From contig NZ_QWFZ01000006.1 in NCBI RefSeq assembly GCF_003576315.1, positions 186,001-250,000 of the forward strand: a stretch of DNA of 64,000 nucleotides, read 5' to 3'. The first letter of the stretch is position 1; every line of letters begins with the position of its first letter. This document shows, in pieces, positions 1 to 64,000 of this stretch. The stretch is from Henriciella mobilis (GTDB lineage: Bacteria > Pseudomonadota > Alphaproteobacteria > Caulobacterales > Hyphomonadaceae). The notes under the pieces were generated by a model. It saw only the letters and a program-made list of their open reading frames with translations, ran no database searches and was not told the origin of the DNA. The translations under genes were made by a program, and so were the position numbers.

Positions 1-423
1 CCGGACACGCCAAAGAGCTGGCTTGATGCGGCCCACGCCGCGCGTTGGGAGAAGATCTTCAAGGTTCGCCGTGTCGTCACCGGCGCGCTGGAAGTCGAGC
101 GCCGCGAGAAGCGGATCGGCGCCTCGCTGGAGGCCTCCCCGGAGGTCTATATCGAGGACAAGACGCTGATCGACGCCTTCGAGGGCGAGAGCCCGGCTGA
201 CCTCTTCATCACGTCAGGCGCGAAGCTGGTCCATGGCGAAGGCCCGGCGGATGCCTACCGGCTCGAGGATACGCCCGGTGTTGCTGTGGTCCCGGCCAAG
301 GCCAGCGGCGTGAAATGTGCGCGCAGCTGGAAGTATTTCGACCCGGCCACCGCCGATCCTGAGTTCCCGGACATCACACCGCGGGATGCAGCCGCCGTGC
401 GCGAACTGAGAGGGGCTGCCTGA
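1..423 (+). CDS. ileS: Isoleucyl-tRNA synthetase, C-terminal 140 residues (partial)
   Basis: The reading frame is open from base 1 to a TGA at 421-423, so only the C-terminal part of the protein is in the window. Isoleucyl-tRNA synthetase charges tRNA-Ile in the cytoplasm. What is visible fits its anticodon-binding and C-terminal region: a WEKIFKVRRVVTGALEVERR stretch, typical of the class Ia tail, and a late KCARSWKYFDP segment at the place where many bacterial IleS have a Cys zinc knuckle. Only the first Cys of the usual CxxC pair remains (CARS). The next gene is lspA, a very common ileS neighbour, and the two overlap by one base (TGATG), so translation is probably coupled. The identification rests on a short fragment plus context. 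Confidence 0.85.
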   Translation, partial: PDTPKSWLDAAHAARWEKIFKVRRVVTGALEVERREKRIGASLEASPEVYIEDKTLIDAFEGESPADLFITSGAKLVHGEGPADAYRLEDTPGVAVVPAKASGVKCARSWKYFDPATADPEFPDITPRDAAAVRELRGAA

Positions 424-980
424 TGGCGGGGCCGGGTGACCGGAAGCTCTGGCTGGCGCTGATCGTCTTCGTGATCGTCGCCGACCAGCTGACCAAGCTG
501 GCGATCCTCTCGACGCCTGTCTTCAATGCGATCGACTGCCTCGATGTCACGGTGCCGTGCGGGCAGATCGAACTGTCATCGGTGTTCGACCTGACCATGC
601 TCTGGAACCGGGGCATCAGTTTCGGCACGTTCCAGTCTGACGGCCTGATGCGCTGGGTGCTCGTCCTCGCGACGAGCGGCATTGCCAGCGCCTTCATTTA
701 CTGGCTGCTGCGGGCCGAGCGCTGGCTGACGGCGCTGTCTCTGGCCCTGGTCGTCGGCGGGGCGATCGGCAATCTGATCGACCGCGTGCGCTTCGGTGCC
801 GTGGTCGATTTCCTGGATTTCTCCGGCCCGTGGTTCGGGGCGCATGTCGCCAGCTGGCCGGTCGGATTTCCATGGGTTTTCAATATCGCGGATGCGGCAA
901 TAACTGTCGGCGCGGTCTTGCTGTTTCTCGATCAGTTTTTAATGTCGCGCCATAGCCCCGATGGTAAAGAAGGGGCCTGA
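423..980 (+). CDS. lspA: Lipoprotein signal peptidase (signal peptidase II)
   Basis: The 185-aa protein cleaves the signal peptide of diacylated prolipoproteins in the inner membrane. It is an aspartyl protease with four membrane segments. Visible hallmarks are DQLTK near residue 21, WNRGISFG near 61, NLIDRVRFGAVVDFLDF at about 117-133 and FNIADAAIT at 153-161. The conserved catalytic aspartates are D129 (VVDFL) and D157 (NIAD). Hydrophobic stretches lie near residues 9-29, 76-94, 102-117 and 150-172. The start ATG overlaps the ileS stop as TGATG. The many lipoprotein genes in this window are likely substrates. Length and motifs are normal for the family. Confidence 0.96.
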   Translation: MAGPGDRKLWLALIVFVIVADQLTKLAILSTPVFNAIDCLDVTVPCGQIELSSVFDLTMLWNRGISFGTFQSDGLMRWVLVLATSGIASAFIYWLLRAERWLTALSLALVVGGAIGNLIDRVRFGAVVDFLDFSGPWFGAHVASWPVGFPWVFNIADAAITVGAVLLFLDQFLMSRHSPDGKEGA

Positions 981-1006
981 GTGCCTGGTTTTAAGTGAGG
1001 ACGCCA

Positions 1007-1474
1007 ATGAGACGAGCTTTTGTGACGATGTCGGCGATGGGGGCGATCCTTGCAGCGGTCGGTTGTGTCGGTGGCGGCACGACTGGCCCTGACGAGTTCC
1101 GCGTGGTCACCAAGGCCCCGCTTTCGATTCCGCCTGAATACAGCCTGCGTCCGCCAGCAGCCGGGACGTCCGTTCCCGCCGAGGCCGATCCGAGCCGCGC
1201 ACCCGTTGCCGCAGCCTTCGGGACGAGCATCGGCCAGAATGCCAGCGCCGCCGAGCGCGCCCTTGTTTCGGCGGCCGGTGCCAATGCCGTCAGCCCGACC
1301 ATCCGCGCGATGGTCGACTATGAGGAGGCCGGTACCGTTCGCAAGTCGCGTGAGGATGCCGACCAGATCCTTTCCTATAGCGGCGACGGCCCCGTGGCAG
1401 ACAGTGCCACAGGCGATGGCGAGGTCTCGATCAGCAGCGGCAATCCGGACCGGGTGAAACTGCCAGGGACCTGA
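1007..1474 (+). CDS. DUF3035 lipoprotein, BamF-like outer-membrane assembly subunit
   Basis: This 155-aa protein has an N-terminal signal with a cysteine in the context AAVGC, a weak lipobox, followed by a FRVVTKAPLSIPPEYSLRPP motif that marks the DUF3035 family. In Caulobacter a member of this family, BamF, is a lipoprotein of the beta-barrel assembly machine, so a role at the periplasmic face of the outer membrane is inferred. I chose the ATG at 1007 because GTGAGG lies six bases upstream; a GTG at 995 would add four residues. The gene follows lspA by 26 bases and precedes two M16 peptidase genes on the same strand, an arrangement I regard as one envelope operon. The rest of the protein is low-complexity and Ala-rich. 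Confidence 0.75.
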   Translation: MRRAFVTMSAMGAILAAVGCVGGGTTGPDEFRVVTKAPLSIPPEYSLRPPAAGTSVPAEADPSRAPVAAAFGTSIGQNASAAERALVSAAGANAVSPTIRAMVDYEEAGTVRKSREDADQILSYSGDGPVADSATGDGEVSISSGNPDRVKLPGT

Positions 1475-1520
1475 GGCCGAGGCACCACGCACTGACATTG
1501 ACCAGACTGAAAACCGGAGA

Positions 1521-2894
1521 ATGATGATGAGAGCATATCTTGCGGGGGGTCTGGCGGCGGTCGCCTTCACGGCCAGCCCCGCCTTTGCGGACACGGCTGA
1601 AGCCGAATGGGCGCCTGCCACGTTTGAACTCGACAACGGGATGGAAGTCGTGGTCCTGCCGGATCATCGCGCGCCGGTTGTCACGCACATGGTCTGGTAC
1701 AAGGTCGGCGCCGTCGATGAAGATCCGGGCAAGTCCGGCATCGCGCACCTTTTCGAACACATCATGTTCAAGGAAACCGACGATCTCGGCCCTGGCGAGT
1801 TCGACAATATCGTCTCGCGCCTTGGCGGTCAGAACAACGCCTTCACCTCCTGGGACTACACCGCCTATTACGAGCGGGTCGCCAAGCAGCATCTCGAGAA
1901 GATGATGGAGCTTGAGGCCGAACGGATGACCGACCTGATCATCAATGATGATCCGGAAGGCCCGTTCATCTCCGAGCGCGACGTGGTCAAGGAAGAGCGC
2001 CGCCAGCGCATCGACAACAATCCCGGCGTGATCCTGCAGGAGCAGGTGATGAGCGCGCTCTATCAGGACCACCCCTACAACATCACCGTGATCGGCAAGA
2101 TGGAGGAGGTCAGCGCGCTGACCCCTGAAGACGGCCTCAACTTCTATCGCAAATGGTACACCCCGTCCGAAGCCGTGCTGGTCGTCGCTGGCGATGTGAC
2201 GCCGGAAGACGTGCGCATCATGGCCGAGAACACCTATGGCCAGATCGAGGTCACCGAAACGGAGCCGCCAACGCGCGGCTGGCGGCCGGTCGAGCCGCTC
2301 GCCGAAACGCAGCTTCTGACCCATAGCGACCCGAAGGTCCGCCAGCCGAACTGGCAGCGCTGGTATCTCTCCACCTCCTATCAGGAGGACAAGGAGATGG
2401 CCTACGCGCTGGACGTCGCACTCGACGTGCTGGGCGGCGGGCGCACCAGCCGACTCTACCAGGCGCTGGTCGAGGACCAGAAGATCGCTGTCAGCGCCTC
2501 CGCCGGGGCCTGGCTGTCGCTGCATGACACCGCCCCGGCCATCCTGTCGGCGTCGCCGTCCGATGGCGTCAGCCTGGACGATCTGGAAACCGCCTATATG
2601 GCGGTCGTCGCCGATGTGCTGGAAAATGGCTTCACCGAGGAAGAGGTCGAGCGTTCGCGCAACTCGCTCGCGGCCAGCTCCATCTACCAGCGTGACAGCC
2701 AGCAGAGCATGGCCAACACCTATGGCAGCACGCTCGCGATTGGCGGCACGGTCGAGGATGTCCTGTCCTATCCGGACGACATTCGCGCGGTGACAGCCGA
2801 AGACGCGATTGCCGCGCTGCGCACCGTGCTCGGCGAGGACAGGAACTATATCGAGGCCCACTTGCTGCCGGCCGAAGAGGAGGGTGATCAATGA
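1521..2894 (+). CDS. M16 family zinc metallopeptidase, catalytic partner
   Basis: The 457-aa protein has a signal peptide ending near AFA at residues 21-23, so it should be periplasmic. The M16 inverted zinc motif HLFEH is at residues 76-80 (H76, E79, H80), and the downstream VVKEERR stretch near residues 155-161 supplies the usual third zinc-binding glutamate. The C-terminal half has the R/Y-type substrate-closing segment GGGRTSRLYQALVEDQ. The family degrades unstructured peptides. Three consecutive ATGs (1521, 1524, 1527) follow a GGAG; the third has the best spacing. The next gene overlaps by four bases (ATGA) and encodes a sister protein without the zinc motif, so the two probably form a heterodimer. 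Confidence 0.93.
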   Translation: MMMRAYLAGGLAAVAFTASPAFADTAEAEWAPATFELDNGMEVVVLPDHRAPVVTHMVWYKVGAVDEDPGKSGIAHLFEHIMFKETDDLGPGEFDNIVSRLGGQNNAFTSWDYTAYYERVAKQHLEKMMELEAERMTDLIINDDPEGPFISERDVVKEERRQRIDNNPGVILQEQVMSALYQDHPYNITVIGKMEEVSALTPEDGLNFYRKWYTPSEAVLVVAGDVTPEDVRIMAENTYGQIEVTETEPPTRGWRPVEPLAETQLLTHSDPKVRQPNWQRWYLSTSYQEDKEMAYALDVALDVLGGGRTSRLYQALVEDQKIAVSASAGAWLSLHDTAPAILSASPSDGVSLDDLETAYMAVVADVLENGFTEEEVERSRNSLAASSIYQRDSQQSMANTYGSTLAIGGTVEDVLSYPDDIRAVTAEDAIAALRTVLGEDRNYIEAHLLPAEEEGDQ

Positions 2895-4417
2895 GAATCA
2901 CTGTGAAACCGCTTTTCGGCGCAGCCGCTGCGGCGGCCCTGCTGCTGGCCGCCTGCGAGACCGTCCCGGCCACCGATGCGGCCCTGGATGACACAGGCGC
3001 CGCCGAGGCCGCACCTGCTGAGCCGGCCGAAATGGTTGTTGAGGTTCACGAAGGCGACTTCGCCACGATCCAGCAATTCGTCACGCCAGGCGGTGTGTCG
3101 GTATGGCTGGTCGAGGAGCCGTCCATCCCGATCCTGTCGCTGCGCATGGCCTGGGAACAGGGCGAGGCGAGCGATCCGGAAGGCCTGGAAGGGCTGACGT
3201 CGGCGCTCGTCTACCAGATGAACGAAGGCGCCGGCGATCTCGATTCGCTCGCCTTCGCGACCCGCATGGAAGAGCTGAACATGAGCTTCGGCTGCGGCTC
3301 CGACAGCGAGACCGTTTATTGCTCGGCCAGCATGCTCACCGACAATGCTGATGAGGCGATGGACCTCGTCGCGCTGGCCATGAATGAGCCGCGCATGGAT
3401 GAAGGCCCGTTCGAACGCTTCCGCCGTGAGCAGCTGATCTCGCTCAAGACGCGTGAGACAAGCCAGCAATACCTGGCCCGCCGTGCGCTGGAACAGGCGC
3501 TTATGCCGGACCATCCCTTCGCCCGCGAGACCTCCGAAGAGAGCATCAATGCCCTCACCCCTGAGCTGGCGCTCGCCCGCAAGGATGAGGTCATGGTCAA
3601 GGACGGCATGTTCGTCACGGCGGTCGGCGCGATGTCTCCGCAGGAGCTCGCCCCGCTGATCGACGAGGCCGTCGCCGGCCTGCCGGCCACTTCCGATGAA
3701 ACGCCGATCGAGGATGTCGACCTGCGCGACCCGCTGGAGGCGCCGCTGGTCGTTGACCTGCCGCAGCCGCAAAGCCTCGTCATCTTCGTCGGCAAGGGCC
3801 CTGCGCGTGACGATCCGGACTTCTTCCCCGCTTATGTGCTGAACTACACCTTTGGCGGCGGCGGTTTCGAAAGCCGTCTGATGAAGGATCTGCGCGTCGA
3901 AAAGGGCCTGACCTACGGCGTCTATACCGGGCTCGACACGGGCGACCATCTCAATTTCTGGCAGGGCGGCGGCTCGACCAAGAATGAGAGCGCCGGCGCC
4001 TTCATCGAGGGCCTGAGGACCGAGATGACCGACATTGCCGAGAACGGCGTCACCGAGCAGGAGCTTGAAGACGCGAAGGCCTATCTCACCGGCTCCTATC
4101 CGCTTTCCTTCGACAGCAACTCCAAGATCGCCGGCAATCTGATGAGCGTGCGCCTGGAAGACCTCGGCATCGACTATCTCGACCGCCGCAATGCGCTGGT
4201 CGAGGCCGTCACGCTTGAGGATGTGAACCGGATTGCGGCGGAATACCTGCAGCCGGACAATTTCACCTACATTGTGGTCGGCCAGCCCGAAGGCATCGAG
4301 GAAACGGCGAGCCTGCCGGACCCGGAGGACGAGGAAATCTCGCTCGACGATGCGGGTGACCAGGAAGAGCACAATTCCGAAGAGACCGAAGCCTTCCCGG
4401 ACCCCGATCACGGCTGA
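2891..4417 (+). CDS. M16 family peptidase-like lipoprotein lacking the zinc motif
   Basis: The 508-aa protein begins with a lipoprotein signal (LLLAAC, Cys22), so it should be membrane-anchored in the periplasm. It aligns by eye with its upstream neighbour, including FGGGGFESRLMKDLRVEKG. However, the place where HxxEH should sit (about residues 98-115) reads GLEGLTSALVYQMNEGAG, so no zinc site is present. In M16 heterodimers one subunit is catalytic and the other is a non-catalytic partner that shapes the chamber; this gene fits the second role. A strongly acidic tail of about 30 residues follows the last domain. Its start overlaps the upstream stop by four bases, and a clear terminator follows at 4439-4470. 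Confidence 0.9.
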   Translation: MRITVKPLFGAAAAAALLLAACETVPATDAALDDTGAAEAAPAEPAEMVVEVHEGDFATIQQFVTPGGVSVWLVEEPSIPILSLRMAWEQGEASDPEGLEGLTSALVYQMNEGAGDLDSLAFATRMEELNMSFGCGSDSETVYCSASMLTDNADEAMDLVALAMNEPRMDEGPFERFRREQLISLKTRETSQQYLARRALEQALMPDHPFARETSEESINALTPELALARKDEVMVKDGMFVTAVGAMSPQELAPLIDEAVAGLPATSDETPIEDVDLRDPLEAPLVVDLPQPQSLVIFVGKGPARDDPDFFPAYVLNYTFGGGGFESRLMKDLRVEKGLTYGVYTGLDTGDHLNFWQGGGSTKNESAGAFIEGLRTEMTDIAENGVTEQELEDAKAYLTGSYPLSFDSNSKIAGNLMSVRLEDLGIDYLDRRNALVEAVTLEDVNRIAAEYLQPDNFTYIVVGQPEGIEETASLPDPEDEEISLDDAGDQEEHNSEETEAFPDPDHG

Positions 4418-4438
4418 CCGGCTCACGGCGGAAACTTC

Positions 4439-4470
4439 AAAAGGGCAGCCCCATATGGCTGCCCTTTTTT
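4439..4470. terminator. Bidirectional rho-independent terminator
   Basis: An AAAAGGGCAGCC arm is followed by CCATAT and then a GGCTGCCCTTTTTT arm. The 10-12 bp stem has A-runs on one side and T-runs on the other, so it can end the M16 operon from the left and the convergent gene at 4479-5024 from the right. Confidence 0.88.
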
Positions 4471-4478
4471 GTTCCGGC

Positions 4479-5024
4479 TTACCTGATCTTGAACACCAGC
4501 GTATTGGCCTGGCGGCTCACATCATTGCCCTCGCAGCGCACTCTCACATTGTCGAAGTAATAGATGTCGCCAGGCTTGGCCCGCTGGACCAGTTGGCTGG
4601 CTTGCGAGGTATAGCGCGCGCCGGGGTTCTGCACTTCGACCGGGTCCTGGCGCCTTGGCACGTAGACCAGGTTGAAGCCCACGACGTCACAGCTCGCCTC
4701 GGCGTCATTGGCGGGCGTCGCGATCAGCCCGCCCTGCGCCTTGAACTCGCCATTTCCCATGGATCCGCCGAGTGAGCGGGAGAGGGTAGCGATGACATCG
4801 CCGGTGTAGGGGCCTTCATCGGCTTCCGGCGGGGCTGACTCAGCGTCGGCGGGTTCATCTGCCTCTGCGGGCGGCCTCAGGTCGACAGGGCCGTCGGTCC
4901 CGGCCTCCCCGGAGTCCGGCCCGGATGCGGTCATCCCCGCCATGGACAGGACACGGTCTCCGAACATGTGGCCTCCAAGGAATGCCGCGAGCAGCAGTAC
5001 GACAACGATAAGGAATGTTTTCAT
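4479..5024 (-). CDS. Hypothetical single-pass membrane-anchored envelope protein
   Basis: The 181-aa protein has an N-terminal membrane segment at about residues 3-20, then an acidic, Pro/Ala/Glu-rich linker to about residue 70. A C-terminal domain of about 100 residues has two cysteines and ends in [13 protein letters not shown]...NTLVFKIR. That tail faintly resembles the beta-rich C-terminal domain of GldM-like proteins, but I would not assign a function. The start is the ATG at 5024, with GGAGGAGG seven bases upstream. It is divergent from mutL and convergent with the M16 pair. The layout suggests the C-terminal domain sits in the periplasm. Confidence 0.7.
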
Positions 5025-5145
5025 GACAACCTCCTCCCAATGGTGCGTCCTCCAGCGTGGACCCTATAGCTATACACAGCAAGGGCAGGCGCCGGATGGT
5101 CCAGGCAGTGCCAATGCCCGGCCAAGCCTGATAGACTGGTCGCCT

Positions 5146-7044
5146 ATGCCTGATTCTGCCCGTCTTCCTTCCCGGCCTGTGATCCGCCAGCTGCCGCCTG
5201 ACGCCGTCAACCGCATCGCGGCTGGCGAAGTCGTCGAGCGCCCGGCGGCCGCCGTGAAGGAGCTGGTCGAGAATGCGCTCGACGCTGGGGCGACCCGGAT
5301 TGCGGTCACCATCGAGGATGGCGGCCTGAAGCGTATCCTGGTTGAGGATGATGGCTGCGGCATGAGCGCCGATGACATGCTCATGGCGCTCGAACGCCAT
5401 GCCACGTCAAAGCTGGCGCCCGGCGAGGATGGCCGCATCGACCTCCTCAACATTCACACGATGGGCTTTCGCGGGGAGGCGCTGCCCTCCATCGCCAGCG
5501 TCTCGCGCATGACGCTGACCTCGAAGGCGGATGGCGAGGATGCTTCTGACGTCTTCGTCGAGGCGGGCCGTATTGAAGGGCCGAAACCGGCCGCCTGGAC
5601 CGGACGCAGCGATAGCGGCACGCGCATCGAAGTGCGAGACCTCTTCCACGCCACGCCCGCGCGGCTGAAATTCATGAAGTCCGAGCGCGCCGAGAGCATG
5701 GCCGTGACCGACGCCGTCAAGCGCCTCGCCATGGCGAATGCGAGCGTCAGCATCTCGCTTGAGAGCAATGGCCGCACCGTCTTCCGCTATGCCGCTCATG
5801 CGCCGACAGCAGAGGGTCATCTCGAACGTCTCGGGGCGATCATGGGCCGGGAGTTCCGTGAGAATGCGCTGGCCATCGAGGCCGAGCGCGATGGCGTGAC
5901 CCTGTCGGGGTTTGCCGGCCTGCCGACGCTCAACCGCGGCAATGCGCAGTACCAGTTTCTGTTCGTGAACGGACGGCCTGTAAAAGATCGTATGCTGACG
6001 GGTGTGATCCGCGCCGCCTACCAGGATTTCCTCGCGCGTGACCGCCACCCGATGGCCGCGCTGTTTGTCGATTGCGACCCGGAGCTTGTCGATGTGAACG
6101 TCCATCCGGCCAAGACCGAGGTGCGCTTTCGCGATGCCGGCAATGTGCGCGGGCTCATCATCGGGGCGCTACGCCATTCGCTGGCCGCGGCCGGACACCG
6201 CGCCAGTACGACGGTTGCAGGCTACGCGCTCGGCAAGATGCAGGGCGAGGAGGCCCGCCCAAAGGATCAGCCGCTGCCCCAGCCATCGGTCTGGGACCGG
6301 TCCAGCCTGTTCCGGGAGAGCTATGGTGCCGCGCCGCCGCGCCCGCAGCCCTCAGCCGACTGGCAGCCTGCTCCGCCGGCGCCCGGTTTTGCCGAACAGG
6401 GTGAGCGCTACGATGCGCCCTCGGCGCGGATCGAGGCTGAGCCGGAGGCACCGCAGGGCGATTTCCCGCTCGGCGTGGCGCGCGCTCAGCTGCACGCGAC
6501 CTATATCGTCACCCAGACGAAGGACGGCATCGTCATTGTCGACCAGCACGCCGCGCATGAGCGGCTCGTCTATGAGCAGATGAAGGCGCAGATGGCCGCC
6601 GATGGCGTGAAGCGCCAGGCACTGCTGATCCCGGAAGTGGTCGAGCTGGCCGAGGATGAAGCAACCCGTGTACTGGAGCGCGCCGACGAGCTCGCCGAAA
6701 TGGGGCTCGAGATCGAGGCGTTCGGGGCAGGGGCCGTCTGCGTGCGGGCGACCCCGGCCCTGTTCGGCAACATGGATGCGGCCGGCCTCATCAAGGACCT
6801 GGCCGACGATTTTGCGGAATATGAGGAAGGCCTCGCCCTGAAGGAGCGGTTCGAGGATGTCATGGGCAACATGGCCTGCCGCGGCGGCGCTGTACGCGCG
6901 GGCCGGCGTCTCAATGCCGACGAGATGAATGCCCTGCTGCGCCAGATGGAAGCCACGCCCTATTCCGGCCAGTGCAATCATGGCCGCCCGACCTATGTCG
7001 AGCTGAAACTCGCCGACATCGAAAAACTCTTCGGGCGGCGTTAG
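5146..7044 (+). CDS. mutL: DNA mismatch repair protein MutL, endonuclease type
   Basis: The 632-aa protein couples MutS mismatch recognition to strand removal. The N-terminal GHKL ATPase motifs are all visible: [32 protein letters not shown] and GFRGEAL. The C-terminal part carries [12 protein letters not shown], which matches the DQHA(X)2E(X)4E metal-binding motif of nicking MutL proteins, plus [11 protein letters not shown] and QCNHGRPT. It is therefore expected to be a latent endonuclease, as in bacteria without MutH. A proline-rich linker of about 100 residues separates the domains. The frame is open upstream to 4942, but that extension lies over the divergent gene's promoter and lacks family similarity, so I use the ATG at 5146. 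Confidence 0.96.
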
Positions 7045-7047
7045 GCT

Positions 7048-7198
7048 CCCCACCCCGACCCTCCCCAGAGGGGAGGGAGTTGTGTCGCATTCAGGTGAAA
7101 CATCGCGTAGCCCGCATGGTGAGCGAAGTCGAACCATGGGCGGGCTTAGGAACGGTGATGTGAGCGCCCCCTCCCCTCTGGGGAGGGTCGGGGTGGGG
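7048..7198. repeat. Pair of identical 30-bp GC-rich repeats in inverted orientation
   Basis: Bases 7048-7077 and 7169-7198 are perfect reverse complements over 30 bp. Each copy has an internal palindrome (CCTCCCCAGAGGGGAGG) plus a CACCCCGAC side arm, and the two are separated by 91 bp with no convincing gene. They lie between the convergent ends of mutL and the lipoprotein gene at 7208. The arrangement resembles a REP-like doublet or a small non-autonomous element. A diverged relative is at 14855-15018. Confidence 0.85.
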
Positions 7199-7207
7199 CC
7201 CTTCGCC

Positions 7208-7573
7208 TTATTCCACCCGGGAGAAGATCAGCGGCGTGCAGGTGCCCTCGGTGATCCGTTCGACCTTCAGCGTCAGCGTCTCGCCGGTAGCTGGAACCGG
7301 GCTGACATATTCGGAGGGAACGTACATCTCCTCGCCGCCGGGTCCTTCGACCATGGCGCCATCTTCATCGGACTCGATGACCGTGACCTCGATGATGTCG
7401 GTCTCATAGCTGCACGGCCCGCCGACGATCATGCCGCCCTCGGCCTCATAGTCGACGCGCGCGTCTTCCGCCGGCGGGTTGGGGGCAACCGTGTCCTCGC
7501 CGGGCAGGTCTGGCTCGCTGCCGCCGCACGCGGCGAGGAACAGGGCAAGGGCAGGAAGGATGGCAAGGCGCAT
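7208..7573 (-). CDS. Hypothetical small lipoprotein
   Basis: The 121-aa protein starts with MRLAILPALALFLAACGG, a textbook lipoprotein signal with lipidation at Cys16. The mature part is acidic with a short beta-rich core (EVTVIESDEDGAMVEGPGG) and carries one more cysteine pair region around GGPCSYE. I recognise no family. The frame is open further upstream to 7696, but the extension overlaps the neighbouring VOC gene and has no signal peptide, so the ATG at 7573 is preferred. It is probably anchored in the outer or inner membrane facing the periplasm. Confidence 0.75.
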   Translation of the reverse strand: MRLAILPALALFLAACGGSEPDLPGEDTVAPNPPAEDARVDYEAEGGMIVGGPCSYETDIIEVTVIESDEDGAMVEGPGGEEMYVPSEYVSPVPATGETLTLKVERITEGTCTPLIFSRVE

Positions 7574-7643
7574 GGGGCTGTCTCCGGGCTGGGCAGCGAA
7601 GCCTACACGGTTGCAGCGCCAGCGCAATCTGCCGCCGGCTGGC

Positions 7644-8081
7644 TCACGTCTTGCGGAATTCGGCGCCCTCGGCCAGCACGCCCTTGCCGGGTACATGGTT
7701 CACCTCGCCGCGGATGCCGTCCGGATCCTCGAACAGGACCGAATAATAGCCGGGCGCCCAGGGGCCATCCTCCGGGGCGTGGACAATCGTCCCGCCAAGC
7801 GACTTCACCAGCGCATGAACCTCATCGACCGTCTCGCGGTTCTTTGCGCGGAAGCAGTAATGGTGCAGCCCGCAGCGCCACTGGTCGGCCCGCGCGCCGG
7901 CCTTGTCCGGCGGAGGACGGCGGATGCCGAGCGCGGTGCGCGCACCGACGCAGTACAGGATGTCCTCGTCGTCCTGGATGATGCTGAGCCCCATGGCCGG
8001 TAGCAGGCCGCGATAGAAGGCGGTAGACTTTTCAAAATCGCCCGCCGTGATGATGACATGTGCCATGCCGCTGATGTCCAT
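7644..8081 (-). CDS. VOC superfamily (glyoxalase/dioxygenase-like) protein
   Basis: The 145-aa protein has the single-module vicinal-oxygen-chelate pattern: AHVIITAGDFEKSTAFYRGL at the N-terminus, a central GLHHYCFRAKNRE and a C-terminal YSVLFEDPDGIRGEV. Candidate metal ligands are the first His of MAHV, the His pair in LHHYC and the Glu of GEV. Such proteins are metal-dependent lyases, dioxygenases or resistance proteins; the substrate cannot be told from the sequence. The ATG at 8081 is preceded by AGGAGGG with normal spacing, while upstream in-frame ATGs have none. The gene is divergent from the flavin dehydrogenase at 8186. Confidence 0.85.
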   Translation of the reverse strand: MDISGMAHVIITAGDFEKSTAFYRGLLPAMGLSIIQDDEDILYCVGARTALGIRRPPPDKAGARADQWRCGLHHYCFRAKNRETVDEVHALVKSLGGTIVHAPEDGPWAPGYYSVLFEDPDGIRGEVNHVPGKGVLAEGAEFRKT

Positions 8082-8185
8082 GGTCTCCCTCCTCATGGTC
8101 CTGGGCCACGACGCGCAAATTGACGGTCGGTCAGTCAAGCCGATAAGGCTAGGAGAAAACGACGGAGCCGGGAGGAGGGCGCGTC

Positions 8186-9337
8186 ATGAGGCTCATGCAG
8201 GCCCATAATATCGATGACCTTCGCAGTATGGCGAAGCGCAGGCTGCCGCGGATGATATTCGATTATATCGATGGCGGGGCCGATGATGAGGTGACGCTGT
8301 CGCGCTCGGTGAGCCGCTACGATGATTACGAGCTGACCTGGCGCGCCCTGCGCGATGTCACCGAGATCGACACCTCGACGCGCATCATGGGGCAGGAGAC
8401 ACGCCTGCCTTTCTTCATCTCTCCGACGGCGACGACCCGGCTGTTCCATCCGGCCGAGGGCGAGCTGGCCATGGCGCGGGCAGCCGACAGGGCCGGGGTG
8501 ATCTATGCCTGCTCGACGCTTGCCTCGCAGACGGTCGAGGATATCGCCAAGGCGACCGCCGGCCCGAAATGGGTGCAGCTCTATGTCTGGCGCGACAAGG
8601 ACGTCGTGAAGGGCTTCCTCGAGCGGGCGAAGGCGGCGGGCTTCACCGGCTGCATCCTGACGGTCGACCTGCCCGTGGCGGGCAATCGCGAGCGCGACCC
8701 GCGCAACCATTTCGCCATCCCGCCAACACCGAACCTCAAGGTCGCCTCGCAGGTGCTGGCGCGGCCGGGCTGGCTGTGGGACCTGATCCGGAGCCCGAAG
8801 ATCGCGCCGGCCAATTTCACCCACCTGCAGGGACAAAACGACCAGGGCGGGCTGATCGGTTTCGTGAACGCCCAGTTCTCCCGCGCGGTGACCTGGGAGG
8901 ATGTCGAATGGATGCGTGATTTCTGGGGGCCCGGCTTTGCCATCAAGGGTATCTCGCGCGCCGAGGACGCAAAGCGGGCCGTGGAACTCGGCGCCGATGC
9001 GGTCTGGGTGTCGAACCATGGCGGACGCCAGCTCGACACCTCCGTTCCGACCATCGATCTCCTGCCGGAGATCGCCGAGGCGGTGCGCGGGCGCGCTGAG
9101 ATCATCGCCGATGGCGGGGTGCGCCGGGGCAGTCATGTCGCCAAGCTGCTGATGCGCGGGGCGACGGGTGTCGCGCTGGGCCGGGCCTCGCTCTTCGGTC
9201 TTGGCGCGGGCGGTGAGCAGGGCGTACGCCGGGCGCTGCAGATCATGGAGGATGAGCTGGTGCGCACCATGGCGCTTCTCGGCGCAACGAAGATCTCCGA
9301 ACTCGACCCGGACCTGGTGCGGGCGCCGCACACCTAG
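8186..9337 (+). CDS. FMN-dependent alpha-hydroxy acid dehydrogenase/oxidase (lactate dehydrogenase family)
   Basis: The 383-aa protein belongs to the FMN-dependent 2-hydroxy-acid oxidising enzymes (LldD, glycolate oxidase, mandelate dehydrogenase). The N-terminus FDYIDGGADDEVTLSRS is diagnostic. The catalytic histidine is in SNHGGRQLD (His278), next to the substrate-binding arginine, and FMN phosphate contacts appear in IIADGGVRRGSHVAK and GRASLFGLGAGGE. Length matches the family. It would oxidise L-lactate or a similar L-2-hydroxy acid and pass electrons to the respiratory chain or oxygen; motifs cannot decide the substrate. GGAGGAGGG precedes the ATG. No permease or regulator gene lies beside it. 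Confidence 0.92.
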   Translation: MRLMQAHNIDDLRSMAKRRLPRMIFDYIDGGADDEVTLSRSVSRYDDYELTWRALRDVTEIDTSTRIMGQETRLPFFISPTATTRLFHPAEGELAMARAADRAGVIYACSTLASQTVEDIAKATAGPKWVQLYVWRDKDVVKGFLERAKAAGFTGCILTVDLPVAGNRERDPRNHFAIPPTPNLKVASQVLARPGWLWDLIRSPKIAPANFTHLQGQNDQGGLIGFVNAQFSRAVTWEDVEWMRDFWGPGFAIKGISRAEDAKRAVELGADAVWVSNHGGRQLDTSVPTIDLLPEIAEAVRGRAEIIADGGVRRGSHVAKLLMRGATGVALGRASLFGLGAGGEQGVRRALQIMEDELVRTMALLGATKISELDPDLVRAPHT

Positions 9338-9408
9338 GGCCGGACAAATCGCTTTACTTTTTATCGAATTTCAATAAGAGCTGCCTTCAACAGCATTTGG
9401 AGGGGCCG

Positions 9409-10041
9409 ATGACGGCGACCACGAAAGACACGCGTTTCTGGAACCGGATTGCCAGCAAATATGCCCGGCAGCCGATTTCCGATGAGGAGACGTATGAGAA
9501 GAAGCTCGCCATCACGCGCAAATACCTGACGCCTGAATCGGAGGTCTTCGAGTTCGGCTGCGGCACCGGCTCGACCGCCATCCTGCACGCGCCTCATGCG
9601 GCGCACATCCTGGCCACCGACGTGGCCGAAAAAATGCTGGCCGTCGGGCGTGAACGGGCGGCGGAAGCGGGCGTCACCAATGTCAGTTTCGAGTGCACCG
9701 ACGTCGAGAATTTCGAGCCACAAGGGCGCCAGTTCGACGTGGTGCTCGGCCTCAATATCATCCATCTCTGCCGCGACCCGCTGGCCGTGATGCAGAAGGT
9801 CCACGCGCTGCTGAAACCGGACGGGCACTTCATCCAGAGCACGGTTTGCCTGAAGGATGCGATGCCGATCGCGCCTTTCATCATTCCGGTCATGCAGCTT
9901 GCCGGCCGGGCGCCGCATGTGAAATTCCTGAAGCGCGATGACCTGGACGGGATGATCGGGGCGGCGGGCTTCGAGGTGGTCGAACGGTTCAGGCCGGAGA
10001 AGAAGCTTTCGGCTGAATTCATCGTGGCGAAGAAAGCCTGA
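9409..10041 (+). CDS. Class I SAM-dependent methyltransferase
   Basis: The 210-aa protein has the SAM-binding motif I VFEFGCGTGSTA, an acidic residue ending strand 2 (ATDVAEKML), and a motif II/III region FDVVLGLNIIHL followed by LLKPDGHFIQST. These are the features of small cytosolic methyltransferases such as those acting on quinones, thiols or lipids. The substrate is not evident. The start ATG at 9409 has GGAGG six bases upstream; the frame reaches back to a TTG at 9397 without a ribosome site. The gene ends three bases before the convergent YaiI-family gene. Confidence 0.88.
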   Translation: MTATTKDTRFWNRIASKYARQPISDEETYEKKLAITRKYLTPESEVFEFGCGTGSTAILHAPHAAHILATDVAEKMLAVGRERAAEAGVTNVSFECTDVENFEPQGRQFDVVLGLNIIHLCRDPLAVMQKVHALLKPDGHFIQSTVCLKDAMPIAPFIIPVMQLAGRAPHVKFLKRDDLDGMIGAAGFEVVERFRPEKKLSAEFIVAKKA

Positions 10042-10044
10042 AGC

Positions 10045-10506
10045 CTAGCGCCCGCGCTTCAGCTTCTGCAGCTCCACCTCCAGCGCCGAGAGGAAATTCG
10101 ACCGGTCGGCCGGCTTGAAGGCGGCCGGACCGCTGGTCTGTTCGCCCATGCCGCGAAGGTCTTCCATGATGGCGCGCGTGGCGACCTGCTGCCCGATCGA
10201 GTTCTCGGTAAAGGCCTTGCCCTTGGGCGAGAGGACGCGCGCGCCTTTCTCGATACAGCGCTGAGCGAGCAGGATGTCCGAGGTGATCACGATGGACTGC
10301 GCATCCGCCCGCTCCGCGATCCAGTCATCGGCGACATCCGGGCCTTCGGGGACGGTAATGCGGGTGAGGAGGCGGTGCGCGGGCACGCGCATGAAGCTGT
10401 TGGCCACGACATGGACCGGCACCTCATGGCGCAGCGCCACCTTGTAGACCTCATCCTTTACCGGGCAGGCATCGGCATCGACATAGATGTGCAACTCGCC
10501 CGGCAC
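10045..10506 (-). CDS. YaiI/YqxD family protein (DUF188, PIN-like)
   Basis: The 153-aa protein matches the UPF0178/YaiI family. It has the N-terminal IYVDADACPVKDEV, then VANSFMRVP, a VPEGPDVADDWIAERA stretch, IVITSDILLA and RVLSPKGKAFTENSIG. The conserved acidic residues (D8 and D10 region, and the D of TSD) resemble a PIN-like nuclease site, but no activity is established for the family. I place the start at the GTG at 10506, which gives normal family length; the longer frame overlaps the upstream gene's stop. It is the last gene of a leftward operon with the FG-GAP protein and the amidohydrolase. Confidence 0.85.
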   Translation of the reverse strand: MPGELHIYVDADACPVKDEVYKVALRHEVPVHVVANSFMRVPAHRLLTRITVPEGPDVADDWIAERADAQSIVITSDILLAQRCIEKGARVLSPKGKAFTENSIGQQVATRAIMEDLRGMGEQTSGPAAFKPADRSNFLSALEVELQKLKRGR

Positions 10507-10513
10507 GGGACGC

Positions 10514-11641
10514 TCAGCCTTCCGTGGCGGGCGAGACCCGCGACAGCATGACGAGGTTTGGGGCACCGGAATTGGCGAAGACGAGGTCCGGCAGGCCGTC
10601 GCCGTCCATGTCGCCGGTCGCTATGCCATAGGTGTCGGCTTCCAGGTCATCGAGTTCGATGGGCGCAAAGCGGGCATGGCCATCATTGACATAGACACGG
10701 TTGGTCTGCTCGCGCGTGCCCTCGACAATGTCGAGGTCGCCATCGCCGTCGAAATCGTCCGCGGCGAGCGACTGGATCGCCCGGCCTTCTTCCCCGAGTG
10801 TGCGGCCCGGCGTGAAATTACCACCGCCATCGCCAAGCTTCATCTTCATCGTACCGCCGGTGGAGCCCAGGACGATGTCGGCATTGCCGTCGCGGTTGAA
10901 GTCTCCGGCGACGGCCTGGCGGTGGTCGCCCGCGCTTTCCGGCAGGGGTTCTGCGGCCCAGCCATCTGGCCCCATATTGAACAGGACATAGCTCGGCCCG
11001 CCATCGCGGCAGGCGATGGCAAGGTCTGGCCGGCCATCGCGGTTGAAATCCGCCATGTCGATGCCGGTCGATCCGTTAAGGTCTCCGGGCAGGCTGATGG
11101 GCGCGACGAAGCTGCCATCGCCGAGCCCGGCAAACAGGCGAACCCCGCCGCGCCGCTGGACGGTAACAAGATCGGGAACGCCATCGCCGGTCAGGTCCGT
11201 GAGCAACGCGTTGCGGGCCGGCCCGTCACTGCCCTCGATATTGCCAGCCAGGGTGAAGTGCGCCGTGCCATCATTCAGGAAGACCTGCGCGGGTACGGAA
11301 TCGCGAACCACCACCGCGTCAGCATCGCCGTCGCCATCGAGGTCGCCCGCGCGAATGATGTAGCTCGGTCCGTTATCCTTGCCGATCTGGCGCGAGACCG
11401 GCAGCCAGCCATCCTCGACATTGAGGTAGAGGAAGTCCGGCTGGGCCCAGTGGCGGCCATTGGCGAGGAAGACGTCGAGATCGCCATCGCCATCGGCATC
11501 GGCGAGGTCGACACCCGCGCTGAGGCGTTCTTCCAGGTCGAAGAGCTGGAATTGCGAGGCCTCGAAATCGAGCGTCTGCGGGACTGCGTGCTGCGTCACC
11601 GCCAGCAGGGCAAGCGCGGCGACGCTTGAGCGGATGGGCAT
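10514..11641 (-). CDS. Secreted FG-GAP/VCBS repeat protein
   Basis: The 375-aa protein has a signal peptide of about 23 residues (ending near AVPQ) followed by repeated beta-propeller blades. Calcium-type loops such as DADGDGDLDVF, DLDGDGDADAV, DFNRDGRPDLA, DFNRDGNADIV, DFDGDGDLDIV and DMDGDGLPDLV recur every 55-60 residues. This is the FG-GAP/VCBS pattern of integrin-like propellers, usually extracellular binding or structural proteins. The ATG at 11641 has GGGAG at good spacing and lies just inside the end of the amidohydrolase gene (stop at 11644), so the two are coupled. A role in surface binding is inference; the ligand is unknown. Confidence 0.88.
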   Translation of the reverse strand: MPIRSSVAALALLAVTQHAVPQTLDFEASQFQLFDLEERLSAGVDLADADGDGDLDVFLANGRHWAQPDFLYLNVEDGWLPVSRQIGKDNGPSYIIRAGDLDGDGDADAVVVRDSVPAQVFLNDGTAHFTLAGNIEGSDGPARNALLTDLTGDGVPDLVTVQRRGGVRLFAGLGDGSFVAPISLPGDLNGSTGIDMADFNRDGRPDLAIACRDGGPSYVLFNMGPDGWAAEPLPESAGDHRQAVAGDFNRDGNADIVLGSTGGTMKMKLGDGGGNFTPGRTLGEEGRAIQSLAADDFDGDGDLDIVEGTREQTNRVYVNDGHARFAPIELDDLEADTYGIATGDMDGDGLPDLVFANSGAPNLVMLSRVSPATEG

Positions 11642-11643
11642 GC

Positions 11644-13731
11644 TCACTCTCCCGGCGGCAGGATGGCGGGTGCGTCGGTGAACGGCTCGATCCCGAAGGC
11701 GGGGTAGATCTCGCTCGGGAAATAGGCGACGCCGTCGCTCATCACCATGCGGATCGTCTTGATCGCCTTCAGGTCCTCGACCGGATTGCCCGGCACAAGG
11801 AAGAAGTCGGCGAGGTTGCCTTCCTCGATGGAGCCGATTTCCTCGCCCATGCCGAGGTATTCCGCCGAGTCGAGCGTTGCCCGTTTGAGGATCTCGCCGG
11901 GGGTGAAGCCGATATTCTGGTAGAGTTCCAGCTCCCGGTGAAGGTTGAAGGACCCGCCCATATCGGTGCCGAACAGGATCAGGATGCCACGCTCGCGCAT
12001 CATGGCGAGGACGTCCGTGATCTGGTTGAAGGCGCCGCGATAGGCCGCATCATCCTCGGGCGTCTCGACCTTCGACCAGGCCTGCTTGGCCGAGCGCTGC
12101 ACGCCGACGGGCATATGGTCGATATAATCCTCCACGCCGGGGCGGAATTCGCCATTGCGGCCGAGCAGCAGGGCTTCGTGGATGGCATAGGTCGGGTCGA
12201 TGGCGACATCGTTCTCGACCATCAGGTCCAGCGTGTGCTGCACCGGCGCCGCCGTCAGGTCGAGCCGGGGCAGCCGCATCAGGGCGGTCAGGCGCAGGAG
12301 TGTGCGCGTATCCTCGTCGGCGTCGAGCACCCAGCCCAGCATCACCTGGTTGATATGGGTCATCTCGTCATAGCCGGCCTCGATCATCGCGTCGGCGCGC
12401 GAAAAGGCGGGCACGTGTCCGGAAACGCGCAGGCCGCATTCATGCGCCAGGTCGACCATTTCCGGCACCCATTCGCCCTTCATCGAATTGTAGATCTTGA
12501 TCTGGAAGAAGTCGCCCATCTCGCAATAGGTGCGCACGGCCTCATTGGCCTCTTCCTGGCTGGTGACGATGATCCCGTTATTGGAATTGAAGGGGCTCTT
12601 GCCCTCGATGAAGCCGGACTTGACGATGCGCGGGCCGGCCAGCGTGCCGGCTTCGATCTTCGAGATCAGCTCCGAGAGGACCTCATTGTCATTGCCCATG
12701 TCGCGCACGAAGGTGACCCCCGCCGCGATGTTCAGCATGGCGTCGTCCTGGCCCATATGGCCGTGCATGTCGGCAAGGCCCGGCACCAGCGTGCCGCCTT
12801 CGCCGTCAATGACGTATTCGTCCTCTGCGCGGGCCGCCTCGCCCGGCTCGATGGCGGTGATCGTGTCACCTTCGACAAGGACCGATGAGAGGCCGCTCAG
12901 CGCCATGGTCTCGGGATCGAAGATGCGGACATTGGTGATGCGGACCGGCGCGTCGAATTCATGCGCGGTGTCGGCCTGAAGCTGTTCGAAGCGCTCGGTC
13001 GAGTAGCGCACGGCAAGATCGCGCATCGTCTCGTCGAGATCTTCATAGCCTTCGCGGATGACGAGGAATTCCGGCGAGATCAGCGCGAAGAATTCGTCAT
13101 CGGCGTCGAGCACGAAATAGGTCGGGTCGAGTTCCGGCCCGATCAGGGCATAGGTCGACACCAGTTCCGGGTTTTCCGGGCCGGGGATCTTGAAGCTCTC
13201 CAGGTCCTGAAGCGTCAGCGAGCCTGCCGGAAAGGCCGGCAGCGACCGGTCCTCGTCGGCCAGCAGCGCGCGGGCATAGATGCCAAGGTCATAGGGCGTG
13301 CCGGACTGGGTGATGTACATGGCCGGTTCGCTGACATCTGCCGAGCCTTCGCCGGTGGAGTCCATCCAGGTCGCTGTGTCGCCGGAGATGGCGAACGCCT
13401 CGTCCACGTCATTGCCGAACGTCGTATTGCCCGAGATGGACCAGGCGATTGGCAGATTGTCCTCGTCGAGGACGATGGCTTCTTCCAGGGTCGGCCCGCG
13501 GCCATTGTTGCGGTACTCATAGTCGACGGTGATGGCCGGGCCGTAGCGCAGCACGTCCATCGCGCCGATCTCGGTTCCGCTGACCATGATCGTGTAGCGG
13601 GTTTCGCTCTTTGTGATGCCTGCCGGCTCGGTGTCCGGCTGTGTTTCGGCAAGCTGCTCGCCTGCCGGTGGATTGGCGGCACACGCCGCCAGCATGACTG
13701 CACCAAGCCCTGCTGTCAGGAACTGTCTCAT
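11644..13731 (-). CDS. Lipoprotein amidohydrolase with an N-terminal extension
   Basis: The 695-aa protein starts with a lipoprotein signal (MLAACAAN, Cys17). The C-terminal 400 residues are an amidohydrolase of the imidazolonepropionase/prolidase-like group: GTLVPGLADMHGHMGQ with the metal-binding His323 and His325, AGVTFVRDMGN, VSGHVPAF with another His, and FGTDMGG with Asp590. About 300 residues before it form a beta-rich domain with no family I recognise (repeated AMYITQSG, YFVLDADDEFFAL). The ATG at 13731 has GGGAGG upstream; the upstream open frame lacks a signal. The protein heads a leftward operon and should act in the periplasm, perhaps on dipeptides or cyclic amides. Confidence 0.9.
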   Translation of the reverse strand: MRQFLTAGLGAVMLAACAANPPAGEQLAETQPDTEPAGITKSETRYTIMVSGTEIGAMDVLRYGPAITVDYEYRNNGRGPTLEEAIVLDEDNLPIAWSISGNTTFGNDVDEAFAISGDTATWMDSTGEGSADVSEPAMYITQSGTPYDLGIYARALLADEDRSLPAFPAGSLTLQDLESFKIPGPENPELVSTYALIGPELDPTYFVLDADDEFFALISPEFLVIREGYEDLDETMRDLAVRYSTERFEQLQADTAHEFDAPVRITNVRIFDPETMALSGLSSVLVEGDTITAIEPGEAARAEDEYVIDGEGGTLVPGLADMHGHMGQDDAMLNIAAGVTFVRDMGNDNEVLSELISKIEAGTLAGPRIVKSGFIEGKSPFNSNNGIIVTSQEEANEAVRTYCEMGDFFQIKIYNSMKGEWVPEMVDLAHECGLRVSGHVPAFSRADAMIEAGYDEMTHINQVMLGWVLDADEDTRTLLRLTALMRLPRLDLTAAPVQHTLDLMVENDVAIDPTYAIHEALLLGRNGEFRPGVEDYIDHMPVGVQRSAKQAWSKVETPEDDAAYRGAFNQITDVLAMMRERGILILFGTDMGGSFNLHRELELYQNIGFTPGEILKRATLDSAEYLGMGEEIGSIEEGNLADFFLVPGNPVEDLKAIKTIRMVMSDGVAYFPSEIYPAFGIEPFTDAPAILPPGE

Positions 13732-13909
13732 TATCTTGCCTCCCCATCGCGACGCCCGTTGGCGGTGAGATAGCGCTATCCTGCAATGATCGGCACGGTG
13801 ACGGCAAATGCTCAGCTGCAGAGCTGCGACGATTTCCCTCTCAGTGGTGATTCCCAGCACCAGAATTATTGGGCATGGTATTGAACGGCTTCGTTGGAGG
13901 GAAACGGAG

Positions 13910-14848
13910 ATGAGATACACCAGGCTTCAATCTGCCATGGCGGCCGGGGCCGCATTGGCGCTCGCGCTCGGCGGATGCGTGGTCGCGGGCGAGGATGCCG
14001 ATGCCGAGGACTGGCCGGGCATCGTGTCGCTGCAGATCAGCCAGGGGCGCAATACCTGGCATGTCTGCGGCGGGACAATGATCACGAAGGAGTGGCTGGT
14101 GACGGCGGCTCACTGTGTCGACGAGGCGCGGATAGAGCGTGACGGCCGGGCGGCGCAGTTCCAGCGCGGCGAGGATGGCATCATGCGCCGGCTCGGCCCG
14201 CTGCGGGTTGCGGCCAATCGCACCCACCTGTCGGACGACGCGGAAACCCGCACCTATGCGGTGACCGAAATCCAGATTCATCCCGACTATCGTCTCGGCC
14301 AGTTCGACCGTGGCGCCGACATCGCGCTGGTTCGCATCCAGGGCGGCTATGACGGCCCGGTCATGCCGCAGGCCGGGCTGGCGGGCGATGTGCCGCTCCT
14401 GGACGAGACCCAGTATGTCTACGTGGCCGGCTATGGGAACACCACCGAAACCGATGCCGCGCGCGGCGCGCTGAATGCGCGGGGACGCGCGGTCTATGCG
14501 CCCAGCCTGCGCCTGCAGGAGGCCGAGCTTCCCATCGTCGAGGCGTCTGCCTGCCGGGCCATGCTGGAAGGCCTGATCGAGGATTATGGCTTCGAGGCCG
14601 AGTATGGCGACTTCCAGGTCGGAGACCGGACGCTGTGCGCGGGTACGGGTGAACAGGATTCCTGCTATGGCGACAGTGGCGGACCGCTGGTGTCCTATGG
14701 CGGCGGCATGGGCGAGCCGATGCAGGTCGGCGTGGTCAGCTGGGGGCTTGGCTGCGGGCGCGCCGGCAGCCCGGGCGTCTATACCCGCGTCAGCGCCTAT
14801 GCCGGCTGGATCAGGGACACGGTCGGCCCGTTGGAGGCTGAGGGGTAG
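13910..14848 (+). CDS. Secreted trypsin-like serine protease (S1), paralogue 1
   Basis: The 312-aa protein has a signal with a possible lipobox cysteine (LALGGC, Cys23). The catalytic triad is clear: His68 in TAAHC, Asp137 in GADIALVR and Ser256 in GDSGGPL. Asp250, six residues before the serine (DSCYGDSGG), matches chymotrypsin position 189, and SWGLGC...PGVYTR supplies the open glycine-lined pocket, so cleavage after Lys/Arg is expected. Cysteine pairs around His68 and Ser256 fit the usual disulfides. GGAGGG precedes the ATG. Two more paralogues lie at 18281 and 21151. Confidence 0.93.
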   Translation: MRYTRLQSAMAAGAALALALGGCVVAGEDADAEDWPGIVSLQISQGRNTWHVCGGTMITKEWLVTAAHCVDEARIERDGRAAQFQRGEDGIMRRLGPLRVAANRTHLSDDAETRTYAVTEIQIHPDYRLGQFDRGADIALVRIQGGYDGPVMPQAGLAGDVPLLDETQYVYVAGYGNTTETDAARGALNARGRAVYAPSLRLQEAELPIVEASACRAMLEGLIEDYGFEAEYGDFQVGDRTLCAGTGEQDSCYGDSGGPLVSYGGGMGEPMQVGVVSWGLGCGRAGSPGVYTRVSAYAGWIRDTVGPLEAEG

Positions 14849-14854
14849 GGCAGC

Positions 14855-15018
14855 CACTTCTCCCTTCTCCCTGGGGGAGAAGGGGCGGGGATGAGGGGAC
14901 ACCAGCTTACCGCGCCATCCTCCGTCAGAGATTTTTTCCAGTGCGCGAAATCGCTGGTGCTGCGCAATTCAAACGCTCACGCTCCCTCACTCCAACCCCT
15001 CTCCCCAGGGAGAGGGGC
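14855..15018. repeat. Second GC-rich palindromic repeat pair, diverged from the 7048 pair
   Basis: An arm with the palindrome CTTCTCCCTGGGGGAGAAGG near 14859-14884 is followed by a G-rich tail. Near 14981-15018 an arm in the opposite direction reads CTCACTCCAACCCCTCTCC then AGGGAGAGGGG. The two arms are imperfect inverted copies about 100 bp apart, with no gene between them. The layout matches the perfect 30-bp pair at 7048-7198. It lies just after the trypsin gene and before the IS1595 element. Confidence 0.65.
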
Positions 15019-15048
15019 AACATGACGGCGTGCGAAAAAGCGTTGTTA

Positions 15049-15080
15049 AAAATTCTGGACATTGTGTATTTGACAAACCC
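15049..15080 (+). repeat. Left target duplication and left terminal inverted repeat of the IS1595-type element
   Basis: Bases 15049-15056 read aaaattct, identical to 17447-17454 at the other end. The 24-bp terminal repeat follows at 15057-15080. It begins with GGACATT, and its inverted partner is 17423-17446, with 23 of 24 positions identical. The GG start and the 8-bp duplication fit the IS1595 family. Confidence 0.92.
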
Positions 15081-15114
15081 GAGTCATGATGCATCCTAGG
15101 TTTAGGAGGGAATC

Positions 15115-15432
15115 ATGGACGATAATCAAAAAGATCGAATGTTGAGCCATGTACAATCCATGGCGCTACATACTGTGGTTGTGCACTTACTGGAGCGCGC
15201 TTTTGCAAGCTCTCCTAAAGGCGCGGATGCATACAGCCGAGACCTTCTAAACTTATACGAACTTCTAGCTGAAAAGACGACGTTTCCAGACGTTGATCCT
15301 GCACTGAGCGATCTCGCGACACAGGAGTTTCGGGACAGCCTGATCCGGATCGTTCTTCGCGCTCGATACCTTGCGCTTGGAGAGCCATTTGATCCAGATG
15401 CCTATTTAAAAGACTGGCGAACAAAAGACTGA
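15115..15432 (+). CDS. Hypothetical 105-aa passenger protein of the IS element
   Basis: The protein is mostly predicted helix and soluble (MDDNQKDRMLSHVQSMALHT..., ...DAYLKDWRTKD), with no membrane segment, signal or motif I recognise. A strong ribosome site (TAGGAGGG) stands before the ATG. The TTGACA inside the left terminal repeat (15070-15075) could serve as its -35 box. A good terminator at 15440-15468 ends the unit. Codon use is less GC-biased than in surrounding chromosomal genes, consistent with arrival on the element. Function unknown. Confidence 0.72.
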   Translation: MDDNQKDRMLSHVQSMALHTVVVHLLERAFASSPKGADAYSRDLLNLYELLAEKTTFPDVDPALSDLATQEFRDSLIRIVLRARYLALGEPFDPDAYLKDWRTKD

Positions 15433-15439
15433 CCTCCAT

Positions 15440-15468
15440 TAAAAAACCCGGCTACTTGCCGGGTTTCT
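15440..15468. terminator. Rho-independent terminator between passenger genes
   Basis: AAACCCGGC and GCCGGGTTT form a 9-bp stem around a short loop, with an A-run before and a T-rich run after. It can end the 105-aa gene on the plus strand. It also overlaps the end of the 55-aa gene on the minus strand. Confidence 0.82.
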
Positions 15469-15619
15469 TCTTAGCATCGGGCGCGTTGATCTCGCGTGTA
15501 CCGCCATCTGGCGGTGACTTCGCGATCTTCTTCAAAGCCTGGTCGAACTTCGCTTCGTCCATGTCGCACTCGGCTTCACGGGCGGCTTCTTTGAACTTGT
15601 CTAATTGTGATTGATTCAT
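15452..15619 (-). CDS. Hypothetical 55-aa protein in the IS passenger region
   Basis: On the minus strand an ATG at 15619 opens a 55-codon frame beginning MNQSQLDKFKEAAREAECD and ending DAKKKPGK. It is charged and helical, with a disordered lysine-rich tail. Its stop codon falls within the terminator hairpin at 15440-15468. The start is only 13 bases from the divergent DUF3800 start, so they probably share a promoter region. The protein composition is natural for a small soluble protein. I know no family. Confidence 0.55.
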   Translation of the reverse strand: MNQSQLDKFKEAAREAECDMDEAKFDQALKKIAKSPPDGGTREINAPDAKKKPGK

Positions 15620-15632
15620 AACACTCTGCTCA

Positions 15633-16224
15633 ATGGCTGATGTGGATTACGATTACATAGCATACATCGATGAGGCCGGCGATCCGGGCTTGAAGCGCGT
15701 GAAACCGCTCGACGAGAAAGGCTCTAGCGAGTGGCTAATTCTGGCCGCAACGGTAGTCGATGCGAGGCGTGAGCGCGAGGTCGTTCAGTGGGGTAGGGAT
15801 TTTGTGAAGCTGAGCGGAAGCAGGCAAACTAAGCAGGTCCATTTTCGCAAGCTCAATGACAACGCCCAGATCGCAACTTGCGCCAGATTTGCAGAACTGC
15901 CGCTTCGCGCTTTTGCCGTCTGCTCCAACAAGAAGAATATGAAAAGTTGGAAGAATCCTTTTGCTGAGGCCGTGGCGATTACGTTGATCGGCAATCTTCC
16001 GCGCTATCAATGGTTCTACTATTGGATTTCGCGCATCCTCTTGGAGAAGGTCACGGATTGGGTTTATCGCCACTCGATGGCGCGACTGGGACGACCCGGA
16101 AAGCTCAAAATCGAGTTCAGTGAACGCGGCGGGATATGGCGTGAAGCTCATGCCCTCTGTGGCTGAGGCCAATCTGGATGAAGATCAATTCCGAATCTTT
16201 CGCCACTACGGTTACAGGAAATAA
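15633..16224 (+). pseudogene. DUF3800 protein gene, internally deleted and frameshifted
   Basis: The first 167 codons read as a normal DUF3800 protein: YIAYIDEAGDPG near the start, then VHFRKLND, FAVCSNKKNM, WFYYWISRILLEKVTDW and LKIEFSERGG. At about 16131 the frame leaves the family and stops at 16166. In another frame, starting at about 16132, the text GYGVKLMPSVAEANLDED...FRHYGYRK follows to a stop at 16224, which looks like the expected C-terminus of the same family. The middle, roughly 100 residues in intact members, is missing. DUF3800 proteins have an RNase H-like fold with conserved acidic residues and are often found on mobile elements. I read this as a decayed passenger gene. Confidence 0.75.
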
Positions 16225-16430
16225 GCAGGGCGGGTCCCGGGCCGTTGTTCCCTACAGGCTGCTAGCCCAGCTTTCGGAAAAAGCGCTGAGCGTCCCATAA
16301 GGCGCCAAGGTTGCGATCCTCAACACGGACACCGGCGACCCTCTGAAAGCATACTGCAACGATTCGCTAAAATCAAGAATCTTCATTAGAATCAGGACTC
16401 TGCGCTAGTGCCTTGTTCTGACTCCCGATT

Positions 16431-17384
16431 TTAGTGAGTCCGCCGATAAGTGAGCCTCTTGCCTGTCACGCCGCGCAGGGCAATGGCTGCTCGTTCTCCA
16501 TCTTCAATGCCGTTCGCGGAACGGTGATTGTAGCGGAAATCGAACTCAGCGAGATAGCGGTGCAGGTGATGCTTGGCGCAGTGCTGGTACGTGCCTTTCA
16601 TGCCCCGCTTGAAGACGCTGTAATAGTTCTCAACCGTCTGCGTGTGGATCACAGGATCGGTGAAGCTGACATACTCGCCCTTGCCGTGATGGACAGCGCC
16701 ATGACCACGCTCGAAGGCGCTGCGGGCGAAGATGTAGTGACGAGCCTGGTCCGTCAGGAGGCGGGCTTCCTTGGACACGTTACCCTGCACGAGCGCCGCG
16801 ATGGAGGACGGCTTCATATCGTCCAGCACAAAGCTGCGGGCTTGCTTGGAGTCGCGGTCTACCAGCGTCAGCACCTTCATCTTGTGACGGAAGTTGCGGC
16901 CCTTCGGTACGCCCGGCTCTGTACCGATAAAGGTCTCGTCTGCTTCAACGTCACCGCCACCACCGCCGAACGGGTTGAGCGCGCCCTGGCTCATGGCTTC
17001 GCGGATACGGTGCGTGAGGAACCACGCCGTCTTGTACTGGACTTCGAGAATGCGGTGCAGCTGGTGGGCACTGATGCCCTTCTTGCTGGCGCACATCAGG
17101 TAGATGGCTTGAAGCCACTTCGTCAGCGGCAGGTGGCTTTCCTCGAAGATCGTGCCAATGCGAACCGTGAACTGCTTGCGGCAGTCGGCGCACTTGTATA
17201 GACCGTGCCGCTCCTTGCCTTCCGGGTTCTTCTTGGACGGCTTGGAGCGCACGCCCTTGAGCTTGTAGGCGTTATCGATCACGCCGCAGTGCGGGCAGGT
17301 CGGACCATCAGGCCAAAGCGCGCTCTCGACATGCTCGAAAGCTGCGGCTTCATCGTGGAAATATGCCTTGGACAGAATGGACAT
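16431..17384 (-). CDS. IS1595 family transposase (ISXO2-like DDE domain)
   Basis: The 317-aa transposase has an N-terminal zinc ribbon (CPHCG near residue 30, then YKCADCRKQF near 84-93) followed by the ISXO2-type catalytic domain. Acidic residues of the DDE/N site can be seen in DVEADETFIG and LLTDQARHYIF, and the last one in the segment HTQTVENYYSVFKRGMKG. The C-terminal part is basic. The ATG at 17384 has AGGAG upstream, and a strong promoter (17405-17433) uses the right terminal repeat. The frame is intact, so the element may still move. Confidence 0.92.
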   Translation of the reverse strand: MSILSKAYFHDEAAAFEHVESALWPDGPTCPHCGVIDNAYKLKGVRSKPSKKNPEGKERHGLYKCADCRKQFTVRIGTIFEESHLPLTKWLQAIYLMCASKKGISAHQLHRILEVQYKTAWFLTHRIREAMSQGALNPFGGGGGDVEADETFIGTEPGVPKGRNFRHKMKVLTLVDRDSKQARSFVLDDMKPSSIAALVQGNVSKEARLLTDQARHYIFARSAFERGHGAVHHGKGEYVSFTDPVIHTQTVENYYSVFKRGMKGTYQHCAKHHLHRYLAEFDFRYNHRSANGIEDGERAAIALRGVTGKRLTYRRTH

Positions 17385-17404
17385 GGGAAATCTCCTATGC
17401 CCTC

Positions 17405-17433
17405 AACATAGCCTCAAAGGCTGGGTTTGTCAA
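17405..17433 (-). promoter_or_regulatory. Transposase promoter built into the right terminal repeat
   Basis: Read on the minus strand, TTGACA (17433-17428) lies inside the terminal repeat, followed by a 17-bp spacer and TATGTT (17410-17405). This is a near-consensus sigma-70 promoter, about 20 bases upstream of the transposase start. The matching TTGACA in the left terminal repeat (15070-15075) faces inward as well. Confidence 0.75.
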
Positions 17434-17454
17434 ATACATAATGTCCAAAATTCT
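17423..17454 (-). repeat. Right terminal inverted repeat and right target duplication
   Basis: Bases 17423-17446 are the inverted copy of 15057-15080 with a single mismatch. They are followed directly by aaaattct at 17447-17454, the same 8 bases that precede the left repeat. Confidence 0.92.
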
Positions 17455-17502
17455 TGACAGTCAAAAATCTTTGACTATCTGGTGTGTCAGATATCTTTGA
17501 CA
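17454..17502 (+). promoter_or_regulatory. Promoter with two copies of a 16-bp palindromic operator
   Basis: TTGACA (17454-17459) and TATCTG (17476-17481) are 16 bases apart, and the whole spacer is GTCAAAAATCTTTGAC. A second copy with three changes, GTCAGATATCTTTGAC, lies at 17486-17501. Both have GTCA/TGAC arms, and their centres are 26 bp apart. They stand just before the ATG at 17519. The XRE protein two genes downstream is the natural candidate repressor, so autoregulation is inferred. The first T of the -35 box is the last base of the IS target duplication. Confidence 0.72.
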
Positions 17503-17518
17503 CAAGGAAACAAGAACA

Positions 17519-17941
17519 ATGTCCTTCCATGAAAAATCCGCCTGGGTGATGGCGACCGTGCTGCTGGCCGGGGCCGGCTTCTATTTCCGGACGGTTGCGT
17601 CCATGTCGGCCGAGCTTGGCGCCGTCGCGCCGCCCGTCCTGCCGGTGGTGATCGTCTATGTCGTTGCGATCGTCCTGCTGTCCATCTTCGGTCATATCCT
17701 CGTCGCGGTCTCGAAACCGTCAGAGGCGGACGACACGATGGATGAGCGCGACCGGATCATCTCCAGCCGCGCCGGCGCGTTCAGCGGTATCCTGCTGGGC
17801 ATCGGCGTCATCACGTCGCTCGGGCATTACCTGTTCTATTATGACGGCAATCTCCTGTTCCACATGGCGTTCGGTGCGCTGATGCTGGCCCAGCTCGGTG
17901 AGTATGCCGCCCGCATCGTGATGTACCGGCGGGGCGTCTGA
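17519..17941 (+). CDS. Four-helix integral membrane protein paired with an XRE regulator
   Basis: The 140-aa protein has four hydrophobic segments at about residues 8-25, 40-62, 86-105 and 110-131, with a charged loop (SKPSEADDTMDERDR) in the middle. Such small membrane proteins, often of the DUF2178 type, are frequently encoded next to a tiny HTH regulator of the YozG/XRE kind, which fits the gene three bases downstream. Expression is probably controlled by the double operator at 17460-17501. No transport or enzyme motif is seen, so the role is unknown. Confidence 0.78.
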   Translation: MSFHEKSAWVMATVLLAGAGFYFRTVASMSAELGAVAPPVLPVVIVYVVAIVLLSIFGHILVAVSKPSEADDTMDERDRIISSRAGAFSGILLGIGVITSLGHYLFYYDGNLLFHMAFGALMLAQLGEYAARIVMYRRGV

Positions 17942-17944
17942 GCC

Positions 17945-18172
17945 ATGGCCAAACGCCCGCCCATTACCAATCGCGTGAAGGAGCTGCGCGAGGCGCATGG
18001 CAACATGTCCCAGGCCGCGCTCGGCAAGGCCATCGGGGTGACCCGCCAGACCGTCATCGCCATCGAGCAGGGGCGCTATTCGCCCTCGCTCGAGAGCGCC
18101 TTCCGCATCGCCCGCCTGTTCGGCGTCGGCGTGGAGGATGTCTTCGGCTGGGAGGAGGACGCCGATACCTAG
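17945..18172 (+). CDS. Small XRE-family helix-turn-helix regulator
   Basis: The 75-aa protein is essentially one HTH domain: NRVKELREAHGNMSQAALG then KAIGVTRQTVIAIEQGRYSP and SLESAFRIARLFGVGVEDVF. That is the compact Cro/CI-like type typically paired with a membrane protein gene. It should dimerise and bind short palindromes. Two near-identical 16-bp palindromes occur in the promoter of the unit. The start ATG lies three bases after the upstream stop. Direct binding to these operators is inferred from position. Confidence 0.88.
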   Translation: MAKRPPITNRVKELREAHGNMSQAALGKAIGVTRQTVIAIEQGRYSPSLESAFRIARLFGVGVEDVFGWEEDADT

Positions 18173-18280
18173 CCCGTCATCAGCGATGCCGTGATCCGTC
18201 CGCCAAATCCCTTCTTGCAACCCGGCTCGATCCTGAGCAACCTTGCGAAGGCTTGGAAGGACGGGGCGGGATGGGGACAA

Positions 18281-19237
18281 ATGAAACGATTGCACAAAGC
18301 TTTTTCAATGGCGGCGCTGTTGAGCGTTTCTGCATTGTCGGCCTGCACCACCGAGACCGTCATCGGCAATGAAGAGACCCGCGGCATCGTTGGCGGGCGG
18401 GATGCGAATTCATTGTACTTCAAGGGCATGGCGACCCTTTTCGTGAGCCGCGGCAGCGAGAACCATCATGTCTGCGGTGCAACGCTGATATCAGACCGCT
18501 GGGCGATTACCGCCGCACACTGCGTGGATTCCTCTCAGATCATCGATGGCAAGGCCGTTTACTTCCAGGAGACTGCCGCGGGCGACCTCGAGCAATTCGG
18601 GGCGCTGCGCCTTGCTGCGGGCAGTCCCGATCTGTCGAATTTATACACGCCTCTCTCTGTCCATATCGAGCGGATCGAGATGCATCCTGACTATCAGCCG
18701 GGCTTTGCTGAAAGAGGCGCTGATATCGCGCTCGTCAAAATAGACGGTCGTTATGCCGGCGAGACGACGAGATTGGCGCACGCTGAAAATGCCGGCTGGG
18801 ATGCCGAACAGGCGAGTCTGGTGATGACGGCCGGGTACGGCCAATTGATGGAAAGAGGGGCCCTTGCCAGCGCGCTGCTGGGGAGTGGCGAAACCATGTT
18901 TTCACCGAGCATGACGCTTCAATCGGGATACTTGCCACTGGTGGATGCCGACGATTGCCAGCGCCAGCTGCGCCGGGCGGTCCGGCAATGGGAGATCGAC
19001 TGGCTGCCCGAAGATCTCAGCATAGACGCGGAAACGCAGATTTGCGCCGGGAGGGGCGTTGTCGACAGCTGTCAGGGGGATAGTGGCGGGCCGCTGGTCG
19101 GACTTTTCTCGACCAGTCTTGCGCCCATGCAGGTCGGTATCGTCAGCTGGGGCATTGGCTGCGCGCGTCCAAACATGCCGGGCGTTTATACGCGCATTTC
19201 AGCCTATGCCGACTGGATCGAATCCGTGACCGGCTGA
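18281..19237 (+). CDS. Lipoprotein trypsin-like serine protease (S1), paralogue 2
   Basis: The 318-aa protein has a lipoprotein signal (VSALSAC, Cys22). A segment TRGIVGG at residues 33-39 resembles the R-IVGG activation site of trypsinogens. The triad is His80 (TAAHC), Asp148 (GADIALVK) and Ser268 ([10 protein letters not shown]). The Asp six residues before the serine and SWGIGC...PGVYTR predict Lys/Arg specificity. I prefer the ATG at 18281, where GGGGA precedes the start, over the longer frame from 18191. Membrane anchoring distinguishes it from paralogue 3. The convergent permease ends four bases after its stop. Confidence 0.92.
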
Positions 19238-19240
19238 CGC

Positions 19241-20452
19241 CTAGCCGGTCAGCAGCGGTGCCATGATGAGCCCGCCTGCAAGCCAGGCATAGGCGGCGGA
19301 AGCAAGGCCGAAGAGCACTTTCTCGGTCGCGCCCTTGCCGACCGGATCACCAAAGCCTGCCGTCTTCGCTTTCCAGACCAGGAAGACAGCTGAGAGCGCA
19401 AGGAAGGCAAGGTTCAGGAACAGCGTGTAATCAACGGCGAAGAACTCCCTGTCGGTCACGCTCTGGACGGCGGAGGCATCCGGCAACAGGCCGAACCCGG
19501 CAAAGGCGTAGTGCATGATCAGGGCCGTCGCGACGAGCGCGACGAGGAAGACCCCGGCAATGAAGAGGGCCATCGGCCAGCCAGAATACTTCGCCTGGAT
19601 GCGCAGCACGGGCAGCACGACAAGGTCGGAAAAGATGAAGGCCATGATGCCCGCAAAGGCGACGCCGTTCGAATAGAGCACGGCCGCCAGCGGGATGTTC
19701 CCCATCGAGCCGATGAAGGTGAAGAAGGCCGCGACGGGACCGACAATCGCCTGCAACAGCACCTGCCAGAAGGCCGGGTCCTGCTCGCCTGCACCAATGA
19801 ACAGCGTCTCGAAAAAGGCACGCGGCACGAAGGCGGCGATGATGCCCGCGACGGTGAAACCGACCGTCACATCCTTCCAAACCATGCCCCATTCCATGAC
19901 ATAGCGCTGGGCGACCTTGCGCCAGCCCTCGCGGCTGGTCATGCGGTCCTTCCAGTCAGGCACGTCGCCGTCCTCGTCGGCCCCTTCGGCTTCGCGGGCG
20001 CGCGCGCGGGCCTTGTCGATCAGGCCGAAGCCGCCGGTCAGGCGCACCAGCGCCCAGGTGATCAGGATGAGCAGGACGCCGCCGGCATATTCACCCACGA
20101 CAAACTGCCAGCCGAGGAAGACGGCGATGATGATGCCGAGCTCGATAACGAGGTTGGTCGAGGCCAGCAGGAAGGCGAGCGAGGCCATAAAACCCGCCCC
20201 CTTGGCAAAGAGCGAGCGTGTCGTCGCGAGCGCGGCGAAGGAGCAGGAGCTTGAGATGAAACCGAAAAAGGTGCCGAGGCCGACCGATTTGGGGCCGCCC
20301 TGTCCCATCGTCCGCTTCATCCGCTCGCGGGTGACAAAGACCTGGATCATGGACGAGATGAGATAGCCGAAACCAAACGCCCAGAGGGCCATCCAGAACA
20401 GGCCGGCCGTGGTCATCGCGGCTTCGTGCCAGGTGTTGAGAAAATCGTTCAC
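19241..20452 (-). CDS. Permease of the DUF318/ArsP type
   Basis: The protein (about 402 aa) has eight or more hydrophobic segments in two halves joined by a charged loop (RARAREAEGADEDGDVPDW). The first half contains FGFISSSCSFAALATTRSLF and the second GSMGNIPLAAVLYSNGVAF. These are the repeated motifs of the permease family that includes ArsP, an exporter of organoarsenicals; other members lack a known substrate. The two half-repeats with Cys/Ser-rich motifs fit well. I place the start at the GTG at 20452, with AGGAG upstream; a TTG at 20488 would add 12 residues. No ars regulator lies beside it, so the substrate is left open. Confidence 0.85.
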   Translation of the reverse strand: MNDFLNTWHEAAMTTAGLFWMALWAFGFGYLISSMIQVFVTRERMKRTMGQGGPKSVGLGTFFGFISSSCSFAALATTRSLFAKGAGFMASLAFLLASTNLVIELGIIIAVFLGWQFVVGEYAGGVLLILITWALVRLTGGFGLIDKARARAREAEGADEDGDVPDWKDRMTSREGWRKVAQRYVMEWGMVWKDVTVGFTVAGIIAAFVPRAFFETLFIGAGEQDPAFWQVLLQAIVGPVAAFFTFIGSMGNIPLAAVLYSNGVAFAGIMAFIFSDLVVLPVLRIQAKYSGWPMALFIAGVFLVALVATALIMHYAFAGFGLLPDASAVQSVTDREFFAVDYTLFLNLAFLALSAVFLVWKAKTAGFGDPVGKGATEKVLFGLASAAYAWLAGGLIMAPLLTG

Positions 20453-20602
20453 GGTAATGTGCGCGCTCCTGGTTGCCTGAAGACGCAATGCCCAAGGGGG
20501 CCGATGCGTTCCGAGCCTGTCAGGGCTGGCAGCTGGAATCGACCAGTCCTTAACCCGGTTTCAGTCGCCAGCCCGGTGGAAATCTGCTATGCACGGGAGG
20601 CC

Positions 20603-21139
20603 ATGCAACAGGATGTCAGAGCGCTTGTGGACCGGGTCTATGCAGCGCGCCGGGACGACAGCCCCGACGAGGCCCACGCGCTTGCCACCGACGCCCTCGA
20701 ACTTGCCCGCGGTGCGCACGATCCCGAACTCCTGGTGCGCGCCCTCATGGCCAAGGGACAATGCCATCGCGACGAAGGCGACTTTGAAGACGCTGAGCGG
20801 CTCTATGTCGAAGCGGCCAATCTCTGCCGGCGCGAGGAGATCGATCCGCTCGTCGTCGCTCATGTTATCCGGCATCTCGGTGATGTGACCGCCGAGCTTG
20901 GCCGGTTCGGTCTCGCCAAGACGCATTATGAAGAGGCGCTGGACCTCTATCGCGACATCGAGAACCTGCCGCCGGCGACCCTCGCCAATGCCATCCGCCC
21001 GCTGGCGCGCCTTTACGACGTCCTCGACGAACATGCCGAAGCGGTTGAATACTGGCGCGAGGCGCTGGAGCTATACGAAACCGCCCATGTGCGCTCCGGT
21101 ATCCGGGAATGTAATCGACGCCTCAACGGCGCGGCCTGA
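20603..21139 (+). CDS. Tetratricopeptide repeat protein
   Basis: The 178-aa protein is built of helical pairs with TPR spacing, for example ALMAKGQCHRDEGDFEDAER, VIRHLGDVTAELGRFGLAKT and ALARLYDVLDEHAEAVEYW-like repeats (the last reads RPLARLYDVLDEHAEAV). TPR domains bind protein partners. There is no signal peptide with the ATG at 20603, which has GGGAGG just upstream, so it should be cytoplasmic. It lies 11 bases before the third trypsin gene on the same strand. Whether the two cooperate is unknown. Confidence 0.82.
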   Translation: MQQDVRALVDRVYAARRDDSPDEAHALATDALELARGAHDPELLVRALMAKGQCHRDEGDFEDAERLYVEAANLCRREEIDPLVVAHVIRHLGDVTAELGRFGLAKTHYEEALDLYRDIENLPPATLANAIRPLARLYDVLDEHAEAVEYWREALELYETAHVRSGIRECNRRLNGAA

Positions 21140-21150
21140 GGGGACTGAGT

Positions 21151-22182
21151 ATGAAACTGTTGAGCATAGCGTCCTGCGTGCTGGCGCTCGGAGCGGCAAG
21201 CGGCTGGGCACAGGCGCCTGAAGCACACTACCCGGACGACTTCGAAGAAAATCAGCCGCAGATGATGGTGATGGGCAATGATGCCTGGATCGAGGACTGG
21301 CCCGGCATGTCCTCGCTGCAGGCCTATCAGGGCCGCAATGTCTACCATTCCTGCGGCGCGACCATGATTTCGCCGCGATGGGCGCTGACGGCGGCGCATT
21401 GCGCTGAAGGGGTCTATATCGAGGAGGGGGACGGGGCGCGGGCCGTGCAATACTTCCCCGACGAAGCCGGGCGCAGCATGGTCCGCTTCGGGCCGTTGCA
21501 GCTGGCCGTAAACCAGCCGTTCCTGGGTGATGTCCCGCCGGATGCGGTCTACGGCATCGAGGATGTGATCGTGCATCCAGGCTATGAATCCGGGCGCACC
21601 GAGAACGGGAATGACATCGCCCTGTTGAAGCTCGACCGGCCCTGGTTCGGGCCTGTGATGCCGGTGGACGGGCTGAATGCCGATGTGTCCCCGGACAATC
21701 TCTGGCCGGCGCGGCCGGGCGATGCCCGCGCCTACCGCATCTGGGCGGCGGGCTTCGGCAAGCTGGGCGAGACCGCTGAGGACGAAGCGGAAATCTCGCG
21801 CACCGGCCACCTCGTCAGCGCGCCGAGCATGATCTTGCAGGATGGCCTGGTGCCAGTCGTCGATACCCTGCAATGCACTGACTTCATCCAGTCCCGGATC
21901 GAGGAATGGGAGATCGACATGGATCCCGGCCTCGAGATCAATCACGAGACACAGATCTGCGCGGGCATTGGCGAGGTCGATGCCTGTCAGGGCGACAGTG
22001 GCGGGCCGATGGTCTATCGCGGCGACGATGGCCCGGTCCAGGTCGGAATCATCAGCTGGGGGCTCGGCTGCGCGCGCAATGAGAGCCCCGGCGTCTACGT
22101 CCGCACCCGTGCCTATGGTGACTGGGTCGCCAGCGTGATCAGCGAGGCTGAGGAAGACCCGTCAGAGGCTGCGCCGGAATAG
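21151..22182 (+). CDS. Secreted trypsin-like serine protease (S1), paralogue 3
   Basis: The 343-aa protein has a cleavable signal peptide ending near GWAQA (about residue 22) and no lipobox. Triad residues are His83 (TAAHC), Asp155 (GNDIALLK) and Ser283 ([10 protein letters not shown]). The pocket Asp277 and SWGLGC...PGVYVR point to Lys/Arg specificity. The segment EDWPGMSSLQAYQGRN closely parallels EDWPGIVSLQISQGRN in paralogue 1, so these two share ancestry. An acidic tail follows the last helix. The gene ends two bases before the convergent ttcA. Confidence 0.93.
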   Translation: MKLLSIASCVLALGAASGWAQAPEAHYPDDFEENQPQMMVMGNDAWIEDWPGMSSLQAYQGRNVYHSCGATMISPRWALTAAHCAEGVYIEEGDGARAVQYFPDEAGRSMVRFGPLQLAVNQPFLGDVPPDAVYGIEDVIVHPGYESGRTENGNDIALLKLDRPWFGPVMPVDGLNADVSPDNLWPARPGDARAYRIWAAGFGKLGETAEDEAEISRTGHLVSAPSMILQDGLVPVVDTLQCTDFIQSRIEEWEIDMDPGLEINHETQICAGIGEVDACQGDSGGPMVYRGDDGPVQVGIISWGLGCARNESPGVYVRTRAYGDWVASVISEAEEDPSEAAPE

Positions 22183-22184
22183 GC

Positions 22185-23063
22185 TTAGAACGGAACGTTC
22201 GGATCGTTCTCGCCCTGTCCGCCAAGGGCAAGGCCGAGAAAGTCGAACACGCGCGGATCGTGCAGATGGCTCGGCCGCACCGTGGCCAGCGCATGCGCCA
22301 TGACCTGCCGCACGCCGGGTTTCTTCGCTTCCCATTCGTCGAGCATCTGCTTCATCGCCTGGCGCTGCAGGCCATCCTGGCTGCCGCAGAGATTGCACGG
22401 AATGATCGGGAACTCCATGGCGTCCGCGAACTTTGCGAGATCGTCTTCGGCGCAGGTGATCAGCGGGCGCAGCACGAACATGTCGCCGGCATCATTGAGC
22501 AGCTTTGGCGGCATCGCCGCCAGCCGTCCGCCATGCACGAGGTTCATCATGAAGGTCTCGAGCGCGTCGTCGCGGTGATGGCCGAGCACGATGGCCTCGC
22601 AACCTTCCTCGCGGGCGATGCGGTAGAGAATGCCCCGGCGCAGGCGCGAACACATGGAACAGAAGGTCCGCCCCTCCGGCACTTTCTCCGTCACGATGGA
22701 ATAGGTGTCCTCGGTCTCGATGCGGTATTTGACGCCCACCCTGTCCAGCCATTCCGGCAGGACGTGTTTCGGAAAGCCCGGCTGGCCCTGGTCGAGATTG
22801 CAGGCGATGAGATCGACCGGCAGCGCGCCCTGCCATTTCAGGTCAATGAGCGCGGCGAGCAGGCCATAGCTGTCCTTGCCGCCCGACAGGCAGACCAGCC
22901 ATTTCGGCGGCGGGCCGGTGCGCGAGCGGTCGACCATGCCGAACTGGTCGATCGCCTGCAGCGCATTGCGCACGATCCGCTTGCGCAGTTTCTTGAAGGT
23001 CACGCTCTTCGGCACATCGGCAAAGAGCGGCGGGACCATGCCCGTCATCATGTCGTCAGCCAT
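22185..23063 (-). CDS. ttcA: tRNA 2-thiocytidine(32) synthetase TtcA
   Basis: The 292-aa protein has the PP-loop ATP pyrophosphatase motif [12 protein letters not shown] (S60-GGKD-S65). The [10 protein letters not shown] motif (CxxC) and a later CNLCGSQ supply the cysteines that hold the iron-sulfur cluster in this family. TtcA thiolates C32 of several tRNAs. The ATG at 23063 gives normal length; a GTG at 23111 is the alternative, and neither has a strong ribosome site. It is convergent with the third trypsin gene. Confidence 0.93.
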
Positions 23064-23147
23064 GATGGCCGTATGGCATGGCAGGCAAGCGGCGGGAAGT
23101 GCGGGGTTCACGTTGAGAAAGGCATGTGGTGCTTTGCGGTTGTCGGT

Positions 23148-23594
23148 TCATTGACGGTTCGACGTCCACGGCAGGAACGCGATCATCCATGAGAGCAGAC
23201 CGGCAAGACCCATAGCAGCAATGACATGCTCCATCGGTCGCTGGAATGATAATCCGAGTGCGCCTGACCACACTGGAATCAAGCAAGCGACTATTCCGGC
23301 AAACAGAATAGCGGTTCGCCGCAGATGCGATTTCTCTCGGAGTGCAAGTGCCCAAGCTGGCAAGAGTGTTACCCAGCCGAGCACGATTGCGGTCTTCCCG
23401 GCCCAATATGCGGTTGCCAAACCAAACGTCCAGATTGGCAGATCTTCGCTGCGCCCGCTAAGAGTGCTGATATCGGCTATGCCGAAGACACACGCAAATG
23501 CGGCTAGGTAGGTCGCTCCCAGCAGCCCGCTTAATGTGAGCCTAAGGGCTCGTGCCTTAGGCGTTTCAGGCAACGATTCCTTCTTCGGCGCCAT
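23148..23594 (-). CDS. Hypothetical four-helix membrane protein
   Basis: The 148-aa protein has hydrophobic segments at about residues 20-42, 55-83, 93-112 and 121-142, with short charged loops. The N-terminus is basic (MAPKKESLPETPKARALRL). No family is recognised. It starts three bases after the stop of the DUF900-OmpA gene, on the same strand, so it is probably co-transcribed. GC content is slightly lower than in its neighbours. Confidence 0.65.
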   Translation of the reverse strand: MAPKKESLPETPKARALRLTLSGLLGATYLAAFACVFGIADISTLSGRSEDLPIWTFGLATAYWAGKTAIVLGWVTLLPAWALALREKSHLRRTAILFAGIVACLIPVWSGALGLSFQRPMEHVIAAMGLAGLLSWMIAFLPWTSNRQ

Positions 23595-23597
23595 AAC

Positions 23598-25316
23598 CTA
23601 CTGGTACTGGATCGTCAGCTCGATGCGGCGGTTGCGCGGCTCGTCGACTTCGTCATCCGTGGCCACGGCAGGCCGTGTGTCGCCATAGGCTTCGGTAGTG
23701 ACCTGTGAAGGGTCGAGGCCGGTGGCGTTGACGATATAGGCCTGCATCGCTGCGGCCCATTGCTCGGTCCGGGCCTGGTTTTCTTCAGGCGTGCCGACCG
23801 TGTCGGTATGCGCCTGGATCCGGACCGAGGCGACAGGCGCGCGGTTCAGCTGCGGCATGAATTGCGGCGCGAGGGCCTGCGGGTCGAAATTGTCCCGGTC
23901 GGCAACGTAGAGCGTCAGGTCCAGCGGCGGGATCGCGGCCGGGGCGATCTCGCGCTCCATCGGTGCCATTTCAGGCGGCGGCGGCAGCGCCATGGGCTCG
24001 AAGCGCGGTTCTTCCGGCGCCTGGCTGATATTGTTGAGCGGGAAGGCATTCCGGAACAGGGAGCACTCCTCATAACCAGGCTCGATGGCGGCGTTGACGC
24101 GGTAATACTCATCGCCATCTTCCAGGTCGGCATAGCGCAGGCGCTCCAGGGCGCGCTCTTCGGGATTGGCCTCGGCCATGGCGCACAGCATGTCGCCCAG
24201 GATGAAGGGATTATCGGAATAATAGTTGTGGCCGAGGCCGAACAGCTCGGTTGCAACGCCGGTCGCGTCGACCGTCTCGTAAAACTCGTTGAGGCGGATA
24301 TAGGGCTTGTTGCCGTCCGTATCGCCAAGCCGCAGCTTGCCCTTGTTGACGATCTCGGAGACGTGCAGCGCGCGGTCGGCATCGGAGGTGTAGATGGTGA
24401 CATTGGCTTGCAGATTGTCGAGCACGCCGGTGACCTGGTCGAAGATTTCGCGGTCGACATCGGCGGCCACGAGGATGATGCGGAACTCGATTTCGGCTTC
24501 GCCGTGACGCTCGAGATAGTCGGCGGCATAGTCCTCAAGCGCCTTGGTCAGGATGCGGTTGCCCATCGAATGCGCGACGATGTTGATGCGGTCGATATCA
24601 CTGTTCTCGATGATCAGGTCGAGGAACTGTTCCAGGTAGGGCGCCGCCGCGATCGAGCGGTCCTGGTCGCCCTTATAGTGGCCGAGCGAGACCTGGCCGG
24701 CCGAGGGCCACGAGAAGAGCAGCGGCACGCCGACATCGAACAGCCCGCGCTGGGACAGGTCGACCGAGAGCTGCGCCGAGCGGATCAGCGCATCCTCGAA
24801 GGGCGTGTTGAAGCCGTGAACGAAGAGCAGGGCGGCATAGGAGTTCTGGTCGATCAGCGCCTCGTCGAGCTCCATCAGGAAGCGTTCCTCGCCGGCCTTG
24901 GTGATCCGGGTCAGGAAGACATATTTGACCAGCTCGTCCTGTTCCTCTGGCGGCTCGCCTTTCAGGAACGGGGTCTCGCCGCGCTCGCGCGTGCCGCCTT
25001 CCTCGATCAGCTTGGGCAGCCAGACATCGGCTCGCCCGACATGCAGCTGCTGTGAATCCGCGGCGATGACGTCGGTCGTATCGATCTCGCCATCCGGCGC
25101 CGGGCCTTCGCCATCGAAGCGGACATCGCGATTAGTGCCATAGAAGACGCGCACGCAATCGACCGCCGATTCCGTCTCGTCGGTCAGCAGGTCGAGACAG
25201 TCATTGCCGAATTGCGGATGGTGCAGCGAGGGCCGCGGCTGGAGCATGAACAAGATGCTGCCGACGGTCCCGCCGACCAGGACAAGCAGCAGAAACCAGA
25301 AAAGGAAACGGCGCAT
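23598..25316 (-). CDS. DUF900 alpha/beta-hydrolase fused to an OmpA-like peptidoglycan-binding domain
   Basis: The 572-aa protein is anchored by an N-terminal membrane segment (residues 3-24). Residues 160-340 form a DUF900-type alpha/beta-hydrolase: LLFVHGFN with the oxyanion region near 164-170, FSWPSAG, and INIVAHSMGNR with the nucleophile Ser250. The last 110 residues are OmpA-like: VRIQAHTDTVGTPEENQART and DEPRNRRIELTIQ, the TDxxG and NRRIE signatures of peptidoglycan binding. So the hydrolase is tethered between membrane and cell wall. An esterase or lipase activity is inferred. Start chosen at the ATG at 25316; the longer frame has no signal. Confidence 0.88.
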   Translation of the reverse strand: MRRFLFWFLLLVLVGGTVGSILFMLQPRPSLHHPQFGNDCLDLLTDETESAVDCVRVFYGTNRDVRFDGEGPAPDGEIDTTDVIAADSQQLHVGRADVWLPKLIEEGGTRERGETPFLKGEPPEEQDELVKYVFLTRITKAGEERFLMELDEALIDQNSYAALLFVHGFNTPFEDALIRSAQLSVDLSQRGLFDVGVPLLFSWPSAGQVSLGHYKGDQDRSIAAAPYLEQFLDLIIENSDIDRINIVAHSMGNRILTKALEDYAADYLERHGEAEIEFRIILVAADVDREIFDQVTGVLDNLQANVTIYTSDADRALHVSEIVNKGKLRLGDTDGNKPYIRLNEFYETVDATGVATELFGLGHNYYSDNPFILGDMLCAMAEANPEERALERLRYADLEDGDEYYRVNAAIEPGYEECSLFRNAFPLNNISQAPEEPRFEPMALPPPPEMAPMEREIAPAAIPPLDLTLYVADRDNFDPQALAPQFMPQLNRAPVASVRIQAHTDTVGTPEENQARTEQWAAAMQAYIVNATGLDPSQVTTEAYGDTRPAVATDDEVDEPRNRRIELTIQYQ

Positions 25317-25396
25317 TCTGCATCCCCTCGCAACTGATGCTTTTTTTGGCCGAGCGTCCGGGCGATTGCAAGGCGGTTCGGCCAGCATACGCGCGC

Positions 25397-25458
25397 CAGC
25401 CCGCAATCAGCCCGCAATCAGCCCGGAATCATACTGTTTTCGTACTGTTTTTGTACGG
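25397..25458. repeat. Two runs of 11-bp tandem repeats upstream of the DUF900-OmpA gene
   Basis: Three 11-bp units (CAGCCCGCAAT twice, then CAGCCCGGAAT) fill 25397-25429. Two more 11-bp units, TACTGTTTTCG and TACTGTTTTTG, follow at 25432-25453, with a third partial TACGG. The period is about one helical turn. The region lies 80-140 bases upstream of the ATG at 25316, so a regulatory array or a slippage-prone promoter is possible. The rest of 25317-25525 holds no gene. Confidence 0.75.
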
Positions 25459-25525
25459 AAATCATACCGAATCCGTCTCGATCGGTGCGCAGACTTCCGA
25501 CGGAGGAAAGACATCCGTCCCGTGC

Positions 25526-27157
25526 TCAGGCGGACACACCAAGCTTTTCTTCGGCATAGGCCTTGATCGCCTTGTAGTCCGCCTTGCCGTTCGGCGCGCG
25601 TCCGAGACTGTCCTTGAACAGGATCCGCTTGGGCGCCTTGTAACGGGCAAGCTGTGTCTGCACGAAGGCGCGCAGCGTGTCCTCATCGGCCGAGGCGCCG
25701 TCATTCAGCTCCACAACCGCCGTGACCGCCTGGCCCCATTTCTCGTCCGGCAGGCCCACCACAAGCGCGTCGCGCACCGCGTCATGGCCCTTCAGCGCTT
25801 CCTCGACCTCTTCCGGATAGATCTTCTCGCCGGCGGAATTGATACAGTTCGAGCCGCGTCCAAGTAGGGTGATCGTGCCGTCTTCCTCGACCGTGCACCA
25901 ATCGCCGGGCACCGCATAGCGCACGCCATCGACCTCCCAGAAAGTCTTCGCGGTCTTCTCCGGATCCTTGTAGTAGCCGAGCGGTACCGCCCCGCCTCGT
26001 GCAATGAAACCGGGCTCGCCGGAGCCGGGCTTCACCTCTCTGCGGTCTTCGGTGAAAACCTTGCAGTTCTGGCCAAGCTCGAACTTTGCGGTCTGCTGGA
26101 CACCGTCCGCCGTCGTCACCGACATACCGAATCCGACAGCCTCGGAGGCGCCGAAACTGTCCATCAGGGCGACCTGTGGCATGTGTCGGATGAGGCCGCG
26201 CTTGACTTCCATCGACCACATCACGCCTGAGCTGGTGATGGTCTGGACCGAAGAAAGATCATATTTTCCAGGGGCTTCGTCGAGCACGCGTAACATCGGC
26301 TTGGCGAAAGCATCGCCAACAATCGCCATGGCGGTGACGCCGCGCCGGTCAACCGTCTCCCAGAGTTCGACCGGGTCGAAATGCTTTGTGTTTTCCAGGG
26401 TCACAATGGCGCCGCCGCCGATCATCGCGCCCATTGCCGTGAAAAGTCCGGTCCCATGCATGAGCGGACAGGCAGGAAGCTGGCGAGACAGCTTGCCCAT
26501 CTGGTCGACAAGAACAAGGTGCTGCTCCATGGATTCAGGTGCGAATCCGTAGATCTTGAGCATTGATTCAAGGGAAGATTCCCGCCAGATGCGGTGGGAC
26601 CACATGACACCCTTGGGCATGCCGGTCGTCCCGCCGGTATAGAGGAAAATCAGGTCGTCATCGGAGCGCTCGATCTCAAGCGGCGCGCCATCGCCCTCTG
26701 TCGCCAGTGTTTCGTAGGTGATCGCGAAGTCTGGTGTGTCGGTCCCGTCGCCGCCAATCTCGACCCAGAACTTTACCTTCGGCAGGCGATCCTTCACGCG
26801 TTCGACATTCTCGCGGAACTCGCGGTCGAAAAAGACAATGGCTGCGTCCGAATTGTCGAAAATGTAGTGCAGCTCATCGTCGAGATAGCGGTAATTGACG
26901 TTCACATGGGTGAAACGGCCTTTGAAGCAGGCGGCCAGCGCTTCCATGTATTCGGGCTGGTTGCGCAGGTAGAAGCCGGCCTTGTCGCCTGTTTCGGCAC
27001 CGCGTTCGCGCAGGTTCCGTGCGACATTGTTCGAGCGGGCCGTCATCTGCGGCCAGCTGATCACACGGTCACCATGAATCAGCGCCGGATCGTCTGGACC
27101 GAGCACTGCGCCGACTGCATCGAGCAGGTCTCCAAGATTGAAGATGCTGTCGCCCAT
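25526..27157 (-). CDS. Acyl-CoA synthetase (AMP-binding enzyme)
   Basis: The 543-aa protein belongs to the ANL adenylate-forming enzymes. The P-loop is YTGGTTGMPKG at residues 173-183. Further signatures are FGASEAVGFG, the YKDPEKTAKTFWEVDGVRY region with the hinge, and the C-terminal catalytic lysine in LGRAPNGKADYKAI. It would activate a carboxylic acid, most likely a fatty acid or steroid side chain, to its CoA thioester. The substrate cannot be read from the sequence. The start is the ATG at 27157. It stands alone on the minus strand. Confidence 0.92.
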   Translation of the reverse strand: MGDSIFNLGDLLDAVGAVLGPDDPALIHGDRVISWPQMTARSNNVARNLRERGAETGDKAGFYLRNQPEYMEALAACFKGRFTHVNVNYRYLDDELHYIFDNSDAAIVFFDREFRENVERVKDRLPKVKFWVEIGGDGTDTPDFAITYETLATEGDGAPLEIERSDDDLIFLYTGGTTGMPKGVMWSHRIWRESSLESMLKIYGFAPESMEQHLVLVDQMGKLSRQLPACPLMHGTGLFTAMGAMIGGGAIVTLENTKHFDPVELWETVDRRGVTAMAIVGDAFAKPMLRVLDEAPGKYDLSSVQTITSSGVMWSMEVKRGLIRHMPQVALMDSFGASEAVGFGMSVTTADGVQQTAKFELGQNCKVFTEDRREVKPGSGEPGFIARGGAVPLGYYKDPEKTAKTFWEVDGVRYAVPGDWCTVEEDGTITLLGRGSNCINSAGEKIYPEEVEEALKGHDAVRDALVVGLPDEKWGQAVTAVVELNDGASADEDTLRAFVQTQLARYKAPKRILFKDSLGRAPNGKADYKAIKAYAEEKLGVSA

Positions 27158-27248
27158 ATTGAGCTTCCTCCGGATTGTTCTGTTTCTTGCAGTGTATGCA
27201 CAAACAGACCGTCCGTGGAGGGGTTACGTGGCGTCCGGCGCCCCTGAT

Positions 27249-27683
27249 TTAGCCGATATGCGGCTTGCCCCACCAGAATTTGTTCCAGAAGCGCTTGCGC
27301 CGCCACGCCTTTGCCAGGCGCTTGTTATTCGGGGCGTCATGGAGCCCTCGGGGGACAAGCATTTCGTTCATCACCGGCTGGTAGTGGCGGATCAGGTCTT
27401 CTTCTATACGAGCCCGCTCACGGGCATTGGAAATTTTTAGGATATGGCGCTCGGTTGCGCCGCGGTCCCACCAGGCTTCGGCCCAGCGTTCGTGTCCGAT
27501 GATGCGGCTCTTCAGATTGGTGGCCTTGCCAATATAGAGCGGCTCCAGGAAGAAGACGAAACGCCGGCGCACAAAGATATAGATGCCGCCGCCGTTCGGA
27601 ATGCCTCTGTCGGTCAGCGTCACATTGAACTTGTACTTGCGTCCGGTCTCTCCGAACCAGGGGTGGGCCCCGAAAACGATCAT
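27249..27683 (-). CDS. GIY-YIG nuclease-family protein
   Basis: The 144-aa protein contains a GIY-YIG domain: GGIYIFV at residues 32-38 and LYIGKATNLKSRIIGH at 49-64, with the catalytic tyrosines and Arg60. A following RARIEEDLIRHYQP segment holds the family's metal-binding glutamate. The C-terminus is basic and aromatic. Small stand-alone members are mostly of unknown role, in repair or mobile-element cleavage. GGAGGAG precedes the region; either a TTG at 27692 or the ATG at 27683 could be the start. Confidence 0.85.
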   Translation of the reverse strand: MIVFGAHPWFGETGRKYKFNVTLTDRGIPNGGGIYIFVRRRFVFFLEPLYIGKATNLKSRIIGHERWAEAWWDRGATERHILKISNARERARIEEDLIRHYQPVMNEMLVPRGLHDAPNNKRLAKAWRRKRFWNKFWWGKPHIG

Positions 27684-27790
27684 TGCGGACAAACTCCTCC
27701 CGGCAATCGGCGGAGAGTCCGGCTGACTTGGTTAATGAGTCGTTAACGCCGTTCGTTGAAATCGCGGAATTTTCTGGGGCAATTCAAGGC

Positions 27791-28357
27791 CTACGCGGCC
27801 TTCAGAACTCTCTGGACCGGCGCAAAGCTCTTGCGGTGACAGCTGCAGGGGCCGAGCGATTCCAGCGCTTCGGCATGCTCGGCGGTGCCATATCCCTTGT
27901 GGCGGCGAAGGCCGTAGCCGGGAAAGCGGTTTGCCAGTTCTTCCATTGCGCGATCGCGCGCAACCTTGGCCAGGATAGAGGCGGCAGAGATGGACGGCTC
28001 CGTGAGGTCGCCCTTTACGATGGCCTTGGCAGGGCAGGGCAGTGTCGCTGGCAGCGCGTTTCCATCCACAAGAATCAGTTCAGGGACCAGGCCCATAATG
28101 GCGACGGCACGGCGCATGGCGAGGAAAGTCGCCTCGCGAATGTTAAAGGCATCGATCTCGTCAGGGCTTGCCCAGCCGATGCCATAGCCGAGGGCCTTGG
28201 CCTTTATTTCGGGATAGAGTGCCTCGCGGCGCGCTTCGGTCAGCTTCTTGGAATCTGTAAGGCCTGTAACTGATTGCGCGGGATCAAGAATGACCGCCGC
28301 GGCCGTTACCGGCCCGGCCCACGGCCCTCTTCCGGCCTCGTCTATTCCGCAGATCAT
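27791..28357 (-). CDS. rnhB: Ribonuclease HII
   Basis: The 188-aa enzyme removes RNA from RNA-DNA hybrids, including single ribonucleotides. The signature is [17 protein letters not shown] with catalytic Asp5 and Glu6, then [24 protein letters not shown] with the third Asp, and [21 protein letters not shown] with the fourth. The start is placed at the ATG at 28357, just before CGIDEAG; ATG codons at 28372 and 28429 are possible. It is divergent from and slightly overlaps the 5' region of the oxidoreductase gene if the longer start is used. Confidence 0.93.
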
Positions 28358-28409
28358 CCCTATGTTCCTCATCACAGCTACAAGATCATGATTCCGGGAG
28401 TGATTAACC

Positions 28410-29381
28410 ATGAGCGACGCATATTGCATTCAGATTAACGAGACCGGCGGCCCCGATGTCTTGACCAAGGTTGCCATGGAGCCGCGCCAGCCCGGACCGG
28501 GCGAGGCGCTGATACGCCAGAGCGCGATCGGCCTCAACTTCATCGACACGTATCATCGCTCCGGCCTCTATCCGGTGAAGATGCCATTCACGCTCGGTTC
28601 AGAAGCCGCCGGCACGGTCGAGGCCGTCGGGGAGGGCGTGGAAAACGTCAAGCCGGGCGACAGGGTCGCCTATCTTGGTTCTGGCACCTATGCGACACAC
28701 TTTACCGGTCCTGCCTCGCGTCTGCTGGTCCTGCCTGACGGGGTCAGCGAAGAAGAAGGCGCTGCGGTGATCCTGAAGGGGCTCACGGCGTGGATGCTCC
28801 TGTTCGAGGTCTACCGGCCTGAGCCGGGCGAAACGGCGCTGGTCTGGGCGCCCGTCGGCGGCGTGGGGTCTATCCTGGTACCCTGGGCGACGTCTCTGGG
28901 GGTGAGAGTGATCGCCGTGACGTCATCCGAAGAGAGGGCCGGAAAGGCCCGCGAAATCGGAGCGATGGATGTTATATACGCCCATGAGGATGTTGCCGGC
29001 CGGGCGAGAGCCTTGACCGGCGGCAAGGGCGTTGATGTCAGCTATGACAGCGTCGGCAAGGACTCCGCCAAGGCGTCTCTCGACAGTTTGAAGCCGCGCG
29101 GCTGGTACGTGACCTTCGGAAACGCGTCCGGTGCCGTCGATCCGATCGCGCCGGGTGAACTGTCAAGGCGGGGGTCTCTTGTGATGACCCGGCCCGGACT
29201 GTTCCATTTCGTCAATACCGAGGAAGGTCTGAAAAAGGGGGCCGCGGCCTTGTTTGGCGCCCTTCGCGCCGGAACGATCAAGGCGCAGGTCGGCCAGACT
29301 TTCGATCTCGCGAGTGCCGCCGACGCGCACCGGGCAATCGAAAGTGGCAAGACCGTCGGCGCGACGCTGCTCAAGCCTTAG
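28410..29381 (+). CDS. Zinc-independent quinone oxidoreductase (MDR family)
   Basis: The 323-aa protein is a medium-chain dehydrogenase/reductase without the zinc ligands. It has the quinone-reductase signature [20 protein letters not shown], and the NADPH-binding site AGGVGSI is replaced by [23 protein letters not shown] and GGKGVDV follow. It should reduce quinones with NADPH as a soluble dimer. Length is normal. It ends inside the convergent MgtC-like gene by 11 bases. Confidence 0.9.
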
Positions 29382-29874
29382 GGCGGTCCTGTTGCCTGTC
29401 GTCTGCGGACCCTTCATCAAACAACCGGTCTTCCATGAATTTGAAGGGCAGCAGGATGAGCAGGGCGAGAACAGTCCCGCTCGCGGCGACGAGGTAGAAA
29501 CCCGCGCCGCTGGCAAGTCCGACGGCACCCGCCAGCCACATGCCGGCACCCGTCGTCAGACCTTTGACGGACCCGCGCGACTGGATGATTGTCCCGGCGG
29601 CGAGAAAGGCCACGCCTGCCGTCACCGCTTCGACCACGCGGACCGGATCAAGCTGCGTTGCAGCGGAGTCCGATCCGAAACGCGCGATCATCTCAATCGC
29701 AATGACGGCAAAAAGGGCAGCGGCCAGACTGGTCAGCATGTGCGTGCGCATCCCGGCCGGACGGTCTCGGGCCTCACGCTCGAAGCCAATGAGCAGGCCA
29801 CAGAATGCCGCGAGCCCAAGGCGCAGCAGCATGTCGGCCGCTGCCATGTCTATACTGAAATCGATACCGCCCAT
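29371..29874 (-). CDS. MgtC/SapB family membrane protein
   Basis: The 167-aa protein has five hydrophobic segments and the MgtC family signatures: LIGFEREARDRPAGMRTHML, GVAFLAAGTIIQ and KGLTTGAGMWLAGAVGLASG. Members are linked with magnesium homeostasis and virulence in some species, but many act elsewhere. The short N-terminal form without the cytosolic C-terminal domain occurs here. The ATG at 29874 has AGGTGA six bases upstream. It overlaps the end of the quinone oxidoreductase gene on the opposite strand. Confidence 0.9.
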   Translation of the reverse strand: MGGIDFSIDMAAADMLLRLGLAAFCGLLIGFEREARDRPAGMRTHMLTSLAAALFAVIAIEMIARFGSDSAATQLDPVRVVEAVTAGVAFLAAGTIIQSRGSVKGLTTGAGMWLAGAVGLASGAGFYLVAASGTVLALLILLPFKFMEDRLFDEGSADDRQQDRPKA

Positions 29875-29965
29875 GGTGAAGTCACCTAGCAAGCTACGTA
29901 TTTGAACCAACGTCCACGCGCTTGCCTTGTTGCTTACCGGTTGCAGCGCGGGTCATCAGCCTCGT

Positions 29966-30412
29966 TCAGTGCTGGTGGTCGGCACCCTCGCCGTGATGGT
30001 GGGCCTCGGCTTCATCGACAAGGATACGTTCTGGCTGGTCAGCGACATGGAGCCGAAAGACGATGGCGCGCGCCCCGTCTGGCCCGCCGCGCGGCGCGTG
30101 AATGGCTTCGGGTTCAATCACGAAGGCATCACCGGACTTCAGCTCCACGTCCGGCTTGCCCTGTTGGACATGGATTGCCGAGCCCGAGATGACATACACG
30201 AACTCTTCGCCGGAGTGGTAGTGGCGTGGCACCGTAGCGCCAGCGGGGATGACGACGTCGGAAATGATCACCTCATAGCCGTCCAGACCTGAAATGCCCG
30301 CACGGAGCATTTCGTTAGAGCCGGGCGGTGGTGTGGTCTCAGCCTGCTGGCTGGGCGCTGTAGCGCAGGCGGCCGCCAGGATGGCGCCCAGGCCGACAAT
30401 CACGTTTTTCAT
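29966..30412 (-). CDS. Cupin-domain lipoprotein
   Basis: The 148-aa protein has a lipoprotein signal (AILAAACATA, Cys17). Its cupin_2 domain has PRHYHSGEEFVYVISGSA (histidines and glutamate of the metal site) and then GDAFVIEPEAIHAPRGG with the last His. A C-terminal tail EAHHHGEGADHQH is unusually histidine-rich and may bind metal. It lies in the envelope. The enzyme activity is unknown. GAGGAGGG precedes the ATG at 30412. Confidence 0.88.
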   Translation of the reverse strand: MKNVIVGLGAILAAACATAPSQQAETTPPPGSNEMLRAGISGLDGYEVIISDVVIPAGATVPRHYHSGEEFVYVISGSAIHVQQGKPDVELKSGDAFVIEPEAIHAPRGGPDGARAIVFRLHVADQPERILVDEAEAHHHGEGADHQH

Positions 30413-30476
30413 TGTATTCTCCCTCCTCAAGGAGGCAGAACACTGCGCTCGTCTGGCCCAGCGGGCAAGAGATCGC

Positions 30477-30692
30477 TTAGCTGGCCGCTTCGTATTTAAA
30501 GCCGATCTCCAGTGTTACCTGGTAGTAGGCCACCTTGCCGTCATTGATGTAGCCGCGCGTCGAGACGACTTCGAACCAGTCGAGATTGCGCAGCGTCTTG
30601 CGGGCGGTGGTCAACGCGCCGTCAATGGCGTCCTCGATCGAGGTGGGCGACGTGCCGACGATCTTGGTTACAGCGAAAGTATCAGCGGACAT
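30477..30692 (-). CDS. Dodecin (flavin-binding)
   Basis: The 71-aa protein reads VTKIVGTSPTSIEDAIDGAL, then LDWFEVVSTRGYINDGKVAYY, the full dodecin pattern including the conserved Trp that stacks on flavin. Dodecins assemble into hollow dodecamers that store flavin or buffer CoA-related ligands. GGAGG precedes the ATG. No flavin-synthesis gene is adjacent. Confidence 0.93.
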   Translation of the reverse strand: MSADTFAVTKIVGTSPTSIEDAIDGALTTARKTLRNLDWFEVVSTRGYINDGKVAYYQVTLEIGFKYEAAS

Positions 30693-30806
30693 GAATTGCC
30701 TCCAGTCTTGCGGGGTAGGGATTACCCCGTTCAATCCGGGAACTAGGCCGAAAGTTCCAGCTGTCACCTGAATCGGATCTGCCGGGCCGGTCGCCCGCGA
30801 GGCGGA

Positions 30807-31709
30807 TTACCGTCCCCAGTTCAGGAGCAGGGCCGGGTCAATGTAGAAGTCTCCATCGCGGCTGTCGCTGGCGGAATTGCGCCACTTCACGGCCCAGTGG
30901 AGGTGCGGCCCGGTTGTGCGTCCGGTATTGCCTGTCTTCCCCAGCGGTTCGCCCTGCGAGATCACGTGGCCTTCTTCCACCGTGACTTCGGAGAGGTGCA
31001 GGAAGACCGAAACAAGGCCGCCGCCATGGTCCAGAAAGACGGTCCCGCCTTCATAATAGAGATCGGGATCGGCCAGCACGACGCGCCCGCCGGCTGGTGC
31101 ATAGACCGGCGTTCCGGTTGGCACGGCGAAGTCGTACCCTTCATGCACCGAGATCTTCTCACAGGCCTCGCCATTGGCGCCGGTGCCGATATATTTGCGC
31201 GTCGGCCCGAACGGCGAGGAGGCCGGACCGTCGACCGGCTCGACGAAGCCGTCGCGCAATTGCGGGCCCGGGTTGAAGCTTGCAAAGGCGGCCTGCTTCT
31301 TTACCCAGCTTTCGGCGGCATGCTGTTTCTGAGCGTCTGTACGTGCATCGACCTTGTCGCAATTGAACCCATTGATCAGCCGGAAATCATCCTGGCGCGG
31401 GGCAATCGTCAGGCTGATTGGGGGGATGTCGCTCGCCAGCGGCTTTAGGCGCAGCGGCGAGGGTTCATCCTGACGCAGGCCGATCAGAACAGCTCCGGCT
31501 TCGTCGGTCTGCACGGTGCGAAGGCGTTCGCCGTCCGGTCCGGAAATCTCGATTTCCAGGTCAGCAGGGCCCTTGCAGCGGATGAGGCCACTCTGCTTGG
31601 CAATGCCCGAACATGACAGGCTTTCGGTGGTGATCGGCTCGCCATTGGCGGCAGGCGCAGCTGTAGCCAGCAGCAGGGCAAGAAAGGTCAAGAGGCGCGG
31701 AAAACGCAT
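30807..31709 (-). CDS. M23 family peptidase (LytM domain)
   Basis: The roughly 300-aa protein has a signal peptide (LLATAAPA ending near residue 18). After a beta-rich N-terminal domain with a cysteine pair comes the LytM domain: SVHEGYDFAVPTGTPVYAP with the HxxxD zinc motif, and TGPHLHWAVKW with HxH. It should cut peptidoglycan peptide bridges or regulate amidases from the periplasm. The active-site residues are complete, so it is likely catalytic. I use the ATG at 31709; a GTG at 31721 lies four bases from the upstream stop. It follows the DUF2093 gene directly. Confidence 0.9.
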   Translation of the reverse strand: MRFPRLLTFLALLLATAAPAANGEPITTESLSCSGIAKQSGLIRCKGPADLEIEISGPDGERLRTVQTDEAGAVLIGLRQDEPSPLRLKPLASDIPPISLTIAPRQDDFRLINGFNCDKVDARTDAQKQHAAESWVKKQAAFASFNPGPQLRDGFVEPVDGPASSPFGPTRKYIGTGANGEACEKISVHEGYDFAVPTGTPVYAPAGGRVVLADPDLYYEGGTVFLDHGGGLVSVFLHLSEVTVEEGHVISQGEPLGKTGNTGRTTGPHLHWAVKWRNSASDSRDGDFYIDPALLLNWGR

Positions 31710-31724
31710 CGGCCTGGTCACCGC

Positions 31725-31946
31725 CTATTTCTGGCCGGGTATCATCCGGCTGGCGGCAGCCGCTGCGTCGACATAGGCTTCCTGGTGATCCACGCTCCAG
31801 TAACGCAGCGCCTGCAGCGGAATCTTTCGGCCCGTGACCGCACAGGTGACGTAATCGCCAGGGCTGATCACTTCGAGATCGGCGTCGAGATAGCGAATCT
31901 TGGCTTCGCCTGAGGTTTTTCCGGTACGCGTAAGCATGAGGCTCAT
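31725..31946 (-). CDS. DUF2093 family protein
   Basis: The 73-aa protein matches DUF2093, a small alphaproteobacterial family: AKIRYLDADLEVISPGDYV then CAVTGRKIPLQALRYWSV and DHQEAYVDA. A single Cys in the CAVTG motif is conserved in the family. Function is unknown. Either the ATG at 31946 or a second one nine bases later could be used. It precedes the M23 peptidase gene on the same strand. Confidence 0.88.
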   Translation of the reverse strand: MSLMLTRTGKTSGEAKIRYLDADLEVISPGDYVTCAVTGRKIPLQALRYWSVDHQEAYVDAAAAASRMIPGQK

Positions 31947-31983
31947 AATGGGTCCAAATCGCCGCTTTTGGAAGAGGCCAGAC

Positions 31984-32733
31984 TCAGGGCTGGGGCCCCG
32001 GTGCGGTTGGCGCCGTGCCGTCAGCCGGGCGGTCGGGATTGGGCGTGCGGAAAATCAGTGACAGGCTGCGCATGTAGTCCATCGGCCATTCGCCAACACG
32101 CTGGCGATGGGTGGCACGCAGTACGATCTCGACAGCGACGTCCGGATGGCTGAACACCAGCGATTCATCGACTGCGCCTGCGCCCAGAGGGCTCGCCCCA
32201 GGGTCTGACGCGGTCCATTGTGCCATGGCTGGGCATTCTCCGAGCCGAGCGGCGATTTCGGACCGCTGGTCACGGTAGTCGTTGAGATAAGGCACTTCGC
32301 TATGGGCCATGCCGAGCTGGCAGGTGACCTGGTTGTAAGCGGAGCTGACCGTTGCGGGATCGGCCGCCGGTACCACGACGGTGCAATAATCCGCGCCGAG
32401 CGATTGCAGCGCGTTGCCGGCTGGATAAGTGCCGATGACGCTGCCTTGCGCGGTGCCCGCCGAAAGCGACGCAAAGCGGCTTGCAACAACGCCGGCGCGA
32501 ATGATCTGCCCGATTTCTGTGCATAGCGGGTCTGCTGGCGGGGCGGGTTGCCGTACTTGCGGATAGGTCGGACGTTCGGGTGGTGCGGACTGGACTGTCG
32601 GGCTGAAGGGGAGCGTCGTCGGCGGCGCTTCCTGTTCGTCGGTCGGGGCTGCCTGCGCGAGGGCTGGAAGGGCTGGCAATTGGCCAATCGCCATTGCTGC
32701 TGCTAGAAACGGGAAGCGGACAGGCGCAATCAT
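31984..32733 (-). CDS. Hypothetical periplasmic protein
   Basis: The 249-aa protein has a cleavable signal (MIAPVRFPFLAAAMAIG, ending near ALPALAQA at about residue 27), then a Pro-rich linker to about residue 68. A helical domain with three or four cysteines follows (DPLCTEIG, DYCTVVV, TCQLGM, LGECPAM), suggesting disulfides. I do not recognise the family. The C-terminus is Pro/Asp-rich. The ATG at 32733 is preferred to the longer frame. It is divergent from recA. Confidence 0.68.
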   Translation of the reverse strand: MIAPVRFPFLAAAMAIGQLPALPALAQAAPTDEQEAPPTTLPFSPTVQSAPPERPTYPQVRQPAPPADPLCTEIGQIIRAGVVASRFASLSAGTAQGSVIGTYPAGNALQSLGADYCTVVVPAADPATVSSAYNQVTCQLGMAHSEVPYLNDYRDQRSEIAARLGECPAMAQWTASDPGASPLGAGAVDESLVFSHPDVAVEIVLRATHRQRVGEWPMDYMRSLSLIFRTPNPDRPADGTAPTAPGPQP

Positions 32734-32831
32734 CTTGTTTCCTTGCTGCGGTTCGAAGCCGGAGTCTACGCCCTCGCCAACGCTGTGGGCAAGCCAGCAG
32801 GAACGGGCAAAAGTTTTTGTTTTGTTCTTGA

Positions 32832-32846
32832 GAACATTTGTGGTAC
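32832..32846. promoter_or_regulatory. SOS box upstream of recA
   Basis: GAAC-ATTTGTG-GTAC matches the alphaproteobacterial LexA site (GAAC-N7-GAAC, the reverse of GTTC-N7-GTTC) with one mismatch. It is 69 bases before the recA start. LexA repression and induction on DNA damage are inferred. Confidence 0.6.
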
Positions 32847-32914
32847 AGACCATTCCTCAGATGTGACGCCGGCCTTGCATTGCAGGGTCAGATATGGACC
32901 TAAGGAGACGACTC

Positions 32915-34012
32915 ATGGCGAAACCTGCACTGCAACTCGTGGACAAGGAGTCCGGCTTGGACAAGCAGAAAGCACTCGAAACCGCTCTGTCGAACATAGA
33001 ACGCTCCTTTGGCAAGGGATCGGTCATGCGGCTCGGCGACAAGAAAGTCTCCGATATCGAGTCGGTGTCGACCGGATCGCTCGGGCTCGATATCGCGCTC
33101 GGTATCGGCGGCCTGCCGCGCGGGCGCATCATCGAGATTTACGGGCCTGAAAGCTCTGGCAAGACGACGCTGTCGCTGCATGCGGTTGCCGAAGCCCAGA
33201 AAGATGGCGGCGTCTGCGCCTTCGTTGACGCGGAACACGCGCTTGATCCGAGCTATGCCGCCAAGCTTGGCGTCGACCTGGACGATCTGCTCGTTTCCCA
33301 GCCTGATACTGGCGAGCAGGCGCTGGAGATCGCCGACACGCTGGTGCGCTCGGGCGCTGTCGACCTGCTGGTCATCGACTCCGTGGCGGCCCTGACGCCG
33401 CGGGCCGAGATTGAAGGCGAGATGGGCGATTCTCTGCCTGGTCTGCAGGCCCGCCTGATGAGCCAGGCGCTGCGCAAGCTGACCGGCTCGATCTCAAAGT
33501 CGAAATGCATGGTGATCTTCATCAACCAGATTCGCATGAAGATCGGTGTCATGTTCGGCAGCCCGGAAACCACGACCGGCGGTAATGCGCTGAAATTCTA
33601 TGCCTCGGTCCGCCTGGATATCCGCCGTATCGGCGCGATCAAGGATCGTGACGAAGTGATCGGCAACCAGACGCGCGTCAAGGTGGTCAAGAACAAGGTC
33701 GCTCCGCCTTTCCGGCAGGTCGAGTTCGACATCATCTACGGTGAGGGCATTTCGAAGACCGGCGAACTCATCGATCTCGGTGTGAAGTGTGAGGTCATAG
33801 AGAAATCCGGTTCCTGGTATTCCTACAAGGATGACCGGATCGGCCAGGGTCGCGAGAAGACACGGCAGTTCCTGAAAGACAATCCCGATATTGCCGACGA
33901 AATCGAAACGGCGATCCGCAAGCAGTCCGGTCTGTTGTCCGAAGTGCTTCTCAATGAGGACGGTGCACATGAGGATGACGACGGCGATGCGGGCGAAGCC
34001 GAAACAGGCTGA
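32915..34012 (+). CDS. recA: Recombinase RecA
   Basis: The 365-aa protein drives strand exchange and activates LexA and phage-repressor cleavage. The Walker A motif is GPESSGKTT (77-85), and the MAW-region is followed by [18 protein letters not shown] and the loop 2 region [19 protein letters not shown] typical acidic tail ends the protein. The ATG at 32915 has AAGGAG upstream and begins with MAKPALQ; the frame reaches 32894. The prophage repressor in this window has the S24 fold that RecA would trigger. Confidence 0.97.
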
Positions 34013-34184
34013 GAACCCGTTTCCGCTCTCTTATCAATTGCAGTAGATCAGACCTTGCGGCGGGCCAGACGCTTGGCGCGCCGCAGGTGACCCTTTATAT
34101 CGCCCTTAGGCGGGGGCTGGCCATCCACGATATGGCAGGCCCCATGGGCAATCAGGCCCGCTGGCGGATAAAGACGGTACACGG

Positions 34185-36836
34185 ATGACAAGCGTCAACG
34201 AGCTTCGGGAAACCTTCCTCTCCTTTTTCGAAAGCAAGGGCCACACGCGCAAGGCGTCGGCGCCGCTCGTGCCGGACAATGATCCGACCCTGCTTTTCGT
34301 GAATGCCGGCATGGTGCCGTTCAAGAATATTTTCACCGGCGCCGAAACGCCGTTCGCGCCGCGTGCGACCAGTTCCCAGAAATGCGTGCGAGCCGGCGGC
34401 AAGCACAACGATCTAGACAATGTCGGTTACACCGCCCGCCATCACACTTTCTTCGAGATGCTCGGCAATTTCTCCTTCGGTGACTATTTCAAGGATGACG
34501 CCATTGATTTCGCCTGGGAGCTGGTGACGAAGGAATTCGGCCTGTCAAAAGACCGGCTGCTCGTCACGGTCTATGCTGAGGACGATGAAGCTGCGGCGAT
34601 CTGGAAGAAAGTTGCCGGCCTCTCGGACGACCGCATCATCCGCATTCCCACTTCGGATAATTTCTGGTCGATGGGAGATACCGGTCCTTGCGGGCCATGT
34701 TCGGAAATCTTTTTCGATCACGGCCCCGGCGTGCCCGGCGGTCCGCCCGGATCGCCGGATGAGGATGGCGACCGTTTCATCGAGATATGGAACCTGGTCT
34801 TCATGCAGTTCGACCAGCAACAAGGCGGTTCGCGGGTCGACCTGCCCAAGCCCTCGATCGATACTGGTATGGGGCTGGAGCGGATGGCCGCCGTCCTGCA
34901 GGGCAAGCACAACAATTACGAGACAGACCTCTTCATGAAGCTGATTGCGGCGGAAGAGGATGTCTACAAGGCAAAGGCGGCAGGCGATCACCTGGCCTCT
35001 TTCCGGGTCATCGCCGACCATCTTCGCACCTCAGCCTTCCTGATCGCCGATGGCGTGACGCCATCGAATGAGGGCCGCGGCTATGTGCTCCGCCGGATCA
35101 TGCGCCGGGCCATGCGCCACGGGCACATTCTCGGCGCTCGCGAGCCGGCCATGTACAAGCTGGTCCAGACCCTGGCCGACGAAATGGGCGATGCTTATCC
35201 TGAGCTGCACCGTGCCCAGCCGGCTATCGAAGCCGCTCTTGAACAGGAAGAAGCCCGCTTTCAACGCACGCTCGGCCGCGGACTGGCGCTGCTGGAAGAG
35301 GCGACAGAGGGGCTCGGCGAAGGCAGCGAGCTGCCCGGTGAAACCGCCTTCAAGCTGTACGATACGTTCGGTTTTCCGCTCGACCTGACGCAGGATATCC
35401 TGCGCGGCCGCGGCATGGGCGTCGACCAGTCCGGCTTCGATGCCGCCATGGCCGAGCAGAAAAAGGCCGCGCGCGAAGCCTGGTCCGGATCCGGCGACAA
35501 AGCTTCCGAGGCCGTCTGGTTCCGCGTGCGTGACAAGACCGGTCCGACCGAATTCCTTGGCTATGCCGGCACGGAAGGCCAGGGTACGCTGAAAGCCATC
35601 GTCAGCGCTGGCGCCATGCAGGATTCCTGCAGCGGCGGCGAATGCGAACTCGTCTTCGACCGTACCCCCTTCTATGCTGAAAGTGGCGGTCAGGCTGGTG
35701 ACCATGGCGAAATCCACTTTGAGAACGGCGCCCGCTTCATTGTCCGCGATGTGCAGAAGCGCGCTGGCGACCTGCACGTCCATGTTGGCGAACTGACCGA
35801 TGGTTCGATTGCTCCCGGCGACCGCGCAACTTTGCAGGCCGCCGCACAGCGCCGGCAGCGCATCCGCGCCAACCACTCGGCCACGCACCTGCTGCATGCC
35901 GCGCTGCGTAGCGTGCTCGGTCCTCACGTTACCCAGAAGGGCTCGCTCGTCGAGGAGGACCGGCTGCGTTTCGACTTCTCTCATGGCGGCCCGGTCACGC
36001 CGGCCGAACTCGAGGCGATTGAAAACCAGGTCAACGCCGTAATCCGTCAGAATGACGAAGCGCGCATCGAGGTGATGGCACCGGACGAGGCGATCGAGGC
36101 AGGGGCGCTGGCGCTGTTCGGCGAGAAGTATGGCGACGAAGTTCGTGTGCTTTCCATGGGACGCCCGCTCGAAGATGGTTCACGTCCATATTCGGTCGAG
36201 CTCTGCGGCGGCACGCACGTCGCCCGGACCGGCGATATCGCCGCTTTCGTGATCACCTCCGAAGGCGGTGTCTCGGCTGGTGTCCGGCGGATAGAGGCGG
36301 CGACGGGCGCCGAAGCGCTCGACTTCCTGAAGGCACGCGCGCAGGTCGCGCTCGACCTTGCCGACCAGCTCAAGGTTCCCCTGAAAGATGTTGGCCGCAA
36401 GGTCGCGCAGCTCAACGAAGAGCGCCGCACCCTGGAGCGGGAGCTGACTGATGCCAAGCGCAAGCTCGCCATGGGTGGCGGCGGATCAGCTGCGCCCGCT
36501 GGCCCTGAAGAGGTCGGCGGCTACAAACTGATCGCGCGCGTAGCTGAAGGCGTTGGCGGCAAGGACCTCCGCGGGCTCATCGATGAGGCCAAGGCAAAGA
36601 TGGGGTCCGGCATTGCCGTGTTTATCGGCGTCAATGACGGCAAGGCCGCTGTGGCTGTCGGCGTGACAGAAGACCTGACCGATAAGGTGTCGGCGGTCGA
36701 CCTGGTACGCGTGGCTGCTGCGGAAGTCGGCGGCAAGGGCGGCGGCGGCCGGCCAGACATGGCCCAGGCTGGTGGCCCGGACGGCGCCAAGGCCGAAGCC
36801 GCGCTGGATGCGGTACGCAAGGCGCTGGCAGGCTAA
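34185..36836 (+). CDS. alaS: Alanyl-tRNA synthetase
   Basis: The 883-aa enzyme has all parts of bacterial AlaS. There is a class II catalytic core with [32 protein letters not shown]-type motif 2 text (reads [17 protein letters not shown]) and a motif 3 region [10 protein letters not shown]. Then come the editing domain with [12 protein letters not shown] (zinc His pair) and [10 protein letters not shown], and a C-Ala domain ending [13 protein letters not shown]. It charges tRNA-Ala and hydrolyses misacylated Ser/Gly. The ATG at 34185 is used. The gap 34013-34184 after recA shows only a weak hairpin (TGCGGCG/CGCCGCA near 34055-34096). Confidence 0.97.
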
Positions 36837-36845
36837 GGCCGGAAT

Positions 36846-37499
36846 TCAGGCAGCTTTCGGGAACAGAGGCTCCTCATCGCCCGGTTTCCATTGAGGAAAT
36901 TTTGGCATGATCGCCTTGAAGCGTTGGCTCTCCAGGTGCGCTGAGAGCCAGCGCTGCAGGTGTGGCCACGGCTGGGCGTCGAACCAGTCCCTGCCGGCAT
37001 TCGCGAACTGCCGCACGAAGGGCATGATCGCAACGTCCGCGAGCGATATCCGGGCGCCAAAAAGCTGCGCCTGGCTGGCAAGCTGCGTATCAAGCGCTTC
37101 AAGGAAGGCGCCGCCTTCCGCGCGGTGGTGTTCGAAGTCGGCCCCCTCATAGCGCGCTGCATATTTGTAGCGGTCGAGATGGTGCTTGAAGCCAGAATCA
37201 TTGTCCGAAATCAGGGAGAGCATATCCTCGAGCGTCCCCAAGTCTGGACTGAGCCAGTTTTCAGGATCGTTCGTGCGCAGGGCGTGGAGCATGACGTCAA
37301 GGCTCTCATCAATCACCGTCCCGTCAGGCAGGACAAGCACGGGAACCGTGCCCTTAGGTGAGGCCTCGAGCATTGCAGTCGGCTTGTCCCTCAGCACCAC
37401 CTCGCGCAGACGGCATTCCAGCCCCGCCGAGGCAATGGCGAGGCGGGCACGCATGGCATAGGGGCACCGGCGGAAGGAATAGAGAACCGGGCGGCTCAT
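36846..37499 (-). CDS. Glutathione S-transferase family protein
   Basis: The 217-aa protein has a thioredoxin-like N-terminal half: LYSFRRCPYAMRARLA with Cys12 in a CPYA motif, the cis-proline in GTVPVLVL and the ESLDVML signature. The C-terminal half is helical. The CPYA motif with a cysteine, as in omega and glutaredoxin-like classes, suggests a thiol-transferase reaction. Its start overlaps the trhO stop by one base (TGATG), so the two are co-translated. Confidence 0.88.
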   Translation of the reverse strand: MSRPVLYSFRRCPYAMRARLAIASAGLECRLREVVLRDKPTAMLEASPKGTVPVLVLPDGTVIDESLDVMLHALRTNDPENWLSPDLGTLEDMLSLISDNDSGFKHHLDRYKYAARYEGADFEHHRAEGGAFLEALDTQLASQAQLFGARISLADVAIMPFVRQFANAGRDWFDAQPWPHLQRWLSAHLESQRFKAIMPKFPQWKPGDEEPLFPKAA

Positions 37500-38437
37500 C
37501 AGCTCGATGATTTGGCTGGTGCCCGGCCGATATGCGCCTGTCCGCGCTGCCGGGCGAGATCGACCTGCTTCTGCCGCTCGGCGAAACGGGTGCGCTGCGC
37601 GTCGGTCAGCTGGTCATGACAGGCCGGGCAGCAGATGCCTTCCTCAAAACGCGGATCTGACCGGTCGGCGTGGCTGACGGGCCGCTTGCAGCCATGGCAG
37701 AGATCGTAGCTGCCGAGTTCCAGGCCATGGCCGACCGAGACGCGCTGGTCGAAGACGAAGCACTCGCCGCGCCATTTGCTTTCGGGTTCTGGAATGGTTT
37801 CCAGGTATTTCAGGATGCCGCCCTTGAGATGGTAGACCTCATCAATCCCTTCGGCCTTCACAAAACTCGTCGCCTTTTCGCAGCGGATGCCGCCGGTGCA
37901 GAACATGGCGATCCTTGGCGTACGGCCCTGTTCTTCAAGCTGTTGACGAAAATTGCGAAACCACTCCGGAAAGTCCCGGAAGGTCTCGGTTTCCGGGTCG
38001 ATGGCGCCGTCGAAGGTGCCGATCGCATATTCGTAATCGTTGCGTGTATCGATTAGCACCGTATCGGGATCGCTGATCAGGGCATTCCAGTCTTCCGGCG
38101 CCACATAGGTTCCAACCAGCTGGTTCGGGTCGGTGTCTGGCACGCCCATCGTGACAATCTCGCGCTTGAGCCGGACTTTCAGCCGCCAGAATGGCATCGC
38201 CTCGGCATGGCTTTCCTTCCACTCGAGGTCGGCGCAGCCCGGCAGGGCGCAGAGGGCTGCCATGGCGCTGTTCAGGCCAGAGCCTTCTGCGGCAATGGTG
38301 CCGTTGATCCCCTCACGGGCGACCAGAACCGTGCCTTTCGCACCGGCGGCCATGAGCGCGGCTTCAACCTGTACGCGGATGGCACCCGGATCGGCGATCG
38401 GGGTAAACTTGTAGAAGGCGGAAACGCGAATACTCAT
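37499..38437 (-). CDS. trhO: tRNA uridine(34) hydroxylase TrhO (rhodanese-like, YceA)
   Basis: The 312-aa protein has an N-terminal domain (SAFYKFTPIADPGAIR, LVAREGINGTIAAEGSG) and a rhodanese domain with the catalytic Cys180 in FCTGGIRCEK. The signature LKGGILKYLE and the C-terminal zinc-like knuckle CHGCKRP...CCPAC follow. TrhO hydroxylates U34 of tRNA with oxygen and prephenate-derived chemistry. Length and motifs are normal. The downstream GST-like gene is translationally coupled. Confidence 0.92.
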   Translation of the reverse strand: MSIRVSAFYKFTPIADPGAIRVQVEAALMAAGAKGTVLVAREGINGTIAAEGSGLNSAMAALCALPGCADLEWKESHAEAMPFWRLKVRLKREIVTMGVPDTDPNQLVGTYVAPEDWNALISDPDTVLIDTRNDYEYAIGTFDGAIDPETETFRDFPEWFRNFRQQLEEQGRTPRIAMFCTGGIRCEKATSFVKAEGIDEVYHLKGGILKYLETIPEPESKWRGECFVFDQRVSVGHGLELGSYDLCHGCKRPVSHADRSDPRFEEGICCPACHDQLTDAQRTRFAERQKQVDLARQRGQAHIGRAPAKSSS

Positions 38438-38512
38438 CCCCGGGCTTATGCCAGAGGTGCGGTCCAGAGGCCAGATTGGACGGGCAGAGCGGCTGCCCGG
38501 CAGGCTGCGCGC

Positions 38513-38662
38513 CTAGTCCATCTTGTCCTTGGTGGATTCCGCGGTGTCACTGACCACATCGCCAGCGGCGGAGACATCCTTGCCGATGCCGCTGATCGTG
38601 TTGCAGGCCGACAGAACCGGGAGGGCAAACAGGGCGGTAAAAACCAGAATCAGCTTTTTCAT
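38513..38662 (-). CDS. Entericidin A/B family lipoprotein
   Basis: This 49-aa protein reads MKKLILVFTALFALPVLSAC with a lipobox at Cys20, then NTISGIGKDVSAAGDVVSDT. That is the entericidin pattern: a tiny membrane lipopeptide with an amphipathic tail. Entericidins are envelope lipoproteins linked with stress and programmed lysis in enterics, though their role in alphaproteobacteria is unclear. AAGGAG stands before the ATG at 38662. Confidence 0.88.
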   Translation of the reverse strand: MKKLILVFTALFALPVLSACNTISGIGKDVSAAGDVVSDTAESTKDKMD

Positions 38663-38789
38663 GAGCTTCGCTCCTTAACCAATGGCCAGCATATTCTCTG
38701 GTCAGGCGAATATGGCAATCGGAAAATTCGGCACAAGCTTCAGATATCGCTTGTTCCCTTCGGCCCCGACTCCCTGCTAATGGAGCGCC

Positions 38790-39452
38790 ATGAAAAGCGC
38801 TGTCATCGTTTTCCCCGGTTCGAATTGTGATCGTGACGCTCAGGTCGCACTGGCGAGCCTGACCGGCGAGGAGCCAGTCATGGTCTGGCACAAGGACGGG
38901 CAGATCCCTGACGGGACCGACCTGATCATGGTGCCTGGCGGGTTCTCCTATGGCGACTATCTGCGCTGCGGCGCTATGGCAGCCAACTCACCAGTCATTT
39001 CTGCGTTGAAGCGTCATGCCGAGCGTGGCGGCTATGTGCTGGGCGTCTGCAACGGCTTCCAGGTCCTGACGGAGACGCGTCTGCTGCCAGGTGCGCTCTT
39101 GCGGAATGCCGGCCTCGACTTTGTCTGCAAGCCGCAGGCGCTGAAGGTCGAAAACTCAAATACGGCCTTCACAAGCGCCTATGCGGGCAAGGACGAAATC
39201 AGCGTTCCGATCGCCCATCATGACGGCAATTATGTCGCGGACGAGGAAACGTTGGACCGGCTGGAAGGGGAAGGCCGCGTGGCGTTCCGCTATGCCGGCA
39301 ACCCGAATGGGTCAGCCCGCGATATTGCAGGTATCCTGTCAGAGAATGGACGGGTCCTGGGGCTGATGCCCCATCCCGAGCGCGCCATTGGCGGCCATGA
39401 GGGCGGCGAAGATGGCCGTGGCATGTTCGAGAGTCTGCTCGCGGCTATCTGA
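38790..39452 (+). CDS. purQ: Phosphoribosylformylglycinamidine synthase, glutaminase subunit PurQ
   Basis: The 220-aa class I glutamine amidotransferase supplies ammonia for the fourth step of purine synthesis. The nucleophile Cys87 is in GVCNGFQVL, and the His-Glu of the triad is in [11 protein letters not shown] near the C-terminus. The start [10 protein letters not shown] is typical of PurQ. PurL (764 aa, small type) is 6 kb downstream, so the complex should be PurSQL; purS is not in this window. Confidence 0.96.
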
Positions 39453-39521
39453 CCGGTTCGTCCTAGGCCGGACCGGAAAGTTCGGCTAGTCTCCCGCCAG
39501 GAACAGGACAGGGAGGGCCTC

Positions 39522-40718
39522 GTGTCCTATCTCCAGGAAACCCGCGATGCGGGCCGGGAAGTGTTTCCCGATCTTGCGCGTGCCTGCGCGCTGATCGGGA
39601 TCGCGCTCGTCAATGTTGCGGTGTTTTCGCATCCGATGATGGGCGGTTATTCGGCTGAGGGCGCACTCGAAGGGGCCGACAAATGGTCCTATTTCATCGT
39701 CAATGCCTTCTTCCTGATGAAGTCGTACACCCTGTTCTCCTTCATGTTCGGGGTCGGCTTCGCCTACCAGATGAAGTCTGCCGAGCGCCGGGGCGTCGGC
39801 TTTGCCGGGCGGTACTGGCGGCGAAGCATCGGGCTTCTGGTCCTCGGCCTGCTGCATGTCGCCTTGCTGTTCCAAGGCGATATCCTGGTGATCTATGCCA
39901 TCCTCGGCTGCCTGCTCTTCCTGTTCCGGAACATGGGTGAATCGGGCCTGATCCGCTGGGCCATCGCGCTCTATGCGGTGCAGATTCTTGTCGTCGTCCT
40001 CGCCTCCGGTTCTTTCATCGCCGGCATGGCGTTCGCGCCCGAGGCGATGCAGGAACAGATCGCCATGAATGACGAGCTGATCGTCTCGGCTAATGAAGCC
40101 TATGGCAGCGGAACCTTTGCCGATTCCATCGCGCAGCGGTTTACCGAGTGGGGCCAGGTGATCACCTTCGGCATGATGATGCAGGGTATCGGCGCGATGG
40201 CCTTCTTCGTCTTCGGCCTGGCGGCGGTCCGGATGGGGTCGATTGCCGATCCTGCCCGCCCGTTCTGGAAACGCTGCCGGCATGTCTTCCTGCCCATCGG
40301 TGTGACCGGCAGCGCCGTGGGGGCCTGGTTCATGGTCAATGCGGAAGGCGGCATGATGTCGACCGGCGCGATGATCGGCATGATGTTTATCGTCGCGTTC
40401 AGCCCCTTCTCGACGGCGGGCTATCTCGGCCTGATCGCGAAATGGGCGGAGAAACCGCAGGGCGCGTTCAAGATCTTCCTTGCGCGCGGCGGGACGGCAT
40501 CCCTGACGGCCTACCTGCTGCAGAGCGTGATCTTCTCGCTCGTCTTCAACAATTACGGGCTTGGCTATTTCGGCGAGATGGGCGCTGCTGTGACCATCCT
40601 GCTGGCGCTTGCTGTCGGCTTCGGTTCGATTGCCTTCACGAGCCTATGGCGCCTGGCGTTCCCACGCGGCCCCATGGAATTTCTCCTCCGCCGCTGGACG
40701 TATCTTGGAGCGCGTTGA
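39522..40718 (+). CDS. DUF418 family membrane protein
   Basis: The 398-aa protein has about ten hydrophobic segments and the DUF418 signatures FSFMFGVGFAYQMKSAERRG, RRSIGLLVLGLLH and GRGGTASLTAYLLQSVIFSLVF-like text (reads ARGGTASLTAYLLQS), in the place where acyltransferase-3 relatives carry theirs. Function is unknown, perhaps in modifying or moving envelope components. The start is a GTG with AGGGAGG upstream. Its last 75 bases overlap the convergent gene at 40644. Confidence 0.88.
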   Translation: MSYLQETRDAGREVFPDLARACALIGIALVNVAVFSHPMMGGYSAEGALEGADKWSYFIVNAFFLMKSYTLFSFMFGVGFAYQMKSAERRGVGFAGRYWRRSIGLLVLGLLHVALLFQGDILVIYAILGCLLFLFRNMGESGLIRWAIALYAVQILVVVLASGSFIAGMAFAPEAMQEQIAMNDELIVSANEAYGSGTFADSIAQRFTEWGQVITFGMMMQGIGAMAFFVFGLAAVRMGSIADPARPFWKRCRHVFLPIGVTGSAVGAWFMVNAEGGMMSTGAMIGMMFIVAFSPFSTAGYLGLIAKWAEKPQGAFKIFLARGGTASLTAYLLQSVIFSLVFNNYGLGYFGEMGAAVTILLALAVGFGSIAFTSLWRLAFPRGPMEFLLRRWTYLGAR

Positions 40719-41819
40719 GGCCGGTGGAATGCGAAGGGCGAAGAACAGGTCTCCTTCGAAACCGGATGGCGACCAGTCGGCCTGCAGCCCGGCAGAGGAT
40801 GGCTCAAAGGCGGCATGTGCCGGGTCATAATTGCTGTTGCGGACAAAACGCAGGCCGGTCCCCGAATAGCAGACCTCTTCGAAACGGCTTGAAAACGGCA
40901 GCTTCAGGCGAGACAGCCGGGCATTGCGGGCAACGGCTTTGGCTGCATTGATCATGGGCGGCAATGCAATAGCCGGATCAACGCCCGGACGAACGGCGAG
41001 GTCGATGATCTCCAGCTCCGCCGGCTCAAACGAGTTCGGCTTGGTAATGGCCAGCTGGATAAGCCCGTCGAGACCATCCTTGCCTTCCAGACCAAGCAGC
41101 GCGATGCGGCCCGGCGCGTCAGGGTCAGCCATCTGGTAGGCGTAAACGCTGGCCGAGCGGTCCGGCACGGCGCGCGAGCCCATATGGGCCGCGGTGTTGA
41201 ACTCCTCGATCAATTCGCCGTCACCCCGCCGCAGCGGATCAAGCGGCAGGATATTGCCGCGTCCGGGCAGGGCCCGTTCGAGCGTGCGCGGGGCCCCGCC
41301 AAAGAATTCACGGCGCGACAGCCAGTCATAAAGCACTTCATCCCGGGCCAGGCGGGTCATGACGTGACCGGCCACCATGGTCATCGAGTGAATCGGCCAT
41401 TCGATCCGCTCGCGGCCCTGCGGGCCCAGCCAGGCGGTGAGCCCGATGCGCTTGTGGAAGTCACCGGCAATGGCATTGTTGTTCAGTGTGTAGATCGCCG
41501 ACCCGCCATGCGTCTGCAGGGCGCGCCGGGCAAGCGCAAAGCCAGCGCCGCGGCCATCTGGTCCGGAAATGAAGGTGTGACCGCAAATCGCTGTCTGGAG
41601 ACGGCCATTGACGTGAAACCGGCGGGCCTGAAGCCCGATCATGGCCACGAGCGTATTTCTGCGCTCGGCCACGAGGGCCGGCGCTATGTCACCCTGCTCG
41701 GGATTCTCGAACAGCGCCCAGTGCCAGCTTTCCGCGCTTCGCACCGGAAAGCCGGCGCTCTTGACCAGCTTGGCTATGGCGCTGACATCACCTGGCCTGA
41801 CTGCGCGGATCGAAATCAT
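40644..41819 (-). CDS. GNAT-like N-acetyltransferase domain protein
   Basis: The 391-aa protein begins with a GNAT-type fold: MISIRAVRPGDVSAIAKLVK, ALVAERRNTLVAMIGLQARR, then GHTFISGPDGRGAGFALARR, where the last stretch is at the acetyl-CoA loop position. The second half (residues 190-390) reads like a further GNAT-like module with IIDLAVRPGVDPA. The donor or acceptor is unknown. The ATG at 41819 follows GGGAGG; other in-frame starts are up to 165 bases upstream. Its 3' end overlaps the DUF418 gene by 75 bases. Confidence 0.7.
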   Translation of the reverse strand: MISIRAVRPGDVSAIAKLVKSAGFPVRSAESWHWALFENPEQGDIAPALVAERRNTLVAMIGLQARRFHVNGRLQTAICGHTFISGPDGRGAGFALARRALQTHGGSAIYTLNNNAIAGDFHKRIGLTAWLGPQGRERIEWPIHSMTMVAGHVMTRLARDEVLYDWLSRREFFGGAPRTLERALPGRGNILPLDPLRRGDGELIEEFNTAAHMGSRAVPDRSASVYAYQMADPDAPGRIALLGLEGKDGLDGLIQLAITKPNSFEPAELEIIDLAVRPGVDPAIALPPMINAAKAVARNARLSRLKLPFSSRFEEVCYSGTGLRFVRNSNYDPAHAAFEPSSAGLQADWSPSGFEGDLFFALRIPPASTRSKIRPAAEEKFHGAAWERQAP

Positions 41820-41977
41820 GTCGTTTTTTCCTCCCGATCTCAGGAGGTTAGCAGCATAAGCCTCAGACATGTTTAATCGGCGCCGTGAGATTTCACGCTT
41901 TCGAAAAACAGTTTTTGCGCGATGTGCCAGAAGCTGTTTATCTTTCGGGAAATGACAAAAGGGCTGGAGGATACGGG

Positions 41978-43213
41978 ATGACACTCAGACTTGCGGGATG
42001 TGCCGCGCTCGGCGCGTTGCTGGCGGCCTGCGGACAACCGGCGGAGAATACAGAGATCGCGGACACGCCCGACGCGGCCGCTTCTTCGGATGAGGGCGCC
42101 GATGCGGGAAATGAGAATGCACAGGCCCCAGCAGGGCCTGAAGCGGCCGATTATGCCAGTATGGACAATTGGCTCTGCCATCCCGACAAGGCCGACAGTG
42201 CCTGCGAGGAAGACTTGTCTTACACGATCGTGAATGGCGATGGGGCGCTGGATGTCGTGCCATTCGAGGCTGCCGAGAACCCACCAGTCGACTGCTTCTA
42301 CGTCTATCCGACCATATCCTTTGACACGACGCCCAATAGTGATCTGGTCGCCGGCGCGGAGGAGAAGCGCGTTGCCGCGACCCAGTTTGGCGCCTTTGCT
42401 GAAACATGCCGGCTGTTCGCCCCGGTCTACCGGCAGGTCACGCTCACACATCTTCAATCGATGATGGCCGGCGGTGAGTTCAAGGCCGACGCCGAACTTG
42501 CCTATGGCGATGTGAAGGCAGCCTGGGACCGTTACCTGGAGACGGAGAACAAAGGCCGCGGTGTCGTTCTCGTCGGTCACTCACAGGGCGCGCGCGTCAT
42601 AGAGCAGTTGCTGCGCCGCGACGTTTTCGGAACACCTTCGCAAGACCTTATCGTGTCCGCGATGCCGATTGGCTACAATGTCTATGGCGACGCCGAGACA
42701 GGCAATGTTGGCCCATTCGAACCATGCGTCACAAAGGGCCAGACGCAATGTGTTGTGGCTTACGTCTCTTTCCGCTCTGACCTGCCGCCCCCGGCTGAAA
42801 GCCGCTTCGGCACCGCCGGTCCGGATGGGCAGCGCGCGCTCTGCGTCAATCCCGGCGAGCTGTCTGGTGATGATGGTGTCCTGGATGCACGCCTTGCCAA
42901 GGCCGGTTTCTTCGGACTGGACAATGCCTCCTTCGTGCAGGGTGCCTCCATCGAGACGCCTTATGCAGCCATGCCCGGTATGCTTTCAGCGCAGTGTGTC
43001 GAAGCGGATGACCACACCTATCTGGCGATCGAAGTGACCGGTGATCCTGTAGACCCGCGCGCCGACGACATCATCGGGGATGTCGTGGTCGGCGGCGAAG
43101 TGCTTGCAGACTGGGGGCTCCACCTGATCGACATGAATGTCGCCATGGGCAACCTCGTCGACATCGTGAAGGCGCAGGCCGAGACTTGGGTGGCCGAACA
43201 GGCGGGTGACTAG
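41978..43213 (+). CDS. DUF3089 family lipoprotein (alpha/beta-hydrolase fold)
   Basis: The 411-aa protein has a lipoprotein signal (LLAACGQ, Cys18) and an acidic linker. The DUF3089 domain includes PVDCFYVYPTISFD and VVLVGHSQGARVIEQLL, with the nucleophile Ser202 in GHSQG. Asp and His partners are likely in the C-terminal region. It resembles an esterase of the envelope; the substrate is unknown. GGAGG lies before the ATG at 41978. The gene diverges from the acetyltransferase-like gene. Confidence 0.9.
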   Translation: MTLRLAGCAALGALLAACGQPAENTEIADTPDAAASSDEGADAGNENAQAPAGPEAADYASMDNWLCHPDKADSACEEDLSYTIVNGDGALDVVPFEAAENPPVDCFYVYPTISFDTTPNSDLVAGAEEKRVAATQFGAFAETCRLFAPVYRQVTLTHLQSMMAGGEFKADAELAYGDVKAAWDRYLETENKGRGVVLVGHSQGARVIEQLLRRDVFGTPSQDLIVSAMPIGYNVYGDAETGNVGPFEPCVTKGQTQCVVAYVSFRSDLPPPAESRFGTAGPDGQRALCVNPGELSGDDGVLDARLAKAGFFGLDNASFVQGASIETPYAAMPGMLSAQCVEADDHTYLAIEVTGDPVDPRADDIIGDVVVGGEVLADWGLHLIDMNVAMGNLVDIVKAQAETWVAEQAGD

Positions 43214-43233
43214 GACGGGACGTGTGCCGCCGG

Positions 43234-44355
43234 TCAGCTGCTGGCAGACAGCCGGTTAGCGAGTTCAGCGTGCCCCTCGATCATGCGCTTGATCTGGGCG
43301 GGATCCGGCTCCATCGCCGTCTCGCCCATGTCGTGCGTGCCACCGAGGACGATACCGGTCTTTCGCGGAAACATGTAGAGCACGCCCTCCGCGGTCGGCG
43401 CGACATAGGAATAATCGATCTCCGGCTGCGGCAGCAGGTGCGAGAGCTGGCCGCGTATGGGCACTAGGCTCTCATCGCCAAACAGGTCTCGCGCGCCGAG
43501 GCCGGTGCAGTTGACGATGACCGGCTCGGGCAGGGCTTCCACGTCGGAGAGGCCCGAAAGGCGCGTGCCGATGAAGTGTGCGCCTGCGATCTGGGCATCC
43601 TGCATGATCTCGTCGAGGTAAAAATCAGGATCGATGATCATGGCCCTGAACCGCTCCATGAAGGCGTAGCCGAACAGCGTGTTCTCATGCGCCCGCTGCA
43701 GCTCGGGATAGATATCGTCGCCGCCCGGCAGCGAGTCGTATGCGACCGGCGTGCGTCTCGAGAGGGCATGGTGGTCTGCCCAGTAGACGCCATAGCCGGG
43801 ACGATCGACGTAAGGCAGGAAGCCACGATGGGCCGAGCGGATCAGCAAGTGGTTGCGGCGGAGAAAGTCAGGCGTGGCTACGTTACGGTCGAAATAGCCT
43901 GTTGGAAACCAGAGAACGCCTGCGATGTTGGATGTGGTATGCGGTGGAAGATGCTCGGCATAGACGGTCACGGCATGGCCGCGCCGGGCCAGGATCAGGG
44001 CGGTCGTAAGCCCCATCACACCCGCGCCCAGCACGGCGATTGGGCCGCCCTCTGACGCCTCGGCAGCCAGTTCGGCGGCGACCGGGCTGGTGCCCCAGCT
44101 CATCGTGACGCCGCAGCCGCCATGGCCATAATTATGGATAATGGTCTTTCCAACCAGCACCTCGGCCTCAAGCCTGTAGCCCTGTGGCCTGTAGGGGCGC
44201 AGGCCCACCACGGTGCGCGTCACTCGTTGCATGGATGACTGGACGGGAGGATAGGTCCGCCCCGGCTGGTATGTCTTGAGCGAGGGCACCGGCATGGATG
44301 TGCATGCACCCAGCGCGGAGAGGCCGAGGCCTGACAGCATGTCCCGTCGTCTCAT
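43234..44355 (-). CDS. Circularly permuted D-amino-acid-oxidase-like FAD oxidoreductase with Tat/lipoprotein signal
   Basis: The 373-aa protein starts with a twin-arginine/lipobox signal (MRRRDMLSGLGLSALGAC, Cys18). Next comes RTVVGLRPYRPQGYRLE (about 47-63) and KTIIHNYGHGGCGVTMSWG (70-88). In ordinary D-amino-acid oxidases these two blocks form the C-terminal end of the protein. Here they come before the FAD-binding GPIAVLGAGVMGLTTALILA (GxGxxG at 110-115). The protein then ends with VLGGTHDMGETAMEPDPAQI, the segment that in standard DAAO comes just before GLRP. So the order of the chain is rotated. The carboxylate-binding Arg of GLRP is retained. A periplasmic DAAO-like oxidase is inferred. 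Confidence 0.85.
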   Translation of the reverse strand: MRRRDMLSGLGLSALGACTSMPVPSLKTYQPGRTYPPVQSSMQRVTRTVVGLRPYRPQGYRLEAEVLVGKTIIHNYGHGGCGVTMSWGTSPVAAELAAEASEGGPIAVLGAGVMGLTTALILARRGHAVTVYAEHLPPHTTSNIAGVLWFPTGYFDRNVATPDFLRRNHLLIRSAHRGFLPYVDRPGYGVYWADHHALSRRTPVAYDSLPGGDDIYPELQRAHENTLFGYAFMERFRAMIIDPDFYLDEIMQDAQIAGAHFIGTRLSGLSDVEALPEPVIVNCTGLGARDLFGDESLVPIRGQLSHLLPQPEIDYSYVAPTAEGVLYMFPRKTGIVLGGTHDMGETAMEPDPAQIKRMIEGHAELANRLSASS

Positions 44356-44392
44356 CGCATCCCCCGCTTTCTGCACACCGCCAGATACAGGA

Positions 44393-44421
44393 AAGGCCGG
44401 ACACCACGAGCGGCCCGGCCT
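44393..44421. terminator. Possible terminator between the oxidoreductase and lipoprotein genes
   Basis: AAGGCCGG and CCGGCCTT form an 8-bp stem with a 13-base loop. On the minus strand it follows the lipoprotein gene at 44451, and the T-tract after it is short (CTTTC). Function as a terminator is plausible. Confidence 0.5.
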
Positions 44422-44450
44422 TCCATCAGGTCTGAATGACTGGCGCCGGT

Positions 44451-45056
44451 CTATTCGCCGTCTTCTTCTTCGCTTTCCGGGCGCTGATAGCTGATTTCCG
44501 GACGGCAGTCGGCCACGATCTGGCGGGCCGCTTCGCTTGCCGGAATGGTGGCAACGTCCGAGTCATCGATCACGACGCGGATCACGCCTTTGGCCGAACC
44601 CATCATCGTCGCGAAATAGTCGTTGATCGAGGTGGTGATGTTCACCGGATTATCGGCCGCGACATAGGCCTTCGAGCCAGCCGAGGTGTAGATCGCAATG
44701 GAGGACTGTTCCGAGAGCTCATAATCGTCGGGCAGGTAGCGCAGCATGGAGACCGAGTTGGCCTGGCCTTCCTCGCCGGATTGGCAGACCACGGCGAGTT
44801 GGGCCTCACCGTCGATATCTGAGAATACGGCGGCCGGTGCACGGCTGATCGTGGTGGTTTCCCACTCGCCTTCCATCGCGTCGTCCGTTGCTTCGGTCGA
44901 TGTCACGGCGTATTCGAAATCGGCGAGCTGGATCGACGTGACGCTGCCGTCGCTGCCTTCCGGGTGCGGCGTGGGCATCCGCGCGTCCGGGTCGACGCTG
45001 CCGCCGCCACAGGCTGCGAGGGCGAGGGCTGCGAGGCTCAATGGGAGATGGCGCAT
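44451..45056 (-). CDS. Hypothetical lipoprotein
   Basis: The 201-aa protein has a standard lipoprotein signal (LAALALAACGGG, Cys16). The mature part is acidic with a beta-rich core, one internal Cys (VVCQSGEEG), a second near ADCRPEI and an acidic tail (ESEEEDGE). I know no family. It lies in the gap between the oxidoreductase and purL on the minus strand. The ATG at 45056 is used. Confidence 0.7.
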   Translation of the reverse strand: MRHLPLSLAALALAACGGGSVDPDARMPTPHPEGSDGSVTSIQLADFEYAVTSTEATDDAMEGEWETTTISRAPAAVFSDIDGEAQLAVVCQSGEEGQANSVSMLRYLPDDYELSEQSSIAIYTSAGSKAYVAADNPVNITTSINDYFATMMGSAKGVIRVVIDDSDVATIPASEAARQIVADCRPEISYQRPESEEEDGE

Positions 45057-45184
45057 GGAAATTCCTCCAATCCAATCGGATTCGTAACTCGAAAACTGTT
45101 CACAAGTTTCGGTTTAAGCAACCCTGACAGGAATTTCCACCTTCTAATCTGGCGACTCGCAGCAGTTGTGGTTATGGAGCGCGC

Positions 45185-47479
45185 ATGACAGACACATCCG
45201 CCATCCTGGCCCACCTCAAGGCCGAGCAGACCGAGACCGACGCAGCCGGCCATGGCATCAATGCCGAGGAATGGGACCGCCTCGTCACCCGGCTTGGCCG
45301 CAATCCAAATCTTGTCGAGCTCGGCATCTATTCGGTGATGTGGTCGGAGCACTGCTCCTACAAGTCCTCACGGCGCCATCTCTCCAAGTTCCCGACCAAG
45401 AATGACCGTGTCATCCAGGGGCCGGGCGAAAATGCTGGCGTGATCGATATTGGTGACGGGCAGGCGGCCATCTTCAAGATGGAGAGCCACAACCACCCTT
45501 CATACATCGAGCCATACCAGGGCGCTGCGACGGGCGTTGGCGGTATCCTGCGCGATGTCTTCACCATGGGCGCGCGTCCGATTGCGCTGGTCAATGCGCT
45601 GCGCTTCGGCTCGCCGGATCACCCGAAGACGCGCTCGCTTGTGGCTGGCGTTGTTTCCGGCATTGGTGGCTATGGCAATTGCGTGGGCGTGCCGACCGTG
45701 GCCGGCGAGACGCAGTTCGACGAGGGCTACAATGGCAACATCCTCGTCAACGCGATGGCCGTCGGCCTCGCGGACCAGGACAAGATTTTCTATGCGCGCG
45801 GCGCAACGCCCGGAAACCCGATCTTCTATGTCGGCTCGAAGACCGGCCGCGATGGCATCCATGGCGCGACCATGGCGTCGGCTGAATTCTCCGAAGGCGA
45901 CGAGGAAAAACGCCCGACCGTGCAGGTGGGCGATCCGTTTACTGAAAAGCTGCTGATTGAGGCGTGCCTTGAACTGATGGCAACCGATGCCATCCAGGCG
46001 ATCCAGGATATGGGGGCAGCGGGGCTGACGTCCTCATCGGTCGAGATGGCCGACAAGGGCGGCATCGGCATCGAGATGGACCTCGACAAAGTGCCCCAGC
46101 GCGAAGAGGGCATGACCGCCTATGAGATCATGCTGAGCGAAAGCCAGGAGCGGATGCTCATGGTGCTCAAGCCCGGCAAGGAAGACGTCGCAAAGGCGAT
46201 CTTCGACAAGTACGATCTCGACGCCGAAGTGATCGGCGTGACCACCGATACCGGCCATATGGTGCTCAAGCAGTTCGGCGAGGTAGTCTGCGATATTCCC
46301 GTGCCGCCGCTGGCCGAAGACGCACCGAATTATGACCGGCCATGGGTCGAGCCGCGCACCCGCCAGGCCTTCGACATCTCGAAGTATCCAGAGCCTGAGG
46401 ATTATGGCGAGGTTCTGCTGAAGCTCATGTCCTCGCCTGACATGGCGTCCAAGCGCTGGATCTGGGAGCAGTATGACCGGCACGTCATGGGCGACACGAT
46501 CGACAGCTCGCAGTCTATGGGCGACGCGGCCATCGTGCGTATCCACGGTACGAACAAGGCGCTGGCGATCTGTTCCGACTGCAACCCGCACTATGTCGCC
46601 GCCGACCCGTATGAGGGCGGCAAGGCGGTCGTGGCAGAGGCGTATCGCAACTTGTCAGCCGTTGGTGCGACGCCGATTGCCATCACCGACAATCTCAATT
46701 TCGGCAATCCGGAAAAGCCCGCCACCATGGGTTATATCGTCAAGGCCATCGAAGGCATGGCCGAGGCCTGCCGCGTGCTCGATTTCCCCGTCGTTTCTGG
46801 CAATGTCAGCCTCTACAACGAGACCGACGGCAAGGCGATCCCGCCCACGCCAGTGGTTGGCGGCGTGGGGCTGATCGAGGATGTCTCGAAGATTGCGACG
46901 CTCAAGGGCGCGCAGCCGGGCGACGTGCTGATCCTGATCGGCGAGACCAAAGGACACCTCGGCGCCTCGCTCTATGCCCGCGAATGGCTGGGCCTGAAGG
47001 GGGAGGAGCTCGGACCGCCGCCGCCGGTGGATCTCGAAAAAGAGATGAAAAACGCTGCCTTCGTTCGCAAGCTCATCGAGGAGGGCCTAGTAAATGCTGT
47101 CCATGATGTCAGCGATGGTGGGATCGCCTGCGCTGCGGCTGAGATGGCGTTGGGGACTGCCTCGGGCATCCATCTTATTACGCAAGATCATCAAATCCGA
47201 GAGATCGACGGCAATACCTATTCCTTTGGCGGACAGTCCGGCGAAGACTGGCCCGATTTATTCTATGAGGACTTGGGCCGCTATGTCGTTGCGGTTAGCC
47301 TTGGACGGCTCGCCGAGACTTGGGAGGCTATTTCCCGCGACCAGATATCAGCATGGAATATAGGACAATTTGGCGGTGATGCGATCATCTTTGATGATCT
47401 GGCGAAAGATGCCATCTCCCTCACCACCCTCCGCGAAGCGCATGAAGGCTGGCTGCCGCGTTTCATGAAGGGCGATTAG
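45185..47479 (+). CDS. purL: Phosphoribosylformylglycinamidine synthase subunit PurL
   Basis: The 764-aa protein is the small, purSQL-type FGAM synthetase. Signatures are [15 protein letters not shown] near the start, [36 protein letters not shown], the second nucleotide-site half around [17 protein letters not shown] and [18 protein letters not shown]. It makes FGAM from FGAR with ammonia delivered by PurQ. The ATG at 45185 is used. It is followed by a long hairpin at 47620-47681 that may terminate it. Confidence 0.96.
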
Positions 47480-47808
47480 CGACCCGGTCTGGTCTTTTAA
47501 GACGGATTTCAAAAAAATCGGCATCCGGGTGATCCAGCTGAGGTCACTCGCCGTACGCGTGTTCAGAGGAGATTGTCCCGCGCAGTGTTCGTCGCCTGCG
47601 TCTCATCTCTCCTCGCTGAGCGCGCTGACCGGTCCGGTTCCCCTCCCTCTCCGAACCAACAGGGTCAGCGCGCATATTTTTCTGAGAACTGGCGGCAAAC
47701 AGGAACAGTCATCCGGGCTGTCCGTCAAAACGCGGAAGAATCTGCCGGGCGCTGATTGACCTTCTGCTGGCTTGGCGCTTGGCTGCAGCCAGTATGGAGG
47801 TTCCCCGA
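47480..47808. other. Intergenic region after purL
   Basis: This 329-base stretch between purL and the M2 peptidase gene has only short open frames with unnatural composition. The one clear structure is the hairpin at 47620-47681. Nothing like a promoter or an operator stands out beyond the ribosome site GGAGG before 47809. Confidence 0.6.
47620..47681 (+). terminator. Long perfect hairpin followed by a T-run (purL terminator candidate)
   Basis: GCGCGCTGACC (47620-47630) pairs perfectly with GGTCAGCGCGC (47663-47673), and ATATTTTTC follows. The 32-base loop has an inner GGTTC/GAACC stem. It lies 140 bases past purL, so it may end the purL transcript or be a structured RNA. Confidence 0.5.
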
Positions 47809-49677
47809 ATGAAAATCAGACTGACCCAGGTGAGTGCGTCCGTTCTTGGCCTCGCGCTCCTGTCCGGCTGCGTGAACAAGGCTGAAGACCTGCCGCCCGC
47901 CGAAGCGCCGCCGCCCCCGACAATTGCCGATGCGCATGACGGCCCGACGGTCGCCGAGGCCGAGGCTTTCATCGAACGCGCCGAAGCCGAACTTGCGGCC
48001 ATGTCGAAGGAAATCAGCCCCATCTTCTGGGAGCAGGCGACCAATATTACCGATGAGACCAACGCCGCCGCAGCGGAGGCCGGCGCGCGCGCAACCAGGC
48101 TTTCGGTGTCGCTGGCGAACCAGTCGAAAACGTTCAACGAAGTCGATCTTCCGGCCGAGCTCGCGCGCAAGATGCAGCGTCTCCAGTCCGGCATAACCAT
48201 TCCGGCGCCCTCCGCCGAAGGGGCCGCTGAGGAGTTGTCGGAGATCACGACAGGTCTGGAAGCCACCTATGGCACCGGCTCCTTCACCTATAAGGGCGAG
48301 GAGCTGAACCTCGACCAGCTCTCCACCATCATCGAGACCAGCCGCGACCCGGACGAGCTGAAGGCCGTCTGGGAAGGCTGGCGCACCATCTCCCCTCCGA
48401 TGCTGGTGGACTACGCCCGCATGGTCGCGATTACGAATGAGGGCGCCAATGAGCTCGGCTACGATAATCTCAAGACGATGTGGCTATCGACCTATGACAT
48501 GCCGCCGGAAGAGATGGCCGATGAGGTTGACCGGCTTTGGCAGCAGGTCTCGCCGCTCTACGAGGAATTGCACTGCTATGTCCGCGGTGAGCTGAACGAC
48601 TATTATGGCGACGAGATCCAGCCCGCGACGGGGCCGATCCGTGCTGACCTTCTCGGCAATATGTGGTCGCAGAGCTGGTCGAACATCTATCCGCTCGTCG
48701 AGCCCGAGGGCCTGCCAGGTCAGGGCTACAATCTCTCAGAGGAGCTGGTCGACGCCGGCTATGACCCGATCAGGATGGTTGAGACCGGAGAGGCCTTCTT
48801 TACCTCACTCGGCTTTGACCCGCTGCCGGAGACCTTCTGGGAGCGCAGCATGATCGTGCGTCCCGAGGACCGTGAGGTTGTCTGCCATGCTTCGGCCTGG
48901 AACCTCGATGACGAGGAGGATGTGCGCATCAAGATGTGTACGGAGGTCAATGCGGAGGACTTCTACACCGTTCACCACGAACTCGGTCACAATTTCTACC
49001 AGCGCGCCTACAAGGACGCTGATTACCTTTACAAGACCGGCGCCCATGACGGCTTCCATGAAGCGGTGGGCGATTTCATCGCCCTGTCGATAACACCGGT
49101 ATACCTCGAGAAAATCGGCCTCATCTCGGACGCCCAGATTCCGGGCGAGGATGCAGACATCGCGCTTCTGCTCAACACGTCGCTCGACAAGATCGCCTTC
49201 CTGCCTTTCGCGCTGACGGTGGATAGCTGGCGCTGGGACGTACTCGATGGCACGACCGAGCCTGAGGACTACAATCGGCACTGGTGGGCACTGCGCACGA
49301 AGTATCAGGGGATCGTTCCGCCTGGCCCGCGCCCCGAGAACGCTTTTGACCCGGGGGCGAAGTACCACATTCCCGGCAATACGCCCTACCTTCGCTATTT
49401 CCTGAGCTACATCATGCAGTTCCAGTTCCATAAGGCGGCCTGTGAGCAGGCCGGATGGGATGGCCCGCTGCACCGCTGCTCGATCTATGGAAACGAAGAG
49501 GTCGGCAAGCGCTTTGAGGCGATGCTCGCCATGGGTGCGTCGGAGCCCTGGCCGGATGTGCTGGAGACCTTCACGGGCACGCGCGAGATGGATGGATCGG
49601 CGATTGTCGAGTACTTCGACCCGCTGATCACCTGGCTCGAAGACGAGAATCAAGGCCGCAGCTGCGGCTGGAACTAG
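47809..49677 (+). CDS. M2 family peptidyl-dipeptidase (ACE-like) lipoprotein
   Basis: The 622-aa protein is an M2 metallopeptidase. The lipoprotein signal is SVLGLALLSGC (Cys21). The zinc site is HHELGH with His390, Glu391 and His394, and the third ligand Glu418 is in FHEAVGD. Further ACE-type segments include NAEDFYTVHHELGHNFYQRA and MVAITNEGANELGYDNL, and YLRYFLSYIMQFQFHKAAC at the C-terminal part. It should remove dipeptides from the C-terminus of peptides in the periplasm. The ATG at 47809 has GGAGG upstream. It probably complements the other peptidases of this window in peptide scavenging. Confidence 0.94.
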   Translation: MKIRLTQVSASVLGLALLSGCVNKAEDLPPAEAPPPPTIADAHDGPTVAEAEAFIERAEAELAAMSKEISPIFWEQATNITDETNAAAAEAGARATRLSVSLANQSKTFNEVDLPAELARKMQRLQSGITIPAPSAEGAAEELSEITTGLEATYGTGSFTYKGEELNLDQLSTIIETSRDPDELKAVWEGWRTISPPMLVDYARMVAITNEGANELGYDNLKTMWLSTYDMPPEEMADEVDRLWQQVSPLYEELHCYVRGELNDYYGDEIQPATGPIRADLLGNMWSQSWSNIYPLVEPEGLPGQGYNLSEELVDAGYDPIRMVETGEAFFTSLGFDPLPETFWERSMIVRPEDREVVCHASAWNLDDEEDVRIKMCTEVNAEDFYTVHHELGHNFYQRAYKDADYLYKTGAHDGFHEAVGDFIALSITPVYLEKIGLISDAQIPGEDADIALLLNTSLDKIAFLPFALTVDSWRWDVLDGTTEPEDYNRHWWALRTKYQGIVPPGPRPENAFDPGAKYHIPGNTPYLRYFLSYIMQFQFHKAACEQAGWDGPLHRCSIYGNEEVGKRFEAMLAMGASEPWPDVLETFTGTREMDGSAIVEYFDPLITWLEDENQGRSCGWN

Positions 49678-49703
49678 TCTGGCAACCTGGCGCAGAAACG
49701 AGT

Positions 49704-49727
49704 GCCCCGGGCCGTTTGGTCCGGGGT
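49704..49727. terminator. GC-rich hairpin between convergent genes
   Basis: GCCCCGG and the later CCGGGGT can pair over a loop of about nine bases. It sits between the M2 gene stop and the nuclease gene stop on opposite strands, but the T-tract is poor. Confidence 0.45.
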
Positions 49728-49731
49728 GTTC

Positions 49732-50235
49732 TTATGAGCACCAGCCGCGCTGATGCTGGCCCCAGCGGTGGGCAAGCCCTTCATCGACCAGCCTATCGCC
49801 AACCGAGCGGCCATTCACCGTCGCAACACGCAGCAGGCGGCCATACTTGTCGCGATCGCGTGACGAAGAGGTCTGAAGCGCGACCTCGCCCTCGTTCAGA
49901 AGTTCGGTCAGCCGGTGCGTGGCGCGCTCACCGAGGACGCGTTCCCAGTCGCATTCAGGCGAGAACACTTCGGGAGCGTCAATATCGGCAAGGCGGATCT
50001 TCTCTCCCGTCGCCCAGATCGTGTCGCCATCAACAACGCAGTTCATGCGAAGCCCGTTGCCGCATTCGGCAAAGCTGATTGGGCCGGGCAGCGGCGTCAC
50101 CTTGGCCTTCTCGCGGCCGAAATAGGAGATGGCGAGCGCGACGGCGAGCAGGATGAGAAGCGGGATGAGCGATACGTCGCCACCCTGGACGCGTAACCAG
50201 CGTCCGAAGAAAAAGGACCTGACGAGGCGAACCAT
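49732..50235 (-). CDS. Membrane-anchored staphylococcal-type nuclease (SNase-like)
   Basis: The 167-aa protein has a membrane segment at about residues 22-40 and an SNase domain. All active-site positions of SNase align: Asp69 in VVDGDT, Arg81 and Asp86 and Glu89 in IRLADIDAPE, and Arg133 in RDKYGRLL. It should be a calcium-dependent nuclease of the periplasm. Its start at 50235 is followed, on its own 5' side, by the left edge of the phage region. Confidence 0.9.
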   Translation of the reverse strand: MVRLVRSFFFGRWLRVQGGDVSLIPLLILLAVALAISYFGREKAKVTPLPGPISFAECGNGLRMNCVVDGDTIWATGEKIRLADIDAPEVFSPECDWERVLGERATHRLTELLNEGEVALQTSSSRDRDKYGRLLRVATVNGRSVGDRLVDEGLAHRWGQHQRGWCS

Positions 50236-50513
50236 GATGCGGGCTCCCGGCTGAGACCCCGCAAAAGTCTTTCCAAAAGGTTACGAAAACCTTTACAATT
50301 GGCAAACAACTCACATGCCGGATGTGTAGTGCTGGCGGGCGATTTGGCTTGTTTCTCGCGTGCCACTTTCCGTCGCCAAACCGCTTTGTGACGGATGCTT
50401 TCCGTCAAACCGTTCTGGTTATATCTCCCCTCCGCCTCTGTTTGGGGACATCTCGTCCCGAATCGTTCTACCTTGACTTCAGTCAGGATCAGTCAAGTCA
50501 ACAGCCGCGCGCA
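50236..50513. other. Intergenic region at the likely left edge of the prophage
   Basis: No gene of natural composition is seen in these 278 bases. There is an AAAGGTT/AACCTTT inverted repeat at 50276-50294, next to the nuclease start. A TTGACT/AGTCAA inverted repeat (12-bp spacer) at 50473-50496 stands before the membrane protein gene. The left attachment site of the prophage probably lies here or nearby, but without the right end I cannot define it. Confidence 0.45.
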
Positions 50514-51134
50514 ATGAAAAAAATCTGGGAATCCGCGAAGAGAGAGTTCACTCAGAATCCGGTCACTACGCTGGGAGCGATCGCGGCGGTGTTGGCGCTA
50601 TTTACGCACAACCCAGAAATTCTGAATGTGATGGGTTCTGACACTGGGTCGATTGAGCCTACTGCCAGAGGCAAGTCCGGCATTGTGACGTGGGTGCTCT
50701 TGTACGTGGCGGTTTGCTTCCTGCTGGGGTGGTGGGGCAGCAACGTGTACAAGAGCAGCGCTTTTGCTGGCGTGTGCATCTTGCCAGTCTTCGGATTTGT
50801 TGCAGCTGTGACCGGAATGTATCTGGCGTCGATACACCTCGCCTCTTTCCCATTGATCGAGAGTGGAACCGGCTCCGAGGTAGCACACCAATGGCTTGGC
50901 CTGCCGTCGCCAATATTTGCTTTAGTCTTTACGTCGGTCTGGGGCTTCATGTCTTTGGCAACGTACCTTCCTCAGACGGATATCTATGAACAGCGAGCTG
51001 CCCAAGAGGAGAAGGGCATTTACCTGTTTGCGTTCTTCGTCGTGGAAATAGTCTCGCTCGGATCGCTCTGGATAATAGCTCATTCTTTGCTATTCGCCCT
51101 TGTTGAGCCAACAATCGCCAGCTCACCAGAGTGA
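50514..51134 (+). CDS. Hypothetical membrane protein beside the integrase
   Basis: The 206-aa protein has four or five hydrophobic segments (about residues 20-38, 58-80, 85-108, 127-148 and 170-195), after a basic start MKKIWESAKREF. Its GC content and third codon positions are lower than in the chromosomal genes. It ends only four bases before the end of the integrase gene on the other strand. No family is recognised. It may be a prophage moron gene, for example in exclusion of other phages, but this is inference from position. Confidence 0.65.
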   Translation: MKKIWESAKREFTQNPVTTLGAIAAVLALFTHNPEILNVMGSDTGSIEPTARGKSGIVTWVLLYVAVCFLLGWWGSNVYKSSAFAGVCILPVFGFVAAVTGMYLASIHLASFPLIESGTGSEVAHQWLGLPSPIFALVFTSVWGFMSLATYLPQTDIYEQRAAQEEKGIYLFAFFVVEIVSLGSLWIIAHSLLFALVEPTIASSPE

Positions 51135-51138
51135 AAAG

Positions 51139-52290
51139 CTAAACAACAGCATTTCGACTGAGCGATGACGCTATCAGGCTTCGACCAGTCGCGCGTGCGC
51201 GGTTCGCTCTGCGGGCTGCTTCAAGCGTCGGCGGGGTATAGATCGCGTCGAGGGTCTGGTTGCGGTCGAGACTGTTGGCCAGGAGCGCGGCGCGGTCTTC
51301 CGGGCTGGCGCCGCCGAGAGCGGCCTCGAGGTTGGCCGTCCTGCGGATGTCCATTGCTTTCCGGGTATCCTCGGGTCCGAGCGCATGTTTGCGCACCTCC
51401 GCGAAGTCGGTTGAGAAATCGGTCGGAGACTTCCATGGCTCGGCCTTGCGGCGGCGGGCGTTCTTCGAAGCATGCCGGCGGAAGATGGGGGCGTCCGGAT
51501 GCAGGCTTACACCCAGCCCATCGATATAGGCGAGGATGTCATCGTAAAGGCTCTGGCTAATCGCCTGGAAGCCGTCGACGCCGGTCTTCTCTCGTGAGCG
51601 GTCGATGTATGGCCCGTCGGGCGACATGCGCAGCGCAGCAGAGTTGAGCAGGCGCGCGTCCACAGGAGAGCGGGCTGTCTCATACATGAGCCTGATACAC
51701 AGCGCCATGCCGTCCATGCCGAGAAGTTTCGCACTCTCGACCTGTGCGGCGATCTCATCTGGTGAGAAGAAGGCCTTTCGACCCTTCGGCGCGGTGTTCC
51801 GGATATGGCTTGTCGGGTCCACGGGAATGACCTTCCGGCGCACCGCATCCTGAAGGATCTCCCGCAGCTTGGCGATGGCCCGGCGGCGGGTGCTGGGGCT
51901 GAAGTCGCGGTCGAGTTCGCGCTTGAAATCGGTCACATCATCAGGGCCGATATCGGTGATGGTGGTATCGCCGAAGCGGGGCTCGATCCGTAGCCAGGCC
52001 GTGTCGTACTCCATGGCGGTTCGTGGCTTGATTTCGCCGTGCTCGACCCGTTCCCATAGCCGCGCGCGGAAATGGTGCCAGAAGTGCGCGAGAGAGCCTG
52101 CCACATAGGTCGGCGGGGCCTCGCGGGTCTCCACAGCCTTCTTTGCCTTGGCGGTCTCCTGGCGTGCTTTCTCGCGGCCTTCCGCCGATTCCGGCCAGTG
52201 CTTCGCCTTGAAGCCAAGGGCGCGCAGCTTCTTCGACGGTTCCCAGTAGCGCACTCCGTTCTTTACGCGGGTGTATTCAATCGGCTCCAT
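51139..52290 (-). CDS. int: Tyrosine-recombinase-type phage integrase
   Basis: The 383-aa protein has an N-terminal Arm/SAM-like DNA-binding part and a C-terminal catalytic part. The first catalytic Arg is probably in LMYETARSPVDAR, the second in MDIRRTANLEAALGG, and the nucleophile Tyr in DAIYTPPTLEAARR. The histidine usually found between the two is not seen where expected (ANSLDRN). It should catalyse integration at the prophage attachment site. The ATG at 52290 (MEPIEY) overlaps the upstream gene. It ends the leftward prophage operon. Confidence 0.85.
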   Translation of the reverse strand: MEPIEYTRVKNGVRYWEPSKKLRALGFKAKHWPESAEGREKARQETAKAKKAVETREAPPTYVAGSLAHFWHHFRARLWERVEHGEIKPRTAMEYDTAWLRIEPRFGDTTITDIGPDDVTDFKRELDRDFSPSTRRRAIAKLREILQDAVRRKVIPVDPTSHIRNTAPKGRKAFFSPDEIAAQVESAKLLGMDGMALCIRLMYETARSPVDARLLNSAALRMSPDGPYIDRSREKTGVDGFQAISQSLYDDILAYIDGLGVSLHPDAPIFRRHASKNARRRKAEPWKSPTDFSTDFAEVRKHALGPEDTRKAMDIRRTANLEAALGGASPEDRAALLANSLDRNQTLDAIYTPPTLEAARRANRARATGRSLIASSLSRNAVV

Positions 52291-52510
52291 ATCCGTTCGC
52301 CTGTTTGCCACCGAAGGCCCCCTCGATCAGATTTCCCGCTTTTCTTGATCCCGCATCAAGCGCAGGAAGGGGCGCGCTGTCCATAGGCAGGGCCTCGACC
52401 TCGATCGAACCGTCTGAGCGGCAGCGCATGACCGGGCGCATGCCTGCGGAGATGATCTCCTTACAGGCGGCGGACACGATCTGGGGGCGGGAAGGTTGGC
52501 GACTGCTCAC
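52277..52510 (-). CDS. Hypothetical small phage protein upstream of int
   Basis: The 77-aa protein (MSSRQPSRPQIVSAACKEI...) has a helical N-terminal half and a GSIEVEALP strand. It overlaps the integrase start by 14 bases and the J-domain gene's stop by four bases (ATGA). The position upstream of int would suit an excisionase or recombination directionality factor, but no motif proves it. Confidence 0.6.
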   Translation of the reverse strand: MSSRQPSRPQIVSAACKEIISAGMRPVMRCRSDGSIEVEALPMDSAPLPALDAGSRKAGNLIEGAFGGKQANGYGAD

Positions 52511-53106
52511 GAAAACTCCCTCAGAGCTTCGTCACGGGCGCGGTTCAGACGCTCCATCTTCTCGGTTGAGCCCCCCGCGTCGGGGTGAGCCTTTCGCGCG
52601 AGCGCCCGATACTGCGACTTGACCGACTCTGCGGAGACGGGCTCGCCAGCCTCGAAGCCCAGAACATCACGCCAATGATCCGACTTTGGCGGCGGCAGAG
52701 CGGAGAACGCCTGTAAGGTCTCCTTCGCACTCTGGACGCCGTAGCGCTCGATGCGGCGCGTGGCTTCGATATGCTGAGCCAACCCGGCGAGGTTCTGCGC
52801 AACACTCTCGTAGGTGTCGCAGGCGAGCGTGATCGGGTCCGCGCCCATGGTGAAGTAGATCGCGACACCCGGATCATCCGGCTCGCCTTGATTGGCGGCA
52901 GGCCGTCCCGTGATCGTCGGCTTGATGTTCGTGCTGATGACGAGATTCGTCCCGCCCAGCCGCTCGACCTCAACCTCCAGCCGTTCGGCTGCTTCAGGAA
53001 TTTTGATCCGCTTCTTGGCATAGGTGAAGTCGCCGCGCCGGCGGTCGCTCCAGTGCGTGCGAGGCCGGAATGATGGCCATGCGAGGGGAAAAGCTTGAGG
53101 CGTCAT
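52507..53106 (-). CDS. Phage J-domain protein
   Basis: The 199-aa protein ends in a J domain: VKSQYRALARKAHPDAGGST with the HPD motif, then KMERLNRARDEALREF. The N-terminal 130 residues form a separate domain that starts MTPQAFPLAWPSFRPRTHWS. Such proteins are common in alphaproteobacterial phages, but their function is unknown; the J domain may recruit host DnaK. The ATG at 53106 overlaps the upstream XRE gene by four bases. Confidence 0.85.
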   Translation of the reverse strand: MTPQAFPLAWPSFRPRTHWSDRRRGDFTYAKKRIKIPEAAERLEVEVERLGGTNLVISTNIKPTITGRPAANQGEPDDPGVAIYFTMGADPITLACDTYESVAQNLAGLAQHIEATRRIERYGVQSAKETLQAFSALPPPKSDHWRDVLGFEAGEPVSAESVKSQYRALARKAHPDAGGSTEKMERLNRARDEALREFS

Positions 53107-53351
53107 CCTGCCAGCACCTCCCCATCCTTCACTGGAAAGAACCTGGCGACGGGCACGTCGAGGATTTCGGATATCTCGAAGAGAGTCCCGGCGGAGACGC
53201 GGTTTACGCCGCGCTCGTATTTGTGGACCTGCTGGTAGGAGCAGCCGAGCCTGTCGGCAATGTCCTGCATGGTCAGGCTGCGAGACTTGCGGGCCGCTCG
53301 GATCTGGCGGCTCACATGCTTGTCGGTGTCTGTGACGGTGCGGGCGGTCAT
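53103..53351 (-). CDS. XRE-family HTH protein of the leftward operon
   Basis: The 82-aa protein carries one HTH: RQIRAARKSRSLTMQDIAD then RLGCSYQQVHKYERGVNRVS. It begins with MTARTVTDTDKHVSRQI. It overlaps its neighbours by four bases on both sides. It may regulate phage genes besides the S24 repressor. Target sites are not known. Confidence 0.85.
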   Translation of the reverse strand: MTARTVTDTDKHVSRQIRAARKSRSLTMQDIADRLGCSYQQVHKYERGVNRVSAGTLFEISEILDVPVARFFPVKDGEVLAG

Positions 53352-53689
53352 GAGGACGCTCCGATGTATTGGGGGTGAAGCTGGACGCGATCATTCGTTC
53401 CGGCAGGGCAGCAAGCTTCGAGGATGTTCGCCCTGAGAAGGTTCGTCACCATGGTGCGGTCCATCATCCCGGCGGTGTCATCGTCCTCGTGGGCGACCCA
53501 CTTGTCGATCTTGCCGTGGCGAAGGAAGACGCATCCTCGCTTGAGCGCGGCCATACAGCGCGGCCAGTCTTCGTGGCGCGTCCGGCGATTGAGGGCGGTG
53601 GTGGTGTCGTCTTCGTCTCTTGGCCGCGGCCCGAGAGCGCGGACGCCATCAGCGAACAGGTCGATACCTTGGTAGAGGTCAGCGCTCAT
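53348..53689 (-). CDS. Hypothetical phage protein
   Basis: The 113-aa protein (MSADLYQGIDLFADGVRAL...) has no recognisable domain. Charged and aromatic residues alternate in KRGCVFLRHGKIDKWVAHE. It is coupled to the XRE gene downstream by a four-base overlap. Function unknown. Confidence 0.65.
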   Translation of the reverse strand: MSADLYQGIDLFADGVRALGPRPRDEDDTTTALNRRTRHEDWPRCMAALKRGCVFLRHGKIDKWVAHEDDDTAGMMDRTMVTNLLRANILEACCPAGTNDRVQLHPQYIGASS

Positions 53690-53696
53690 GCGTCAC

Positions 53697-53894
53697 CTAT
53701 TCCTTTGAGGTTGGGGGGGGGCGGACGGGCCGAAAGTTCTCGAACCCGTCAAAATAGTGGGTCGGCACCCGCTCGGAGATGATGCTGAAGACCCCGTTGA
53801 GGTGGTCTAACTCCTCCTGATCGAAGTCGCCAGACGCCTCGCAATTCTTCAGCGCCCGCGATAGGCGTTGGAGGGCGTGATCCTTGTCGGTCAT
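53697..53894 (-). CDS. Hypothetical 65-aa phage protein with a G9 tract near its end
   Basis: The protein (MTDKDHALQRLSRALKNCE...) is helical and acidic in its first half. Its start overlaps the exonuclease stop as TGATG. The last codons run over a nine-base homopolymer (C9 in the coding strand, 53713-53721), which encodes the prolines of FRPVRPPPTSKE. A change in tract length would alter the last residues and the stop. Function unknown. Confidence 0.6.
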   Translation of the reverse strand: MTDKDHALQRLSRALKNCEASGDFDQEELDHLNGVFSIISERVPTHYFDGFENFRPVRPPPTSKE

Positions 53895-54490
53895 CACGCC
53901 TCGACCTTCTTGGTTTCGAGTGACCGCAGGTGAAAGAACAGAACCTGGCAGGCTGCGACGTCGATCATGGCGTCGTGGGCGCCCTCCAGGTCTTCATCGA
54001 AGAAGTACTTCATGCACTCTTCCAGCCGGGGCGGCTTCGGCTTGTTGAAGCCCGCCGCAATCATTCGCTCAGTCGGCGGCAGGTTTACGATGGGGGTTGC
54101 CGTCTCCATCGTGCAGTATTGCGGCTTCTCCAGCTTGCGGACCCCGCCCATGGTGCGAGCGATGGCCGTGGAGATCAGGGCAACGTCGAACTTGATGTTG
54201 TGAGCGACGAGCATGTTGGCGCGCTGATAGAGCTGCTTGAACAGGTCGACGGCTAGCTTGGGCGAGATACCATAAGTGCGGGCCATTTCGTCGGTGATAC
54301 CGTGGACATCAGATGCCTGTTTCGGGATCGGAACGCCGGGATTCACGATCAAGGAAAAGCTTGCGAGTGTGCGTTGCTCGGCATCGCAGAGAAGGGCCGC
54401 AAGCTGCACAATGTGCGGTTGGTCCTTGTGATCGATCGGCAGGCGAGAGTTCGGGAGACCAGTGGTTTCGGTGTCGAAGAAAAGGAACAT
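53894..54490 (-). CDS. DnaQ-like 3'-5' exonuclease (DEDDh)
   Basis: The 198-aa protein shows the DEDDh set: FFDTETTG with Asp6 and Glu8, then NIKFDVALI with the second Asp region and DLEGAHDAMIDVAACQ with the His-Asp pair. HGITDEMARTYG is also typical. It should degrade DNA or RNA from 3' ends in phage replication or recombination. It overlaps its neighbours by one base and by TGATG, so it is part of the operon. Confidence 0.9.
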   Translation of the reverse strand: MFLFFDTETTGLPNSRLPIDHKDQPHIVQLAALLCDAEQRTLASFSLIVNPGVPIPKQASDVHGITDEMARTYGISPKLAVDLFKQLYQRANMLVAHNIKFDVALISTAIARTMGGVRKLEKPQYCTMETATPIVNLPPTERMIAAGFNKPKPPRLEECMKYFFDEDLEGAHDAMIDVAACQVLFFHLRSLETKKVEA

Positions 54491-55488
54491 CAGAAGCGCA
54501 CCTCCACGTTCGGGACGGAGCCTGCGACGATGGCCAGGACGATCTTCTTCGCCCGGTCTTCGCCGATGCCGCCATGCTCCATGATGGCTTCCTTCGCGGC
54601 GGTCATGATCTTCGAGCGGTGAGCCTGGTCAGCTTCGCGCTTGGCCTTGGCAGCGGCCTCCTGTTCACGTTCGCGCTTCTGCCGGTCGAGTTCAGCCTGT
54701 GCGGCCTCCGACTTCCGGCGCTCCTCTTCTAGGGCGGCTTCGTGCTTCCGGCGTTCGGCCTCGGCGGCTTCGTCCGCTGCCTTCTTCCGCTCGCACTCTA
54801 TGCGCTCGGCTTCGGCCTTCTCGGCGGCTTCCTTCTTAGCCTTCTCCCGCTCGGCGCGCTCGCGCTCTTCTTTCTCGGCTCGGAGCTTTTCGAGCTCAGC
54901 CCGCTCGTTGATCTCTCGATCGATCCGGGCGTCCTGTTCATTCAGAGATTCAAGCGCTCGCTTCTGTTCCGCTGCGGCAGTTTCGTACTGCACACCGAAG
55001 ACTTCCTCGGTCACAATCAGGGATTGGACCTGTTCGCGCATCCGCTCGACCGCTTCGATAGTGTCGAAGTGACCAAGCGCACCACGGAAGATCGAGCGCG
55101 CCCGGTCGATGGCCATTTTCCGCTTTTCTTCTGCCGCTTCCCATTCGTCGAGCGGCTTGCGGGCTGTGGTCTTGAGGCTGTCGAGCCGATCTCGGAGATC
55201 GCGGCGCACCGCGTCCACGGCGTTAATGGCTTTCCGGTGATCTTCGTTCAGCGCCTTGCCGGCGTCGTCGAGCGCAGCCTTGCGGCGTGCGATGGAATAG
55301 GCGAGCGAGGCAATAGCCTTGCGGCCTTTGTCCGTCTCGGTGTCGATTTCGCGGGCCTCGATCTCTCCCTCAATCTCCCTCACAAGCGCATCCAGCATGG
55401 ACGGGTCGCGGAAGATGAGGGCTGGATCCTCGGCCAGCATTTCGCCAACGGCGGCGGAGTTGTGTCCAATCGTTGCTGTATCGGCCAT
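54490..55488 (-). CDS. Large coiled-coil phage protein
   Basis: The 332-aa protein has an N-terminal globular part (MADTATIGHNSAAVGEMLAE), then a long charged coiled coil (residues about 190-300) rich in Glu, Lys, Arg and Ala (repeats such as EKEERERAEREKAKKEAAE). A short C-terminal domain follows (IGEDRAKKIVLAIVAGSVPN). Similar proteins sit beside recT in other phages; the role is not known. It overlaps recT by one base (TGATG). Confidence 0.78.
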   Translation of the reverse strand: MADTATIGHNSAAVGEMLAEDPALIFRDPSMLDALVREIEGEIEAREIDTETDKGRKAIASLAYSIARRKAALDDAGKALNEDHRKAINAVDAVRRDLRDRLDSLKTTARKPLDEWEAAEEKRKMAIDRARSIFRGALGHFDTIEAVERMREQVQSLIVTEEVFGVQYETAAAEQKRALESLNEQDARIDREINERAELEKLRAEKEERERAEREKAKKEAAEKAEAERIECERKKAADEAAEAERRKHEAALEEERRKSEAAQAELDRQKREREQEAAAKAKREADQAHRSKIMTAAKEAIMEHGGIGEDRAKKIVLAIVAGSVPNVEVRF

Positions 55489-56417
55489 CACACGGCCTCC
55501 TTCTCGGCTTCAAGTTCATCGAAACGGTTGGCGACGAGCTTCTGCAGCGTGCCGTGGCGCGCATCGTCCAGCCATGAGCAGGCAAGAGCGGCCTCGCGGA
55601 TGGCGCTGACCTCGATTTCGGTTTGTGCGCCGACGAGGGCGGCCTCGATATCATCGAAATCCGCGTAAGCGTCGGGCTCCGGCTCGATCGGCTCCTCGAC
55701 CTCCCCATCCTGGACCTTTTCCGGGTCCGGCATGGTCAGGCCCTTGCGGCCAGCGTTCCGGTCCTCTTCGAACTTGGCGAGGTTCATCTTGAGCCGATCA
55801 CCAGCGCCGTCCTGCGGGGTCACATTCCGCATGCCGATCTCTTCGGCCTCATCGACGGAGTAGACGCCCATGAGAACATCAGGCGTATGACGGCGGGCCC
55901 AAGCGCGGGTGCCGTAATAGGCCATCTGCTGATCAGGGTCTTTTTTCCAGAGAGGGGACTTGCCGCCTTCGCGCATCACGCGAAGCGGCGGGCTCTCATA
56001 GACGGCGGGCACTGGATCATCCTTAATCCGCCCGGTGACGATGATCATACGGTCATCGCCTTCGCCCCGGTATTCAAACCGCAGGCGACCGACGAGCACA
56101 GGCGAGGAATAGACCATCGCCGCGACGGCTTGCGCCTCATAGGCGATATTGCCGTTGACGAGATAGGCCTTCGTCGAGAGTGCGAAGGGGTCCATGCCCA
56201 GCCGCCCGGCCTGCATGTAGATGGCGAGACAAGCGCCCGGCTGGCCGCGAAACGCAGCGCCAACGAGCGGGCCCGCCTTGGCCATGCACTGCGCGAACTC
56301 AATTGCTTCGCGAACGGTCGCGGGGGCAGGCAGGAAGCCGCCGCCCATATTGGAGAGGGCAAGCGAGTTGGATTGCTCGCTGACGCGATCCACGGGTTCA
56401 AGATTGGCGTTGCTCAT
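55488..56417 (-). CDS. recT: RecT-family single-strand annealing protein
   Basis: The 309-aa protein has the RecT pattern: GGGFLPAPATVREAIEFAQC, AYLVNGNIAYEAQAVAAMV and the diagnostic YYGTRAWARRHTPDVLMGVY followed by SVDEAEEIG. RecT anneals complementary single strands for phage recombination, with a partner exonuclease. The ATG at 56417 is preferred to a longer frame. It follows the RecE-like gene with a four-base overlap, which supports a working pair. Confidence 0.9.
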   Translation of the reverse strand: MSNANLEPVDRVSEQSNSLALSNMGGGFLPAPATVREAIEFAQCMAKAGPLVGAAFRGQPGACLAIYMQAGRLGMDPFALSTKAYLVNGNIAYEAQAVAAMVYSSPVLVGRLRFEYRGEGDDRMIIVTGRIKDDPVPAVYESPPLRVMREGGKSPLWKKDPDQQMAYYGTRAWARRHTPDVLMGVYSVDEAEEIGMRNVTPQDGAGDRLKMNLAKFEEDRNAGRKGLTMPDPEKVQDGEVEEPIEPEPDAYADFDDIEAALVGAQTEIEVSAIREAALACSWLDDARHGTLQKLVANRFDELEAEKEAV

Positions 56418-57301
56418 AGCAGGTTGGCCTCCAGTTCCTTGTTGCATTTCTCTGTGAACCACTTCGGCCCGTGGAGCGTGATCGGCCCCTCGACGTATGC
56501 GGGCCAGTCATTCTCTTTCAGGCAGTCCGCGAACTTGCGGAGCGCGCGCCGGCACTGGCGCTTGCCCATGTCCATGAGCTCGTCGCCCAGCCGGACGGTG
56601 GTCACGGCAAAGGGTGCGGTCTTCTCGACAAAGACGAGCCAGGCATCGGTGACATCCTGACCGGTCAGGATTTTCAGGGCGTCGGCGGCGAGCGCGAGCT
56701 GCATGTGATAGCCGCGCTTGATGATGTCGCCGTTGAGGATGTGCGGGTCTGCACTGGCACAGGTCTTGAGATCAGCCAGCACCCCATCTGTCGGGATGCG
56801 GTCGGGTCTCGACTTCAGCCAGATGCCTGTCTCGGCGTCCTTCCAGATCATCGACTTTTCAGGCTCACCGGCGGTCAGCAACTCGGGCACACCGGACTCT
56901 GCTGCTAAGGCATCGTGCATGGACTTGATGGCGGCGAAGTCGTCCTCGGTGATGATGGTGCGGCCTTCGGCCCATTGTTCCTCTCGCCATGCCTTCGCAT
57001 CATTCGTGCGGAAGCTCTCAAAGGGCGAGATCGCGAGCCGGGAGATTTCCTCCTGGTCGTCGAAGAGAAGCGCATGCACGGCCTTGCCGAACTCGAACGC
57101 CGCCTTGCGGGGCTGCTCGATCGCTTCGGGATTGAGGCCCGTAGCCTGACACCAGAAGTGGGCTGGGCTTTCGTTCTCGATCTTGCGGAGACCGCCGGAC
57201 GAGATGGATGGGCCGTCACAGCACTGGCTGTGATAGGTGTCCATGTCGAGGTCGTAGATCCCCGGCTTGTCGATCAGGACGGGTTTCGCGCTATCGGGCA
57301 T
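56414..57301 (-). CDS. RecE-like PD-(D/E)XK exonuclease
   Basis: The 295-aa protein shows the RecE C-terminal nuclease signature: a GLRKI.ESPAHFW start region (reads GLRKIENESPAHFWCQ), then FEFGKAVHALLFD, RPDRIPTDGVLADLKTC with the catalytic D...DxK, and YHMQLALAADAL. It would make 3' overhangs for RecT. The ATG at 57301 gives a coherent N-terminus (MPDSAKPVLID) and overlaps the gene upstream by 11 bases. Confidence 0.87.
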   Translation of the reverse strand: MPDSAKPVLIDKPGIYDLDMDTYHSQCCDGPSISSGGLRKIENESPAHFWCQATGLNPEAIEQPRKAAFEFGKAVHALLFDDQEEISRLAISPFESFRTNDAKAWREEQWAEGRTIITEDDFAAIKSMHDALAAESGVPELLTAGEPEKSMIWKDAETGIWLKSRPDRIPTDGVLADLKTCASADPHILNGDIIKRGYHMQLALAADALKILTGQDVTDAWLVFVEKTAPFAVTTVRLGDELMDMGKRQCRRALRKFADCLKENDWPAYVEGPITLHGPKWFTEKCNKELEANLL

Positions 57302-57503
57302 CGATTTCCTCCAGTGTGATGACTTCCTGCCGCCCATGAGCGGCGGCGAGTTCCCTGCGGCCCCATTCAATCCGGCGGATGGTGGCGTCGGACAGACCGG
57401 CGCCCTTGGCGAAGCGGTAGAGCCTTTCGACGGCCCCGATGCCGTTACGGGCACAGCGGGTGCGGGCGGGGCTGGCGAGAGCGGTGGAGAGGTTGAAAGT
57501 CAT
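57291..57503 (-). CDS. Small phage HTH-like protein
   Basis: The 70-aa protein contains GAVERLYRFAKGAGLSDATI then RRIEWGRRELAAAHGRQEV, which may be a helix-turn-helix. It overlaps its upstream gene by four bases. Function unknown. Confidence 0.65.
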   Translation of the reverse strand: MTFNLSTALASPARTRCARNGIGAVERLYRFAKGAGLSDATIRRIEWGRRELAAAHGRQEVITLEEIDAR

Positions 57504-57937
57504 TGGGTTGCCCCCTCTTCACTGAGGAACCCAAGGCCTTGCTGAACCAAAAGCTGTCGCTTTTCGTCCTCGGACAAAACTTTTCCGGACAGCAGGAGGT
57601 TGAGCGTCTTGCTGTCGAGGCTAACGGGCCGGGTAGTCTCGGATGCCTCGCGGTCGACCCGAAGCGACAGCTGTCCTCCGATCTGCGCAAACTCGTGCGC
57701 CGTGAAGGTCAGGCGTTGACGACCGACATCGAAGTTCTTGTGAGAGTCGTAACCATCCGGCGACATAACCTTCATGATTGAGAACTCGGGCGTATTGACG
57801 ACTGCGCGGATGAACTCTTGAGTCGCTTGATCAAAAGCCTTTCCAGCGGCGACCATCTTTTCATGCGCAGACTTCGTGCCGTCGGACAAACGCGAGAGCC
57901 GGTCGAACGTGGTGTAGAAAACTGGTGGTTTGCTCAT
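57500..57937 (-). CDS. Hypothetical phage protein
   Basis: The 145-aa protein has a mixed alpha-beta composition (FTAHEFAQIGGQLSLRVDRE) and no known motif. It overlaps genes on both sides by four bases. Function unknown. Confidence 0.65.
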   Translation of the reverse strand: MSKPPVFYTTFDRLSRLSDGTKSAHEKMVAAGKAFDQATQEFIRAVVNTPEFSIMKVMSPDGYDSHKNFDVGRQRLTFTAHEFAQIGGQLSLRVDREASETTRPVSLDSKTLNLLLSGKVLSEDEKRQLLVQQGLGFLSEEGATQ

Positions 57938-58314
57938 GCCGGCACCCCTTCCGGATCGTCCCCGTCGAGGAACTTCGCGGTGTCATTGAAGGCGCGGTCG
58001 AAGTAGCGGCGCAGCGCGAAGTGGTCTTCGTATTCCGAGATGGGGCGCGGCAGGGCCATCAGGATCAGGAAGGGGTTCGACCATTCACGAGGCAGGAGCC
58101 GGATCGCATCGGTCGCGATCAGCGCCCCGGCCATGCAGGCCCGGTTGAGCACGCCATCGGTCAGCCCATTTGCGGCGATGTAGCCCATCATGCCCTGGCA
58201 ACGGTTGCGAAGGGTTTCGAGGTGCTCGCGCTGGTCGCGGAGGATGATGTCCTCGCGGTGGACGAAAGAGCTGCGAACCACGTCGCGGGCGGTGAGGGTG
58301 ACGGCGATGCTCAT
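57934..58314 (-). CDS. Hypothetical phage protein
   Basis: The 126-aa protein is helical (LETLRNRCQGMMGYIAANGL) with a charged C-terminus (HFALRRYFDRAFNDTAKFLD). No signal or motif is seen. It overlaps both neighbours by four bases. Function unknown. Confidence 0.65.
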   Translation of the reverse strand: MSIAVTLTARDVVRSSFVHREDIILRDQREHLETLRNRCQGMMGYIAANGLTDGVLNRACMAGALIATDAIRLLPREWSNPFLILMALPRPISEYEDHFALRRYFDRAFNDTAKFLDGDDPEGVPA

Positions 58315-58604
58315 GCGGACCTCCGGTGGATTTCATGCCGAAAATTACATCCGCAGCGCAGGCAGGTGTCGCGGTCTTCGCCGCGCCCGTCGTGCACATG
58401 CGAGATACCTCTCCACAGCGCTTGCTGAATGGCGTCTTCTGGTTCGTGGCGATCGATGGCCTTGCAGACCGCCTCGACCAGATGCGACTCCTGCGAAGTC
58501 GGTACACCGGCCAGAAAAAGCAGGTCTGCGAAGGAGTCAGCGAACGTCTCTTGTGCTTGACGCAACTGGTCGGCTCGCTCGGAGAGTTTGACGAGGGTGG
58601 CCAT
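58311..58604 (-). CDS. Hypothetical phage protein with a Cys/His cluster
   Basis: The 97-aa protein ends in DTCLRCGCNFRHEIH, a CxxCxC...HxxxH cluster that could bind zinc. The first 60 residues are helical. Its start ATG is at 58604, directly after the stop of the gene before it. Function unknown. Confidence 0.62.
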   Translation of the reverse strand: MATLVKLSERADQLRQAQETFADSFADLLFLAGVPTSQESHLVEAVCKAIDRHEPEDAIQQALWRGISHVHDGRGEDRDTCLRCGCNFRHEIHRRSA

Positions 58605-58940
58605 CTACGCTGCCTCCCCTTGTGTGAGGGCCGCAAGCTCGACCTTCCAGTTCGGGTTCACGCGGAAGCCTTCCGGCGTCTCCATCCAGTAGATGCCCGC
58701 CCGAAGCGCCTCACCGCGAAGCTCATGCTCGCGCTCGGTGAAGCGCTTGTTGCGGGTCTGTGCGACACCCCAGCGGGCCGCATGGAAGAGCTTGTCGTTC
58801 GTGCGCGAATGCAGCCAGTCACTCCGGCGCATCCATTCCTGACAGGCCTCATAGGAAGCGTTCTGGTCGGGCGCTTCGCTCCATGCCTGCCGAGGGTCGG
58901 TGTAGCTCTCGGCGTGCTTTTCGGATTCGTGCTTGGGCAT
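58605..58940 (-). CDS. First gene of the leftward prophage operon, hypothetical
   Basis: The 111-aa protein (MPKHESEKHAESYTDPRQAW...) is hydrophilic with several Trp residues and a FTEREHELRGEALRAGIYW segment. It lies directly behind the left operator/promoter and so should be made early. Function unknown. Confidence 0.68.
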   Translation of the reverse strand: MPKHESEKHAESYTDPRQAWSEAPDQNASYEACQEWMRRSDWLHSRTNDKLFHAARWGVAQTRNKRFTEREHELRGEALRAGIYWMETPEGFRVNPNWKVELAALTQGEAA

Positions 58941-58966
58941 CGGTCTCTCCCTGTTGGGTTGAGACC

Positions 58967-59017
58967 GTTATGATAGGAATAATCCTATCCGTCAATAGGA
59001 AATAGGAATTTTCTTAT
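58967..59017 (-). promoter_or_regulatory. Left early promoter with repressor operators
   Basis: On the minus strand TTGACG (58995-58990) and CATAAC (58972-58967) are separated by 17 bases. Bases 58973-58988 of that spacer are the operator ATAGGA-ATAA-TCCTAT. A second, imperfect copy ATAGGA-ATTT-TCTTAT is at 59002-59017, with one more half-site between. The S24 repressor could shut the leftward operon by covering it. Confidence 0.7.
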
Positions 59018-59021
59018 TTCC

Positions 59022-59402
59022 CTATTTTTCGGCGAATTTTCCATCCAGCCGACTCAAGACCGTTTTTTGCAGATTGCCAGCGGCCAGGAAGATGCAGCCC
59101 ACAAGAAAGAAAAATGGTGCTGCGCTCATGAGCGCCAGGCCCGTCATTACAAGAGCTGGATCCGGAGAGGGGAGTTCATCGCGGCGGCGCTCAAGATCAA
59201 TGCGCTCTTTCGTGCAATAGGTGGTCGTGTTCGTATATCGATCCAAAGCTCTTCCGGACTCGCACAGATCGAGCAATGACTGGGCGCTCTCCAGGAGGAC
59301 CAAGTCAGTCTTCGTTGGCCGGTCCATCGCGAAGTACATCATCGCCCCGACAAAAAATGCGGCGGCTGAAGCCAATGTCGCAAAGATGCCAAACGCCCTC
59401 AT
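59022..59402 (-). CDS. Membrane protein co-transcribed with the prophage repressor
   Basis: The 126-aa protein has two hydrophobic segments, at about residues 5-25 and 84-109, and a charged loop between them with two Cys (LLDLCESGR, YCTKERID). Its start overlaps the repressor stop by four bases, so it is made in the lysogenic state. It lies entirely between the two operators. Genes in this place often affect host surface or exclude other phages, but this one is unknown. Confidence 0.7.
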   Translation of the reverse strand: MRAFGIFATLASAAAFFVGAMMYFAMDRPTKTDLVLLESAQSLLDLCESGRALDRYTNTTTYCTKERIDLERRRDELPSPDPALVMTGLALMSAAPFFFLVGCIFLAAGNLQKTVLSRLDGKFAEK

Positions 59403-60070
59403 CCGAGAGCCCTTCCGATCCAGATCACGCGGCCGAGCACATTGAGCTTGTCAGCTGACGATATCCTGAACGTGTCATAAACCGGGTTGTCTGACTTCAC
59501 GATCACTTCCTTGGTTTCCAGGTCGCGCTGACAGCGCTTGACCAGTAGCTCATCCTCGAAAGCAAGGATGTAGATCCCATCACGCACGATCCGGTTGACC
59601 GATCTATCCACGAGCACCTGGTCACCATCGTGCAGCGTCTCCCACATCGAATCGCCGCCGACCGTTATCACGGCCAGCGATTCCGTATCGGATCGCGTGA
59701 GCCTCCTTAGTTGCTGAACCCGATAGGGCTGGTACCCGACAGGCTCGCCATCCTCGGCAAAGGCGCCTGCGCCGGCCGAGGCCCGCAGGTCATAGATCGG
59801 CACTGTCAGAAAATCGTCTTCGGTATTCGTTCGCGGCGCAATCGAGGGCACGCCACCATCCCTATAGTCGCCGGGCGCTCCGCCCAGACTGTCTGCCAGT
59901 TTTTCCCGGACATCTTCCGGAAGAACCCGCGGCGAGCCTCGCATCACGAACTGCTGCAGGTAAGCGTGGTTTCTGCCCAGCTTCAGGGAGAGCTCCTTCA
60001 GCGTGGTATCTGCTTCTGCAGCACGGTCCACGAGCAGCTGTCGGGCGGGGGACAATTTCATATCGGCCAT
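59399..60070 (-). CDS. LexA/CI-type prophage repressor with an S24 autoprotease domain
   Basis: The 223-aa protein has an N-terminal helical DNA-binding part (LSPARQLLVDRAAEADTTLK, LKLGRNHAYLQQFVMRG). The C-terminal peptidase S24 domain has the catalytic Ser141 in VGGDSMWETLHDGDQV and Lys178 in FEDELLVKRC. A candidate cleavage site is the Ala-Gly in RASAGAGAF (residues 99-102). RecA filaments would trigger self-cleavage and induction. Operators are on both sides of the gene. It reads leftward together with the membrane protein. Confidence 0.92.
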   Translation of the reverse strand: MADMKLSPARQLLVDRAAEADTTLKELSLKLGRNHAYLQQFVMRGSPRVLPEDVREKLADSLGGAPGDYRDGGVPSIAPRTNTEDDFLTVPIYDLRASAGAGAFAEDGEPVGYQPYRVQQLRRLTRSDTESLAVITVGGDSMWETLHDGDQVLVDRSVNRIVRDGIYILAFEDELLVKRCQRDLETKEVIVKSDNPVYDTFRISSADKLNVLGRVIWIGRALG

Positions 60071-60104
60071 GCCCCCTAATCGCCGGGCTCGCGAAAAAAT
60101 GCGA

Positions 60105-60146
60105 ATAGGGGTTGTCCTATCCTATCAATAGGATTATTCATCCTAT
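60105..60146. promoter_or_regulatory. Right operator region between repressor and Cro-like gene
   Basis: ATAGGG-GTTG-TCCTAT at 60105-60120 fits the 16-bp form seen at 58973. A wider copy, ATAGGA-TTATTCA-TCCTAT, is at 60128-60146, with an extra CCTAT at 60121. A possible rightward -35 (TTGTCC, 60112-60117) and -10 (TATTCA, 60135-60140) lie inside. The start of the Cro-like gene would then be nearly leaderless. Binding by repressor and Cro-like protein is inferred. Confidence 0.68.
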
Positions 60147-60151
60147 TCGAT

Positions 60152-60358
60152 ATGGCAGACACGCACCCCATCCTATCGCGCATAGAGGCGCATCTGGCGG
60201 CCAGTGGCCAGACCCCGACGGCGTTTGGGGTCGCGGCGCTGAGTGATCCGAATTTTGTCTTTGACCTGCGCGATGGCCGCGACCTGCGGCGTGACACGGT
60301 CAAGCGCATAGAAATCTATCTGGAAGAGCAGGGCGCGCCCGAGGCGGTGCAGCCATGA
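60152..60358 (+). CDS. Cro-like small DNA-binding protein, first rightward gene
   Basis: The 68-aa protein reads ILSRIEAHLAASGQTPTAFG and then VAALSDPNFVFDLRDGRDLR with TVKRIEIYLEEQ. This is a short HTH of the type common in alphaproteobacterial phages divergent from the repressor. No ribosome site is seen before the ATG, so leaderless translation is likely. It ends with a four-base overlap into the next gene. Confidence 0.8.
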   Translation: MADTHPILSRIEAHLAASGQTPTAFGVAALSDPNFVFDLRDGRDLRRDTVKRIEIYLEEQGAPEAVQP

Positions 60359-60537
60359 CGGTTTTCATCCTCCTCTATCTTGCCATCGGCCTCATCGACA
60401 TGACGGCCCGGCAGATCAGCTTTCAGGGGACCGACGACTCCATCGTGTCCGCCCTGATGGTCCTCGCTTTCATCATCGCCTGCGCGGCGTTCTGGCCTGT
60501 CCGGCTGGCGCTGGATGTGTGGAGGCGCTTTGCATGA
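60355..60537 (+). CDS. Small phage membrane protein
   Basis: The 60-aa protein has two hydrophobic segments, at residues 2-16 and 30-52 (TVFILLYLAIGLIDMTA, ALMVLAFIIACAAFWPV). It overlaps the Cro-like gene by four bases and the next frame by four. Function unknown. Confidence 0.65.
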   Translation: MTVFILLYLAIGLIDMTARQISFQGTDDSIVSALMVLAFIIACAAFWPVRLALDVWRRFA

Positions 60538-60914
60538 AATGCCCCGCTGGAAACCTCCCGCCTGAGTGCTGCCGGGAAAGCACAGGTAAACCCGTTCGCC
60601 ATGACATAGCGGACCAGCAAGGGGCTGCGTTCCATACCCCGCTCAATGGCGTTCATCCCGGCCTAGTTTCCATTCGCGCACATGGGCTCGTCCCCACCCG
60701 GCCTGTTGTTGCGCGAGAGCCGGTCGCTGCATGTCCCCGCAGCGGCCGGCTCGCTCTTGTCCTGAAGCGTGCGCTCGATTTCCACCCCGATGCGCAGCTT
60801 CTGAATGCCTTTCTCGATGAGAGCCAGCCCCTCGCTATAGGCGGTTCGGGCTCTCGCATCTGTCGTCATGGCGGCTCCGTTTTGTCTGCCTCGTCTCCAC
60901 GGAGGTCAATCTGA
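60534..60914 (+). CDS. Doubtful rightward frame, overlapped by a better minus-strand gene
   Basis: The 126-codon frame starts MKCPAGNLPPECCREST, with GGAGG upstream, and is linked to its neighbours by ATGA and TGATG overlaps, as expected of a coupled phage gene. But the amino-acid sequence in the second half looks unnatural, and the antisense frame at 60663-60869 has better codon use. Possibly only the first part is real, or the frame is a coincidence. Confidence 0.35.
   Translation: MKCPAGNLPPECCRESTGKPVRHDIADQQGAAFHTPLNGVHPGLVSIRAHGLVPTRPVVAREPVAACPRSGRLALVLKRALDFHPDAQLLNAFLDESQPLAIGGSGSRICRHGGSVLSASSPRRSI
60663..60869 (-). CDS. Possible small minus-strand gene inside the rightward block
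   Basis: The 68-aa frame starts MTTDARARTAYSEGLALIEK and continues GIQKLRIGVEIERTLQDKSE, a natural-looking helical protein with GC-rich third positions and GGAG before its ATG. It runs against the direction of all genes around it. If real it may be an antisense-arranged regulator; otherwise it is a shadow of the 60534 frame. Confidence 0.45.
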   Translation of the reverse strand: MTTDARARTAYSEGLALIEKGIQKLRIGVEIERTLQDKSEPAAAGTCSDRLSRNNRPGGDEPMCANGN

Positions 60915-61306
60915 TGGAGACGACGATGCATTCCAATTCCGAAATCGGCGACACTTTGCTGGCCGATATCATTTCGCGCCGCTGGGCACGGTTTCAGGCC
61001 GCCCGGTGGCCTTCGGGCGAAGTGCAGGCGGCAGACCTGCAGGCCCGTCATGTGGTGGTCGACACACGCACCGTGAGCGGCTGGCGCCAGGGCCAGCTGC
61101 CGTCCAACAAACACAAGCTTCAGCTGATCCGCGCGGGCTTCAAGTCGCTTCTCGACCGGGCTTACGAGCCCGCCGAAGCCGCTGGCCGCATCGCTGAACT
61201 GGAGGCCCAGGTTGAAACCCAGAAAGCCGCTGCCGCAGCAGCCGAGAGAGAGCTCGCCCTCGTTCGCCAGGCGCTGGCTGGCTTCAGCGATGATCTGGAG
61301 GGCTGA
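60914..61306 (+). CDS. Phage protein with putative HTH and coiled coil
   Basis: The 130-aa protein (METTMHSNSEIGDTLLADII) has a central DTRTVSGWRQGQLPSNKHK, which may bind DNA, and a C-terminal coiled coil (AGRIAELEAQVETQKAAAA). The start overlaps the preceding stop as TGATG. Function unknown, probably in early regulation or replication. Confidence 0.72.
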   Translation: METTMHSNSEIGDTLLADIISRRWARFQAARWPSGEVQAADLQARHVVVDTRTVSGWRQGQLPSNKHKLQLIRAGFKSLLDRAYEPAEAAGRIAELEAQVETQKAAAAAAERELALVRQALAGFSDDLEG

Positions 61307-61394
61307 GCGAAAGCTCCGCGTCTCCGACCGTATCCGCCGCAGCACCGAGCGCCTGATGGCCAAAGCAAAGGAGATGCTGAAAGATGAGCGATAG
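61290..61394 (+). CDS. Tiny basic phage protein (34 aa)
   Basis: MIWRAERKLRVSDRIRRSTE then RLMAKAKEMLKDER is a basic amphipathic helix. Its ATG lies inside the end of the gene before it and its stop inside the start of the next (11-base overlap), the usual packing here. It is too short to name. Confidence 0.42.
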   Translation: MIWRAERKLRVSDRIRRSTERLMAKAKEMLKDER

Positions 61395-61863
61395 CTTCAC
61401 ATGTCCTGAATGCCATCAATCGTGGCCGTATTTCGATGTTCGCAAGAAGCGAGATCCGCGCCTGACCAGTTTTCGCACGATTTGTGAGGGCTGCTGTGAA
61501 CGCATCAAATCTGATGCGTCGAAAGCTGGCGGGCCTTATCGCGGCGAAGTCGGCTCGAAGGGCGGCGGTGCATCTTCCGACATGGCCGCTCAACTGAAAA
61601 GCAAGGCAGGCCGGGACCGCATGCGCATTGTCCGCTGGCTGGCCTCGAACGGCGCACACGGCGCTGAGGACGTGGCCAAGGGTCTGAGCCTGGACGCCGA
61701 TTATGTGAGCCCGCGCCTGTCGGAGCTTGTGACGCTCGGACTGGCCGAGAAAGGCCCACGCACCGCGCTCACACGCCGGGGCAATCCAGCGCACGTCTAT
61801 CAGCTGACTGCGGCCGGAGAGGCCGTTGTCTCGAAGGCAGAGCAGGGGAGGGACGCCGCATGA
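61384..61863 (+). CDS. Phage zinc-finger / winged-helix protein
   Basis: The 159-aa protein has an N-terminal four-Cys knuckle (CPECHQSW and CEGCCERI) and a C-terminal winged-helix region: MRIVRWLASNGAHGAEDVAK, YVSPRLSELVTLGLAEKGPR and NPAHVYQLTAAGEAV. It should bind DNA. Targets are unknown. It overlaps the next gene by four bases. Confidence 0.75.
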   Translation: MSDSFTCPECHQSWPYFDVRKKRDPRLTSFRTICEGCCERIKSDASKAGGPYRGEVGSKGGGASSDMAAQLKSKAGRDRMRIVRWLASNGAHGAEDVAKGLSLDADYVSPRLSELVTLGLAEKGPRTALTRRGNPAHVYQLTAAGEAVVSKAEQGRDAA

Positions 61864-61982
61864 CCTCCGACAATCTCCGCCCCCTCTCCAAGCGCGCTGA
61901 AAAAGCCGCAAAGGCTATCGAGCGAAAGACACGCCGGAAGCCGGGCGGGCAGAAGAAAACTGAACAGAGGGGGCAGGGCTGA
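61860..61982 (+). CDS. Small basic phage protein (40 aa)
   Basis: The frame MTSDNLRPLSKRAEKAAKAI then ERKTRRKPGGQKKTEQRGQG is strongly basic. Its start overlaps the previous stop (ATGA) and its stop overlaps the next start (TGATG). It may bind nucleic acid. Confidence 0.55.
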   Translation: MTSDNLRPLSKRAEKAAKAIERKTRRKPGGQKKTEQRGQG

Positions 61983-62665
61983 TGGGGCGCGTTCTGATCG
62001 GCTGCGAGTTCTCCGGCGTTGTCCGCCGCGCCTTTGCTGCGCGTGGACACGATGCCTGGTCGTGTGACCTGCTGCCGGCAGAGGATCGGAGCAACCGCCA
62101 TATCACCGGCGACATCCGCGACGTGCTGGATGATGGCTGGGATCTGATCGCGGTCTTTCACCCGCCGTGCACGCGGCTTTGCAATTCCGGGGTGCGCTGG
62201 CTGCATACCCCGCCGCCCGGCCGGACCCGCGCCGAGATGTGGGCCGAGCTGGAAGAGGGCGCTGATCTATTCTCCGCTGTCTGGAATGCCGACTGCCCCC
62301 GCGTGGCTGTCGAGAACCCCGTCATGCACAAGCACGCCAAGGCGTTGATCCGCAATTACGCGCCGCCGGCTCAGACCGTGCAGCCGTGGTGGTTCGGTGA
62401 TCCGGCCTTCAAGGCGACCGGGCTCTATCTGCGCGGAGTCGACCCGCTGAACCCGACCGATCGGTTGACGCCACCAAAGACGGGCACTGACGCGCACAAG
62501 GCATGGTCTGCCGTTCATCGCGCCCCGCCCGGCCCTGATCGCTGGAAAATCCGCTCTCGCACCTTTGAGGGCATTGCCAATGCGATGGCCGATCAGTGGG
62601 GCAGTCAGCTTCTCGACCTCCCCGAAAATCAACACGCCCCGACCCCGCTTAAGGAGGTGTCATGA
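61982..62665 (+). CDS. Phage methyltransferase-like protein (C5-MTase-like motifs)
   Basis: The 227-aa protein starts with VLIGCEFSGVVRRAFAARGH, a SAM-binding-like strand-loop as in C5-cytosine methyltransferases. It has VFHPPCTRLCNSGVRWL, where the PPC resembles the catalytic Pro-Cys motif IV, and VAVENPVMHKHAK, which resembles motif VI (ENV). No target-recognition domain is evident, and the length is short. It may modify DNA or a nucleotide, or be inactive. It is coupled to both neighbours. Confidence 0.65.
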   Translation: MGRVLIGCEFSGVVRRAFAARGHDAWSCDLLPAEDRSNRHITGDIRDVLDDGWDLIAVFHPPCTRLCNSGVRWLHTPPPGRTRAEMWAELEEGADLFSAVWNADCPRVAVENPVMHKHAKALIRNYAPPAQTVQPWWFGDPAFKATGLYLRGVDPLNPTDRLTPPKTGTDAHKAWSAVHRAPPGPDRWKIRSRTFEGIANAMADQWGSQLLDLPENQHAPTPLKEVS

Positions 62666-62763
62666 CCGTGAAATCAGCCCGCCGTACCGGCTTCGCTCTG
62701 ATAGCCCTGTCTGCCCTTTTCACGTCTTCGCTGATCGTGATGATCGGGAGGGCGGTGTTTTGA
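62662..62763 (+). CDS. Single-helix membrane peptide (33 aa)
   Basis: MTVKSARRTGFALIALSALF then TSSLIVMIGRAVF is one basic membrane-spanning helix. AAGGAGGTG precedes the ATG, which overlaps the stop of the previous gene. Function unknown. Confidence 0.55.
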   Translation: MTVKSARRTGFALIALSALFTSSLIVMIGRAVF

Positions 62764-63185
62764 GCCACAACCACGAAGAACACCAGATCCAATGCGCCAT
62801 CGTCACCCTGCTCGACTGGGCGCTCCCGGCTGACGCTACCTTCTTCGCTGTCCCGAACGGCGAGAAGCGCGGCGGCAAGACCGTCACCGTCAGAGGCAAG
62901 AAAGTCCCGCTCTCGGCTATCCGGCTGAAGAAGGAAGGCGTGAAGGCGGGTGTCGCTGACATTCTCGTTCTCTGGGCGGGCCGGGCGATCGCCATGGAGA
63001 CCAAGACCCGGAACGGGCGCCAGTCGCCGGAGCAGAAAGCATGGCAGGCCGACTTCGAGCGTGCAGGCGGCGTCTACCACATCGTGCGCTCTGTCGATGA
63101 CGTGCAGGCCGTCCTGGCGGCCATCATCCCGACATTCAAGGCGAAACCCAACACTGGCGCTGAACGCGCCGAGGAGGCTGCGTGA
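62760..63185 (+). CDS. VRR-NUC domain nuclease
   Basis: The 141-aa protein starts at a TTG (62760) with GGGAGG seven bases upstream and overlaps the previous stop. It has the VRR-NUC pattern: EEHQIQCAIVTLLDWAL, FFAVPNGEKRGG, LKKEGVKAGVADILVLW and IAMETKTRNGRQSPEQKAW. The D...ExK residues of the PD-(D/E)XK fold are present. It would be a small phage nuclease, possibly for Holliday junctions. Commonly found near phage replication genes. Confidence 0.88.
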   Translation: MSHNHEEHQIQCAIVTLLDWALPADATFFAVPNGEKRGGKTVTVRGKKVPLSAIRLKKEGVKAGVADILVLWAGRAIAMETKTRNGRQSPEQKAWQADFERAGGVYHIVRSVDDVQAVLAAIIPTFKAKPNTGAERAEEAA

Positions 63186-64000
63186 GCAATCCGTGGATGA
63201 AGTTCTATCCATCGGACTGGAGGTCTGATCCGAAGCTGCGGCTCGTCTCTATGGCGGCTCGCGGTCTCTGGATGGAGATGATCTGCCTGATGCACGAGGC
63301 AGAGCCCTATGGCGAGCTTCGTGTTGCTGGCGTGCCGCTGAAGCCTGCGCAGCTCGCTCGCCAAGTCGGTGAGCCGGTCGAGATGGTCACGGCTTGGCTC
63401 CAGGAACTGCTTGAGGCTGACGTTTATTCGGTCCGCAAGAATGGCGTCATCTTCTCGCGTCGAATGGAAAAAGACGAGAATCGTCGGAGAAAACTGCGAG
63501 AAAACGGCAAGAAGGGCGGCAACCCAGCCCTCAGAAAACAAACGGAAAATCCGCCTTTGGATAACCAAGCGGATAAGACCCAGAAACCAGAAGCCAGAGA
63601 CCAGAGTAAGAGTAGTGTTGAGTCCGCGCGCGAGGCTGTTCCGGCTGACGCGATCAGGGACGCCTGCCTGAAAGCCGCTGGTCTGACCGAAGCCGATCTC
63701 GGTCCCGGCACGATCTCGCCAATCTCGATCAGAAACCTCGTTAACGCGCCGGAAAACCCGGCCGATCTCGACCTCGATGTCATCCCCGCAATTCAGCAAT
63801 GCGCCGCCACGCTCGCCAAGCGTGGCCAGAAAATCACGAACTGGAGCTACTGCCATGACGCAATCATCCGAAACCGGGACGCCCGCCTCTCCGGAGCGCC
63901 AGAAGTCGAACACCGGCCAGGTGCTCGCTCATCCCAACGCCCGGCCAGCACCGCCAGCGCTCGCAGACATGCCGAGAGAGATCAAGCTTTTGACGAGGTC
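63182..64000 (+). CDS. Phage replication protein, N-terminal part (partial at the window edge)
   Basis: From a GTG at 63182, which overlaps the previous stop (GTGA), the frame is open for 273 codons to the edge. The start MKFYPSDWRSDPKLRLVSMA then ARGLWMEMICLMHEAEPYGE is typical of phage replication-initiation proteins related to the DUF1376 and DnaA/DnaD-like groups, with a winged helix. A basic, low-complexity linker follows (RRMEKDENRRRKLREN), and later a second domain. It probably loads the host helicase. The end is outside. Confidence 0.75.
   Translation, partial: MSNPWMKFYPSDWRSDPKLRLVSMAARGLWMEMICLMHEAEPYGELRVAGVPLKPAQLARQVGEPVEMVTAWLQELLEADVYSVRKNGVIFSRRMEKDENRRRKLRENGKKGGNPALRKQTENPPLDNQADKTQKPEARDQSKSSVESAREAVPADAIRDACLKAAGLTEADLGPGTISPISIRNLVNAPENPADLDLDVIPAIQQCAATLAKRGQKITNWSYCHDAIIRNRDARLSGAPEVEHRPGARSSQRPASTASARRHAERDQAFDEV

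Follow-up and report, generated by a model that had tools for sequence, protein, structure and literature searches.

A putative exported flavoprotein with a circularly permuted D-amino-acid oxidase chain in Henriciella mobilis

The stretch of 64,000 nucleotides of Henriciella mobilis DNA analysed here (the window) contains, on its minus strand at 43234..44355, a gene for a DAAO-type flavoprotein of 373 amino acids plus stop (P0001), with relatives of equal block order. The product is most probably a Tat-exported and probably lipid-anchored FAD enzyme of the D-amino-acid oxidase/D-aspartate oxidase (DAAO/DASPO) family, the chain of which is circularly permuted. Two blocks, both homologous to DAAO, stand in rotated order, the model has the core fold of the family, the cut site matches between relatives, and the catalytic arginine is invariant. 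We infer that the protein would act as a D-amino-acid oxidase.

Block order and predicted structure

The reading frame opens with an ATG at 44355 and closes with the stop codon at 43234-43236; an alternative GTG start at 44376 would add seven residues. Behind the leader lies the block that is C-terminal in DAAO (residues 44-101, 44053..44226), delimited by phmmer and DSSP and made up in the predicted structure of three strands and the terminal helix (E45-55, E61-67, E70-76 and H86-101). It carries GLRPYRP (residues 51-57, 44185..44205), where R53 is aligned with the catalytic Arg of DAAO, a position that we take to be R283 of the pig enzyme, and the Gly-rich segment HNYGHGG (residues 74-80, 44116..44136), presumably equivalent to the flavin-side segment of DAAO. 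A short linker (residues 102-105, 44041..44052), between the helix ending at 101 and a strand starting at 106, joins the old C-terminus to the old N-terminus. The DAAO core follows (residues 104-373, 43237..44046; old residues 1 to about 271). It includes the FAD dinucleotide-binding motif GAGVMG (residues 110-115, 44011..44028), recognised in the sequence, and LYMFPR (residues 326-331, 43363..43380), in which Y327 is aligned, in the 8hy5 alignment, with what we take to be Tyr228 of DAAO. LGGTHDMGE (residues 337-345) and a terminal helix (352-372) form the new C-terminus (43240..43347), as judged from DSSP and from tail and gap lengths, and this end lies just before the point where a linear DAAO enters GLRP. 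The initial annotation had given the same frame and coordinates, and its placing of GLRPYRP and HNYGHGG (within residues 51-80), of GAGVMG (110-115) and of LGGTHDMGE (at the end of the protein) is confirmed.

When the protein is compared with PDB sequences by phmmer, human D-aspartate oxidase is matched in two stretches with their order swapped, query residues 104-358 corresponding to chain residues 13-263 and query residues 47-100 to 281-337 (whole-sequence E 1.9e-30), a similarity well outside chance. At E <= 0.01 there are 18 PDB sequences, 17 of them DAAO or DASPO, and 15 of these 17 are matched in two stretches; for 1c0i and 9vpf one stretch passed the threshold. The Pfam DAO profile is likewise matched in two stretches, the best covering profile positions 2-293 of 353, while a linear relative (L174) is matched from 2 to 353 in one. 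A profile of 66 permuted sequences gave the same picture in the PDB: the top 17 matches are all DAAO/DASPO, each in two stretches (8e-52 to 3e-40), and the next, among the best 60 of 209, are glycine oxidases at about 1e-11. In none of those 60 does the best stretch cover the moved block and the core in one run, and thus no solved permuted member was seen among them. No NCBIfam model scored above its cut-off among the 25 of 34 matches listed for the window protein. Homology to DAAO/DASPO is present over both the FAD core and the GLRP...YGHGG segment, and the canonical order, with the Rossmann strand first, is absent; the protein is therefore classed as a circularly permuted variant and not as an ordinary member of the family.

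The predicted structure has high pLDDT and pTM values, a DAAO fold in the core and a fitting secondary structure in the moved block. In Foldseek and VIA the match to DAAO is confined to the core, the moved block lying outside the alignments. Coevolution, in a shallow alignment (Neff 88), places 39 of the top 100 pairs between the blocks, compared with 33 % of all pairs, an excess that does not clearly surpass expectation. The best structural and sequence matches are DAAO and DASPO, above glycine or sarcosine oxidase; ThiO glycine oxidase, sarcosine oxidase and other enzymes of the DAO superfamily have the Rossmann FAD domain and the overall core fold in common with the window protein. Chance motifs or an annotation artefact are ruled out by the relatives with equal rotated order. 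The initial proposal of a circular permutation that leaves the signatures intact is thus borne out by sequence, by the core fold of the model, by the relatives and by phylogeny.

Distribution and descent of permuted and linear forms

At E <= 1e-8 the window protein found matches in 55 of 105 genomes of the family, in 125 of 398 of an order sample and in 17 of 385 of a class sample; a part of the family and order loci was read, and all 17 of the class sample, of which 15 are permuted, one is linear (L054) and one lacks the block (L055). A profile search of a phylum sample gave matches in 22 of 398 genomes, 20 of them permuted and two without the block (L078, L079). From a scan of named species genomes with query A2, the best 80 of at least 367 relatives were kept. 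Among 159 loci, 147 block-bearing frames are permuted, one is linear and one is a cut frame of undecided order (L099), a ratio that is not a frequency since the loci were fetched with permuted queries. A search for linear references with the L054 protein had hits in 11 of 119 Actinomycetota genomes, all linear, and in two of 240 alphaproteobacterial genomes, namely its own and G420, where the match is a permuted gene. The enlarged set comprises 162 block-bearing frames, of which 148 are permuted, 13 linear (L054 and L160 being one gene) and one undecided; none of the 162 is a doubled intermediate with the GLRP block at both ends. Some genes occur at more than one locus; the distinct permuted sequences with an LGGT block number 133.

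By NCBI rank, the permuted loci belong to Pseudomonadota (35), Planctomycetota (8), Bacteroidota (8), Actinomycetota (4), Chlamydiota (3), Acidobacteriota (3), Cyanobacteriota (3), Verrucomicrobiota (2), Myxococcota (2) and Ignavibacteriota (1), while 79 are without rank, uncultured records and Dependentiae among them. Relatives of equal order, which the initial annotation had called for, therefore exist in many genomes, and its suggestion that permuted forms may occur in other alphaproteobacteria was right but too narrow. MAGs make up many of the permuted loci, and mis-binning is possible for those in the range L080-L092; records other than MAGs include Synechococcus SynAce01 (a complete genome), Cyclobacterium, Dyadobacter, Actinomadura, Endozoicomonas and Nonomuraea gerenzanensis. 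The proteins of L080-L092 are 58-69 % identical to that of L053 and come from MAGs labelled as many phyla with differing layouts of neighbouring ORFs, a pattern that reflects either recent transfer or mis-binning. A viral origin was considered and rejected: of 27 candidate stretches in viral contigs, just 3 are relatives.

For comparison, 88 permuted and 11 linear representatives were used. A single branch separates the two forms; its SH-aLRT support is 99 when the sequences are rotated to one order and 100 for the core alone, a tree that requires no rotation. When ten outgroup rows from the DAO superfamily are added, a branch with support of 85 still sets the permuted sequences apart, while no branch does so for the linear ones. 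The trees were built quickly, include some long branches and contain few linear rows. This position of the permuted set speaks for one permutation event in a linear ancestor. Behind the LGGT block, the tail has a median length of 31 (24-211, the long ones being extensions) in the 88 permuted sequences, the LGGT-to-GLRP gap a median of 30 (28-35) in the 11 linear ones, and the gap between the joined old ends a median of 6 (2-14) in the permuted ones. These lengths are as would be expected of one common cut. An assembly error, or the truncated end of one gene fused by chance before another FAD gene, might be suspected from the unusual order and from a frameshifted copy on a Mesorhizobium plasmid, but it has hardly any probability at all, given that the in-frame order and the matching cut site recur in many independent genomes, isolates and complete genomes included, and that no frame holds a second block.

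Active site, leader and neighbouring genes

Arg53, Tyr76, Gly77, His78, Gly79, Gly80, Gly110, Gly112 and Gly115 are identical in all 88 permuted representatives, so that YGHGG and the three glycines of the FAD motif are invariant, and the equivalent of the catalytic Arg is also found in all 11 linear ones. A pseudoenzyme, or a structural protein that has retained the fold, is accordingly very improbable: this invariance of Arg53, GxGxxG and YGHGG holds though most of the 65 aligned sequences are just 22-43 % identical to the window protein. What can be said for it is that two other PF01266 relatives in the genome score higher.

Other positions vary. Tyr224 of DAAO is aligned with Leu326 of the window protein, where Tyr is absent. 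At the position of Tyr228, 56 of 88 permuted and 10 of 11 linear representatives have a Tyr, and the other 32 permuted ones have another residue. Hence the substrates probably differ between subfamilies, and at least two substrate classes seem likely, as a group with CTRPFR or CLRPFR (L042-L051) has no Tyr at the position of Tyr327. Specificity for D-Asp is not favoured, since Arg216 and Arg237 of DASPO, which we assume to be the sites to compare, fall on a loop and on H341, positions at which the relatives vary. The same two tyrosine positions would suit a permuted DAAO fold with another activity, either oxidising a different amine or amino acid or working as a dehydrogenase that feeds the respiratory chain instead of O2; a quinone-linked dehydrogenase would be in keeping with export to the envelope, and the lower-scoring structural matches span many amine substrates. 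Such an activity is nevertheless rather unlikely, for the top structural and sequence matches are to DAAO/DASPO, the catalytic Arg is invariant, and a gene neighbour described below suits a step from amino acid to 2-oxoacid. The best reading is a putative envelope-anchored D-amino-acid oxidase.

The leader MRRRDMLSGLGLSALGAC (residues 1-18, 44302..44355) was read by eye rather than with a signal-peptide program, by motif definitions that we take to apply, and combines a twin-Arg, a hydrophobic stretch and a lipobox-like LGAC with Cys18. The Arg pair and the Cys are kept in the same-family relatives that were read; in another family of this order, several loci (L033-L037) have the Arg pair and lack the Cys. 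TatC is present in the genome (E 2.5e-70). A simple pattern, run on stop-to-stop frames and thus open to over- or under-counting, finds a Tat-like leader in 65 of the 88 permuted representatives and a lipobox-like Cys in 33 of those 65. Phycisphaerales, a Rhizobiales/actinobacterial group and Chlamydiae/Dependentiae are among the 23 without a Tat-like leader; a few of the 23 start in a Sec-like manner, and in a few the frame is cut. The leader therefore seems to be a frequent addition and not a defining trait. The Tat/lipoprotein signal that the initial annotation had attached to the new N-terminus is supported by the motif, the relatives and TatC, but it is not part of the permutation.

The best functional hint comes from other subfamilies only. 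A same-strand gene for a ThDP enzyme stands beside the permuted gene in six genomes (plasmids of Bradyrhizobium elkanii, Rhizobium ruizarguesonis and Mesorhizobium onobrychidis, a Mycolicibacterium MAG, Nonomuraea and a Myxococcaceae MAG), and these enzymes are 38-60 % identical to that of B. elkanii (loci L189, 1926-4690; L191, 5004-7783; L192, 4965-7827; L114, 3953-6647; L188; L128). The two checked against family libraries, L189 and L114, have TPP-enzyme domains, with indolepyruvate or phenylpyruvate decarboxylase as best NCBIfam models, below cut-offs. A decarboxylase-like neighbour suits a route from D-amino acid via 2-oxoacid to aldehyde. In L189 and L191 an annotated FAD-binding oxidoreductase precedes, that of L189 being FAD_binding_4/BBE. 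The permuted gene is annotated only as 'FAD-dependent oxidoreductase' in the three plasmid records, and a frameshift at the FAD motif splits the M. onobrychidis copy (L192, 4965-6028) into two annotated CDSs.

Around the window gene itself, the neighbours give no functional hint and no telling operon. A DUF3089 protein with a lipoprotein-like start (41978-43210, plus strand) lies tail-to-tail with it and has relatives in the fetched flanks of 10 of 11 same-genus loci (L010-L020, not L019) and of L030; a purL-like gene was named by eye. Directly upstream, an ORF for a lipoprotein-like protein of 201 amino acids (44454-45056, minus strand) is without a Pfam match at E 0.001; its relatives flank the permuted gene at five further loci, all distinct (L010, L011, L014, L016, L018). 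Among 113 neighbour proteins, hand-picked from 155 of at least 120 amino acids at the representative loci from L093 upwards (minus L125, L127, L128 and L158, where the main frame was not found), no family occurs more than 4 times. In 13 sphingomonad-type loci the permuted gene has an hslV-like gene on one side and an hslU-like gene on the other, all on the same strand (L041, L070, L072, L073, L110, L112, L126, L127, L135, L139, L143; L041, L064 and L161 are one gene). These were named by eye, with Pfam giving Proteasome and AAA_2 for the L135 pair, and the permuted gene is here an apparent insertion into the HslVU operon. A panB-like gene lies less than 4 kb from the permuted gene in L103, L104, L105, L111, L116, L124 and L158, on the opposite strand in five and on the same strand in two; that of L103 is ketopantoate hydroxymethyltransferase.

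Proposed origin and meaning of the permuted family

DAAO is a flavoenzyme familiar from textbooks and put to practical use; in eukaryotes it is peroxisomal. From pig and human DAAO and human DASPO the window protein differs by its rotated chain, its export-type leader and the lack of a Tyr224 equivalent. The bacterial linear DAAOs, here the Actinomycetota loci L174-L184, have GxRPxR and YGHGGxG in common with the permuted family, but are linear in order and, in the 11 loci, show by eye no leader ahead of the FAD strand. In a 2022 paper (PMC9844085), both motifs are given as signatures of bacterial DAAOs that some glycine oxidases also carry, enzymes of Rubrobacter, Streptomyces and Arthrobacter are named, and just over ten bacterial genes are counted as known, from one bacterial group (printed 'Acinetobacteria', presumably Actinobacteria). 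The same text describes finding such genes as hard and notes that a Tyr formerly thought conserved varies among DAAOs (PMC9844085). No description of a permuted DAAO was found in the open PMC literature, a scope outside which most subscription journals lie.

A single event in a linear DAAO is the most likely source of the permutation; a tandem duplication followed by loss of the outer ends is one way in which it could have come about. The chain would have been opened at the loop before the GLRP strand (about 271/274), so that the old C-terminal segment (about 274-340 in pig and human) would now precede the Rossmann strand, connected by a linker of about four residues to the old N-terminus, and in many, not all, branches an export leader would have been added to the new one. 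The protein may fold and bind FAD in the cytoplasm before Tat export and then, in the envelope, oxidise a D-amino acid, or a compound much like one, to the imino acid or 2-oxoacid, passing electrons to O2 with release of H2O2.

A wider reading is put forward tentatively, as somewhat less probable than its negation. It could be imagined that one ancient permutation led to a separate, mostly exported DAAO branch, now found in nine or more bacterial phyla and, outside Actinomycetota, more numerous than linear DAAO. It would have been overlooked because the rotated order escapes both searches for linear DAAO and family models. With the termini moved off the FAD strand, a cleavable Tat leader could have been attached, and wall-derived or environmental D-amino acids would yield periplasmic 2-oxoacids, ammonia and H2O2.

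The permuted family would extend the relatives of DAAO to many bacterial phyla. It would represent a natural experiment in which an active site is kept through the circular permutation of a Rossmann flavoprotein, and its members are candidates for an exported bacterial oxidation of D-amino acids.
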